From NCBI GenBank assembly GCA_012845835.1, contig JABAKD010000026.1, positions 8,378,058 through 8,442,057 of the forward strand: a stretch of DNA of 64,000 nt. Reading direction: 5' to 3'. A program made the translations under genes and the position numbers. The DNA is from Undaria pinnatifida (taxonomy: Eukaryota > Sar > Phaeophyceae > Laminariales > Alariaceae). How positions within the stretch are numbered: position 1 is the stretch's first letter; the number at the start of each line of letters is the position of its first letter. The notes under the pieces were generated by a model. The model searched no databases, was not told the origin of the DNA, and saw only the letters and a list, made by a program, of their open reading frames with translations. This document shows, piece after piece, positions 1-64,000 of the stretch.

Positions 1-13
1 GAGCCCTACCGGG

Positions 14-598
14 ATGCTCCACTCGACATCTTCCGGCGATGTGCAACGCTACGTGCCGACTATCGCTGATACTCCAGACATTGCTAACCTGGGCGAAGTC
101 TCGACAATTACGACTACCAGCGGTTCCGGTTCACACGAAACGGCTGTTTCGCCTACCGGGCCATCGCCCCCTGAGCCTGCCTCGACCCCAGATTGGCGAC
201 TGCCCACCCGCTCGTCACAGGACGTGCGCTTTTTCAGTGACAACGTTGCGCCCGCGAACGACGGGTCCCCACTCGCTGCCACGGTGTTGACAGCACCACT
301 GCCCCTGAGCTCGAGGGACAGTCCCGTCCTACACACGGAAGATTCGCAATCACAGTCGACCAGGACATGCTCTGAGCACCCTGCCCCATCATCCTCGCCG
401 GCTTCACGCATTGCGTGGACTCGGGCGACAGGATCTACATGCCCTAGCGAGTACAGCCCTGCTCTCCAAACGCCTGAAGCCAGGATCCCCTAGGGTATCC
501 CCGCCCAGCGTACGCGCCACCGCGTGGACCCTCCCGGTACCTCGGCTTTGCCGAACAATTCCCCCGCGAACTCGGACGTTCAAGTCAGCACCGCCTGA
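14..598 (+). pseudogene. Proline/serine-rich gag-like leader segment, broken
   Basis: This open stretch is in the same reading frame as the NADAR/protease frame downstream. It is interrupted by a TAG at 491-493 and a TGA at 596-598. The product is rich in S, T, P and A with no domain I recognise. Its position before NADAR and protease suggests a disordered linker or the end of a gag-like region; the real N-terminus is off the left edge. It could be a low-complexity chance frame, but the shared frame argues for a decayed polyprotein. Confidence 0.4.
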
Positions 599-1906
599 TC
601 GGATCTGACTCCACCCCCGACAACGCCAACCGGCAATGTCACCAACAATCGCCGACCCCCACCCCCGCCACCCCCATCAGACGAATCACCCTCGCCAGAA
701 CACGACACCGCGGACCCTCCGGATTCTTTCCATTTCTTCTGGAACTCCTCGTCCGTCTTCTCACAGTGGTACCTGTGCGACATCGAGTACGAGAGCGTCC
801 CGTATAACTGCGCCGAACAGATGATGGCGCAGAAGGTTGCGCTCTTCGGGGACATCGCGACAGAGCTTCGCATCCGAACCACCTTTGACCCCGCCGACCA
901 AAAATCTCTTGGACGCACCGTGTCCGGCTTCGACCAGGAGTGTTGGGAGCGACATCGCTACGACATCGTCCTCAACACCAACTTCTGCAAGTTCAACAAG
1001 AACCCGGACCTACAACGAGCGCTCGAGGCAACTGGCGAGAAACACATCGATGAGGCCAGCCCGTACGACCTCGTCTGGGGCATCGGCTACAGGGCTGACC
1101 ACCCGCTCGCCTGCGAAAGGGCGCGTTGGCGCGGTCGGAACCTGTTAGGCCGGGTACTTATGGACGTCCGCGAAAGCCTTCGCTCGAGCCTCAACACCAC
1201 AAGCGCCCCCCTCCCCTGCTCTCGTGAGCCAACATCCACTCTCACCGACTCCAGCCGGGTCTTCCCCACCGCCGATGGCATCCACGAGACAGGCCCCTCC
1301 CCCCTTCAGAAAACGCCGGGTACCCCGCTTGAACTTCTTCTGCCACCCTCCACCCCGGACGCTTTGCCCAGCAGCCACTTCGCTCAGGTCTCCGCCGTCG
1401 ATGCCGCTGCCAACCTATACCCTGCTGCCACCGCGCCGACGATACCAGAACATGGACCATGCCTTACAAGCGGCATTCTAACAGTCGAAGACGCGTCATT
1501 CACGACCGAGGTACTAGTCCACAGCGGCCCTACCGCCGCCAAACGCGGCAAACTCGTGGCGCTGCTCGATACAGGCTCCCCTCAGTCGTTCATCACCGCC
1601 GCGGCCGTGGAACAACTGAAGGCCTTCCGGTCAGCAACGGATGAGTGCGAACGACATAATTCACCTCGTTCATGGGGAGGTTTCGGAACCTCGACTCCCC
1701 TCTCCACCTCCGTTTCCACCCGCTTAAGCATCCAGTTTAAGCACTACCAAACTCCCACCGCCGCCCTGGCAGTATGGGCTTGCGTCGTTCCGGCAGGAAC
1801 TAGGCAGCACCCCATCCTCTTGGGGCGAGATAGCTGGATGCGCTTCGAGCGACGCTCGTATACCACGCTCCCGCGACAGCCCCAGCTGCCACACCAGCCC
1901 CCCTAA
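599..1906 (+). CDS. Retroelement polyprotein segment: NADAR domain plus retropepsin-like aspartic protease
   Basis: The frame is open from 599 to TAA 1904-1906. The first ATG (821) falls inside the NADAR fold, so the domain must be read as part of a longer polyprotein. The NADAR domain spans about 728-1185: aromatic FHFFW start, Glu of CAEQMM, LGR, CWERHR, KFNKNPDLQ, LEATG, EASPYDLVWGIG, and the closing GRNLLGRVLMDVRE. All positions I know as conserved in the YbiA-like NADAR family look intact. Known family members act on ADP-ribose or riboflavin-related substrates, and some remove ADP-ribose from guanine in nucleic acid. A Pro/Ser-rich linker follows, then a pepsin-like half-domain with catalytic LLDTGS (Asp codon 1568-1570) and the flap-distal ILLGRDSW (about 1812-1838). 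The frame stops right after the protease where reverse transcriptase would be expected. The role of NADAR in the element is unknown. Confidence 0.8.
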   Translation, partial: SDLTPPPTTPTGNVTNNRRPPPPPPPSDESPSPEHDTADPPDSFHFFWNSSSVFSQWYLCDIEYESVPYNCAEQMMAQKVALFGDIATELRIRTTFDPADQKSLGRTVSGFDQECWERHRYDIVLNTNFCKFNKNPDLQRALEATGEKHIDEASPYDLVWGIGYRADHPLACERARWRGRNLLGRVLMDVRESLRSSLNTTSAPLPCSREPTSTLTDSSRVFPTADGIHETGPSPLQKTPGTPLELLLPPSTPDALPSSHFAQVSAVDAAANLYPAATAPTIPEHGPCLTSGILTVEDASFTTEVLVHSGPTAAKRGKLVALLDTGSPQSFITAAAVEQLKAFRSATDECERHNSPRSWGGFGTSTPLSTSVSTRLSIQFKHYQTPTAALAVWACVVPAGTRQHPILLGRDSWMRFERRSYTTLPRQPQLPHQPP

Positions 1907-1924
1907 CCGACCCGTGGCGAACTT

Positions 1925-2850
1925 TCTCTGCACCACCACGGCCCCAACGGGGCCTTCGCCTTCATTACCGACGACCGATACACCGACGACGTCTACCACC
2001 TCCGGTTTGCCGGCACCAAATTTGCCAACCCGGGAACAACCTCCCGCCACCCGCACCCTATTCCCTGCGCATCTACGTTCCAATGCTGATGAACCCCTGG
2101 GTGCTGAATACATGCCACGCCGACACCTCCCTACACCTTGAAGTTACCCAGACGGTTCGCATGCTGGCACGGTTTTTCTGGTGGATCGGCATGGACGTCT
2201 CCGCCCGCTGATGGCTCCGCCGTTGCCTTCACTGCCAGGCGCGCAAGACCTCCCGACACACCATTCGCTGGCCGACCCTTTCCCTCCCTTTACCCAACGA
2301 CCCTGGCGTCACCGTCAGCGTCGACTTCTTTGGGCCCCTACCTCTCACACCGCGCGGGAACGTGCACATCCTTTTATTTTCCGACCGTTTCAGCCGCCGG
2401 GCGGACATGCTGGCTGTCTCGGCAGAGAACTTCACGGCCGCCGGAACTGCCGACATCTTGCTCAACGAGTACATCCCTCTCTGGGGGTGCCCGGTGACGC
2501 TCCTCTCCGACAACGGTCAACAATTCACCTCCAAGCTGGCGACCATCGTCTACGACCGCGTTGGCATCCGCAAGGTCAACACCAGCGCCTATCACCCCTG
2601 CACCAACGGCGGCGTCGAGCGGGTCAACCATAGACTGCCCCAGATGCTCTCCATGGTTTGAAACGCGAAGCAAACCGACTGGGACGTGCTACTGCCGCAC
2701 GTGTCGGCGGCCTACAACAGCTCTGTCAACGTCGCCACCGGACTTACGCCCAACGAGATCACATCGGCCGCCTACCCCGCCTCCCGCTCTCGATTTTCGA
2801 ACCCGAAAACATCGGCGGTCACCAGAGCCTGGACCACGACCACCTGGTGT
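1925..2850 (+). pseudogene. Retroviral-type integrase (H2C2 zinc region and DDE core), broken
   Basis: After a short conserved-looking lead (NGAFAFITDDRY, frame 2) the frame changes to frame 1. There a zinc-binding region reads CHADTSLHLE ... WWIGMDV ... CLHC (about 2113-2240), with an in-frame TGA at 2210-2212. The catalytic core has Asp in SVDFFGPL (codon 2323-2325), Asp in LLSDNGQQF (2509-2511) and Glu in NGGVERVN (2617-2619); the last two are separated by 35 residues, the D,D35E spacing. A TGA at 2659-2661 replaces what is probably a Trp codon before NAKQTDWD, and the frame then continues through AAYNSSVNVATGLTPNEI. The catalytic triad is intact, but at least two stops and a frame change make it a pseudogene. 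Confidence 0.85.
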
Positions 2851-3029
2851 ACATCAACCGCGCCACTGACCGGCAACAATGCGCCTGCTCCCTCGTCCGC
2901 GAGCTCCACCGACTCACCGTCTCGCGTCTACAACGCCGCAACGCGCCTATCATGGCCGCCCTCCTCGCCTCCCCCCCTTTCTCCGTTGGCGGCTAGGCCT
3001 GGGTCTACAACTCTGCCTCCACTATCAGG

Positions 3030-3514
3030 GTGTCAGGAAGGGCACCGACGCAACCGCTCTGGAGACGAAGCTCTCGTTGAACTGGAACGGACGGTTCAAG
3101 ACTGCCGACTCCGACACTCCCGACAACCGCCCCCTACAAGGCAAGCTGTTCTTTCTCGATCTTCCTTCAGACCTTCCGGGACGGGACTCCAAACCACGCG
3201 TCTCCGTCAAACGATGCAAGCCCTGCGGCAAACCCGACGTCACCAGCGACATACCCAAGTACCTACCCGCGGACCTCACAACATACGTCTTCACAGCTTA
3301 CGCTGCTAAGTCCCCCCCCTACCACGTGACCCTCGACGACGTCACGCCACCACCGGAGCGCCTCGAGGTTGAGCAGATCACCGGCCACCAACTCGTACGC
3401 GGCCGCGCCGGGGTCATCGCCGTTCTATACGAGACCCACTGGACCGGACTCCTCAGCCCCTCGTGGGAACGCGAGCTCGACCTCCAATACTTCAGGCGCC
3501 ATATCTTACCCTAG
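3030..3514 (+). pseudogene. Integrase C-terminal GPY/F-like region and chromodomain-like segment
   Basis: In frame 2, the segment KLSLNWNGRFK ... LPSDLPGRDSKPRVSVKRCK looks like the GPY/F module that follows the integrase core in Ty3/gypsy elements. It is followed by PPERLEVEQITGHQ ... VLYETHWTGLLSPSWERE ... YFRRHIL (about 3345-3510), which matches a chromodomain-like pattern (start E-V-E-x-I, central aromatic Y-x-x-H-W, closing S-W-E-x-E). In chromoviruses such a domain can guide integration to marked chromatin. Two adjacent TAG stops (3512-3517) end the frame. Downstream coding resumes in the same frame, so the stops are probably mutations. Confidence 0.65.
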
Positions 3515-3517
3515 TAG

Positions 3518-4288
3518 CCCGGAAAGCCGACACAGCACCGCCAGACCAACCGCCTTTACCGCCAGATGCGCATCGGTGCCGCACACCGCGAGTTCTCCCG
3601 ATCTCGAGGCCAACTCTTCCTCGCCCCCGGCTACACCCTGGCCCCCCGCGACCTTTTGCTTCGCAATTTTAGCACCTCCACCCTCCCCTCCGGGGCACAC
3701 GTCTGGTACAAGGCCCGTGACGGCCTCTGGTGGCTAGGCAAGATCGCTCACCGTGCGCCACCGGACGTCTCTTCGCGGAACCCCCCGGACCCTTCCTCGG
3801 GTAGCCCCCACATCGTAAGGTTCCTGGACGACCCCGGCCCGATCAAGATCGATCTCCAGGCCAGCTCGCTACACTACCGCCCGGAACGCTCGTCTCCGGG
3901 TCGTGGTGCCTTCAACGCCTTGGGCATGGGAGCCTATCCCGTGGGGTGCTACGGAACTCTGATGCTTCCCGCGGTGCCCCTACCGTTCCAACTCCCCCCA
4001 TTGGTTAGTTTCCGGTGTTTAGTTGTTTTTGGTGATTCTGCAGTAGTTTTGCGGTTAGTTTTTCACCGTCAGCCTTTAATCTACAACAGCTTTGAGAGTA
4101 CTACCTCATGGTTAGGCCTTTCACCTACGGTAGCTTTGGGAATGATTCTTCATGGTCAGCCTTCAACCTGCAGTAACTTTAGTGGTATTTTATCGTGGTC
4201 ATCTTTCCGACCTAGAGTGGTTTTTCGCCATGTCTTCTCATGGTTAGCCTACAACCGTCATCAGGTTCTGGATTCGGTTTTAACATAG
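3518..4288 (+). pseudogene. Tudor/SH3-like C-terminal module of the retroelement
   Basis: This is the same frame as the chromodomain-like segment, after the double TAG. The recognisable part (about 3690-3885) contains GAHVWYKARDGLWWLGKI and, after a gap, VRFLDDPGPIKIDL. Closely spaced aromatics (W-Y, W-W) followed by a V-R-F-D-D strand fit a Tudor/PWWP-like SH3 barrel, a class that often reads histone or DNA marks. The last 100 residues, rich in F, S and V, look like non-coding sequence read by chance. The fold assignment is by pattern only. Confidence 0.5.
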
Positions 4289-4289
4289 T

Positions 4290-5778
4290 GGTGTCCCTCG
4301 TAATACCTCCGCTTTTGGCTTGTTTTTCATGCCAGCGTTTGTCTCTATTTCTCACCATCATCGATTCCGCCTGCCCCGCTCCGTGACGGCTGACAGCTCG
4401 TGGTGGTAGAGCGGTATTTATAATTGTCTGCAGTCTGCAGTATTTTGGGTACGCCCGTCTGATGATCCGGTCTTTCTTTACCCCACTCTGTGATGGCTAT
4501 CGAACCAGAACCGTCTCGTACCTGGGATGTGTTAAGGTGTTCCTCCCCCTCTCTTTGTTGTGTTCTTTTTGTTTTGTCTTTACCACCTCGGCCTCCGCTC
4601 GTCTCGTTTCGTTCAGGCTTCCGAACTGTGGTGACTTTTTTTTTTTTTTTCATTTGTGTTTGTACTTCACGATTCCTCCGCCGATACTCAGTGGTTTTGC
4701 GCCTAGGCATTCGACCTTTGTGTTGTATCCTGACCGCCGTCAGTTCCGCTTTGCCCTGACGGCATCGCCGAGCTCTAGGCTTGATCGATGTTTCTCCGTA
4801 CTTTGCCAAGTAGGGCCCCAGTAGCCTTGCAGACTCGCAAGACCACCGAAATACCGGCCGCCCTTTCTTTATTTTTTTTTCGTGTTTGGGTCCCGGTAGC
4901 CTTTGCCGCCCCGCAAGGCCGCCGGATTCTCGGTCATCATATTGCTGCCACGGTTGATCCCCTGGAACTGTGCTCAGGTTCCTGTGAACTTCACAATCAC
5001 GGTGGTAATTATGCTCTCCCCTTTCATGTGTCTTTTCGTTTATGTTCTTTTTGGGTGTACACCTTGCGTTGCCATTCTACGCTATATGACGCGTCAGTCG
5101 GCCCCCTGTAGGCGTTGTTTTGGCTTGCTAACTCTGTCGCTCAGCGCTGCTGACATTTTTTCTGTGTTGGACGAATTAGGTCGATCCACTCGCGTAACTC
5201 TTTGGCTACCCTGACTTTCTGTTTGTGTTGGCTTAGTTACCTTGCTACGTTTGCCGGTATTGTTCCCAGCGCAAACATGCCTCCCAAGGCGCCACGTTGT
5301 TCGCTCGACCAAATGGTCCTAGCAGCCCCTTAGTTTTAGCGAGCCTTACGGCACCCTAGCCGCGTTCTTTTCGTCTTACGTGCCATTTTCCATTTTCTTC
5401 GGGCCTTGGCCACACGGCTACGCGTAATGCCCCCCGGTCATATATACTTTCGAATTTGGTTGACGTTTCCCTTTGCGAGCTTTCGAGTAACTGACCCTGT
5501 ACGGCGAACGACTCCCCGTTCGCCCCTCCCTGGGTCCCACATAGATCGCTCCGGTAATATGTTTCTGTCTTTCCCTTTTGTCTTCGCTTTGCTTTCTGCC
5601 TTTCTTAGCTACCTTCGCTTAGTCTTTAGGGTTCCTTTTTCGTTCCCAGCTTTGGCTGCTCTGCTTAGGTTGCCCCGTTCTGGGCTTTCTGTCTTCCTCT
5701 TATCTTATTTCGGTCTTTCTTTCAGCGATTTGCTCTCGTGAACGGTCCTATCCGTGGCGTTTAGGCGTCATTACGAGG
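4290..5778 (+). other. T-rich non-coding stretch of the retroelement with degenerate tandem repeats
   Basis: No supported gene is seen. Pyrimidine-rich DNA begins near 4000. Between about 4040 and 4270 a loose repeat of about 65 bp recurs, with words such as CATGGTCAGCC and CATGGTTAGCC. The stretch contains poly-T runs (for example 4627-4650). It is unusually long for a region between integrase and the 3' LTR. Confidence 0.5.
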
Positions 5779-6404
5779 TGTGGGGGAATCTATAGCCTTA
5801 TGTATTTGTTTCGAATAACCGCATATTCGACCCCCTTTCCCGGTCTTTTAGGGCGACCTTTGTCGTCACCCTTTGACCGTCTCGAGGTCTGCATATACAA
5901 TTACTCAGGGTGGGCTAATGTAGTAGAGTGTCAGTATAGCTGGAAATAGATTCGGTAAGATAGCCCGCAGAGTCATGGTCTATTGGCCACAAGAAGATTC
6001 TCAAAAACGGAATATTCTGAGTGATGAAGATAACCCGTAGAATCTAGCTAGCTTATACTACAAGAGCGTTCTCGGTAATGGAACGATCCTCCTCTGGACA
6101 AAATAGATAGATGTAAGCGCATTAAGCGCTCATAAGAATATAGAACATCTAGGAGAACGTTCCTTGTACGTTCCATAGGTAAAGGTCCAGAAGAGAGCAC
6201 AGCAGCGATGCTGGGGGGAAGCGGATTCCGTGAGCCTCACCCCACCCCCATGCTCTCATTCCTCCTTTCCTGTCTCCTCGAGCTTCTCATAGCTCAACGC
6301 CAATAATAAGAAATCTACAAAGAAGAACCGGTGCTGTCTCCAAGCGAAGCTGATACCCCTGCGTCCCTTCCCTCACACCTTCCCGGCACCACGACTCTTC
6401 CACA
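5779..6404 (+). repeat. Probable 3' LTR of the retroelement
   Basis: The 626-bp stretch starts with TGTGG and ends with CCACA, a perfect 5-bp inverted end of the TG...CA type, and lies just after the internal region. A G-rich run follows the start. The 5' LTR is outside the window, so the pair cannot be compared and the boundaries are tentative. Confidence 0.45.
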
Positions 6405-9000
6405 TAAACCATTACAGCAAAGCATTTTGACGGCTTTCCGTCATATCGTGTGACGTTTTTCTTAGACTTGAGTGAGTATCAAAATGTGCAATAATGCAAT
6501 AATATACTGCTGTGGCAACATCTGTTTACTGGCAAGCTCAATCAATAGATGATACTTAAATCTAGTCGTAGAAATGTGTCAATATTAATATTGATAAGTG
6601 TCAGCACCTACTGCTGTCTTAGTATATACCTAGCCCCGAAAAAAGTATCTCCACCGGAACCAGTTTGGGAATCTATACCACCCCGCTCGTCGCCGAGGGT
6701 GATTCGGGTATCTGCACTAATAATGTGGCCGACCACAAACACAGCATAATATCTGCTGCAGTTTTTTCGTGCTGCCATTTTCAACGATGCACTTCCATAC
6801 CCGCCGCTGGAAATGTACTCGTAGCGGTAGTGTTCCGGTGTTCGAATCCATGTGCGCCCCGTCCCTCGACGGGGATGCACAAGTATCGGTAGCCTGCCTG
6901 TATTGTTCCGTTTTGAGCATGCATTTTCGCCCCGCCTCCACCAACGCTGGGGACGTGGCGGTAGCTTGTGCCCTTCTGTTTTCAAGGATATGAATCCCCC
7001 CCCCCCCCCCCCCCTCCCCCCGCGGCGACAGATGTAGCGGTAGCGTCGATGACTGACGCTTTTCAAACCCCTCATGGGTAAGGTTCGTTTCCTTCACCTT
7101 TTGCACGCTCCATTTGGAACGGTCCTACTCGTATATTGTGTTGCGGGTAAGAGGTGTGGGGGTGGGTTTTGGTCTTTGAGGTGCCGCATCTTCGGCATCT
7201 TCGATTCGTGTCTTTCTACTTCGTGGAACGTGGAACAGGTGTTTCCCCGCATCGTCCACGACATATTTTCTGATTATTCAATGGCGAGTCGGTGACCAGG
7301 CTGTTGCCCTGTTGCCCTCGAAGGCCTTGGAATAGAAGTACGGGCAAGGACAGCATATTACGTGGAAGGTCAGCACAGGCAAGGATGTAACATTACGTAG
7401 AAGCTCTGCACGAAGAAGGAACAGGGGGTTAGGGCGAGGCTAGAACCGAATCCTCTATGATAGGCCGCTTTTTCAGCCTTCGTCGCAGCTCGATGTGGCC
7501 CATACAACAACGCACTTCAAGCCAAGCACAGCCCGCGTGGGTGAAAATGTGGAACCAGGCAAATCTTTGGGTGGGCTTGCTTTTTAGCTTGTTCACCGTG
7601 AGCTAGATTTCCGAGAAGGCAAATGATCAATGAACTTAGTAATGTGATCATTGTCGATACAAAAATGCCAAGCGTTCCACGAAATAGGAACTACCACACG
7701 CACTCTAGGCGTGTTGCGCACCCTGCAGGGGCCTCCCCAAAAATTCGGTGGTACTAGCGCAATGGTGCACCCAAAAAGTAGACCAAAAGCGTGTCAAAAC
7801 ATGCATTTTCCGGCGCCGATTCAGTTCAACCCGGTTTAGTAGATGGACACAGAGAATAAACAATAAACAACGAGCAAAGTATAATTACTTGTGTCGTGGT
7901 CGGCGACGTAATAACTAAATCCGAGGCGAGGTTGGCCACAAACGCTGCTTGCCGAGTAAAATAAAATACCCCCCCCCCAACTGTGCTTCCGCCCGTGCAC
8001 TGCCACTGCAGCAACCTTTCTACCAGGATTGCGACCAACCGGTTGCTGCTCTGACCATATACCACAACGCATTTTTGCCGCAGCAGCCGACAGCCATTGA
8101 CGTTCTTGCTCGAACGTTACCGCCGTGTGGTTAACTGTAGGTGTGCCGCAGGCCACATAATCGAAAAAATACTGGTGTATACATTTCAAGGATTTCACAT
8201 CATTCCGAGGCGTGATGACACCGAGCTTGATCACTGTGCTCATTTAGAGGTTGATTCAGGCAGATGCATACCAGGCATTTGATAGTATGTTTTGAGGATT
8301 AACTCATGCTCCGTTTAATCAAGACGACGAAACTTCCCGATTTCATGAAAGCACAACAACTAAAATGTGTGTCTATCGAATTGGGATGCTTTTGCATAAT
8401 AGTTCGTTTTCTCCGAGGTCTGAGAGGGAGCTCACGCTGGCTCAACACGTCTCCGGCGACTACGTGTTCTCGCCATTATCTCTCTTTCCTCTTCCAATCA
8501 AATATGTCAAGAGATCGCCAGGCAGCCAGGTATCAAACTGTCTGTCAAGAAATGAATCTATCAATCTGTCTAGACTCAAGTCCCATACCCCCCGCGAAGA
8601 AACACGTATCGTTGTCCGTGTCGAATCTCCTCTTTTTGTTTCTTGTGTAACACTACCGAATACGCCCAACGATGGCTCACTCTAGTCAACGTCCCCAAAT
8701 TTTCATTGAACGGGGAGCAAATTTAGTGAAGACGCCGAAAACAAAGAACGCAGTTGTTAAAACAGCAAACACCTTTTTTCCAACCATTTCGTCAGGTGTT
8801 TCCCATAAAACGGGGATATGGTTTTGTGTCCCCGGGTTTTTGATGTCAGGACTGTCTGTCAAGGCTCTGTCTGAAAAAAATATATAGTAGCTTTTCACGT
8901 CTCTGGTGCCAACCAGGCTCCGCCTCACGTACGCGGCCACGACCATTCAAAACCTCCTGAATACAGATAAATATAAAACAACCTGCCAGTGAAAAAAAAT
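6405..9000. other. Gene-poor stretch
   Basis: I see no supported coding region. It holds a run of C residues around 6997-7020, a short C run near 7970 and AT-rich DNA. Open frames on either strand (up to 155 codons at 6608-7075 minus) have no recognisable domain and overlap low-complexity sequence. Confidence 0.5.
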
Positions 9001-9078
9001 GACTGGGTCGAGTATTTGGAAAAAATGACTACGTCAAGTATTTGGAAAAAATGACTACGTCAAGTATTTGGAAAAAAT
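9001..9078 (+). repeat. 26-bp tandem repeat, three units before the hAT-like insertion
   Basis: Units at 9001-9026, 9027-9052 and 9053-9078 each end in GGAAAAAAT. A fourth unit continues at 10693-10718, on the far side of the inserted element, so the array was split by the insertion. Confidence 0.85.
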
Positions 9079-10024
9079 CAGGGCTTTTCACGGGTCATGA
9101 CCCGACCCGCGGGTCGGGTCAAGGGGGTTTCAAAATCTCGCGGGTCGGGTCGGGTCGGGTCACTACGATTTAAAATCTCACGGGTCGGGTCGGGTCGGGT
9201 CAAGAGGTTTTCAAAATCTCGCGGGTCGGGTCGGGTCGGGTCAAAAGGCTTCAAAATCTCGCGGGTCGGGTCGGGTCGGGTCAAGAGGTTTTCAAAATCT
9301 CGCGGGTCGGGTCGGGTCATGACCCGCGAGTCACTTCGCGGGTCAAGCCATAATGACCCGTGAGTTGTTTTGGGCTGACCCGCGGGTCAAACCCGCGGAT
9401 CTAGCCGGCGGATCCGCCTTTTTCAAACTTACAGCTGAGAGCCACGTTGATGCCGTGCAGGCGCCCCGCGGGTCGGGCCCGCGGGTCCGCCAATAAAATA
9501 CAAACATTTCGGCTTCCTGCCTCCCTCGTGCCGATGCTCCGATCATATGTCATCACAGCGTGCAGAACAATCACCAGGCAGTAGCCCTAGCTAATCGTAC
9601 CAAGGCATACAGCAGTGTGACGCGAATCCCGTACCTACTGAAGCCGTAACAACAGCAGTAGTAGTAATATTACGGTCATACCAGTACGAAATGTGGCCAA
9701 ACGTAAAAAGGCAAGGAAGGGCAGTCGTCGTCGAAGCAGCAGCAGCAGCAGCAGCAGCACTGGCAGCAGCAAGCACCAGCAGCAGACCCCGGATTCTCGC
9801 GGATCGCAGCCCCTGCTGACAGACCCACCGCCCCAGTTGTGGGCTTGCTGCCGGAGGCGGCTCAGCTAGGCTGCTTGCCGGGGCTGGAGACTGCACAGAT
9901 AGAAGATAGATACAGCAGTAGTAGTAGTAGTAGTAGCTAGCTCGAGAATTATCATACCAGTACGAAATGTGACCAAACGTAAAAAGGCAAGAAGAGCAGC
10001 CGTTGCCGAAGCAGCAGCAGCAGC

Positions 10025-10056
<32 letters not shown>

Positions 10057-10684
10057 CTGGCAGCAGCAAGCACCAGTAGCAGACAACGCATCCTCGCGGA
10101 TCGCAGCCCCTGCTGACAGATCCACCGCCCCAGTTGTGGGCTTGCTGCCGGAGGCGGCTCAGCTAGGCTGCTTGCCGGGGCCGGAAATTGCACTTGTAAC
10201 TTATAACTAGGTCGCTCGTCGGGTCGCTCGTCGGGTCGACCCGGTGGTCTAACGGTACGGGCATGTCCATGCATGTGGGTTGCGGTTTGTTTCCTATTTC
10301 TCGCGCGCACACCACATGACATAATCATCAGCAGCAAACAATGCCGGTAAAAAACGCAGAGAACACGACGTCGTACTGGGAAAAGTACGAGGGACCAAGG
10401 ACCAACCAACCGACCGAGGCATACATGCTTTGACCCGTGACTTTTTGACTTTGACCCGTGAGAAATGTCACGGGTCAAGTTAACGTGACCCGCCAGACGA
10501 CCCGAATCTCGCGGGTCACCCGGATTGTCGCGGGTCGGGTCGGGTCGGGTCAGGACGATTTCAAAATCTCGCGGGTCGGGTCGGGTCGGGTCAAGACGTC
10601 TCGAAAATCTCGCGGGTCGGGTCGGGTCGGCTGACCCGACCCGACCCGACCCGCGAGATTTGACCCGACCCGTGAAAAGCCCTG
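9079..10684. mobile_element. Non-autonomous hAT-like DNA transposon with GGGTC arrays
   Basis: The ends are perfect 18-bp inverted repeats: CAGGGCTTTTCACGGGTC at 9079-9096 and its complement at 10667-10684. The element is flanked by the 8-bp direct repeat GAAAAAAT (9071-9078 and 10685-10692). Eight-bp duplications and CAGGG-type ends are typical of the hAT superfamily. Subterminal arrays of GGGTC units (9096-9330 and 10500-10660) alternate with short TTCAAAATCTCGC spacers. The 1.6-kb interior encodes no transposase; it holds two diverged copies of a roughly 240-bp segment (about 9675-9892 and 9945-10190) with CAG runs, whose minus-strand frame gives a poly-Ala chance protein. Confidence 0.88.
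9675..10190. repeat. Two diverged tandem segments with CAG runs inside the hAT-like element
   Basis: Both copies share ATACCAGTACGAAATGTG near their start, a CAG run in the middle and GGCGGCTCAGCTAGGCTGC near the end. They differ mainly in CAG run length. They are part of the element interior and not a gene. Confidence 0.75.
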
Positions 10685-10692
10685 GAAAAAAT

Positions 10693-11742
10693 GACTACGT
10701 CAAGTATTTGGAAAAATACGAGACAACTCCTTCCCCCCTCACGTTCGAAAGAAAAGGGGTGGGTGGCCGTGAGAAACTGCGGGAACAGCTGACAATGTGC
10801 CTGCCGCTCTCCGTGAAATCTACCCTTGATTACATCGAGCTATCTGGTCTGCTGGCGTCCTGCACTTTTGACAAAGCGTGACTCTCTTATTTTTGACGCT
10901 AAGCGAACTCTGCAGACTCTACCCGTGAAGCTGACTACTGCTGTGCGTATGACTGATACGGGTACCAGATAGCCAACACCTAACATATTCATGGACGCCA
11001 TACGGGACAGCAGTACCAGGTACTAGCATCTCCAGATGATTCCCGTTTTGACAAAACACATGAAGTCAGCATCTCACAACAAACCATGGGTTGCGCTTTT
11101 TGTGGTTTTATGTTTTTTGTTGTATCCTAGAATCGCCTCACAATCCCGGCCTTTTAGATTGTTTTTTCCCATATACTATACGTACGCTGAAACAACAGCA
11201 GTGTACCGTTACGTGCTTGTTGACGCCGGGCTAATGAGTGTTGAGTGTTCCCGTACGAACCCGTTATGATAATCAAAAAATATTATCAACACCACTTGCT
11301 ATGTATCATATATACACGCGCGATGGGAGTGTCACACACAGCTTGCATAGATGAGTTTCGACAAAATGTTCGATCACACAGCTGGAGTGTATTTTAATAT
11401 ACACCTGGCATATTAATTTATAGAGTACTGTACTGGGTTTGAAACGAATCTCGAAGATTTCTCATCCTATCGTCGCCACTCTCACCAAATTGATCCAAAC
11501 ATAGCAAGGCCACTGTAATTGGTATTTGGGGAATCGCATATACGAGTACTTCGGCGGCTAGAATCGCCTTACAAAGTGTGCATCGAGCAACGTACCAAGT
11601 GTAAAATAGGCACACATTCCTTAATTTTTTTGGGTGGTGTTTAGAAAACACCAGTTGGATTACCGGTCACGACGACGAGACGAGACCAAGATTGTATCAC
11701 ACGTTCGTAGCTCACTGAGATGAGATGAGATCCGAAGATGGC
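10693..11742. other. Intergenic stretch downstream of histone H1
   Basis: No gene is supported. It contains the last unit of the 26-bp repeat, a TACCAGGTA word at 11014, and an inverted copy of the AGCTGTGAGATCGA dispersed repeat at 11318-11395. Confidence 0.5.
11318..11395 (-). repeat. Dispersed repeat family A, inverted partial copy
   Basis: Its reverse complement matches 12637-12720 closely (shared ACACTCCAGCTGTG, TTTTGTCGAAACTCATCT, TGCAAGCTGTGTGTGACACT). The two copies face each other around histone H1 exon 3. Confidence 0.75.
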
Positions 11743-14700
11743 TTAGTCTTTCTTGGGGGTGGCGGCCTTCTTAGCAGCAGGCTTTTTCTTGGGAGCAGCC
11801 TTCTTCTTGGGGGTGGTGGCCTTCTTAGCGGCGGGCTTCTTGGTCACGGTCTTCTTCTTAGCTGCCTTCTTTGGGGTAGAGGACTTCTTAGCAGCAGGCT
11901 TCTTGGGGGTGGAGGCTTTCTTGGCGGCGGGCTTCTTCTTGACGACCTTCTTCACCACCTTCTTGGCGGGCTTCTTTTTCTTTACGACCTTTTTCACCAC
12001 CTTTTTGACCACCTTCTTTTTCGGGGGGGGCTTCTTCGCCTCGGCGCTGAGCTTGTACGAGCTCTTCACCTGTCAATAAATTTCAAGTTTCAATGTAAAG
12101 AATTCAGCTTGTGCTCTATTAGCAGCTACCAGGTATTGGGTACGCAGATGTAATAATTCACCATGACAGAACTACAGTACGTTGACGGTTGCTCAGGAGT
12201 CCGAAGTACCACACAGCGCTTCGGCTAGTCCATATCTCGACCACACGTACTAAAAGAGCGGTTTCCGTCAGCTGACCAGGAACGTGACTCATCGTTCGCG
12301 AAGCCGAGTCAGCGCGGTGCGAAATTGTTGTCAGAGTTCAACAAAATTGTTCATCGATGCATATCTGGTACAAACCTGAACCTGGTAATAACAAGACATA
12401 AAAATAAAGTCATCAGCTGCGTGCACTTCCAATATCTCCCAAGGTCTGCCCGATTACAATGGACAAATATTAATAGTAGTACAGTAGTAGGTCATACCGT
12501 AGATTTGAATGCAAACCCATCGGTAATACGAGTACCGGAAAATGAGCAATCGTGAGAACCGCAAAAAAAAAAGCTGTTGCGGGTGGATCGATATCATCCA
12601 CTTTGTGCGAATACAGTACACATATTAAAAAAATAAAAATACACTCCAGCTGTGAGATCGAATGTTTTGTCGAAACTCATCTTTGCAAGCTGTGTGTGAC
12701 ACTCCGATCGCGCGTATTACGGGTTGTGTGTCCTCATTAAGGATGTAGGTCGGCGACTCCCCTTGCAACTACAGTGTAGCTATCACGGTCAACAGGGTGA
12801 TGTTAGGCAGTCTGTGCGCGGAAACTATAAAACCCGTTTATGAGGGGGACAAAATCTGACAGCTGTGGAAGGAAATGCATCAGTTTATCAAGTGAATCCT
12901 GTAAGTCAAATGTCCGGCGAGGGGAGGGCGGAGTTTTCAAGGACGTGGGGGGCTGATTTTGATCAAAAGGGGGGCGGGAGGGGGAGGGGGGGAGGGGGTG
13001 GAAGGGGACGGGTGGGGCAGGTCACTTTGTGCGTGGAAACTATTAATGTTTCTTGTGGGGGAGGGGGGGGAAATGTGGCGGGGGGGGGGCGGGGGCGAGG
13101 GCTTTAGGTCGCATAGATGAAAGGGTTTGATATATATGAGGTTTCCAGCTAATGTACAGAAGCGTTTCTAGGGTTGTTGCCAAACCTTCAAGGACTGCAT
13201 TTGTTTCGATAATCTTCTAGGGATTTTCGAACCCTTCGCAAAGCGGAATCGTTAACACCCATCCCCGACTGTTTTTGTAGCTTCCGCGCATTCTTGTGAC
13301 CACGCACAATTTTACGATACACGACAACAGATAGTACGAGCAATCCCAGAATTAATGATAAGACGCCACGACATGGTATCCAAAACACAAATTGGTCGTA
13401 TATTCCGGCACAGCAGCAGTAGCGCGGCGATGACAATCTCATCATTCATGATCGGGCACACTAATAATACTAATAGTTCAGCTTCGTCATCTTTGGTCTT
13501 GGGTGTTTTTACTTCGAGTCGAGCATCGGCCGAACACACAACTGGCGTGTACTACAGAGCTACAGAGTAGCAGTCTGCTGGGTTTACAGTATATATGTAC
13601 CAGGTGCGTACTGCTTCTACCGTCAATCTCACTAGAGGTTCCACACCCAGCTACCTTCTGGACAAGCCGTGGTCACTTCCCTCCGGCACATGCCTTCACT
13701 TTTATCGCGCATAGGGTTCAGCATCCCCCCACTTCTCAGCGTTTTCAATGCTCGTCGACTTGCATCAAGTTTCGCCAGCTTACGCTCTCGCGCTTTCGGC
13801 CTGTCGAATTCTTACCTGGTAGTCCCTTACGAGATTCGAACCTACGACCTCGACCTCAATAGTTACGCGGGTTCTTACCTTTTTTTTTTTTCTTTCTTTT
13901 CATCCTCCGGCGGATGGGGAAAAATAAAGCTTTAGCTCACCACACTTCCACGTATTTTCATACGCGTTGTGTGTCGATTTAACTCAGTTGCTTTCGCAAC
14001 CCAACGCTAGCTGGCGCACCCTTCGGGTCCCATTGCAGGTATAGCGTAAGCTGTACCTATCAGTGGTCTTCGTTACAACCCCGGCAGCGCAAGCTGCCGT
14101 GGTATACGGGTGCGTGTGTATGTCGACCCGGCCTGTCCCCTGAGGGTTCTTTGCGGGTTCTTACTATTGGACCACTGGGACCGCCGGCATACTGCAGAAC
14201 GCTGTACGGCATAACGAGATGAGCAGGTGTGCACAGACTCTTCCTACACGTTGTACGAGATACTGCTGCTGTACAGCAACACGAGATGAAGGTTGCGGGC
14301 TGAGCCTCCGAATAGTGAAGAGAGGAAAAAAAACGTTACTGGTTTATGATACGAACGAACTCCAACAGGCCGACGAAAAAGGGTGGTGGCCACGTGGCCC
14401 GGAACAAGAAAGCAGCTGCCAAAAAGGATACCTGTGGTAGAAGTACTGCTGTAAAAATAGTGACAGACCACCCTTGACCGTCAAAATGAGAGGGTATGCA
14501 GCAGGACGAAACCGCAACCAGATGGGTACCTCAATCGGCAGAAACACAAGAGAGGTAAGCTATCTGCATGGCGACACAGGGTTCTTTGCTTTGCTTTACC
14601 TTGATGAACTTGCCCGCCTCGGTTCCCTTCTTGAGGGCGCTGCGCATCTGATGCGGGGTGAAGTTAAGGGTGGGGTGGCTGGAAGTGATGTGCTTCTTGA

Positions 14701-15002
14701 TCGCCTGGATGCTGGAGCCGTTGCGCTCCTTCAGGGCCTTGATGGCCTCGAACACCATCTGCCATGGTTCAGAGATGAGACATGGGGGTAGGGCACAGCA
14801 CGGCGAATATCTGCTTCATGCCTTGCGACGACTACCCGGAAACAAACGAGAAACCGAGCGCACGTTGAGAACAACTTTACTCGTACTCGGGCATACCCTC
14901 TGGTACACGTTTGAATGCAAAATAAACGAAAAAACTTGCACAAAACACAACGACACCCGGCATTTTAACATCCAAAATACGCACATCATTGTAGGTCGGC
15001 AT
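11743..15002 (-). CDS. Histone H1 (linker histone), three exons
   Basis: Exons on the minus strand are 15002-14985 (MPTYND), 14758-14600 and 12069-11743, joined at phase-0 junctions GAT|GTGCGT ... CAG|ATGGTG and AAG|GTAAAG ... CAG|GTGAAG. The product is 167 residues. Residues 1 to about 70 form the winged-helix H15 globular domain (MVFEAIKALKERNGSS, IQAIKKHI, ALKKGTEAGKFIKVKSSYKL), which binds the nucleosome dyad. The remainder is a Lys/Ala/Pro tail with KKVVKK repeats and TPKK motifs, typical of H1 tails and of S-phase kinase target sites. The N-terminal tail before the globular domain is almost absent. Exon 1 is only six codons; it was chosen because it supplies the missing first helix residues in phase. 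The second intron (14599-12070) is 2,530 bases long and full of repeats, unusual for a histone. The gene is divergent from H3. Confidence 0.9.
12637..12880 (+). repeat. Dispersed repeat family A, long copy in H1 intron 2
   Basis: About 240 bp similar to 45605-45855, sharing CAGCTGTGAGATCGA, GCAAGCTG, TCGATCGCGCGT-like and GAGGGGGACAAAA words in the same order. Shorter relatives are at 46664-46750, 17040-17085 and, inverted, 11318-11395 and 31561-31640. No coding potential is seen; it is probably a miniature transposon or SINE-like family. Confidence 0.75.
12925..13105 (+). other. G-run cluster in H1 intron 2
   Basis: There are many G runs of 3 to 12 on the plus strand with short spacers, so G-quadruplex formation is possible in DNA. 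The H1 transcript carries the C-rich strand. Confidence 0.6.
13625..13962 (-). repeat. tRNA-derived SINE-like repeat in H1 intron 2
   Basis: Read on the minus strand it has a segment ending CATCCGCCGGAGGATG with an A-rich run, then a B-box-like GGTTCGAATCTC (13834-13845), then a body with AAGTCGACGAGC and CGCGATAAAAGTGAAGG. The body recurs at 57861-57945 and, more diverged, at 18035-18135. The CATCCTCC(A/G)(G/A)CGGATG module with AAAAATAAAGCTTTAGCTC recurs at 49303-49380. Confidence 0.55.
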
Positions 15003-15799
<797 letters not shown>

Positions 15800-15839
15800 G
15801 TATGCTCTCTGCATCCTTTGCCTCGTGGATCTGATCGCA

Positions 15840-15895
15840 GGAGACCACTGTCGTCTCCCGGTCTTCGAAAAACAACCTGGTGTTTACTCAACACC
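15840..15895 (+). promoter_or_regulatory. Two hairpins in the H3 3' flank, candidate histone 3'-end signals
   Basis: Hairpin 1: GGAGAC (15840-15845), 7-nt loop, GTCTCC (15853-15858). Hairpin 2: TGGTGTT (15878-15884), loop TACTC, AACACCA (15890-15896), followed by CCCT. The second lies about 80 bases after the stop and is followed by ACCCT, similar in place and flank to the metazoan histone stem-loop with its ACCCA tail. The stem sequence and 5-nt loop are not canonical, so a role in mRNA 3' processing is a guess. Confidence 0.45.
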
Positions 15896-15899
15896 ACCC

Positions 15900-18800
15900 T
15901 TTCTCATGAAGAAACACGTTATTTTTATGCCGTTGTTGCCAGGTGGACTTGGTTATTCTGACATTTGAAAGGTCGTATCAAACGATCGACCTTGCTTGGT
16001 GCCTCGAGCGCTGTGTCAGCAGCACACAACTGTACTTGTAAACTGTACTTGTTCGTTCTCGCGTCGTAACCCTGCAGTCGACGAAGCTAAGCGGCTCCGT
16101 TGCTCCTGCACAGAGGCCTTAGCCCGCTTTTCGTACTCCGCGCACATGGTGTAGAATGCTGGTCTTCAGTGCCTCGCACTACTTACGATGCTGGATACAA
16201 TCACAGCAGTTTTCTTTTTTTTCCGGTGTTGCTTTAGAATTTTGTTTTTTTCAAAGTTTCGAACTTCGTGTTGACTTCTGTACGCTCGGGTAAGAAGGTC
16301 GTTTGCTATTAATAGCTTGAAATGTAAGGCATCTGAAGTTCGCACTATATTTCGGTCAGGGTACCTGATACCCTCTGGTACGTTCTTTTTTATCGGCTGC
16401 AAGTGGACCAGGGAGCAGTCACGTACGAGTAGCTCCAACTGATCCGCCCTTTCCTAGCTCGGTAGACCTCCCTGACTGCTCATCTTGGTGTAGTTTGTAA
16501 CTTGTTCGAAGGTTGGCGTGCCATGCATACATGAACTTGAACGGCGGAAATTCTCTCCCCTCGCGAATAATGCCGCTCGCAATTCAAGTCAAAGCAATAT
16601 GGGGTGGATTTTTGGTATCATAAAACTTAAACCTCCTTCACCAGTGGAAGAGGGTGACATAGCCAGTTTTATTTTGAACGGTCCCGGGCTGAGCTGTCTC
16701 TGAGAGCAAAACTCGTTTCGACCAATGACAGGCGTACAATTTCAGATTTTAGGCTTCTTCCAAAACCAAACGAGGGCGAAAAAAGAAACGATTGCGCCGC
16801 ATTTTGCACGACCCAGTTGGAGGTATAGGGCCCTGCACCAAGGCATGCTTTATAAGTAGAATTTTGCGCGCTAAAAATTGAAGATCTGACCTGAAAAAAT
16901 ACCTATTAATAGCAGAACATAACAAAAAACTTGATTCTGCACTAAATTTTTACGCACAAAGTTCAAATGTACATGCCGTTTTTGAGAGATAAACCCCGAC
17001 ATTCTATGAAAATATTTCAAGGACGTCAGCCGTGAGTTCGACGGATTTTGGGTCAATACTCATCTTTGCAAGCTGCGTTGTTGGTACTTGTAAGTTCTAT
17101 ATCTACACTAGATGTGGGTGAGTTATTTCATAATGGGAGGGGTCATATTGTTACTTTGCATGCGTGTTCTATGTTATATGCCCATCCCTAGGCCTGACCT
17201 CCTGGGGTTTTGTTTTTTGGTTTTTTCGTCGAAAAATTTGATCTAGTAAGAAGGTGGTTCAAGTTTTCGAAAAAAAAAAAACTTGAGAAAAATCGGACAA
17301 ATGAAGTATAATAAATTTATAAAATGAAAAAAAAATGACAGGTGAGATTTTCGCAACGGCACATAGAAGACGTATTTCGCATCTGAATCGAAACAACGGC
17401 GTGTAAATTTGCCAAGGAATAAATTTCACTCGTTTTAAGTTGAACCAGCCTGTAGCGCTGTTTTTTTCATATTTTCTTAAGTTTTGATTAACGAAATCTT
17501 TCCTTGACAGGAGGAGTGGTGGTACCTGTACCTATCCACCCTGCGGGATCCGGGCAAGGACACGCGACGAAAACAAATAAAGAAAAAATGACAATTTCGT
17601 AGGGTTACCACTCTCACTGTTGGTCAGTACTCATGACATCCAAATTTGCCAACTCGCGCGTCCGAACTTTCGGAGACACAACAAGAAGACTCAGAAAAAA
17701 ATAACGACGCGCCTAATAATAGCGAAGAAAAAAACACCAGCCGGGATCGGAAACCCAACTACTCAGCGCAAAAACGTCAGCAGGGTAACAGACAGCAGCA
17801 GCAGTCTAGCGTTGCACTACGGTTAATAATCGTGTTTTGAAACAAAAAATGCCAGAGTGACGGAAACTACCAACTACCACATACATGTAACAATGATGGT
17901 AGCTGCACCAGGTAGGTTTATTCCAGCTGGCTTATTCAAGGGCGAACCACGCGTTTTATTTTTCATGGTCACTATTCACTTTTCAGTTCAACCCGTGGGA
18001 AGGTTTGAGGTTTTACCCTCAGCGGCCTTCCTTTCAACTCATCAAATTTATCGCGCACACGGTTCATTCAGCTTTCGCACTGCTCGTCGAGCTTCATCGA
18101 AGTACGCTGAGTCACGCTGGCGCGCTTTCAGCGTCAAAGAAAAAGGCGCAGAAAGCGCATACACACGTGTACATTTGTTTTCTAACCCGGCGGGGATCAA
18201 AGCCAGCCCTCATGCCCTGCAGGGGTGACACGAATCTTACATATATCATATTAAGCTACTTCTAACAACAAAATTTTGTTTGTTGCTATGAATAGCAGCT
18301 GTACAGCGTAATTATATGCGTATACTGTTGTTGCCGTGACAACACAATGCCTTCGTGGGGACCGCACCTATCTGGCGTCATCGTCTACCTTTCCTTTGCT
18401 CCTATACACTCCAACTGCCCACACATACACATGTGGTGCGATTTGCCGGCCGACACAGATGCTAAAAATCATAATTTACCTATGTTATAATACTATTAAT
18501 AGATACTTCGTCTAGATTAAACACCAGTGTATGTCGTACAAATAATTCATTGGCCGAAACGCGTGACAAAAAAGTCAGTCAAAAACCTACATGATGAAGC
18601 GCTGCTACTCTATCTACAGAATATTTGCCACATGTGCTACAGTGCAGCAGCATCTACAGCATGCTGCAACAGATACAGAGCTACGAGTATCAAAAGCAGA
18701 GGGCACTTAAAACTACTGTAGTTTTGCACTACAAATTAACAACCACATGATACTAACATCATTACAGCTTCGAATGCCTAAAAAAACACGTACTATTAAT

Positions 18801-19027
18801 ATTAATCAGGAAAGCATGACTTCTATCACAAGCAACACAAACCGAAAAAAGCAGATCAGACGACCATTATTCCTATCGGCAGCAAAACATCTTCTCGGCA
18901 TCGAGCATGAAGACTGACAAAACAACTACCCGTACAACAAAGCGTTCCGACAAAAAAAACTGCACAGTGAGCGTGGCACCATGGTTTCGACAACAATGCA
19001 CACACCGACCGTGGCGGCCGACAACCA
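15900..19027. other. Gene-poor stretch between H3 and the PDZ/coiled-coil gene
   Basis: No coding region is supported. AT-rich DNA includes TATTAATA words at 16307, 16904, 18494 and 18794, a short family A repeat fragment at about 17040-17085, and a SINE-like body fragment at about 18035-18135 (minus). Confidence 0.5.
18035..18135 (-). repeat. SINE-like body fragment
   Basis: On the minus strand it shares AGCTCGACGAGC, GCTGAA and GCGCGATAAA words in order with the SINE-like copies at 13680-13800 and 57861-57945. It is more diverged than those. Confidence 0.4.
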
Positions 19028-22000
19028 TCACGCGCGCGTGGCCCAGCCCGAAACCACCGTCCCGCCAGATCCATCACCTTGCAGGGGAGGAGCGTACTGA
19101 GCGCACTCCTTCAGAACACAAGCTCGCGCATCATCAAGGCCATAAGTATGGCCACCATCATCACCACCACCATCGTGATCATCATCAAGCTTTGCTTTCT
19201 CGTTAGTGCTACGCTGAGACCACGGGGTCCCACCCGCACCCGACCCGGCGGCCCAAGACGTCGCGGGACTTGGGGTGCGCGCTGAGGCACGGTCGCTGTC
19301 GCTCACCCCCTGGCAATGCTCCCACCTTGCGCTCGACCGTCCGCGCCCAAAAGGTTGCGGCGGGAACAGCAGGCGCTGCGCGGGGACGTCACCCTCCCTG
19401 GCCTTGCCAAAGTTATGTACGGGCAACCTATCCCCCCCTCTAACCAGGCTTCGCCGGAGTGTTTCGTTATGCCCTTCCAACCTATCCACCTCGTTCCGGA
19501 TCTGCCGCAGGTGTTCCTCTTGAGCAGGGGTCAAAAAAGCCCTCGCCACACCCTGCCTTCCTTCGCTCTCCCTCTCTTTCCCCCGAACAGCCACCGCTGA
19601 AGCCCATCCGCTCTCCCCCGCCACACCGGCCGCTGAGCCCCATTCAGCCTGTTGGTGTTGCTGCTGCCTGCATTCTTCTAAGGCCGATAATGCGTCTTCC
19701 AGACGCCTTTCGGCGTCTGCCCTAGCCTTCGTCTGGGTCGCTTCCCTCCGCCGCGCCTCCCGGGCGCAGACCTCCTTTGCGCGCGCCGCAAACGTAGCTC
19801 GTCGCAAACCATCCCCTCGCCTGCGGCACGCACTAGCTAGCGCCTCCGCTCCCGTGACAAGCTTGTCCAAACACGGATCCGATGTGGGGTTCCACGGTAA
19901 CAGTGACGGGGCCAGCGCAGGAGGAGCACCATCTCCGGAAAGATCGTCGTTGGCCCTGCACTCGTCTTGCAGGCAGCGGGAAATGGTGCGCCACGCTTGC
20001 TCTGCCCCAGCCAAGGCCCTCCGAAGGGCTTCCTCCGCAGCTTGGGCGCGCTTGTCCATATCACGGGCCTCCTCACGCATAAAACGCCCTCCTGCTCCTC
20101 CTTCTCCTCCGTTCTTCTCCGAGTCGGCTTGAGACAAACGAAGGGAACGCTGATCGGCAGCCGCGGTAGCGGCAGCAGCAGTAGCAGCAGCCGCAGTAGC
20201 GGCGGTGGCGGTAGCGGTGGCCTTGGCAGCAGCAGCGACAGCCCTCTCCTCCGCAGTTTTCGCGTCCTGCAACGCCGCACAAAGGCGATCCAGCTCCAGC
20301 TTCCCCTCGGATGCCTTTCCGCGCAGCACCAAAAGCTCCTCTCGCAATTCAGCAGCGACGGAACCCGAGCGTCGCGCCGCATTCGCCGCGGCCAGTGCGC
20401 CACGCAGCGCACCACCGCCGCCACCACCAAGCCCAGCTCCTTTGGCACCATCCGCATGAACAAAATCAGCCGTAGCGTGGATAACAGCTTCTAGCTCCGC
20501 TTCCCGCGCTGCAAGGGAGCACCGCAAGGCCTCAAGCTGCCCCGTGCGTGCCGCGACATCCTCCGCCCGGTCCGAGCTTAGCCTCGCCGCCCGCCCCGAG
20601 CCTTCCACCAGCTCGTCGCGCGCCGCGGTCACAGCTCTCAGGGAGGCCGTCAGAGCATCCACTCGCTCTTGCCACTCCGCCTCCGCCACCTTGACCGCTG
20701 CCGCTACCCGACTTCTGCCGTCCGACAGCAGCTGCAAGCGCTGCTCTTCAGCCGCGGTCGCCGCGCGCTGCTTCACGAACTGCAGCTCCGCTCGAACAGA
20801 CTGCAGCTCTGCGCTGCGCGTGCTGGCCCTCCTTCGCTCCGCGGATGCCTCAGCTGAGGCAACTCCTGCTTCGCTCTGGGACGCCGCAAGGTCCCTTTCC
20901 GCGTCGCGACAACGCTTCTTGAGATTGTTGGCTTCCTCGCGGACATCTCGCAGCTGCGTTTCGCGCTCTTCGATCCGGCGCTTGAAGGTTTGCAGTTCCC
21001 AGTGAAGGTCGTCGATCTGTCGCCGTGAGCGTTGCTGCTCGACTTGCGCCTGAAGAGGTTCGGCCTGGGCGGATGTACAATGCGAAAAGTACACGCAGTC
21101 GGAGGGGGCTTGGTTTATATGCCACAGCCGCGGATATATGCGGTTGTTGAATCAGTGTTGATATGCGATGGATGAATAAGCTCCCAACAGCCACACTAGT
21201 CTGTGAGCTAGGCACTGCAACGCACTCTGTGACATTACGTATGTAACCGTAACTTATTGTTGGGCTATTCGGTGAAACTTTATCTCGAACACGGAACAGC
21301 GGTGCTTGGGGCGGGACGAGGGGATCCAAGCGTGGTTCAAAGCGCTACACCGACCACCCGCATGTAGTCAATCGTTCCGGGAATGTGGTGCGACTGAAAT
21401 GACCTGGGACATCTGCTCTAGTTTATTCGATAGAAAACAACAAAAAAGTCTGCCACACATAACGCCCTCGTCAACACTGTGCCTAATGCCGCGACATGCA
21501 CATAGGGGCAGCTGAACACCACAGTATGTGGCAGCACCATAAAGGTATGTCTTTGATGCCCATGACGAACGCGTGCTACTATATGGGTAACACGTTTTGG
21601 CCAAAGTATTTACATCTGAGTGATGGTATGATACCCGTCAGCCATCAACTAGTCACCCATTGCCCTTGGAAGTTTTTTTCGTGCTTTACCAGGCACTATA
21701 TTCTTGTTCAGTCTCCAAGTATCTAGGCCACATAAATTCTGCGTCGGGGTAAGAATACATATTTTCCTTGACATATCGTTTTGGGGTGAGGTTGTCACTA
21801 TTATTCCTATTAATATCATTGTTGCCCTCCGACAATGTAGCGTAGATGCCGTTCCGATGTAAATCGAATATCCTTCCGCAAGGCGGTAGATTGTAGAGCT
21901 CCTCGCGGTCCTCAAGCCAGAGACAAGTCAGGTGCACCTGTACCGTTAGTAGTATTGGTATAGCCTATTAATGGCATACGCTCACGCTCAATCTTGGCAG

Positions 22001-25000
22001 CGTGTCGAACTGCATCCTGCGAGAGGATATCAAACATCGATGGTTTATCATATGTTACAACACCACAATAGTAAATATGAGGTCATATTATATGTCTGTT
22101 ACCATGGCGCAACCACGAAGGAAAAAAAGCACACCAACAGAACAAGGTATCATCCACGTAATGGACACCCACCAACCTCTCGCGTCATGAACAACAAAAA
22201 TACAACCCACTCACTCCGAAGTATCCCCCCAAAAACTAACTTCCACACACCTGTCTCGAGAAAGGTGGAGAAACGGACGCCGAACCAGCGAAAGAAACAG
22301 GGGGAGACGCGAGGGCGGCCGCAGCACTTTCCTCCTTAAGCTTTTCCATTCGCATCAAGCCCACGTCCACCTGGTCTCTGCATCGAAGCTCTCTCTCCTC
22401 CCGCTCTTGGAGTGACCCCTACAGCAACACCATGGTATTGTTTACGAGGAGGACATCAGGGGGGATCAATGAGCAACAAAACATGTCGCGTTGTGTAGGC
22501 CAGGAGATGAAGGGATGACGGTTGTTGTGCTGCAAGTGGCTCAACGCGCGCGCTGCGTCGGCCTGCGGCTGTGCAACAAGGCATGCCCTTACGACGAAAA
22601 CTGCACTAGCGCGAATCGTTCGCGTCAATGGTACAAACAGGGGCGCAAGTTAGACGGGGGGTGTCATGCTTCCAGCTTTCATTTTTTTACCACTGTAAAA
22701 CGCGTTCCACACAAAATTCTATACGACACGGTAGAGGGCGGGCACCATACCTGGTACCAGGTATTGCTTATGAGGCTCCTCACATGAGGAGCTGTACACC
22801 TATACAAGAAATCATTTGGGCAAAAATAAAATTTGCTACCGTATGACCAATCCCATGGCCGGGGTATATCATGATGAGTGTTGCAAAACAAAAACGGTCT
22901 ATTTTCGACGATTCTGCGTTAACCCCTTTAGAACCCCAAATCCCTCCCTATACAAAATTCAAGTAATTTTGCCCCCAAAAAGGGTTTCCAGTTGTAAAGG
23001 CGTTAAGCAGCCCTATCATTCAGAAACCATTTCAGACGAAAACTGCTACATCTATCGTATTAATAGCACGCGTCAATACAGGAGTGCGTTCGAGTAAAAC
23101 TAGCTACAGCATTACAGCTCTCTATACAGTGCCAGTAGTCCGCCATAGTGCCTGTTAAATCGCTTGGCACAGACGTGAACACCCAGTAGAGGCAGTATGC
23201 CGAGTAGTGCCGGTTACCGCTATAGTGCCTTTATTTCCCTCTATAGTGCACATACCCGCACTATATACTACCAGGTATAGAGGGACAACTACTACCGTAC
23301 CTTAAGTTCGTCCAGCTGGCTGAGCAAGCCCTCTAGGGGAGCCGTGTCCGCGGCCTGCTCCTCCTCCATGGCCGCTATCCGAGACCGCGCCTGCTTCAGC
23401 TGGGCCCGCAGCTGCTCGATGACGATGTCCTTCTCCATCAAGTCCAGCTGCAAACCGTCTGTTACGAGCACACAGACAGGAGGGGGGGGGGGCTGCGTTA
23501 CGAACAAGCCACAAAAATAAAAAGTTTAGTGGCAAGCACACAGGGAGGAGGGGGGCGGTGGCGGCGGGGGCGTTGCAGCACACGAACAAGATGTATTTCA
23601 ATGCAACAGTATTGCCACCACGTCAAAAACGTTTACTCCGTGTTGTGCCGATTTCCTCAAAACCCGAGCCGGCCTACGGAACGAGACTCCACGATAGGGG
23701 CACTGTACACTACCTGGTACCATCATTTTTCGCCCAAGAAAAATCTGACTGGCGGGGCTCACTCCGATCAACTAGATCAACTAGATCAACTAGACCAACT
23801 AGATCAACTACTGCTATAGATAAATTAGATTAATTAGATCAATCAGATCAATTAGATCAATTAGATCAGTTCTTACACAGTCGGATTCCGTCAGTCCAAA
23901 AACGCCCTTTTCGACTGGAATTTGTTTCGACTGGTTGCTTCTCGGGCCCCTTCTTATCGTCAGTCGAGTCGATTTTATATTTTTTGTGCTCTTTCTGGAG
24001 GTGTTTGGTGTAAGGGAGCACTGCTGTAAGGCAGTCCAAAATCAATTGGAAGCTCTGTGCTTCGTGCGTTCTCCTCGAGCAATGCGTGCTTCGCGCGCGA
24101 CGAACCCTCGTCCAAGCGGGTTGGTGGCGTTGGACACAGTCGAAAAGCCGCCAAAGCTACGTTCGTGGTGTTGCACTCAGCCAAAAGCCGCCAAAGCTAC
24201 AGCAGGCGTAGCCGTTGTTGGCACAATTACATATATACCGCGCGCTGCTACCATCGTATGATTCACGCTGCTGGCGAGCGGAGCTAGGAATGCGCCACGC
24301 TGACTTGCGGCGAGAACCAGCACCAGTGATAGCAGCCAAGCCAGCGTCGGCATTGTTGTATGATACTGCTGTGTGATACCAGGTATGGGCGCGTGGGTGT
24401 GTTTTTTATGGTGGCGTGAGCGATGCGATGGGTTAAAAAAACACATGTAACGCTTTTTCGATGGACTGTTTAGACTGGATCTGCCAGTCGGCCAACTCTT
24501 ACACAGTCGGATACCAATTACTTTTTGGAGTCTCACTTATGCTTTACAGTATACCTGGTATAGTATAACTGTAATACCTAGCCGATTAATACATAGTCGG
24601 CAACTTATAGTCAGTCAACTCACAGCACGAAAGAACACAGTGTCCTCGATCCTCACCTATGCCACCTTCGCAATTCCCCTCGAACCATTGGTCATGTCCA
24701 ACCATTGCAGTCGATCCCCTGACGACACCAACACTTTGCTGCTGCTGCTGAGGTGATTCACTAACCGCCTCGCCTCCACCCCCCTCCATCCGCCTCGCTA
24801 CCGGACAGCTCCCCCCCTCCGCACCCACCCCACCTTTCCCCTCCTCCAGGCCCCCCTTCCCCGATTCTACCCCCTGCTCATTCTCTGCGCCGCTCCTTCC
24901 TTCCGCCGCCGGCGCCTCCGCTTCCTCCGCGTGGGAATTTCCGCGACAATCACCAACGTCCTCGCCACCCGCGGCAGTAACATCATCGCCTCGCCTCGCA

Positions 25001-28000
25001 GGAGACTCAATCTTAATCATCTCTGCGGCTCCTCTCGTGGGAGGGGCGCCCTCAACCACTTCCGCAGAGTTGAGGCGCAACAGATCACCCCCTTGTGATT
25101 CGTTTTCTTTGGCCGCCGGTGCAACCTCAGCAGAGTCGGATGGGAGACGAGCACCCCCTTGCGAATAATTTCCTTCGCCAGGCGGCGTAGCAACCCCCCC
25201 AAGCTTCGCGGCAGAAAACGCGGCAGCAGCCGACAGGGCTTCCGACAGCTCGATGCGGAGGGAATCCTCCGCCTCTCGAAGTGAAACGGCTTCCTGCGCG
25301 AACCGGTCGCGGTCTTCCCGCACCATTTGTAGCCTTGATTCCGCCGCCTCCTCGTCCATCGCAGCGCGGGCTTCTCGGTCTTTCAGCGCTTCCGTGAGGG
25401 ACATGAGGTTGTGCTGGAGTCGAGCGCGCTCTTCGGCCCACTCCACCCTATCAGCCATCGACCTATTACCGGTATAGCGTAGCGTAGCAAACAAGGCAGT
25501 GGTGTGGGTGACGCGGTTAAGGTGTGATAAGCAGTAAAGGCCAGGGCGGGAAAAACTACCTAGGATTAAGGCTAGGGTTAGGATAAAGTACTGAGGTACC
25601 CACTGTATGGACAGATAGATACCTCGGGAGCCTTAACCTTTCCACTTTTGCAAAGAAAAATACCAGCGCACTTCACGGGTCGGGTCAAATCTCGCGGGTC
25701 AGGGCGGGCCAGGTTGACCCGACCCGACCCAACCCGTGAAATTTCGAACACCTCCAGACCCGACCCGACTCAACCAGCGACATACCCGCAGGCCGGATCA
25801 TGACCCGTGGAAAGCCCTGTAAATTTCCGTCTCTGAATCGAATGTGACCTCCCTTAGCGTGGTTGGCAAGACGCGGTTGAGGTATAAAATAATAAGCCGT
25901 CAAAGCCGGGATGCGAAGGGTGCTGACTGTATTCGATACTCCACGGCATAAAAAAATCCAACTACTGCAATGCTGAACCTGTTCAAATTCCAAGCGTGAA
26001 CTTTCGTAGCAAACAAAACCATGAGCGGGATGATGAGCTTGAGGTAAGAGATCGAGGCCGGGAGGCGAAGGGTACTGACTGTTTTCGGTACCTCACGGTG
26101 TGGATAGATATGAAAGCAGTGGACCTGCACTAACGTTTTCGGGGGAACACTCCTCGGAATTATTGTGAGACGTTTTTTGCAGAACATATCACCCGACCGC
26201 AGGAAAGCACTCAGGGTGATAAAAAAGAAGCAAAACGCGAAAAAAGTATCACCCGGGGTGGTATATTACGTCCAATACGGTATGATTACCATTATGGCTC
26301 GAAGGACGGGAACGCGCCGAATTGGAGCCGCTTGCTCTGTTCAGCGACGTGGTTGATACTAAAATAACTGTGAAGGGGTGAAACAACCCATTAATTGGGT
26401 TTCGTATGATGCGTTACGCCGTTACTCGTGGTAAAACAATAATAGGTCACTCTCAACGGCCGTACGTCACTTTCCGCCAAAGTTTACGCTCCTCGCCTAA
26501 GGGAGACGATACCACTTACTATTACTTACTATTACTTACTGTTACTCACTATTACTTGCTATTACTTACTATTACTTATATACTATTACTGTATGATGAC
26601 AATGGTTTCATTATGTTGACGATGGTCGGCGCTGGCATTTTATTGTTTTATACTGATTCCAGAGTTAAATTAATTGTTTTCGGGATACGGGGGATACAAA
26701 GGGAAGACCATGAGACCATACGACCATAATGACGACAGCTAACTAAAATATGTACAAGTAGTGGACACAAGGCTCAGCGCAAGCCGTTGACGAAGTTAGG
26801 GGCGCTCCAGGAAAGTAAAGCAGTCAAAACATCCAACAGCGCCCCTCCGTCTCCTGCACGAATACGTGCAAAAACACAAAAAAGGCACCTATGTACTGTA
26901 GGGAGTTCCAATGTTATCCGCTTTACTGCTGCAAAATACCTGGTATATACCACAGCCACTCCAAGCATTTTGGTCCCGAAAACATGGATGCAGTTCTAAA
27001 GGCGTAAATGGATTGCTGACCTTGAAGTGGGGATCGGGATAATACAGCCAAGTCTCTGAAAAAACGCCTCGTTGAATAACAATACTGCAACGAGAATCAC
27101 CTGGCGCTATTTCCGTCGGTATTGCTGGAAGTTTCGTCAGCAACACCGCTCCCCGTCGAAGCCACCGCCAACGCCTTCCTCAACTCCTCGGCTACGGCCT
27201 GCGCCCCGGCCGCTGCCTCCCTGCTCTCCTGTGACTCCGCTTTCAACCGCACCGATAACGCCTGCATCTCTCTGTCAGACACCAGGATGTCCTCTTCTCT
27301 AGTCGAGAGGGAAGTGTTGAGCCGCTTATTTTCTTCCTCGAGCTCTCGCACGCGCGCCGCTGATCCGAGTCGGGCGCGCGAGGGGCGTAGGGGGGGGAAG
27401 GGCGTTAGCGAAAGGGTCGAGCATAGGGCGGGTTGGGGGGGGGGGGGGGGGGGGTCAGAAGGGGGACAGCGTAAGGTTACATCATGGACCGACCCTGTTA
27501 CAACTGCAAATATATATGTGCATCAACTCCAACTAGTTAGGTCCAAAAAATGTGGGTGCAGTTATAGAAGGGCTAAGGAGCAAATAAACAGTGCGACGCA
27601 GCCTTGTTCGGTGAACGTCCCGCAACTATCGCTACACTGTAGCTGAACCTAACCGATGCGTTTTTCCGTACACATGCTTCGCGCTGGGAGCAAAGCCGCC
27701 GTGTAAGCATCGCGACGTCGACAGCACCGGAAGGCTAAATCACGCGTGACGCACTGCAGGGCGATTTGTGTGTGTTCGACGGGTGTCCGGGCAAGAGAAT
27801 CTCCTGCACAATTCGTCCGCAAGAGTCGAAACTCACAAAAAGAAGGGGTGCCGATTATGTAGCTGGGTGGGGTTTATATCCCTCTCCTCAAATCACCCGC
27901 CATTCCCCAAGCCGGAATAGACGTTGTGCTGACGAACCGAACATCGTAAAAAACGCCGGGTAGCAGACGTTTTCTTCACAATTGATTCCTCGCAGTTCAC

Positions 28001-31000
28001 GAAATATCCTATCACAAGTATAATAATATACTGGATGCAAAATTTGCGAAAACCGGTATTATAGCACCCCTAAAACGTAGGCGAAAACCGTTACCATGGT
28101 ATTAGTTATTACAACACCCCTAAGAGGTAGGCGAAAAAACCGGCATTATACCACCCCTAAAAGGTATGCGAAAACCGGTAGCGTAAGCACCCCAAAAAGG
28201 TATGCGAACACCGACAGCACCCCAACCTGAACGTCTTACTTACCAAGCCTCTCCATCCCGATCGTCTTGACCTCCAATTGGCGCGTCCGATCTCTCAACA
28301 GCGTGCGCAGCTCGCCCACCAGCAGCTCATTTCTACCCCCACCCGCGCCGCCCCCATCCTCATCCAGCCCGCTGCATTCAACGACGGCCTCTTCCAGCCC
28401 GCTCACACGCGCCCTAAGCCTGAGAGCGTCGGCAGCGCTTGCCGCCCTCTCCTCCTTCCAGCTCATCTTCTCCGCCAAGAGACTGTTGACCATGTCGTTC
28501 AGCGCAACACAGCGGGCTTCCGCAGCATCCGCGTCCCCACGAGCCTTCGCCTCCGAGGCTTCCAACTTTGTCGCTAGCGTTTCAGCCGCCGCCACCGACG
28601 CCGCCATAGCTGCCACCGTCGTAGCTGCTCCGTCTGCTGTCACGTCCTCAGCAGCAGCAGCATCAACCACAACACTACCCTCCGCACCCAACAAGGACGT
28701 GCCGCTTGCGACTCCAGCGATAGGTGCCTTAGCACCGTCACCCGCGCTGCTTTCGCATCCTGTTCCTGCTCGGGTAGATTCCACAGGTCCGCGCTGGGCC
28801 AGCTCCTCTTCCAGACGCGACCGGTCCCGCTGGAGGGCGTCAACGAGAGCCGACATGTCTGAGAGCTCCTCTGTCAAAAACGATGCGCGGGAAGCCAAAC
28901 TGTTGCTCTCCCGCTGCAGCATGGAAACCTGTTTCGCCAGCGGGAAGGTGTGGTAGTGCGTTAAATCGAACCATGAAGCAAAAAGTAGAAACATTGGCGT
29001 GTTGGTTAGATTCGAAGCGAGTCGATTGCTGGGGAGAAATGTGTGGGTTGAATGCAACCAAACACAGTCGCAAAAGCGGGCCGGTTGCTGGATAAAAGGC
29101 TTCCGCGGGAACTAACCAAACACCATCCTTGCACGAGCGCTTGTACGGGGGTTAAAAAATAAAAACAATCGCCATCACCCAAGGTGCACACGGCATGAAA
29201 CTTGAAATAACCCGCTGACCATAATTGTGGTGCTGTTGTGATATTCGGAAAAAAACAATTCCACAACATTGCCATAAACGAGATTAACCCTTTCACCGCT
29301 GCAAAAACGGCCCCACCCAAACAGCAACTATTTCCCCTCCTGAAATAAGGGCATAATTCAAAAGTTGTTATTTTCCTGCCATAATCGCGCTCGCGCAAGC
29401 ACGCCTCTTACGTCCTTGGGGCACGGCGCCCTTAAGCTTGCGCCTCGCGCCTTTCACCTGATCGTCTCGGAGGCTGCAGAAGTCTTCCAACTCTTCGCAG
29501 CGACGTGCCCTTTCTTTAACCTTCGCGGCTAGCGATCGTGCAAGACGCCGCGCCTCCTCCACCTCACTATCCTCCGAACTTGCCGCCGCTGCTGCTGCTG
29601 TGGTGGAGCCTTCGGCTGCAGCCTGATCCCCCCCCCCCCCCCAAAGGTTGGACACCATCCAATGACGCCTCGCGGATGCCTCCCTCCGGTGGTGGTGGTG
29701 GTCCGTCGACGCCGAAAGCGAAACCGTGTCTAGTGATTGGTCGGCGGCATCCGGCGAACCGACCTCGAACCCCCCCTCATAAAGGCCATATTTATCTCCA
29801 CCGTCGAACCCCAGGCGAGGGGTCGAGAGTACCCCGCCATCAGCAACAGGAACCCCGCTTTCACCGCCATGCTGCGGCGTCGTCGCTTTCGTCGTCGCTT
29901 GCCTTGCGTTGCCTGGGCGACGCCACTGCTGCTGGTGACCGTTCGTAGCTCTCTCACGACTCGGGGAGGAACTGTCCACTCCATTCTTAAGCCAAGCCTT
30001 TCCCGGAGATTGCGTGGCAGATTCTGGGCTGCTGTCGCCGTCGCCGGCAACACCCTCAAAGGTGGCAGGCTTTATTGCGTCATTGAGCAGCTGTTGGCTG
30101 TTTATTGCGGACTTATTCAGCGGCGACGATTCCGTGACAGTCGCGGGCGAAGGCAACCCCGGTTGTTCCAGTTCGACCGCGCCGCATTTGGCGCCGTGTA
30201 CACTGGGTTCAGTACCTTGAGCAGCACGGCCACTTGGCCTATTCCTCGTCAATAATTCCGCGAGTCCGTGCGATTGCCGCCCCTCCCAGCTTTCCGTGCC
30301 TCCAGCGCTATCAACACCTGCGGAGGTTAACTCGGCGTTCGCATTGACAGCATCGCCTGCAGCGTGATCACCGCCGTTGCAGCTGCTCTCCCCGAGCCCG
30401 TCCTGCGCAGATATCATAACTCCGCCACCATTGGGACACCCTTCTTCTTGCAGCGTAGCGTCCTCCTCGTTCCCCCGACCGCCCACGCCCATTAAACGCA
30501 TGGCCCATCCGGTCCTAGACTGCTGTTGCGGTTGCTGTTGTCCCTCGCCAAGGTTGACGTCTATTGGCTCTTCGAGCCTGACGGCGGTGACGCTAGGCCT
30601 CGGATTTGAGCCAGGAGAGGGTGTCGTAGGTTGGGTGCTTCCTCCGGAGTTGCTACTCCGTAATCCGGCGTGTTTCAACACCGAATCCTGACTCTGAGGA
30701 GGTGGAGCTGTCATGGGACTTGAAAGGCTGGACTGGAAAGTCAGACGCCGCTCCGCGCGGCTGGTGTCGTGTCGCAGCAAGGCGATTATCTGGTTGAGGC
30801 AGCAGCAACATCAGCAAACAGCAGCATCAGCGAACAGCAGCATCAGCAGACGGCAGCATCAGCAGACAGCAACATCAGCAGGCACCAGTATCAGCAGACA
30901 GCAGCAGCAGACAGCAGCAGCGGTGGGTATGGTCACGGGCGATAAAGAGCGATTTCGGATCGGCGTTACATCTGTTAGTTGCTCGGCTTTCCACTTTTGG

Positions 31001-32418
31001 CTACGACTACTCGTATTGCTGTAAATATGCGTTTCTTCAATAGTTGATCATGGCAGGGCGGGCACGGGTGAGACACACGCGTATCGCGTTTCATATCGAT
31101 TCAAGGCAAGTTGGACATGCCGATAACTTGTAAGTTGTCCGCTCTCCAGACGGGCGGTGAGCCGAAAAATCGAAAATCCTGTTAACTGTTGACTGTTGAC
31201 CCTCTGGACGAATCAGCAAAATCACTGAACTACATTATTAATAGTATGCATCGCCTGGTACCTTGTACAAAGGTATTCCTCAGCTCCAGAGTGACTGGAG
31301 CCTGTCCTGTGACCACGGACTTGATTATGCGAGTTAATGTGAGAACCACAACAACAACAACAACAAAGCGTCTGTCAATTAAGTATGGTACGAGCGCACG
31401 AGCACATAGGGGGCCGGTGTCCCACAGCTTGCGAAATTGGGGATTAATCAGCTTGGTTGTTCATATTGATATTTCTACAACTACTGAGGATCAAATATAT
31501 AACACGCGCAAACGACCTTCCGTAAATTTTGTGCACCTACTGCTGTGTACTAACGAAATATAGATGTACCACGCAGCTTGCAAAGTTGAGTCTCAACCAT
31601 TCAATCGGTCGTACTCACAGCTGAGGTTTCTCAATGTTTACACCTGGTAAAAAATATCAGGTACTGCTTTTACAGGAACACAACAGCAGTATCATGTACT
31701 GCTGTAGACAAAACAAAGGCGGTGGTCGGGCTCTATGACCAATACTCGAAAAAGAAGAAAAAATATGTTCCTAACGTTGTTTATGTTATTGTATCGTCGC
31801 TGGCCCACCCTCACACCCACCCCCCTCCGTCTTCACCTTGTCGAACGATGTGTCCCTGACCGGCACACCATTGATCTCGGTCAAGACGTCTCCAGCCCGA
31901 GCCTCTCCTAAGCGCTGGGCCTGTCCTGCGGTGCCGTCGGGAAGGCTCTTGAATCCAGCCACACGACACCCGGTTGCTCGCCCATCCGCTTGCCACACAG
32001 GCTCTGCCATGTCAAGCGAAACACAGCAACGGTTTGCGTGGGGTTCGAGGCGCTATCGGGGAGCCCTGGTACATAGGGGAGCATTCTCGGAGTTCCCGTG
32101 TGCCGGTAAAGCTTGATGGGTGCGATGTTGCTCCCTGTAGCGTACCGGTACATTGCTGAGCTGCTGCGCAATGATTCTGCTTTAATATCATGATGATGGA
32201 TGATGCAGTGCCTTTAAAACTAACTTAAAAAATTGACCGAAATGCACGTATCCAATAACAAAAACCTGCACGACGTCCATCGACGTTCATCAGGTGAGGA
32301 AACGCCAACGCAACATAACAGGCCCACGGTACACGTCTGGACTCACCAAGCTCGAATCCTAGGGGGCCTGGACCAAAGGCTATTGAATTCGCCGGCGAGC
32401 CCATGACCGGCAGCCTCA
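19028..32418 (-). CDS. PDZ domain plus long coiled-coil protein, eight exons
   Basis: Exons are 32404-32347 (first exon, possibly from 32418 or earlier), 32003-31837, 30789-29458, 28928-28244, 27359-27101, 25462-24657, 23458-23301 and 21064-19028. All junctions have GT/AG and matching phases (1,0,0,1,2,1,0), giving about 1,833 residues from Met at 32404. The PDZ domain is assembled from three exons: carboxylate-binding loop GPLGFEL, then RAGDVLTEINGVPVRD, then IIALLRHDTSRAERRLTFQ. PDZ domains bind C-terminal peptides. Exon 3 adds a long low-complexity linker. Heptad-rich coiled coils begin at its end (CEELEDFCSLRDDQ joins SMLQRESNSL) and continue through the last exon, with Ala/Glu/Arg-rich helices. 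No membrane segment is seen. A scaffold or cytoskeleton-linked role is inferred; I cannot name it. The start and the 3' end (weak donor GTGATG near 19079) are uncertain. Confidence 0.75.
23120..23280. repeat. Degenerate CTATAGTGC repeat in a PDZ-gene intron
   Basis: CTATAGTGC-like and GTGCC words recur at irregular spacing, ending with a TACCAGGTA palindrome at 23269-23277 just upstream of the exon at 23301. Confidence 0.45.
23766..23869 (+). repeat. 10-bp minisatellite (GATCAACTAG-type)
   Basis: Near-perfect units of GATCAACTAG change to GATCAATTAG towards the right. It lies in the intron between the PDZ-gene exons ending 24657 and starting 23458. Confidence 0.85.
25490..26160. repeat. Three diverged copies of a roughly 190-bp segment in a PDZ-gene intron
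   Basis: Copies begin near 25487 and 26007 with GTAGCAAACAA, and near 25857 with GCGTGGTTGGCAAGACGCGG. They share GAGGTA(T/A)A(A/G)A, GGGTRCTGACTGT and ACCTCAC/ATACCTCGG words. The second hAT-like element (25664-25819) sits between copies. Confidence 0.45.
25664..25819. mobile_element. Small degenerate relative of the hAT-like GGGTC element
   Basis: The left end CAGCGCACTTCACGGGTC and right end GACCCGTGGAAAGCCCTG resemble the 18-bp ends of the element at 9079-10684, with GGGTC/GACCC units between. It is 156 bp and lies in the PDZ-gene intron before exon 25462. No clear 8-bp target duplication is visible, so it is old or trimmed. Confidence 0.6.
26513..26590 (+). repeat. TTACTATTAC minisatellite
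   Basis: A near-perfect 10-bp repeat lies in a PDZ-gene intron (27100-25463). Confidence 0.85.
28040..28225. repeat. Tandem repeat of about 40-50 bp next to an exon donor
   Basis: Four diverged units contain CACCCCTAAAA-GTAGGCGAAAACCG-like words. The array ends about 20 bases from the splice donor of the PDZ-gene exon 28928-28244, within the intron. Confidence 0.7.
30800..30930 (+). repeat. CAGCAACATCAGCA-type tandem repeat at a splice acceptor
   Basis: Imperfect CAG/CATCAG units lie directly upstream, on the transcribed minus strand, of the acceptor for PDZ-gene exon 30789. On that strand they read as CTG/TGATG-rich sequence in the place of a polypyrimidine tract. Confidence 0.7.
31561..31640 (-). 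repeat. Dispersed repeat family A, inverted fragment
   Basis: The reverse complement contains CTCAGCTGTGAG, GAGACTCAACTTTGCAAGC and TGCGTGGTAC, matching the core of family A. It lies in a PDZ-gene intron. Confidence 0.5.
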
Positions 32419-32419
32419 A

Positions 32420-35170
32420 CTGCTGTGAAGAGGATGGAACACGAGTTGTCCCTGCTTGTGTCGTATTGATTTTTTTGTTGAATTTTGGCCGTTAGAGCCG
32501 CCGCTCGTCGACTTGATGACTCGCGGCAACAACTCTTGAGTCAATAGATTCTCCAGCTAGGAGCATTCAAATGTCTGGGTTGCCCCCTGCTGTAGACGTG
32601 CCTGCTACACGGCCCCACTGCCTGTCGGCGTGGTGGTGAGCTGGGGAGATTAGCACAAAAGTAGAACACAGCTTTTGTACCCCGATCCCGAGAGGCGTAC
32701 GCGAAGGTCAATCTTTACGAAACCCAATTTTAGACGTTAGATAAGTATACTTGACGTATGTATAGAATTATCACACCCGCTACCCGCGCGTCACGCCGTC
32801 ACGAACCGCGAAGGGTGCGAATGAGGGGAGCCCCCGCCGTGGTTGAAGGGGAAGGGGCATTCGAAAAGGGTATGTTAATCAACTACAACTGGAGGGATTC
32901 GACAGATCGAATCCTACTGCGTTGTACGAAGAAACCAAATCGCAGATCGTACGACAAGATGACAAGATTCTGCAGGGTGAAACAGCAGCGGACAAGCGAC
33001 AAAAAAAACGGTGGAGGGCGGACCGGCACCCAGGCTTCGAGGCCTACCAGGGGATGCCTCAAGCTGAGTGGCGGCCTCGACGCGGTGGTGGTCGAGCTGG
33101 AGAACCCTTACGTACACCTCGATCCGGCGGCACGCAACTGCGATCGCCTCACCTCCTACCGCGGCACGGAATATTCAACACGGTAATTCATGTTTCCACA
33201 GGAACCGGAGCGATTAAACCGATTGGGCGGTTGAATCAACTGCGCGGCGGCCGACATCGAACATCTTGTATGGGGGAAACGGCGTGGCTGACCCCGACAA
33301 GAGGGATGCGAGTGGAACCTCAACAAGGAAGTTGATAACGTTGTTATAAGCCGGTACTATAGTCACGGGGTCCACAAAGTGCCTACGGGGCCACCAGGCG
33401 ACCACCTCCCCCGTCGTGGGTGGGGTGTGGGCGGGAGGTTGACGGTACCGCGGGGAGCGTGTGACAAGATTCGGCGCGGGAAGAGGATCCTCCACATCTC
33501 ATCAACGGAAAGCGTTACCATCGCGGCACCCCGGACCCCCCGCCACATCTACCATCTCATGGAGATAGTCGCATTGTAGCACTTGGGGTGCGTCGTGGAC
33601 CCAGACCCCTGCGGTGTGTTTTCGGCTTCGCACAAGATCGCCACCCCCCCGTAACACTACTTCGTTCCCCCTTGCCGCCTCGGTAAGGCATGCTGCGAAG
33701 CATGCCTTAGCAGGCTTGTAGCGAGAGTGGGGGGGTCTTTCTGGCGGGTGTAAGGCCGGACTCACCCTCAAGGAGTGATACCTTCTTGCTGCTTCGTGTG
33801 GCCGCGAGGCTTAGGCGTGGCGGTAGAGTTGGGTCGTACGTGGTGCGTTAGGCATGGTCACCTACGATTCGCGCGTCTTTTTAGGCAGCAGCAGCGGAGC
33901 AGCAATGCTTAATCGGGATGCTCGTGCGCGGAGGCAGGCGCCACCACGAGCCACGCTACGGCGCAGTCTCGGTTTGCGTGGAGGAAACTGCGCCGGCAGG
34001 AGGCTGGATTCGACGACGAAGGAGGAGGGCGACTGGCCGTCGACGGGCGGGGAAGAGACGGATTGAACTCTCCCTGAACGAGAATTTTTGTTTGCAGATC
34101 AGCACCGCAAACTGCGTGGAGCATTTTGATTTTTTTTGGACGGGGGAGAAGGGGAACCGACTGGAATTGAGTGTGAACGAGAGCAAGTGCGAAGGAGCTG
34201 GCCGAGTGAGCTAAGGCGATGAGGCGGCCACGGAGAACCACAGCAGGAGGATGGCACACGGAGACCCACGACCGGCACGCACATCATCATCATGAGAGCA
34301 GCGATCGTCTTTTTTTCAAGGGTTATTTTTACGAGGCAGTAGTACAACATGTTACTTACGTCACTGATTATTGTAGAGTTTGTAGAAGAATTGTATACCC
34401 TTCACGGGGAACGACCCGCCGCAATTTTCAATTTTCAGGCACGGGCGTCGTAGCTGCGCTGCAACCTGTCAAATAACTCGGGAAGGAGGGGCGATTATTG
34501 ATATCTGTACTGTGGTTTTTGGTTTCATTGCTCTTGTTTCACTGCATGCCCGCGGGTCGTCACTCTGACAGCACTCCAGACAGCAGGCGCGTTCGTCTAT
34601 ACTCACGATTACCGTGCGGTTCGTACGGTGCAGGCAGCCCAACCGCTGTAGTTTGTAGCCGCGAGTTGGTTAGTTGTGGGGACGGGGGAACTCTATGCTG
34701 TAGTTGAGTGGATACCCGCGGCCATGTGAGTTCAGTTTGCACATTTGACCTTTCACTTGTGCGCCTTTTTCCGTATCGTGCGTTTTTAGGCGGGAAAGCG
34801 TAGTATTTCCCTGACGAATTTGGATTTCACTTGGTTTTTCGGATCTTCCTAGGGCTCCAGCACCTTTGTGCGACTACGGACTCTAGATTTTTGACAAGAG
34901 TTAATGTGAGAAAACAACAACAACAACAACACTTCCGCCAGCACTTTTAAACATCAAGTCCAGCACCTGGGTTCATCGAGCCACGGTGTTTCATTCCTTG
35001 CGCTGGCTATAGGCGGTGAGGTGACCCCAGCCGGGCCCGGGATGGATGAAAATCTTCAACTCGCACCCCTTGGTATCCAGGCTACCATCCAGCTCGAGGC
35101 ACATACGCCCGAGCTTTGGTACAGGTCCGCCTTCCACCACCCAACAATGCACATTATTGGACATTTCCAT
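32420..35170. other. Gene-poor stretch
   Basis: No gene is supported; open frames at 32758-33186 and 33502-33771 have no recognisable domain. A perfect 10-bp hairpin lies at 33684-33709. The phrase GAGTTAATGTGAGAA followed by an (ACA)n run occurs at 34902-34930 and also at 31332-31366, which may be the 3' end of a dispersed non-LTR repeat. Confidence 0.45.
33684..33709. repeat. Perfect hairpin TAAGGCATGC, 6-nt loop, GCATGCCTTA
   Basis: The arms at 33684-33693 and 33700-33709 are exact complements, with loop TGCGAA. No T run follows on either side, and the function is unknown. Confidence 0.8.
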
Positions 35171-35179
35171 GGCGTTGTC

Positions 35180-36390
35180 ATGGCACTTCCTGGGCCTTCA
35201 TGTCAGTAAGTATTAGCTGGTAAGTATCATTGCAATGCCGTCCCATGACCACGGCGCTGCTGCCTGTCATGGCAACCGTCATGGCACGCGAAATGGCAAT
35301 GTCGCGGACTCAATAAGGATACACTGCTACGGGCTTAGGATTAATGATAGCGTTTGGAGTGCCAGCACGAAGCGGCAGTCCCATGGGATCTCCCATTGCC
35401 CTGCCATAGGATATTCCATAGAAGTTTCATGGCATGCCATGTGGCAGTCGGCGCCATGAAAGCCCATGGCAATGGCATAAAAACCCTTGGCACTGCCATA
35501 TGTCAATGCCATGAAAGCCATGACAGTTCGTGGAATCCCGTGAGGTGTCGTGATCGCTGGCGAGCTACCATGGAAGTCCATGGCAATACCATGAACGTTC
35601 ACGAATGCTATTGGAAAATAATAGCACTGTCATGACACTTCCACCATCAAAGCTCACCGATGAAAGTTTACACTTGCAGTCCAATACGACTTTTGCAATG
35701 AGACTGCCGTGGGATTGCGATGGGCCGCCATATGCATTCGAAGCGACTGTCATGAGGCTGCTGCCATGATGTTTCACAAGGTTTCACGTGATTCCGTGGT
35801 GGCTGAAAGGAGTATCTTCAGGTTCATGCCATGCCATCGAAACACCATGGGGGTTTGTGCAGTGCCATTTTATGAGGAGCCGTGAGATTTCACGGAGTGC
35901 TGCGGAAATCCACGAGTTCTTATGGTGTGCCATGACGTTCTGCTATGACATGTTATTAGTATGATGTTGCATGAGGTTCCACGAAGCGCCATGATGAGTT
36001 GCCTATGCGGAATGAGGTGCCACCGTGAAAGTCCCATGCAGGTTTATTGAGTGCCGTGACGTGCTAAATGGAGCTTCATGAGGTGCCATGAGGCTTTATG
36101 GGGTGCTATTAAGTTTCATAAGGTGCTGTGAAGTGATATGAGGTATCATGAGGGCATTGGGTACAAAAAGACACATGTGAGGGTGCATGGAGTGTCATCA
36201 GGTTCATGAGATGCTATGAAGTGCATTGAGGCTTCATGGAGGTCCACCAGGTTTCATTTCTCTTCATGATGAGATGTCATCAGATTTCAGGAAGCGCTGT
36301 GAAATTCCATGAGGTCTTATTAAGTGTCGTGAAACCTCCGTGAGGGTTTATATGAATAGAGTGTCGTGATGTGCTGCTCTTTATGAGGTT
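35180..36390. repeat. Degenerate ATGAGGTGCC / CCATGGCAATG repeat field
   Basis: About 1.2 kb in which CATG words recur every 10 to 30 bases. The left half is dominated by CCATG(G/A)CAATG-like words and the right half by TTCATGAGGTGCC-like words. No unit is well conserved, and it is non-coding. Confidence 0.65.
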
Positions 36391-36465
36391 TCATCACGTG
36401 GTATTTGAACCTCAGGACCAACTCTATCTAGCAGCATTCGAGGGTAACCACGAGACCATCGAGGC
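36391..36465 (-). repeat. tRNA-like SINE head
   Basis: Read on the minus strand it has TGGTCTCGTGGTTACCCTCG as a candidate A box and GGTTCAAATACC as a candidate B box. It resembles 58000-58075 minus. The acceptor stem ends do not pair, so it is not a functional tRNA. Confidence 0.45.
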
Positions 36466-36469
36466 GTGC

Positions 36470-39400
36470 TACTGGACAGTGTGTGTTCTTCACATTAAGC
36501 TGGCATTTCCGCCCAGTACGTCCAGCACAACCACAGAGTGTTCGTGCCAATACCTCCTGTTAGGGAGACGAGCTCTGTGGTCACAAAAAACAAGACAGAG
36601 ATGCACATCGCAAACAAAGTTAGGCGATTTGGCCATGACATGCCAGACGCAATAGTTCACTGGCTTGATGCCATATGATACGTCAGCAGCCAATTTGTAC
36701 TGGACTGCAGCTGTATATTGGGTTCGATGGTCTTGGCGAAAATACCCCTAATCTTTGGGGCCAAGTCAAATAATCAATGTACTGGAATGCACCATTACAT
36801 AGTGAAATCTTTTTGTGGACGCAGGCTAGGGTTTCGCGCCTATCTCACGGAGAAACCCCACGAAACCCACGAAACTGCCTGGGCAGCGGCGGGTGACACG
36901 TGCGAGGGCACCGCCGAGAGCGCATTGCCGTCGCCTTCTTGAGCCGAGTTTGATCAGCGGCCGTAAGAAAACCCCGGTCAATGAACCCTTTTCAATAAAC
37001 TGCGGCCAAGATTAAAAGATAGCCGTCTAGTAACGGCCGAAACATAAACTAAACCCCACAGATATTCAGAATACCATTGCCGACACGAATAGGAAAAATG
37101 GCCTGTTACCGCTTAGCGTGCAGCTGAGGCCGGGGTCTGAGTTACGAGTAGAGAAGGAGAAGGAGAAAGAAAAAGTGCGAACACAATAGAGGTGATGAAC
37201 AATACAGCAAAAGAAGATACGATATGATACTGTGATCGCAATACAATAAATGCCATCAATATATCATGATGAGGAAGCAACGAAAAAAACACAATTGGGC
37301 AAACTCACGCCACGAACACATCTCGAGAGAAGACCCAACCACAACGCTGATAATCTCCATCCTCTAGCCTAGAGAATGGATCAATGTAAAATATTCGACG
37401 CTATCATTTACTTTGGCGTGGCTTTGTCTGGCATCATGTGAGTTGGTCAAAGGCTGCGTGTATCTCCAGATCGAAGGGACCTCGATCATGAAACAATCAT
37501 TAACGTCAATAACAGAGGAAGAAGCAGTACGGGCATTTCGTACGCACATTCGAGATTATATCGACTCGAAACTTGGCATTTATTACTATCGATCGCATAA
37601 GATTGTTCTTCCCACGTAGCGGCGATTCCGAAATGGTATTTTCCGTTGTGATTTCTGCGATAGGAGCCTTGACAAGGTGCCGTCCAATGCACGCCGTGCA
37701 AGTCCGGCGGGGTCTCATGGCGTTGTCCACAAGCAGTACATTGTATTGTACGAAATCGGGCGAATTTTCAGTGACTCCGCACGGGTGGTGGGCTTCAAGG
37801 AATGCGTTGTGCCGGAAATCGACAACGGAAGCCTATATTCGTCGATGGCATTTGTTGTGTAACAGTGTTAGTTGTTATCTTTGCAGCGGGTCTCTCTCGG
37901 TTGTCAATTCTCAGCTGAAAACTTGAAATTGAAAATAGCGCCTGCTGTGACGTTCGATACTATCAACAGCAGTGATATGGCCGCCATTAGGCCAGCGGGC
38001 GGGTACAGACACAACCAGCCAGCGGAGACTCCGGGAACACAGAAACAAGCGTGCGTTGCCTCTCCCACACAGCCGCCCTCTCGTGATCCCAGGCGAAAAA
38101 ACGGGTGCCGCCCCCGTGTACGTACAGTAGCATAAGATGGAAGTGTGCGATCAATCGCTTTCACTCTCCGTTTACACTAAATCTAAGAAATTTGTGGCCA
38201 AAGTGTGGATGCAGAGCTTCCAAGACGTGATTCGATGCATCGTAACGTGTTAAGACGTAAAAAACCCGATTAGAACGACTAAGGTTACTAGACTGTTATT
38301 GATGAACTTGGCCATCCATCGAGCACACGAGAGCACCAGAACACAGAAGAGCAGCACACTGCCAAGGGAGAAAACTAGGGTTAGATATAGATCGAGGCTG
38401 GGGCTAGCCCAGGCGATTCTATGAACAAAACAGAAATTACACTTCTAAATAAACATCGTACAGACATGCATGGTCTCAAAAGTTTGGCGGCCTTCAGCTT
38501 AATCGGAAGCTTGGAGGGTCCACAGAGATTTATTTGTGGGATGTGCTCAAGTCTCGGTCGGGTTGCCATTAATACCCTTACAGTGTAGTACAGTTGGTTG
38601 TACCTGCCAAACAAGGACGCATGCTACAACGGGGGTGCCCCTAATTTTTCCGAGGTTTCTCCCTCACTTGGGGGACCTGCATTTCTCACCCAGAACCCGA
38701 TTCTGATAGCCAATCAAAGTACAACCTGATGGACATTCTCATGGCCTAGGCGTGTTTATAAACAAAATGCGCCACTGAACGCAGATGGCATTCGAACGGT
38801 ATTGCGTAGTTCTTCAGTTGAGGAGGCCCGTCAGTCATGTGGAACCGGCAAGAACCAGCCGGTTAGCCCGCTAGAAGCGCCGATAGAACCAATCGGTTGG
38901 TCCTGCAGGAAACACCGCCGGCTTTTAGCCCGAACCATTCAGTCTTAGCTATGAATCAACGCCTTGCAGGAGGTGCAAACCAACAGTTCACCATCCGTTT
39001 CCTGCCGGGTTCCCCGTTACACCTCTAGACTAGATATCCACCATTTATTGAATCTGCAAACAAAGCCATCAGGCAGCCAATAAAATCGATGTTATCAACC
39101 AATCCCCGAACAAGCGAGTGCGTCCTGTGAATGGGACGAATGTGTGTCCGAGCTGAAGTGTGTAACGACAGTAGCCTTTACCAGCTATTGACACTATTAA
39201 TACCACCGTATGCTATAGTGAACCTCTCACTCGAATTCCGCCCAAACTAAAGTTCCCGACGTCTTTGGGGTACAGGTGTGTTTGTTTCAGCTATTTTTGC
39301 TCTCACAACTATTCAACGCCATAATCTAGTCCGTGGTCGCAAGACAGACTCTAATATTCGCCAAGAAAATGACAACTTCTGCGTCTTTTTTACTGATTTG

Positions 39401-40300
39401 ACAATCACGAGCGCTGCGAATCAGTGTCGGACGGCAAGACTAAAGTATACTAATGCGCGGGTGGAAGATTAGTAAAACAAATCGCACTGCCTTCGAAACT
39501 TAGTCGAGCAAATGTACAAACAGGAGAACGCACACTACTCGCAGAGTACGGTGGAAGGCCAATAAGCATGTACAAGCTGAAGACTGGAGAACGAAAACAT
39601 ACCCAAAATATCAATACAACTGGCGAGATGTCTCAAACGCTCTTGCGCTTGGAAAATCTGTCGCGCGGTCCATATCGGTAGCTTTAATAACACGTCCAAT
39701 CCATGCGGTTTGATCCTACTCTGTAAGTAGAAACTGGCACAAATAAAAGGGCAGCACCTGCCAATGCTATAATATCTAACTATACGAAGGCGCGGTACTG
39801 AGGACTGAAGGGGGGGGGCATAGCCATGCACCGACACCATTTACGGCGCTCGGAAATCGTCATACTTTCGTATCACGTGTCCGCAAATGAAAACGCCGTT
39901 CTCGTGCTAACTTACCACACAATACCCAAACCGCACACCAAAAAAAATGTTTCGCGCACGCCAAGATCCACTCGTTGCAGAGAACATTCATCCATCGCCC
40001 CTCCCTCTTCGCCCCCTAGCCCGCCGCGGCCGCCGCCGCAACAGCAGCAGCAGCAGGAGGCGATAGTAGCATTCACGTCGATGACGAAAGAGGTGGACCT
40101 TCCCGAGACTCTCTCGGCGAGCGATGCACCGGTGGTGCCCCCCCTCCCCCGCCGCTAGGATTTCCATGTATCCAACGGCTTTCTTCTTGCTGTATCAACC
40201 CCATGCCCTACTAATACGGGACACACATCAGGTGTGACAATATAAAAAACGCGATACTATGCGATGGAAGCACGCAAAAAGGATGCCGACACAAAAAAAC
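36470..40300. other. Gene-poor stretch
   Basis: No coding region is supported. Low-complexity and AT-rich DNA with short chance frames; a TATTAATA word lies at 39195. Confidence 0.5.
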
Positions 40301-40305
40301 AACCT

Positions 40306-40739
40306 ACGGGGGCGCAACCGCGTGCACTTGGACCACGGCCCAGGACCGAAAAACAAATACCACTGTTGAATACGTACAGGAACGTGCTGGGAAAGCGGCC
40401 CGCCACGTACGAAGAATAAGTATTGCACATGCCGGTTGCTTCTACCACCCCCTCCCCCTATCCGGTGCTCTGTCTCGAAAAGGGTGCGTGGTCAATAGCC
40501 AAAATACTAAGGGAAGCAACAAACGGGGGCGCAACTGCGTGCACATGGACCACGGCCCAGGACCGAAAAACAAATACCACTGTTGAATACGTACAGGAAC
40601 GTGCTGGGAAAGCGGCCCGCCACATACGAAGAATAAGTATTGCACATGCCGGTTGCTTCTACCACCCCCTCCCCCTATCCGGTGCTCTGTCTCGAAAAGG
40701 GTGCGTGGTCAATAGCCAAAATACTAAGGGAAGCAACAA
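40306..40739 (+). repeat. Tandem duplication, two 217-bp units
   Basis: Units 40306-40522 and 40523-40739 are nearly identical, with only a few base differences (for example CACTTGG versus CACATGG). They end just before a C-rich run at 40751-40774. No gene is recognised in either strand. Confidence 0.9.
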
Positions 40740-42480
40740 ATGAGTACGCTGCCCCCCCCCCCCCTCCCCCCCCCATCCTCCCCAGTACATGTGCTCATAA
40801 TCCCAAACAAGTCGTGCACAGTGTACGGTAGGAGTCGCCCTAATTTTCCGAGGGTGGTCACTGGAGATCCCTGTACCTCACCCACCAACAACCTAGATCC
40901 AACAAACAAAGCACGCCAAGCCCGATACACAACCCCATGGGCTAACGAGCAATGCCTTAAAAAACGCACATCGCGTCCTAAAACTTTGAATAGCTCCTCC
41001 TGCTGAAGAGCCCCACCCGGGACAAAATTTTGAGCTCCAAAACCCGAAAAGCTAGCAAGGGTAAACCCCAAAAGCTGGGGGAAAAAACAACACCTAAAAA
41101 ATAAACACGGTTCGCTCAAAACAGCCTGCGTAGCAAGTTGTCCCGAACGTTTAGCCATAATCTGAACACCGGTACCCCCGCCTGACCAAGGCTCTGGTGG
41201 TATACCAGGTAGTATTATCAATGAACATTGAGTCATCGCATGGTAGCAGGGCAGCAGATTCTAAGAAGTTTCTGAGCTCCCAACATGAAGAGCTAGCTCG
41301 ACATCAGCATCAACATCGCCCGAAGCATGACTTCGAAGGCATTCGTTCGCGCAACCCGGCCAACGTTTCGATGCTGTATTAGTAGTCCTAAAACAAGCGA
41401 TGGTTACCTTTAGGAGCTCAACCATTTGGAAACGCTCCGCCCAAAAAGTACAATCCCCACCGTGGGAGGACTCTAGTAGTACATACTATATTGTATTTTA
41501 TATATATATCGCATATCTACCCCATTTTATCTGCCGAGTTCAGACCATTCGTGCGAGTGGCCCAGTTACCCACTCAAACCGGATTAAAACACTTGTTTCG
41601 TTGGGGCAGTGTCGCCACCGACTCCATGCCGGGGTGTAACACGAAACCGAAAAAAACATGGTAATAGTAGGTTATCACTCGAGCAAGAGACTCTCAGCCG
41701 TTGAAAAAGTGACCCCCCTGCCCTATATAGCGTATAGTACACTAAGTATAGACTTCGTCCGCCCCTCTCCCACCGTCGCCAACAGTCCTTTCCCTTACCC
41801 GCGCAAGGCCGCCCGCCGTACAGCACCGCAAGCAGCCTCCTGCCAAGCAATACGCTGCAAGACCTTTTGCAACAAAACCCTATCACGCATCTAAATTACA
41901 ACCCCCATATACACCTGGGGCGGGGAGAGGAAATGTACCTGTGGTCACGGCATGCCCAGAAGGTCGCCGAGCGCAAGCTCGATGCGAGTTGATCTTGAAA
42001 GCAACAGGCATTGACCAAAAACAAACGTGTTTCACCTCGTGCTAACGTCCAACGCACCAATCAGACACATTAGGCATGTGCACACAACCAGTGCGCGATT
42101 TTCGGCGGTTTCAAGAAGCACGTGCAGCTTCCGCTTTTTTTGTGCGTTTTTTTTTCAAAATAGTGTAAGTGGCCCCCATAAAGCAAGTGTACATAGTTTA
42201 TTGTGCATCAAGTCGAAAATATGATACCACGCGTTGTTTTTCATTTTCCTGACAGTTTTTTCATAAGGTACGGTGCCGTCTCGTACTGTACCATACCACC
42301 CCTTAACGCGCAAACGGTGACCAGTACTGTTCGATGGGGAGGCGTCGGGGGCGGAGGGGGGCTACTACGTAAATCTTTAGCTCGGCGCCGATAAACACAA
42401 ATAGTACTTCGGACGGAGTAAACGAGTTTATGCTAAGCCACGAATGAGTGCCTCCGTCTCTGTACTAGCGCCCTGTCGCA
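40740..42480. other. Gene-poor stretch
   Basis: A 170-codon minus-strand frame (40724-41236) has no recognisable domain and includes a glycine run from the C-rich tract. TACCAGGTA occurs at 41203. Nothing else is supported. Confidence 0.45.
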
Positions 42481-42760
42481 TCATACCGTTCTGTACCATA
42501 CCTTGCTAGGCCACACGGTGCTCGATCGTACCATATTGTGTCCTACCGTATTATTCACCATACCAAACTCCGTACCATACCGTACCCTGTACCATAACGC
42601 ACCCGGTACCATGACGTACCCGGTACCACAACGTACTATGCACCATATCGTACTCTGTACTATTTCTCATTCCGCGTTATACCGTACCCCTTACACCATA
42701 CCGCACTCCGTACCATACCATTCTAGTCGTACCGTACCGATCGCAACGGTCAACCCGCCG
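42480..42760 (+). repeat. Degenerate ACCGTACC/ACCATACC repeat
   Basis: Short words of the type (C/G)TACC(A/G)TA recur about every 10 to 20 bases over 280 bp. It is non-coding. Confidence 0.7.
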
Positions 42761-45604
42761 CTCCCCCCCTTCACCATGCCCTTTATAAGAGAGTGGTAAC
42801 CGACGTGTAGCCGTCGCTTTGTCCGCCCGGTGGGAAGCCTACGTCATCAACCCGCCGCCTCCGCCCTTGCCCTTGGCCTCCCCTGCTAGTCGGGGATGAA
42901 TCGAGCGGAGCATCGCTGGGGAACGCGGTTCGCAGGTTGGAGCTCGGGCCGCAGGGACCGGTCTCAGCGGGTTCGCGGAATACGTTGATTGGCTTTGGAG
43001 ATAGGGGGTTGGATGCGGCGGAATCTTCGGACGTTGCCAGGGATGTCGCCGCCGCAAGCTCGGGCCAAGTCATTGAATTTTGTCCCACGCTGTGCTTGAG
43101 CCTGCGCGGAGGTGGGGGGGGGCGTTGGGGGGGAAGTCGTACTCGTTTGTTGTTTGCCTTAGTATTTTGACCTTTGACCCCACATCGGGACGCAGACCTA
43201 CAGTAACTGTGCCTACTCCTATTAGTACTAGATACACCTCCAACTTTTGGGCGCTCAGTAAGTTTCTTGCACATATTACAGTAAAAAAACGGTTATCTCC
43301 TTCCTGTTTCGAGTCTGTGACAACCATCCATCTTCGAGATTAGAACCGTCTGGGCTAGGGCCAGGCTCGACCTAACTCCCCCCTCTTTTTCCCCCTGGAC
43401 AGGGTGCTGCTTGCTGTGTCGTGGTGATCTCGTGTGCTCAATAGATTGGCGAAACTCGTGTCTTGTGCGCACGGTATGATATTGTTCGGATGTGAGATTA
43501 GCACGTACGGTGGAAACGCACAAAACTGCCGGCAGCGCGGCTCATTCACAACAAACAGGCGTGCGTGGTGAAGAAAATCACAACGACAGCAAGCACCTAC
43601 TGCTCCCCTCTCAGCTGGCTGCGAGAGAACCGCACAGCTGTTGTTGCTGCTGTCGATATTCACCGCACTAAACTGGTGCCCGAACTAAATTGGTGCCGCA
43701 TCAACGCGGGGACACGAGTGTATCCTGGTGCATTCGGAGGCCAGCATAGGTACATTCCCCAACGCAGATTGGGTGGTGCTATTTGGTTTTCGTTGCCGTT
43801 ACTAACTGTTTCGTTTTTTCCTTGTCGGACAAATAAAAACGTCGTCGAATGGTTGGATGTATGGATATCTTCTTTGCTTATAATGTTACAAAACACAGGG
43901 TACAATTTTACATACTCGACCAGGCCGACTATACCTCTAAACACGAAACACTGCACCGGTTTAGATACAGTATTGGTTTCAAACAAATTTGGGGCCCCTG
44001 ATACACCATTTCCCCTTATCGCAGGATCCCGTGTATGTAGACCTCCAAAGGCTTAAGTCGTCATCCAGAGACATAACTCTTCGGTCTGGTCAGATGATTG
44101 ACTGCTGAGGAATCAGTTTTGATGTCAAACAATTAGGTTTGACCTGAGATAATAAGCTTTGACTTGAAACTAGACCGGTCAAAGCGCGAGGTTTCTCCGC
44201 AAAGACTAGTATGTACCAGACCGTGCTAGAGGGGTCATCAGCACAGCACTGGGCAGCACAGCATCAGGCAGCTAGCTGCAACGTCTCTGCTGCCTGCTGC
44301 CACACCCCGCAAGACTGCCCATCCCCAAGCAGACGCCGACGCCGGGTGCTGGTAGCGGTGGTGGTGTTGCTGCTGATGTGTTGGGTTAGGTTGGGTTGTG
44401 TCGCGTCTTCTGGGTTGTTGTGCGTATGGAAAACACTATTAAGATAGCATTTCGCGTGTATACAAGATCTATGTTCTGGCGAAAGTTATTTGAGTTTTGA
44501 TTTTTTGGGCCTTTCAGTGATGGATGACTTTTATTATAGTCACCGTAGCTCTTGGTTAACCACGACTAGTTGCGTATTCGCGTACTGTAATAAATAACAG
44601 TGACCTCGGTAACTGGAATATCATTACAATCGCATAACTTCGTCAACTTGTACGTTTATTATGCGCGTTGATTGCCATCATAAGTGTAATTTACGTTGAT
44701 TGTTTTCGACTTGAAAATGGAGACCTGGTCGAGCGGTCAGTATACTGTTTTGATCAGCATACCTTTGATTTGAGAGTATTCAACATCCACTAGTACTCTA
44801 CTGCATCATTATACTGGGCGCGATTCTCGTGAATGCACGGACTTTATTTTGGCTTTGAGCAGGTGATGTCAACTTTTTGGGACTTTTCCCGGGATTGCTC
44901 GCCGAGATTAGCGAGCAGGACCGCGAGACTCCCCAGATGGCGGCGAGCGACATGTGCGTAGGCACCGTCGCAAGCGCGTGGCCGTCAGGGTCCTGAGGCG
45001 GAAGTTATCAACTGCGATGAAAAATCTGTGGTCAATCCACGCGGGACAAGAAAAAAAGCCGTCTGAGCATAGTCAAAACAGGCACATATCCCCAAGGGGA
45101 TTTAGAATTGCAACCGTTTTCTCGCTATCATCTAATGTACCTACCAAACTTATATCCATGTCTTGTCCATCCATTCTCCTCATCTCCTTTTCGTAACACA
45201 TTTCGTTCCTCCTTGTACAGTTCACATTCTACCACCGTGTGGGTTCTATTCTCATATGGGTTGCCACGAGGGCACCTCTGTGCGCCTTCTTCCTCCACTC
45301 GGCTACTGGTATACCTCTTTCTCCTTTTTGGCAGGGTCAGCCCCCCTGCACGAAAACGCAGTGTTAAGTTTTCGCGCGGTCCAATGGTGCGCGCAAGTAC
45401 GTTTTCATCAAGTATTTTAACGCCACGAATTGCTCCAGAATACTCTTCCTCAGAAGAAGGCTAGGGTAGGCGGGCCACTTCGAAGGGGGATCGCTACCAA
45501 CGTATTTTCACTCTTAACCTTTGGTGCTTTCCGGTTTAACGATATGTACCGTCGCCGTGGATTGTTTTGTTAACCCGCGCCAGCAATATGTCTTAAAAAA
45601 TGAC

Positions 45605-45855
45605 AAAATACACTTCAGCTGTGAGATCGACCAAAACATTTTTTTAACCAAAATTCAGCTTCGCAAGCTGCGTGTGATACTTCGATCGCGCGTGTTACGG
45701 TGTGTTTATAGCTTCGTGAAGGATATAGGTCGGTGACTCCCCTGCTAATGCCAGGATCAACAGGACCAAGACGTTCGACCTTGTTCTGCGCACGGAAACT
45801 GTATAACCCGCATTGAGGGGGACAAAACCAGACATCTGAGGAACTCAGTATGCAT
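45605..45855 (+). repeat. Dispersed repeat family A, long copy
   Basis: It aligns by eye over about 240 bp with 12637-12880, including CAGCTGTGAGATCGA, GCAAGCTGCGTGTGATACT, GATATAGGTCGGTGACTCCC and GAGGGGGACAAAA. Confidence 0.75.
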
Positions 45856-46663
45856 GAAACAATAAGTGTTAAAGTGTTAGTTAACTTCTGGAGTGGGCTC
45901 CCTGCGTCGACCAGGTTCGTACGCAAGTTCCTGTGTACTCCCTGTATAGTATGTGGCAGGCTAGCGGAGGTCCAGCCCAGGTCTGATGCTCGGGTTGTTA
46001 GTGCTGTCGAGTCATGATGGAACATGCGGTGGACGTCGATCGCTACTGTTCCGAAGTGATCTCTCTTCTGCTCTTGATGTAATGCAAAGGCACACTCACA
46101 CACCTATATTGATCGAATGAAGACCGACGAGTGAGATCTGACGTTCTGCATCAGGCGTCGGGCTGTGCACACTTGATTCTAAAGCTCTTCGAACGCCCAT
46201 CTCACACACTACCAGGGAATACATAAACTAAAGCGTGGATCCAAAACGCCAGACTCCTGCACTCCTACATATGGAAGCTCTTGCGCTGAATGATCAAAGG
46301 TGCGTGTTGCCGAATAGCTGATTGCTTTTGCTAATCCAGAGAGCCTCCGTGGTCATTTCCGGGTGGAGCACCCGCAGGCGACAAGTTTTGGCTCACCTGT
46401 GTAAAGGTGTTGGGCAAAGTAGGAATTCATATCGCGAAAAACACGGAACGACTTCCTCCATAATTCAAGAAAATTAAAATGTTTGGATGTTAATCGGGAC
46501 TACAGCAAACAAGAAATTCCCGGGCGGGTCGATTCCTCCGAAGGGTCGACGTGTTAGAAACGGGCATCACTAAAAGCGTGAGCCGTACATGGCCATAATT
46601 TTTTTTCAGTACACTCAGGCTACCTCGTGGGACCAGCACTGAGCGCTTGATTTATTTTAAAAA

Positions 46664-46750
46664 AATGAAACAAATACAGTTCAGCTGTGAGATCGACCAA
46701 AAAGTTTTTCGATCAAAACTCAGCTTTGCAAGCTGCGTGTGTTATATTTA
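46664..46750 (+). repeat. Dispersed repeat family A, short copy
   Basis: It contains TTCAGCTGTGAGATCGACCA, a GATCGA...TCGATC inverted pair and AGCTTTGCAAGCTGCGTGTG, then the similarity ends. Confidence 0.75.
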
Positions 46751-47219
46751 TGTCCCATTTTGAGCGAGGGACAGGAGCCTGTCAGGCGAATCGATTATGC
46801 TCGGTAGAGAAAATGGAGGAATAATGCTGTAATACCATAGCCTTAGTCCGCTCTCGCCTTCAGTCTTAACGCTAGCCTTTCCCTTACTTCTATCCATATT
46901 TCACATATGACTTGTCACCGCCAAAGTTTTCTATGGACAGTATCTCTTCTTGGTTTCCTCCTAGGTCCTTCCACACTTTCTCGACCACACTATCCCACGG
47001 TATTCCAGCGCCTCACTTTGGCTACTTTTTCCCATACAGCATTATCAGCTATTGCTGGCAACCTGTCTTTTGAGGGGGTGTAATCATTGACGTGCTGGTC
47101 GGGGGGGGGGGGAGAGATTACGCCTGAAGGGGCATGCTGCGCCGCCCAAATAGCAGAACTACACAATTTTATCCGTGGGTACTGGGGTTGATGGTACAGG
47201 TTGGTTTGGAGTGAACAGC

Positions 47220-47650
47220 AAACGGGTACCGTGCACCGTGCCGTCTCTTGGCAGACCAGAAGAGAAGGCAAGCACAACTATTCATATAGATATATTGCCG
47301 TCTCACAGTTTCAACAGTTCCCCCATCGACGGTCTCACTCGCCTCCGTATGGAGCCGGAGAGGAAGGAATAGGAGATGCGCGGGGCAGAGATGCGTACTG
47401 CATGTACCCACTACTCGGGAATTGTGTTGGTACACCTTTGGCAGGTGGAAATACAGGCTTGCGCTGGTGGTGGTTAAACTACATGGTGTTCGGAAAGTGC
47501 AAATTTGTTTCATCTAGAAAAGTGCCGCTAGCGGGCCATAAAATAAAAAAAAGGGTGAAAGGAAGAGAACAACAAGAGTGAGGGAGGTAGGCACAACCTT
47601 CCTTGACCAAATCCGCTAGATGTAAGCTCTACGGCTAGATGTGCCCTACG
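47220..47650 (+). repeat. Dispersed repeat family B, copy 1
   Basis: Parts of this stretch match 50880-51260 in order: GGCTTGCGCTGGT, GTGTT(C/T)GGA-AGTGCAAA, AA(A/C)GTGCCGCT, GGCC(A/T)TAAA, and a CTCTACGGCTAGA end. No gene is seen. Confidence 0.55.
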
Positions 47651-47659
47651 GATCATTGT

Positions 47660-49300
47660 TCTGACCGACCCACAACAACGTTTCTTCTACTTTCTCGTGA
47701 AGGCTGATACTTCATTGTGGCAAGTCAGCTGTTAATAGTTTGTATAATAAATATTATCCCGACGAAAGCTCTCATAACGTTCTGCTATCTTACGTACGAG
47801 TACGTGTGGTGCTGCTTACCGACTCCTGAACATGAATTGTTAGTACTGTAGTTATACCGCATATGGACAGACTACCGGTACTCATGCGTTTACTACCGAT
47901 TAATACGTAACACGCGTACGTAAGTAGACCGCATACTGCTGCACGCTATGATTTTGTTTCAATAATACTCCACGGCAGTGGGCATTGGCCACATAGGCTG
48001 TGTACTGCAGTTGCCACTGCACGTTGATCTCGACAATGACAGGCTGATTTTTCCTACCAGGTAATTCTTAAAGCTCCCTCTCAATGGGAGTTGTGTCTTC
48101 AGATGGCAATGTCGCAAACGAGGACACATCGTTTCTTGGACAACGTCGCCGTAGGGCTGTTGCCTTACAGCTTATGAAGTGACATTGCAACATGTGTCCT
48201 TCACTGTTGAGCTTGTCACGCCTTAACGACTGCACGCCAAAGCCGAGGCTACCAAGTTACTTGGTCTTTAAAATGCCAGTTCAACAGCATCAATGACCCA
48301 TTCACGTCTTTTTAGAAGGCAAACGCAAAGGTTCAAAATATGTATGCCGTGTATTGCGCTGAACCCGAAAACAGATTTTAAAACTCATGTGATGATACCA
48401 GGTGGTCTCTATGCGTGTCCTACATCGTTCCGTTAATTATTGAATAGTGATCCCCAATGACTGCACCCCCTACACGAATACGCTCTATGTTCCTGATGTC
48501 ATCCCAGACTAAGAAGCCACCGCCGTGTAGCTGATGGTGGTGGAAGAGGATTAAGCAGGTAAGCAGGAGTAGCTATTGAAGCTGGAGTAGCTGGTATTAC
48601 GATGCTGGCCCTCTGCGCGGTGAAGGCTTTGGTGAGGGCGCCGTTTAGCTGGCCTTTGGTAAACAATGACAGTAGTCCACGATGCCTTCTTGTCCAACCC
48701 TGCTGAAAATCAAAGAATGGTTATTTGCTGCGAACGTGTTAAGTGCTGTCCGTCGCGAGATGGAGCTGAAAATGGAGGGCCCTCCTGTTGTCCATTGGTG
48801 TTTGGACGCTCGTGGAGGTCTTTCATCCCAACTCGCCAAGGATGCCCGAGAAGCCAAACCCTTGTTATTGGTCACAGATAAATGTTTTGATTATAAATCA
48901 TGCTTCAAAGTGAGCTGACACTATCTAGACATACTAGCAACCAGATGGCCAACAAATAAGATAGGAAACGCTCACGATCAAATATCGTTATTCATCACAA
49001 AGTCACCTTGTCCGTAGAATGTCTCGCGCTACACTTTGACATGTAGATAAAACTGCTGTCCGCTCTGCGCACGACGAAGATCCAGCGTCCGTAGAAGGCA
49101 ATGCGTTAGTATCCGCTTGATCACGACGATGTCTTCCGGCTTCCTTGTCGTGCTTCGTATCATGTCCATCTGAGATGGCGCCCTAGTTGATCACGGTCGG
49201 AGTATTTGGTGACGGTTGTTTAGCGCTGCTGTGGCCAGAGCGCTTGTTGGTGACAGGTCAGGGCTAAGTATCAAAAACCCCGGCCCGCTTGCTGATGTCA
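47660..49300. other. Gene-poor stretch
   Basis: No supported gene. Short frames near 48645-48918 have no recognisable domain. TACCAGGTA occurs at 48055. Confidence 0.45.
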
Positions 49301-49302
49301 GC

Positions 49303-49380
49303 TTCCTTTTTTTTTTTTTTTTTTTTCATCCTCCGACGGATGGGGAAAAATAAAGCTTTAGCTCACCACACTTCCACGTC
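49303..49380 (+). repeat. SINE-like module with poly-T and CATCCTCCGACGGATG
   Basis: A poly-T run followed by CATCCTCCGACGGATGGGGA and AAAAATAAAGCTTTAGCTC, ending CACACTTCCACG. It is nearly identical to 13878-13951 inside H1 intron 2. Confidence 0.75.
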
Positions 49381-49789
49381 AGCTTCCGTCGTCGGTAGGT
49401 CCCTCGTAGCCGATGACAACGTAGAAGACGCCGTTGGAAGTTGTGTACTTGCAAAATACGTTGTTCTCGTCAACTGTGTAGGAGAAGTCGTTTCTCTTCT
49501 CGTACGTAATGCCCCCAGCCATGCTATTTCCCGAAATCGGTGTTTACATTCGAAGCGATGTCGAAACCCTCGACTTCCATTGCCCCCGACTGTCCATTTT
49601 TAATTAAAGAAGGGGCTATTATTCAATGGTGACACATCGTGCGAGCTGTCGATTATGATATAATCTGCGCGTTGGCATGCCCATGTTGACTCCTTTGGCC
49701 GCTTATGTCCCCCCCCGAACATAGATGGCGTCCAAGATCGGGTATCATCGCATCAAGTGACCGCGTACGGCGCGCCCATATTTCGCAGT

Positions 49790-50010
49790 AATTGTAGTGG
49801 TAGTAGTAGCAGAGGCAGTAGTAGTAGTAGTAGTAGTGTAGCAGTAGTAGCCTCGGGTATAGCTGTCCCAGGTGGTTCTTCTGCTGCGCAAGCAATTGCT
49901 GCTGCAGTAGCTGCTTCTGTAGCAGTCGCTGCCTTCTGGACACGATGGTGACGGTGATGGTGATGATGACGATGCTGCTGGTGCTGTTGATGATGATGGT
50001 GACGATGATG
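49790..50010 (+). repeat. GTA/GAT trinucleotide-rich microsatellites
   Basis: GTAGTAGTA runs at 49794-49850 and GATGGTGAC runs at 49944-50010. Open frames across them give Ser- or Met/Thr-rich chance proteins. Confidence 0.8.
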
Positions 50011-50461
50011 ACAATGACGCTGAAGCTGTCGGAGGTGCTTTCCACAGTTTCAGAAGGAGGCGACAGTTGCTGCGCGCGTGATAGTGTGACAGCAGCAGTC
50101 TTGACACCCGTTGCGGGCGTGGCAACCAGACGACGGTTTTGATACATGTTTTGCTCGCGACAGGGTGAAACGATCTTGAATAATCCCGACGAACATAACA
50201 AATGTCTTTGTGGTGCCGCTGAGTCGGGGCTGATCATATATAAATCCCTCCACCACTGAAAACGTAACGATCTTTCCTCGAGATTCTCGAAAGTACCTGA
50301 AGATTTCAGCGGGTCGCCGTAAGGTTTGGGAAAATGCGCTTCCCCATATCGTGAAGATACTCTTGCGTTGTCTTACGGTTTACAGAAAGTCGTCTGGGTT
50401 CTGGCCCTGTTTGATCTTGGTCTTCGGCAGGTCCTCGCAGGGCTCCCGACGAGTGGCGTTG

Positions 50462-50714
50462 CTGACGGTGTCGTATTTCTTCTCGAGCACTGCGCTACTG
50501 CTTCGACAGGCGAGACAACTAGGAGGATTCGGAAAAAAAACGAGAAACAACAGATCACACGCAGCTTGACAAGACCGACCAGCTACAGTAGACTATTGGT
50601 CTTGTCAAGCCGCGTTTGACCTGCTGTTCCTTATTCTGTTCTGCGAACCCTCCTGGTTGCCTCGCCCGTCAAAGAAGTAGCGATGCGCTCGAGAACAGGT
50701 AAGACACCGTCACT
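50462..50714. mobile_element. Foldback-type palindromic element, copy 1
   Basis: Long imperfect inverted repeats run from TGACGGTGTC (50463) to GACACCGTCA (50713). Inner arms at 50551-50578 and 50596-50623 (CAGATCACACGCAGCTTGAC against its partner) surround a 17-nt centre. It has no coding capacity. A related element follows immediately. Confidence 0.7.
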
Positions 50715-50925
50715 AGGTGACGTCGTACTTCTGCTTGAGTGCTTCTGCTTCGACAGGCGAGGAAACTAGGAGCTTACACTAAAGACGGTGGGAACAATAG
50801 GTCACACACGGCGTGGCAAGGCTGATTATCGACAGAAGATAATCAGTCTTGCCAAGCTGCGTGTGACCTGCTGTTCCTCAGTTTATGCTCTGTAGCGTGC
50901 CGGTTGTCTCGCCAGTCAGAGCAGT
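50715..50925. mobile_element. Foldback-type palindromic element, copy 2
   Basis: It is a diverged relative of the adjacent palindrome (shared CTTCGACAGGCGAG and GTGTGACCTGCTGTTCCT). The central arms 50799-50830 and 50838-50869 pair at 28 of 32 positions with a 7-nt loop. Confidence 0.7.
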
Positions 50926-51260
50926 GGCCCTCCTCGCAGGAGTCCACATCCAGCCGTGGACCCTTGCAAACGTCTCCCTGACTACCGTGATGTGCGCACC
51001 GTTCTTAACGAGGCTCACAGACTTTTCGTGTATTGTGCTGGCGCACCCTAGGCACGCGTTAGCTCAGGCTTGCGCTGGTAACGGTTGAACCATCTGACTA
51101 GTGTCTGGAGAGTGCAAAGGTGTTTCGTGTTGAAACGTGCCGCTTGTCGGCCTTAAAGACAAAGAAAAAAGGATGGGAGAGAGAATGAAGAGCAAGAGAT
51201 GTGGGTACAGCCGTCCCCGACCACCTCGTCAAGATACACGCTCTACGGCTAGACGAAAAC
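50880..51260 (+). repeat. Dispersed repeat family B, copy 2
   Basis: It is the counterpart of 47220-47650, ending CTCTACGGCTAGA about 25 bases before the last coding exon of the transporter gene. Confidence 0.55.
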
Positions 51261-51281
51261 AGTAAAAGTGTAGTAAATTGC

Positions 51282-54200
51282 TCACCCGTAGACGAAGTAC
51301 CAAACACATACTCCGGCGGTAGCCCAAAACGTGCACAGGAGGCTGCCCCAGCCCAATTGCGCGAAGAGGAACCAGCTCACGACGACACCCACGGCAGGCA
51401 CCCAAGGACTAAAAGGGGTGCGGAAAGCCTGGTGCGAATTCAAGAAGGACGAAAAGTAGGAAAAAACAAAGTACTGAACAAACATGGAACTGATCAGGGG
51501 AACGTTCATTGGTTTGGTTCCAGCTTCCGTTTTCAAGGAGGATAAACTATATGGAATATAGCAGATCAGGGACCAAGATTATGTAACTGTTGTTTGGGTT
51601 GGGTTTTCCAATAGCATATGCACCTGCAGACCGCCGAGGGGGCTCGACGGCTCCGGACACCACGCGTTAACGGCGAGTATCACCACCCCCGCCGCCAACG
51701 CAGCCAGGGCCGCGACCACCGCCGACGCGAATGCTACCACATTCGCTGCCGTAACAGTGCCTTCCACTGCCCCAGCCGCCGATACCGCCAACTTCACCAT
51801 CAAGCCGGCCAATAGGCAGAGGCCGTTGAACAAGAGGACCAGGGGGCGGCAAGGTCCCGGTCGAGGTGGATCGAGGTCAGACCTGACAATGAAAGGGTGG
51901 GCGGGCAGGCGGGTTTGTGGGCGGGGTGGCGTGGGCGAGAGAGGGCGCAGTGGTAGGGAGGGGTAGAGCGGTGGGGTAGGTGGGGTGGGGGGGGGGGGGT
52001 AGACACTGTATCATGCCTGGCCGTAGATAGCAATTGTCGGCGTTGTCCACCGTGGATGGCCCAACGAAAGTGCGTGGAACTGCTGCTGCTACGTGGTATC
52101 ACGCATGAAGAGAGGTAATGTACGGAAACTTACTTTTTTGCCAACGGCAAGTCAGACGCGTTACGGCTGCCTGTGCTGATACTGTCTGCATGCAAAAGCT
52201 AGGCAGAGTAAACATTTTCCTATCCATATGTTAAAATGTTGTGACTAATTTGTTATGCTTACAGTAGAAAAACCCGTAGATATCCAAAGCAATGGCGCTC
52301 GCTGCTCGCTCGAGCAGTACGAAGAGCTATTCGGCGATAACCTTAACACTCGCGAGGATCATCCTAACAGTACCTGCTGAGCGGCCGCGACAAAAACTGC
52401 TGTGCTTCTAACGTACAGCGCATGCACGTGGCCGCGTCGCGCGAACGTAACTGTATTCTTGACCACGGGCTAGATTTAAGGGAAAACAGTTATTTATAGT
52501 GTGAGAACATCATGATCACCATAATCATCATCGTCGTCAACACCACCATCATCGTCATCATTATGATGATCAGTATCATCATCGTTATCATCATCTTATT
52601 ACCTCCTGACAATGACCGCGCAGGAATTGGTGATGGCAAAGCACATCAACACCCCGGCGGAGACGAAGTCTGCCAGGACCGCAAACGGTGCCACCCCTGC
52701 CGTGACCACCATCGCTGCCCCGGAGACCAAGGTCGCCTTTCTGAGTACCCCCTGCTCGTCCATCACCGACAGAGACTTGGGCAACAGCCCGTCGCTACTG
52801 AGGACGGAGATCAGCCGCGGTTGTACCTAGGGGGAACGCGAGCGGGGTGGGTGGGTGGGTGGGTGGGTGGGTGTGTGGGGGTAACGATCGTTTCATATGT
52901 GGCCGTCGTCCGTAAGACCAAAGAACCTCGCATGCCTACTATACCGGAACGGAGCACGTCGGGTTTTCACCGACTTGGCAGACATTGCGCGCATCAAGCG
53001 CGAAGCGCCGTGAGGTATTCGGCGAGCCGCATGAAGGGTGAGCTGCACCCCACGGTACGAGAAAGCACGCGATCAATAGTGGATGCTGAAGATGTATCGA
53101 TCGCAGTCCGTCCGTCGGTAGCACGGCTAGCGTGTCATCTTAGAGCCCCGCGGAGAGCTGCTCATTCTCGCTGGACTTATTTGGTCGTGCCTTTTTGGCA
53201 GTGCTCATACTGCATGGGACCGTTCGGGCAGCAAAACTGATTCGTTTTTTTTCGTTGCTTCTTGACTGTAGGAGCAAACTACGAGTGGTGTGCAAATTAC
53301 TTCAAGCACATCAGGTACCGCACCCACGACCAGTGCCGCCCTCCCCCACCCTCCTCAACTGATAGTCGACAAAACAAGATACTAGAGCTGTGAGTCGGCA
53401 CGACTTAAGTCGCCAACTAGGTATTAGTGAGACTAATAGTTCGTCGTTTTGCGGAGGTGCCGACCATCCGACTAGTAGGGTTTTCATACTCGCAGGAAGG
53501 ATTGTCAATGCGGAATGCGTTTTTTTTTTTTTGACGGGGCCCCCTCGGCAGGGGGGGTGGGGGGGGGGCTGATTTAGCTCGCTTCGCTCTCCTGACTCAA
53601 GTGCGTAAGTCGGCTGACCATCAGCTCGTTTCGTCAGCCGACTTACCGACTATAGTCGCTTAGTTGGCTAACGGGACCTAAAAATTATGTTTCAGTCGTC
53701 AAGTGTTGCCGACTCACAGCTCCACAAATTACCCAACGCCGTTGTATACGCCAGCCACGGAGTTGCATACCGGGTTGCATGTTCAGTTGACGCGTGCTAC
53801 GGCAGAGGTGCACCACGTTTTTTCCGAGGTTCCTCAATATGGGACCTTGAGACTTCTCCCGATAGCTGATTTAGACAAAAAAAAACTGCTACCGGATGAA
53901 AACCCCATGGCCTAGGTATATAGAACGAGAATCAACACGAGAAACAAATGGCCTCGTAGCCTATTATTTATTTATTTTCCGACGACTTTGGGTTAAGGAG
54001 CCCAGTCATTCCATCACGAAACATTTCCGCCAAAAAAAGGTAAAACTCTATCGTAGCCTGTGTCGTTTGTCGTTACCACACTCATTTTGGGATGGGGTGA
54101 GGACCTCCTGAACCGAGGAGATGCTGAAAGTCAGGGTTCGCCTCTGTCTAGGCATAGCACGCGTTCGACCAAGCGTGGCTTACCATGAACGAGGCGAGGA

Positions 54201-57200
54201 CAACGACGGGCAGCGATACTAGCTCCCCGATAGCAACGAACTGACAAACGCATCGGCAAGAGAAACAAGAGACAAAGAACGAAAAAAAGAGAGAAAGGAG
54301 GGGATAAGAAGAAAGGAAAGAAGAAAGGAAACCTTAGGAACGAAGACAGCAGGAAGAAGGAACTAAGGAGACCAGTCGTGTGCGCGGTACCTCGGGATGG
54401 AAGCGGGGCGGAGTTGGAGGGGGTGAATCGGGGAGGGGAGAGCGGGTCACGATTTTGTCGCTATGATGATTGCAACAGTAAATGCGCTATGTACAGGGTA
54501 GCTATTGTTCCTTCCTCTGTACCGCATACGCGACGGCAAATGGCGTTCTGAACATGTGAAGGCGGGGGGCGATCTCTCCAAGGGCATATCTCTCTCGGTA
54601 CGCCAGCACGTCCGCCGGTCCGGTAACCAACCAAAACAAAAGGAATATAACTAAACAGTTGTGTAAAAAAAACAACGAAACGTGAGGAATAGAAACAAAA
54701 AAACACTCTCTTCAACGAAAAAAAAACAAAAGTTATCTCCCTCCCCGCACCTTGGAAGCCCTCCTCCATCCCCTTGTCGCAAAAGCCAACACAAAGGACG
54801 CCCCAACAGGGGTATCCGCGGCCACCATCCCCGCCAACGCCAACGCCGATAGGACGTACGAAGCGCCGACGATGGCGAGGGTGTACGCCATAGACAGGGG
54901 CACGTTCTTGCGCGGGTTGATCGCCTCTCCCGCCAAAAGACATACCTGTAACATGCAACGAAATATAAGTGAACAAGAAAAAAGGAAGGGCGGGGAGGAG
55001 GAGGGGCGGGGAATGGAGGGGGGGGGGGGGGGGTGTACTCAGTTTGTGCATGGCCGTAGTCGTATGACCATAGACCCTCGCATCCCTACTATGCCGGGTT
55101 TTCACCAACCAGGCAGATATTGCTTGCACCAAGCGCGAAGCGGCATGGGGTGTTCGGCGAGTCGCATGAAGGGTGAACCGCATCCTTCCAAAAACCGCTC
55201 GTAAGACGGACTTCGTCACCTTGCTGTGTCTACTTTCTTGCTTATGGATGACAGCGCCAATGAGTTACTTTGTTTTCTGGTGTGACCAATCCAGAGACAG
55301 CAATGGGTATTACTATGTAACTGCCCCGTGGTTGCCTTACCATATTCACACTACGTGATGCGATAATTCCCCTTGTGCGAAGTTAGGGTTCTCCACCCCG
55401 CACCATTTGATCTAACTCGATAACCATCACGGTGACTGCAAAAAACAAAAACAAAAAACGGTACCCTGGTTGTCTAGCCCACGCAGTGATTGACATGTAT
55501 TACAGCGTCGTTGCCAACCAACGCCAACCCCAATATACATATAGCGTTTTACAGCGTCGGTGTCAACCGGGGCGGGGAATGAAGGGGGGGGGGAGATGAG
55601 AAGAGAGAGGAGGCAGTGGAGGGGAAAAAGGAAGGCAAAAAGGGGGGGGGGCGTTGTCAAAAAGAATACTGCACAAAATTTATTCAGACATCCTGTTGAG
55701 TAGCGAACATTCAGTTCGTAGCTCTGATCTCTTGTGCCGGCATATTTTCTGGCAGAATTTGCTTGGCATAATGTATTAATAGCATGATCAGGGCAAGCGG
55801 TAGCAAAATATTCCGCTAAGAGCATGGTCGGTAGCACAAAACCGTTAATGGCTCTATTAGTGGCTTTTGATTTTCCTTTTTTCGTCTGACGTTTTGGAGC
55901 CCGTCCTATGCCCACGGACTAGATTACTGGCGAGTAGTTAACGTGAAAAAAACAGCAGCAATAGCAGCAACCAAAATAACAGCAACGGCAACAAACAACA
56001 AAAACATGCACAACATGCACAACATGCACATCAACATCAACAGCACCTCGTCGAACCCCAAGTAGCCGTAAAACGCAACCGCGGATCCCCGGGCGATACC
56101 GGCAACCCCCATGGGCGCGAAGGGCACCATGTTGTCGCCTTCGAAGAGCGCCAAGCCCGCAACAATAATGAACGCGCAGACAGCCACCTTCGCAAAAATG
56201 TTTTTTAGCGCAATGGGAAGAGCGGGGAAAGAGATGGGGGGGATGGGGGGGGCGTGGACGAATGGCGCAAATGGAACAAGAGCGGGGGAGGAGACGGGGA
56301 TGGGTGGGGAGGGAGGGGGTCGGGAGCGGGGGGGGGAGGATGTGTGCGAAGACGAATGATGGACTTGTCCGTCACGAACTTTTGGCTAAGGTTACTAAAA
56401 TGTCCAAGATGTGTGCTCGCTTGCATTGCCACCTCCCACGAGAAAAAAACAAACCAGTAGAGCAACAGAAAAAAAGGAGAGCACACCACAATCCTAATCC
56501 CCCGCCGTGCCTTACCCGACGAGCCGCATGAAACCCCTGCATGGCCTTCCCCCCGCCTTTGGCTCGCTCTCCCCCTCCCCGTGCGCCCCCCCCACGCCGC
56601 TCGTCAGTGTTGGGAGTCAGTCGCGGGGAAAAAAAAAACGACACACCGCCAAAAAAATGCAAACGCGAGAAGAACAAAAACTGAAAAAACACGAGTATTA
56701 ACCTCTCTGGGACTAGAGGTCAATAAACGGTAGGAAAAAAAAGTTGAAAAAAAAAAAACTTTGACAGCATCGGCCACGCGAAGCAACCTACAGTAGCCTG
56801 CTGGGGTGCGGAGGCGAAGTGCAAAGTCGAGACATGTACGATGCGCGCGCAGCACGATGGTGGTACTTGTACTGCTGTGCGCTCGTCGGAGAAGGCTGAT
56901 AAGACCGAATTTCTCGCCTTTTAAGCTGCCATACTTGGGTCCCCAAATAAGGCCGCTTTTCTCGCCTTGTAGGCCGCGCTGTACTTGGGGTGCCCAAGGG
57001 GTCAATATTGATGGTAGAAGGGGAGGCCAGCAGAAACAGAGGAGCGACACAACAACCATCACGACATGCTATATACTACGTATCATACCTGGCGTGACTT
57101 TACTGCTATCACATGCTCACAGACAACTAGCCCTCACTGTTGTCCGTCCGTTCGTCGCCCACCCATTGTTCTACAATATTTAAATGATTTCCGTATTCCC

Positions 57201-60200
57201 ATACCGCATTCCTAATATAAATTCATGCGCCCATTTTTGCCGCATTTGCATGTTATCCATAAGTCCATTTTTTTCCGTTTTTTGTCTCATTCCGAGAAAA
57301 ATCACGCACATACCTTCAAGGCCGTGAGCACGGTCGTGATACGCTTCCCAACCGTCACCCCCTTCAGAAGCACGAACACGCACAGCGCCTGAAGGCCTGC
57401 GGCTACCGGGCTGATGCCTAGCCCGGGAAACGGGTCCAGAACTGTCACAAAAACTCGCCGCGTGCCCGAGTCGCCCCGCATCATGACCCACTCCAAAACC
57501 TTGTCGGCCCAAGCGCGGGCCACGGAAGCACCCGAAACGCCGAACTTTGTGTTGCAGCAGGGCGGGGGGGCGGTTGCAATCATCGTCATGCATGGGGGGG
57601 AGGGGGGGAGGGGGTAGAGCGGTAGTCGGGGGAGGGGGAGGAAGGGTCGGAAAGGGGGTCGGCGTGCTTCGCGCTGCAACGAAACAGTTGACAAGAGCCA
57701 TGACATGAACTGAACTAGGTACCGGGATATATATACCTGGTATTGTTTTTCTTCATCCCATTTATACTCCTCGCACTACTCTTCCCCTCCCTCCCTCCCA
57801 GTAGTAACTCAGATCAGGGGTCACATAGCGGGCCCTCCCCCCCTTCCCCACTACGGTACATGCCTTCGTTTTCATCGCGAAAAGAATTCAGCATTTTCTT
57901 CCCTCGTCGACTTGCGTCGAATCGTACCCACCCACGCTGCTAGGCACTCTCAGCAGTTGATTTTTTTTTTGCATTTTGGCAAATATATTCAAATCTCACC
58001 ACGGTGGGAATCTAACTCAAGGACCAACGCTAGTAGTATTCGAGGGCAATCACTAGACCACCGGGGCGACCGGTATGTACCAGGCACGAGGGTATACCGC
58101 ATGTGACTTTCCAGTACTACACAGAATATCATCTTCAACCCGCACACTGCACTCTCGGTCACAACCCCGAACGCTAGCAGGCTCTCCTCCCCCCCTCCCC
58201 CTTTTCAGGCCTCATTTTACCACATTTATAAAATTGGGTTGATCTCACGAACCCAAGTTCGCCACGTCGACATTGCAAAAAAGCCCTCAACATTGGTGGA
58301 CTACCCCTGCCCACACGACTACAACCAGGCATCCCCCCCCCCCTCACCCCCCCCGTGCATGTTCTTGCGTGTTATCATAGCGGCGGAGGCCTTGTAAGCC
58401 TATTATACCTGCGAGGCACCAAGCGGTGATGGCCGAGGGCAGCTCCCCGAAGGCTACCCCCACCCCCTTCCCATTGCCCTGCCCCCTCCCGCTCCCATCC
58501 CCCCTCCCCCTCACTCCCCATCTCTCCCCCCAACCCCCCCTCCCCAACACCCGCCTGTATTTTCAGATCATTTTATACCACGGTATCATAGCAGTGGCAA
58601 CCTTCCAACCCTACCTCTAGGGTGAGACACCAAGCAGTGATGGCCGCGGGAAGCTCTCCCAAGGCCACGAAAGCATAGGCGTAAGCACCTCCCTGCGACG
58701 GGATAATCGACGAGAGCTCGGCGTACGAAAGTCCGCTAAAAATGCACCCGATTCCGGCCAGCACCCAGCTTAGCATACCCGCGGGCCCGGCATCTGCACG
58801 TCAGCAGGTAGAGATATGCAGGTTATATTTACATTTAGGGCACAGTTGAGGGTTGACACAGCAAATAAAGTTTTTGAGCAGTGATCGAGAGGGACCTGTC
58901 ATCGATTAAATCATACGCGGTACGTACCCTGTAACGGCATAATAGTCAGACCAGTGCAGGCGTACCTTATTATTCATAGTACTAGGTATCGGGTAGCGCC
59001 AGAGTTGAGGGTGTTCATAAACAAGAAGCGTGTTGAGGGTTGGCCGGGAGGCGGTGACCAGAAGAGCGCTTCACGGCCATTTGCGTGCATTTCGGGTGTT
59101 GCATATCACGGCGTGGATCACGGGCATTGTGCGCCGCGATGTGGAAGAGGAGAGTGAAGGCGTTAGCGACGAGCGCGCTTTGATACCGCTTAACCGAAAG
59201 AAAGAGAAAAACACGGCGAGCCTAGCACAAAAGGCAACTTCGGCGACCGTTGACCCTCGTACCATACCATGGTACGCCGGTTAGTCATATCTGGGGCTTC
59301 CGAGTGCCGACGTTCAAAAGTACTCATAGACGAAATGACAGTTTGATTGTGCCGCATACTTTACAAAGTCGGTTAGCTACTTTTTGGCATTCCCCACCGC
59401 TTTTAACGCCGTCGCTGCTTGTGCTGCTATGGCCTACTTGCCAGAGATGGCTATGTTGTCGTTCAGCGACTTGGTGGGCCAGTGGTTACTCGTACTACAG
59501 TGTATTAAAGTCGTCTAACATGGAACTCCTCGCAGCATTCGTTCCATTTGATGCTACCTGTTAGCAATACTCCAACAACTCCGGCACATTCACAGCTCCC
59601 CCCTTCCCCCCACACTCTGGAAGGAGGGGCTCTGACGACACCCAAGACCGAACTAAATCCCAACAAGAAAAGACGATCCAATCAACTGCTGATAGTCAGA
59701 GGCTACACTGCTGAAGTAAGCGAAAAAAACGCCAACACCGGAGACGCGACTCTCCCTCCCCATCACGCCTCCAGTATAACAATCAAATTAGCCCACAGTG
59801 GTGCCCGATTAAGCCTATGATACGTGGGAAATGCTGATGCCAACTGCTTCCGACTCTCCCACCACGCCCCCCTCCTGTCTGTCGCCTCCTCCGCCCTACT
59901 AAATACTAGTAAGACAACGCACAGTCGTGCCCGATGAGACCTACGATGGCGAAGATGCTAGTGCCAAGTGCTCGCGCCGCCCCCATTCCCCCCTTGCCTC
60001 CCCCCCCTGCTACAACTCACTGTCGTGCCCGATGAGGCCTCCGATGACGGCCATGCTGGTGCCAAGTGTTCCCGCCCCCCCCTCTTCCCCCCTGCCTCCT
60101 ACCCCCTACAACAACTCACAGTCGTGTCCGATGAGGCCTACCATGGCGAAGATGCCGGTGCCGAGTGTTCCCGCGACGCCTATGACAACGAGATCTAACA

Positions 60201-60259
60201 GCGTCAGGTGCCGGACCAGCGCCTCCCCGTTCGATTCCTCCAACACTACGGACAAAGGC
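51282..60259 (-). CDS. Cationic amino acid transporter (APC superfamily, CAT type), nine exons resolved
   Basis: A membrane permease for amino acids, probably cationic, in the plasma or an internal membrane. Exons are 60259-60120, 58793-58615, 57544-57314, 56187-56047, 54945-54751, 54240-54184, 52826-52603, 51882-51624 and 51428-51282. All junction phases agree, giving 524 residues plus an unresolved N-terminal exon that must end in phase 2. In order the product shows LTLLDLVVIGVAGTLGTGIF (first membrane helix, APC substrate motif), GLSYAELSSIIPSQGGAYAY, GELPAAITAWCLTLE, SGASVARAWADK, VAFYGYLGFDEV joined to CLLAGEAINPRKNVP, VQPRLISVLSSDGLLPK, and the closing FRTPFSPWVPAVGVVVSWF. This motif order matches CAT-family proteins of animals and plants. 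The 57-nt exon 54240-54184 completes a helix and is easily missed. Introns carry partial copies of two exons. The stop at 51284-51282 could be replaced by a donor at TACGG|GTGAGC. Confidence 0.87.
52510..52600 (+). repeat. CAT/ATC microsatellite at the transporter exon 52603 donor
   Basis: Imperfect CATCATCGTCATCAT runs occupy the intron directly after the donor of exon 52826-52603. Confidence 0.8.
52895..53055 (+). repeat. Intron repeat family C, copy 1
   Basis: It shares GGCCGT(C/A)GTC, CTCGCAT, TACTAT, GGGTTTTCACC, CAAGCGCGAAGC and GCATGAAGGGTGA, in order, with 55045-55180. The two lie in different introns of the transporter gene. Confidence 0.75.
53385..53722. mobile_element. 338-bp MITE-like element with 15-16-bp inverted ends
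   Basis: GAGCTGTGAGTCGGCA at 53385-53400 is matched by TGCCGACTCACAGCTC at 53707-53722. A 13-bp perfect hairpin GTAAGTCGGCTGA / TCAGCCGACTTAC lies inside (53605-53617 and 53634-53646). It has no coding capacity and sits in a transporter intron. No target duplication is clear. Confidence 0.65.
55045..55180 (+). repeat. Intron repeat family C, copy 2
   Basis: It is the counterpart of 52895-53055, in the transporter intron upstream of exon 54945. Confidence 0.75.
56880..57005. repeat. Tandem pair of about 55 bp in a transporter intron
   Basis: TTCTCGCCTT...CTTGGG(T/G)(C/T)CCC-A words occur twice (from about 56909 and 56957). It is short and non-coding. Confidence 0.5.
57861..58080 (-). repeat. 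tRNA-derived SINE-like repeat in a transporter intron
   Basis: Read on the minus strand, a tRNA-like head has GGTGGTCTAGTGATTGCCC (A-box type) and a weak B box GAGTTAGATTCCC. An A-rich stretch follows, then a body with CAAGTCGACGAGG and CGCGATGAAAACGAAGG that matches the copy at 13680-13800. Confidence 0.55.
58376..58470 (-). pseudogene. Partial tandem copy of transporter exon 58793-58615
   Basis: On the minus strand it reads AFGELPSAITAWCL followed by a GTATAA donor-like site, close to ALGELPAAITAWCLTLE of the true exon. Similarity continues into the flanking intron (TGATACCGTG/TTATCATAGC region), so it is a tandem genomic duplication. It lacks the first two thirds of the exon. Confidence 0.75.
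59791..60075 (-). pseudogene. Three tandem partial copies of the transporter exon 60259-60120
   Basis: Copies at about 60075-60018, 59975-59921 and 59850-59791 repeat the 3' part of the exon. On the minus strand they read LGTSMAVIGGLIGHD, LGTSIFAIVGLIGHD and a decayed IIGLIGHH, against LGTGIFAMVGLIGHD in the true exon. Two copies keep a GTGAGT or GTGCGT donor-like site. They lack the first half of the exon. Confidence 0.75.
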
Positions 60260-61630
60260 CTGTAATGAAAGCGAAATGTTCCGGACAAGGAGAAAGGAGA
60301 AGGACTTGATGAACACGGGGTAATACGGAAATTTGTTTTGGTATTTTGTACCTTTTTAAGACATTTTATGCCTATCTATGTATGTATGGATTGTGTCCCT
60401 TTTTTAGACAAAGGTCTATAAATGTCTCGTATTATGTACCTTGTTCAGACATAGGACTATCAAGTTTCAGGTGAAACGTCTCGGACAAGGAACAAACCAA
60501 AAAGATTATAAGATCTGTCGTCACAGATAGTACGTACAAAGTTGCCGCTAGGATCTCGCGCAACACGAGAATTGCGGCTATATATCGCCAACTCGGGTGG
60601 GTTTGTGGATGTGTGATCATTTTGCTCCGCGGCCGCAATTGACTGTTTACTCAAAGCGAAAAAACGCTTCAGCGGTCTCGAAGCGGATCCCTGCATTTTT
60701 TGGCGCCGCGTAGTAAACTAGAACCTCGGATTCGCTCGTAACTACGAGTTCCTAATTTCAAATTTCAAAACAGCGGCCCATTTCGAGATCGTTTTTTATA
60801 GGTTCATGTGCGTCGCCGGTCAAACAATCAGGATCGAATACATGTTTTTGAGTCTCTACGGACCGACGGCCCAAAGATCACAGCGGCGGTACTGCTGAGG
60901 AGCAACAACCAAAAAGTGCCGGACACGGCACCAGCTCGTCATCACAGACAGCGCAGCAGGGGTCATCATCATCAACAACAACAGCGACGACAGCACATTT
61001 ACAACCAACAACAGCTGCAACAACAGCTATTAATAGCTACCGTACATTCTACCAGCGTACTCAAGTTGACGGCAGTCGCAAATATCCTTCCACGCAAGTT
61101 CCTAGCGACAGCTACATTATCATATTAAAGCCGGTACGTAAGATAAAGGGGAACCTTTTGGAATAGTGGTCTAGCGACATCTTCCGGATATATGCCCTTC
61201 TAAAACAAAAAGTGACCTTTCGCACTTTAGCTTTTTTACCGCTTTTGGGGCACGGGTTGTAAACGATCAAACCGCTGCTTTGTCAGGCACGGCGTTGGTA
61301 TTGTCCACCATCTAGTGGGAGCTCGCAGCAGTGCAACTAGTATCACGCTGCGCGCATGCGGAGAGGCTCCTTGAATGGTACTGACTGTAGCTCAGATACA
61401 CCCTCTGCCTCAGCAGCAGACCGGGCTGCTATAAACTAAGCTGTAAAGCTGTTACGGGTGGTCGGTTCTACTTGCCCGATACTTTTCCCTTTATTTTTCA
61501 AGAGTGTGTTTATGTTTAGACTAAAGCTCGTATCATAGAAGTGCCTGTGTTACCCGTCTCACTTGCGACACCCCCGGGAATTTCAAGCCAACCACATCCC
61601 GAACGGGAACCTTTTCATCTTGTACTATCA
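60260..61630. other. Upstream flank of the transporter gene
   Basis: The missing N-terminal coding exon should lie here. A minus-strand ATG at 60696 opens a basic peptide (MQGSASRPLKRFFAL), but the GTAAAC donor after it is in the wrong phase for exon 60259, so I do not join it. CAA-rich DNA at 60960-61030 gives a poly-Gln chance frame. Confidence 0.35.
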
Positions 61631-61639
61631 ATACCAGGG

Positions 61640-62945
61640 GTTGTCATGGGCCGGTCGGTCCGGCCTGGCCCATCAATTTTTCGCATAATGGGCCGCGGCC
61701 CGGCCCGGCTCATAGTTTCACATGGCGGGCCTCGGCCCGGCCCGGCCGATCAAATTTTCATATGATGGGCCGCGGCCCGGCCCGGCCCGGCCCGGTCCAT
61801 CACAGTTTCAATTTTTCATGGCCCAGTCCGGCCCGACCCTCCAAAAATTCAAACGTCTCGCCCCGGCCCGGCCTGGTCCACGACATTGGCGGCGAGGCCC
61901 ATGAGACTCCGGCTCTGTATGGGTCGGCCCGCCTTTTTTGTGGACCGGCCCGTGGATTTAGCGGGCCGGACCACGGGCTGGCTCATGTGTTGTCACGTAC
62001 TAAAAGGTGCATGTTGACGTGTGTTTTCATTACACATTATATATTGTTCGTTTCATTGATCCTTCTGGATTCCGTGGGCCAGCTGCATCCGGCCAATGAG
62101 GCGTATGTACCCACTCGTACCCACAACCCGGTCTGATGGCTTTTGTCCCGACTGGTGGACCATCCCCTCCAGCTGCTTCGAGCTCAGCAGCAGCAGCACG
62201 CACGCACGCACCTACTGCCTGTTGCTCGAACTAAACCTACCTCTGATGCAACAACACCTCTTGCTGCAATACCCTACCTGCTTGCTATCTATCTGTCACC
62301 CGAAGAGAGCAAAGACAACGCCAGTGGTCTTTTGCCGGGGGCGTCCCATGCTACAGCATGCTGCAGCAGTCCATGCTCCCGGTTCTACAACGTCGTACAC
62401 GAAAGTGACCGTCGCTGCAACGGTCGCTCAGAAGATGCCTCCTGCCACGAAGTTTGCACCGGCGATTCCGTCGGGAACAAACCATGGTAAAAGCTATAAA
62501 TGCTGCCTGGGTCATGGAGATGCCAAGGAACGTCTTCTGTACGCCCACAACGGCATCAAGGCTTTGACCAGACATTCGCACAGTTCCACGAAACACTGGG
62601 AGTTGGTTCTTGCCGCTAGCAGCAGATCAGCACAGGCGAAGAGTCAGCACGCAGAGGGGCTCGTGTAGATATACCGCTGAAACTCTCGTCAAGGTTGTGC
62701 ATGGAGTAGTATCCCATACCCCCATACTCTTCGTATTTACTCAAAGGGGACGCTGCACTCGGGCTGCCTGCTGGGTTATTACTGATGGTTGTTTCCCATT
62801 TAGCACATCTCATGGGCCGCGCGCGGCCGGGGCCGGCCCGCGAAAAGACGTGGGCCGCAACATGGGCAGGGTGGACGCCGTTTGGCACCATTAATAGCAA
62901 CCGCACACCGCATTTCATGGGCCGCGGCCCGGCCCGGTCCATCAA
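61640..62945. repeat. GGCCC-array repeat, two clusters
   Basis: Clusters at 61640-61985 and 62810-62945 consist of ATGGGCCGCGGCCCGGCCC-type units separated by CATCAAATTTTCA-like spacers. The architecture resembles the GGGTC arrays of the hAT-like element, but inverted ends and target duplication were not found. The DNA between the clusters (62000-62800) has a 190-codon plus frame without recognisable domains. Confidence 0.6.
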
Positions 62946-62949
62946 ATGA

Positions 62950-64000
62950 GAAAGGCTGTCTGACAGCACTAGCGGCAACCTGGTATTTGAGTGGTAACTG
63001 GAAGAAAGATAAGTAAGTTCTGCTGGAGTTTGAAGTAAGTCATTGTGCGGTTCAGATGTTTGACACGGTGAAATATGATATATTGAAATATGGTGAGACT
63101 CAATACGGTACGTCGGAATACGGAATGGATAGAGAGAGGGTGTAGTTCCAGGATGGAAGAGGATAGCGACAGAGCTGGGGACAGCCCCCGCTTGGTCATA
63201 GGTTTAGAAGAAAAATAAACAGCGATCTATGCACAACAGTAAAACCAGTGGCAAAGTTAGCGAGTTGGATAGCCACCTACAGCAGCGTTGATGGCGCGAG
63301 ATAGAAAACCGTGCGGAGAAAGGAAGCAGAAAAATGTCCAGAATAGAGAGCCAACGGGTGAGGGGGCACGAGCTCCTGATAGCCGAGAGCCGGGCAAGCA
63401 TCTTCGTCGAGTCATTTAGGTTGGGTTTGTCGTTTTCCCGCCCACCCTCCCGATAATTATTTTCGCAACGGATGGTCAAACGCGGAAGAGGACGAAGTGG
63501 TCAATTAGAGATAGAGTAATCCCGATCGCACAGGTCGTTAGGAACGGAATTTCACCACATACATTTAAAAATCGTTTAGCAATCGTGGTGGGTTCCCGGG
63601 ACGAACGGGCCGTTCCAAACGGAACTACAAGTATATCGTACCAGAAAGCACTACAAGCACATATTGGTCGATTGTGTTGGTATATTCCAGGCATATTCCC
63701 GATCGCACGCTGGCCGTTAGAAACGGCATCACTACATTTTATTATCGTTTGGCAATTGCGTCGTCAGGGTTTTGTTAAGGTTTTAGTGGGGTATTAGTAT
63801 TTGGCCACTTGCAAAAGGTTAACCACTAGCTTACCCAAACTATTAATAAGCCTTATAACACTCTTCCCCCCTGAAACGGCGGGGTACTTGGTCGGCCGGA
63901 TATTCGGGCGGATCTGTCAATATCCAAGCGGTTTCATTTCCTGGGGATACTGGGGAGAGTATTTTTCAAGTTCGACATGGGGAAAGTCTGAAATTATTTT
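62950..64000. other. Gene-poor right edge
   Basis: No supported gene. A diverged tandem pair of about 180 bp spans roughly 63510-63760 (shared ATCCCGATCGCAC, CGTTAG-AACGG, TATCGTTTGGCAATTG-like words). TATTAATA occurs at 63841. Confidence 0.4.

What the first reader, a model, noticed from the sequence alone, without database searches (positions are those of the whole stretch)
599..1906. NADAR domain encoded inside an LTR retroelement polyprotein, directly before the protease
Seen: one open frame carries a complete NADAR pattern (CAEQMM Glu, LGR, KFNKNPDLQ, LEATG, EASPYDLVWGIG, GRNLLG..LM.VRE) followed by LLDTGS retropepsin, then integrase and a chromodomain-like segment. Known: NADAR proteins act on ADP-ribose or riboflavin-related compounds, and some reverse ADP-ribosylation of guanine. 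Inference: the element may use NADAR to strip ADP-ribose from its own nucleic acid, or to counter a host ADP-ribosylation defence, during replication. The domain is better preserved than the integrase of the same copy, which hints at selection on it.
Basis: partly seen in the sequence, partly recalled or inferred. Interest (0 to 1): 0.87.

Follow-up and report, generated by a model that had tools for sequence, protein, structure and literature searches.

The report
ADP-ribose-removing domain in algal retrotransposon
A large, recently active family of jumping genes in what looks like a brown alga carries, near the front of its replication polyprotein, a conserved NADAR enzyme domain of a type known to strip ADP-ribose from guanine in DNA and RNA; the association was already published for the brown alga Ectocarpus, and its purpose is still unproven.

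The parts
1..598 (+). 5' part of Pol (linker between the Gag/Pol stop and NADAR) of a family-A copy; in-frame stops at 491-493 (TAG) and 596-598 (TGA) in this copy
   Evidence: frame and stops; window -439..2023 matches C25:11997865-12000330 at 91.6%
734..1183 (+). NADAR domain (YbiA subfamily, catalytic Glu in EASPYD); one codon shorter than most family-A copies between the pocket Glu and Lys
   Evidence: (E 2.9e-43)
1562..1579 (+). LLDTGS retropepsin active-site motif
   Evidence: the matching piece of copy L011 scores only weakly against protease families (Asp_protease_2 E 0.031)
2023..2026 (+). deletion junction: about 2.87 kb (end of the PR region, RT, RNase H) absent relative to a Pol-open A copy
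2299..2598 (+). integrase core (rve), its frame bounded by TGA at 2209-2211 and 2659-2661
3365..3487 (+). chromodomain-like segment, below Pfam cut-off
   Evidence: E 0.046
3518..3901 (+). C-terminal SH3-like segment, function unknown, below cut-off
   Evidence: E 0.053 here; PWWP E 0.15 in the C25 copy
5914..6399 (+). 3' LTR as aligned (the 5' LTR lies upstream of the window at about -1026..-540; 487 bp aligned, 95.9% identical)

Best explanation
The window cuts a decayed copy of a Ty3/Gypsy-like LTR retrotransposon family whose better preserved members have a putative Gag frame, then (after an in-frame TGA) a Pol whose first recognised domain is a YbiA-type NADAR, followed by PR-RT-RNaseH-IN-chromodomain. 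Shown: anatomy, recent activity, pocket conservation, purifying selection. Inferred: the TGA is read through in a fraction of translations, so NADAR is made only with Pol, is packaged into the particle with the RNA and RT, and hydrolyses the ADP-ribose-guanine bond on the element's RNA and/or cDNA, keeping the template copyable where host enzymes or toxins ADP-ribosylate guanine.
Against: No activity was measured. No host ART acting on nucleic acid was found; the searches (PARP, DarT) did not complete. TGA readthrough is inferred from frame alone; the upstream frame gives no Pfam hit, so 'Gag' rests on position, and it is open in frame for 938 codons in only 4 of 6 A copies. Deletion derivatives without Gag and NADAR have spread recently, so NADAR need not act in cis. 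The ten other defined pairs give NADAR dN/dS 0.28-0.72, and in L011-L029 and L011-L023 PR is 1.30 and 0.66. The nearest bacterial relatives looked at (8 loci, by eye) showed no evident ART beside them.
Confidence: 0.45

Rival explanations
1. NADAR acts on small ADP-ribose derivatives or as a general N-glycosidase (as reported for riboflavin intermediates), blunting an NAD-derived immune signal or damaged metabolite in the cell rather than cleaning the element's nucleic acid.
For: PMC9503650 proposes soluble ADPr targets for viral NADARs, chiefly those of phages, and cites N-glycosidase activity on riboflavin intermediates (passages). The modelled domain is a 151-residue core.
Against: Embedding in Pol ties it to the particle; PMC9503650 itself favours macromolecular targets for polyprotein NADARs of eukaryotic RNA viruses. 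NADARs tested in the passages seen act on guanine-ADPr nucleic acids.
Confidence: 0.25
2. NADAR is a structural or binding module: it folds and binds ADP-ribose or nucleic acid, or spaces Gag from PR for polyprotein processing, without catalysis being what is selected.
For: Where a PR motif was found downstream, the NADAR-PR spacing is 109-127 aa in own-genome copies (one at 148) and 116-129 aa in most proteins from other genomes (one at 154). In the A-B comparison NADAR is less conserved than RT and close to PR.
Against: The whole catalytic pocket is held, including the Glu and Lys residues needed for hydrolysis in the E. coli C7 enzyme.
Confidence: 0.15
3. Counter-defence: the host brown alga ADP-ribosylates foreign or retroelement nucleic acid through an unknown transferase, and NADAR is the element's answer; an arms race.
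For: Parallel with phage and RNA-virus NADAR and macrodomains and with the active AlkB RNA demethylase in orchid Gypsy elements (outline and abstract only, PMC9289625). Retention over A-B divergence.
Against: No host transferase found (searches unanswered); purifying rather than positive selection in the pairs tested; no precedent of ADP-ribosylation defence against retroelements in algae appeared in the listings.
Confidence: 0.15

Closest known systems
NADAR-carrying Gypsy lineage of Ectocarpus (Gypsy-12_Ec32; Dinatale et al. 2025, PMC12477816)
   Different: Different genome (511 Mb against 200 Mb); here the in-frame TGA, pocket conservation, dN/dS, LTR identity and a structural match are added. 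Direct sequence comparison with Gypsy-12_Ec32 was not possible.
Orphan YbiA-subfamily NADAR of Phytophthora nicotianae (8bau) and E. coli YbiA (2b3w)
   Different: Not part of a Pol polyprotein
Polyprotein NADAR domains of nidoviruses and other positive-strand RNA viruses (PMC9503650, passages)
   Same: NADAR embedded in a replicase polyprotein
   Different: RNA viruses, no reverse transcription or integration; not compared by sequence here
Orchid Ty3/Gypsy elements with an active AlkB m6A demethylase (PMC9289625, abstract)
   Same: LTR element that captured a nucleic-acid modification eraser
   Different: Different chemistry; separate ORF; recent, lineage-restricted
Tx1 LINEs of Crassostrea gigas with NADAR in ORF1 (as reported in PMC12477816)
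   Same: Retroelement with YbiA-family NADAR
   Different: Non-LTR element, different ORF; divergent

Membership tests
NADAR superfamily, YbiA subfamily | Pfam NADAR profile over its full length | tested here: met
   window E 2.9e-43; copy L011 (A) 2.4e-49, L017 (B) 1.2e-50
NADAR superfamily, YbiA subfamily | NADAR fold | tested here: met
NADAR superfamily, YbiA subfamily | Pocket Glu43, Lys50 and catalytic Glu125 (Phytophthora numbering) | tested here: met
   12 of 12 Pol-open copies; 25 of 26 own rows at each of the three. In the window copy the residues are present but one codon is missing between E43 and K50
NADAR superfamily, YbiA subfamily | Guanine-ADPr hydrolase activity | not testable with these tools
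   needs a biochemical assay
Ty3/Gypsy LTR retrotransposon | PR-RT-RNaseH-IN order | tested here: met
   one copy each of A and B (PR by motif and weak profile match only); not met in the window copy, which has lost RT and RNase H
Ty3/Gypsy LTR retrotransposon | LTRs beginning TG and ending CA, with a short target-site duplication | tested here: met
   C19 copy, 491 bp, TSD TAAT; one copy only. In the C57 copy the 5' LTR was not found in the stretch fetched, and the C25 copy keeps only 92 bp of it
Ty3/Gypsy LTR retrotransposon | RT phylogenetic placement | not tested
   no RT tree was built; RVT_1 and RT_RNaseH profiles match
Ectocarpus NADAR Gypsy lineage (Gypsy-12_Ec32) | NADAR at N-terminus of Pol and C-terminal chromodomain | tested here: inconclusive
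   NADAR position met; chromodomain only sub-threshold (best E 0.021); no direct comparison
DarTG1 (DarT-NADAR toxin-antitoxin) | Catalytic Asp in place of YbiA Glu and an adjacent DarT gene | tested here: not met
   Glu in all 12 Pol-open copies; the domain is part of Pol, not an operon partner

The most novel reading that the evidence does not exclude
A eukaryotic retroelement carries, inside its replication particle, a dedicated eraser of guanine ADP-ribosylation because its host marks retroelement RNA or cDNA with ADP-ribose: an ADP-ribosylation defence against retrotransposons and its counter-measure, with the brown algal stand-alone NADAR proteins as possible domesticated or donor relatives.
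Probability: 0.15. Interest if true: 0.88.

Novelty: new member of a known kind. Interest (0 to 1): 0.55.

Why it matters
If the domain is active it would tie reversible nucleic-acid ADP-ribosylation, so far known mainly from bacterial toxins and phages, to retrotransposition in a multicellular eukaryote, and would give a direct entry to the open question of what eukaryotic NADARs are for. Many recent, near-identical copies with a conserved pocket make the question testable with ordinary biochemistry.

Tried and rejected
Rejected: (a) host NADAR gene captured by a single copy: 104 matches of the ORF (97 of 6210 candidates scored) and 150 of 150 scored NADAR matches over cut-off (1454 candidates). 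(b) NADAR-less sister lineage: my first count (64 of 75 RT rows with NADAR upstream) was wrong, since it left out rows and took hits lying downstream of NADAR as NADAR. The recount took the first 80 of the 150 RT rows against 122 of the 150 NADAR rows: 63 of 80 have NADAR upstream, 17 not, and all 23 in frames of 2000 aa or more have it. One of the 17 (C2:18066821) does have a partial NADAR match. Four of the 17 were read: three (C26, C22, C61) are 5' deletion derivatives in which LTR sequence is fused to internal sequence at three different points; the fourth (C57:12324036) matches B only from downstream of NADAR. The other 13 were not read. (c) Unusually fast NADAR evolution or module swap from A-B identity (48% NADAR against 81% RT): PR is about equally diverged. 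(d) Separate captures of NADAR by A and B: the tree does not join all element NADARs, but one clade is not rejected (p-AU 0.20 with the stand-alone algal proteins, 0.30 without); undecided.

Full report
Observation. The frame 599-1906 is open for 435 codons and holds a full NADAR domain, Pfam E 2.9e-43, at window 734-1183; by sequence alone it also finds the Phytophthora NADAR structure 8bau. The retropepsin motif LLDTGS lies at 1562-1579. Downstream, the integrase core is recognisable (rve E 1.6e-8) but in another frame and interrupted by stops, and a chromodomain-like segment is below cut-off.

The window copy. Compared with a Pol-open copy (C25), window -439..2023 and 2026..3709 are contiguous here but about 2.87 kb apart there: the end of the PR region, RT and RNase H are gone. 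The Gag region is mostly missing upstream. The Pol frame has stops at 491-493 and 596-598. The NADAR helix that carries the pocket Glu and Lys is one codon short; another copy, L029, shares that deletion and also has Lys for the pocket Glu. Its LTRs differ at about 4%. The copy is therefore a relic, and its NADAR may not be active.

The family. The window lies in a 511-Mb, 68-contig genome. The ORF gave 104 matches there with 97 of 6210 candidates scored; the Pfam NADAR profile gave 150 matches of 150 scored out of 1454 candidates, all over cut-off. Two families stand out: A (about 83-89% identical to the window ORF in most of its full-length matches) and B (about 44-46%). Six copies of each were read as 10-kb stretches, chosen for their long frames. 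All 12 have an open Pol (2371 aa in five of the six A copies and 2304 aa in the sixth, 2473 aa in all six B copies) with TGA as the codon just before it. The frame upstream of that TGA is in register with Pol and open for 938 codons in four of six A copies; in the C25 copy (L011) it is shifted, and in L015 no such frame of 250 codons is seen. In B it is in register in six of six, open for 277 to 942 codons within the stretch. It has no Pfam match, so I call it Gag by position only. Piecewise Pfam scans of one copy of each family give NADAR, RT, RNase H, H2C2 and rve in that order; the protease is recognised by motif and, in A, weakly by profile. Within a family Pol is 99.1-99.96% identical. 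The C19 copy spans C19:11565896-11581673 (positions worked out) with two 491-bp LTRs without a difference, TG..CA ends and a TAAT duplication. The C25 copy keeps only 92 bp of its 5' LTR, and for C57 the 5' LTR was not in the stretch fetched. The family is or was very recently active.

Is NADAR a fixed part? Of the first 80 RT rows (150 scored, 1703 candidates), 63 have a NADAR match at the expected distance upstream, and all 23 in open frames of at least 2000 aa have it (replacing the faulty count). Four of the 17 exceptions were read: three are LTR-to-internal deletion derivatives lacking Gag and NADAR together, the fourth matches B only from downstream of NADAR. So the domain is standard in the long-frame members, but deletion derivatives without it do spread, presumably with help in trans.

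Selection. For the NADAR codons, dN/dS was 0.21 (window-L011), 0.24, 0.31, 0.28 (L011 with L024, L025, L026), 0.18 and 0.15 (L017 with L030, L033); in 1000 resamples each, none reached 1. These six were chosen from 18 pairs computed; of the other twelve, two were undefined (no synonymous difference) and ten gave 0.28-0.72, mostly very close pairs or pairs with decayed copies, where neutral terminal branches are expected. In the four A pairs the protease gives similar values (0.23, 0.23, 0.26, 0.25); in L029 and L023 it is 1.30 and 0.66. The linker is mostly, but not always, higher than NADAR. Between A and B, NADAR (pN 0.375) lies between the linkers (0.47-0.55) and PR (0.32), RT (0.14); dS is saturated there.

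Origin. In a tree of 91 rows that I picked from the 322 plus two PDB chains, the element NADARs fall with Myxococcota and Planctomycetota NADARs and with stand-alone NADAR proteins of brown algae (99/88 for this group of 54 rows). Those stand-alone proteins are named Ectocarpus (two entries), Pylaiella littoralis and Scytosiphon promiscuus, plus one without an organism name; four of the five share a Cys-rich N-terminus with no Pfam match in the three of them scanned (P0092, P0101, P0163). They group near family B without strong support. A single clade of all element NADARs is not rejected. That the window is from a brown alga is inferred from these named hits; the genome has no name here.

Mechanism. 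The NADARs tested in the passages I saw remove ADP-ribose from guanine, in DNA (PMC11543638, PMC11125620) and RNA (PMC11833690), and those tried did not act on RNA phosphate ends (PMC11833690) or uracil (PMC13036486). With NADAR behind the Gag stop, it would be made at Pol levels and carried in the particle with RNA and RT. A bulky guanine adduct should block reverse transcription (inference). I therefore favour an in-particle guanine de-ADP-ribosylase. Why the element needs it is open: host defence, a toxin-like host enzyme, or damage. Searches for host PARP and DarT families did not complete.

What is known. Dinatale et al. 2025 (PMC12477816; [quoted passage not shown] My searches 'NADAR + retrotransposon', 'YbiA/NADAR/Gypsy/LTR/polyprotein' and 'NADAR/transposable element/brown alga' listed no other paper on it; 20 of 104, 20 of 432 and 10 of 456 hits were listed, only those listings were seen, and only openly licensed papers are held. 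New here, as far as those listings go, are the second large genome, the in-frame TGA, the activity and selection evidence, the pocket and structure match, and the deletion derivatives.

Verdict. A real, selected, recently mobile feature, already reported in kind; the biology it points to remains open and testable.

Noticed in passing
L011-L022, Gag/Pol border (for example L012:3179-3181): TGA just before Pol in 12 of 12 Pol-open copies of two families, with the upstream frame in register in 10 of them; also at the same border upstream of the window copy. Suggests stop-codon readthrough.
   Followed up: partly
L211, L212, L213 (C26, C22, C61): Recent 5' deletion derivatives: LTR, or LTR plus a primer-site-like stretch, fused to internal Pol sequence at three different points, losing Gag and NADAR but keeping long open PR-RT frames.
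   Followed up: partly
L027:3468-3557 (about 0.5 kb upstream of the window): After the 5' LTR the reverse complement looks like the 3' half of a tRNA (possibly Ser, by recall), longer than a usual primer site; ARAGORN calls no tRNA.
   Followed up: partly
P0092, P0095, P0101, P0163, P0155: Stand-alone NADAR proteins in brown algae, four of five with a shared Cys-rich N-terminus; near the element NADARs in the tree, so donor or domesticated gene.
   Followed up: partly
L029 (C36:5257259-5258558): Shares the window copy's one-codon deletion in the NADAR helix and has Lys for the pocket Glu, so NADAR-damaged copies may have multiplied.
   Followed up: no
L203:700-1197 and window 3518-3901: Second, SH3/PWWP-like segment after the chromodomain-like one at the Pol C-terminus, below Pfam cut-offs.
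   Followed up: no
window 19028-21151, minus strand: 707-aa open frame with only sub-threshold Pfam matches, one of them a coiled-coil family.
   Followed up: no
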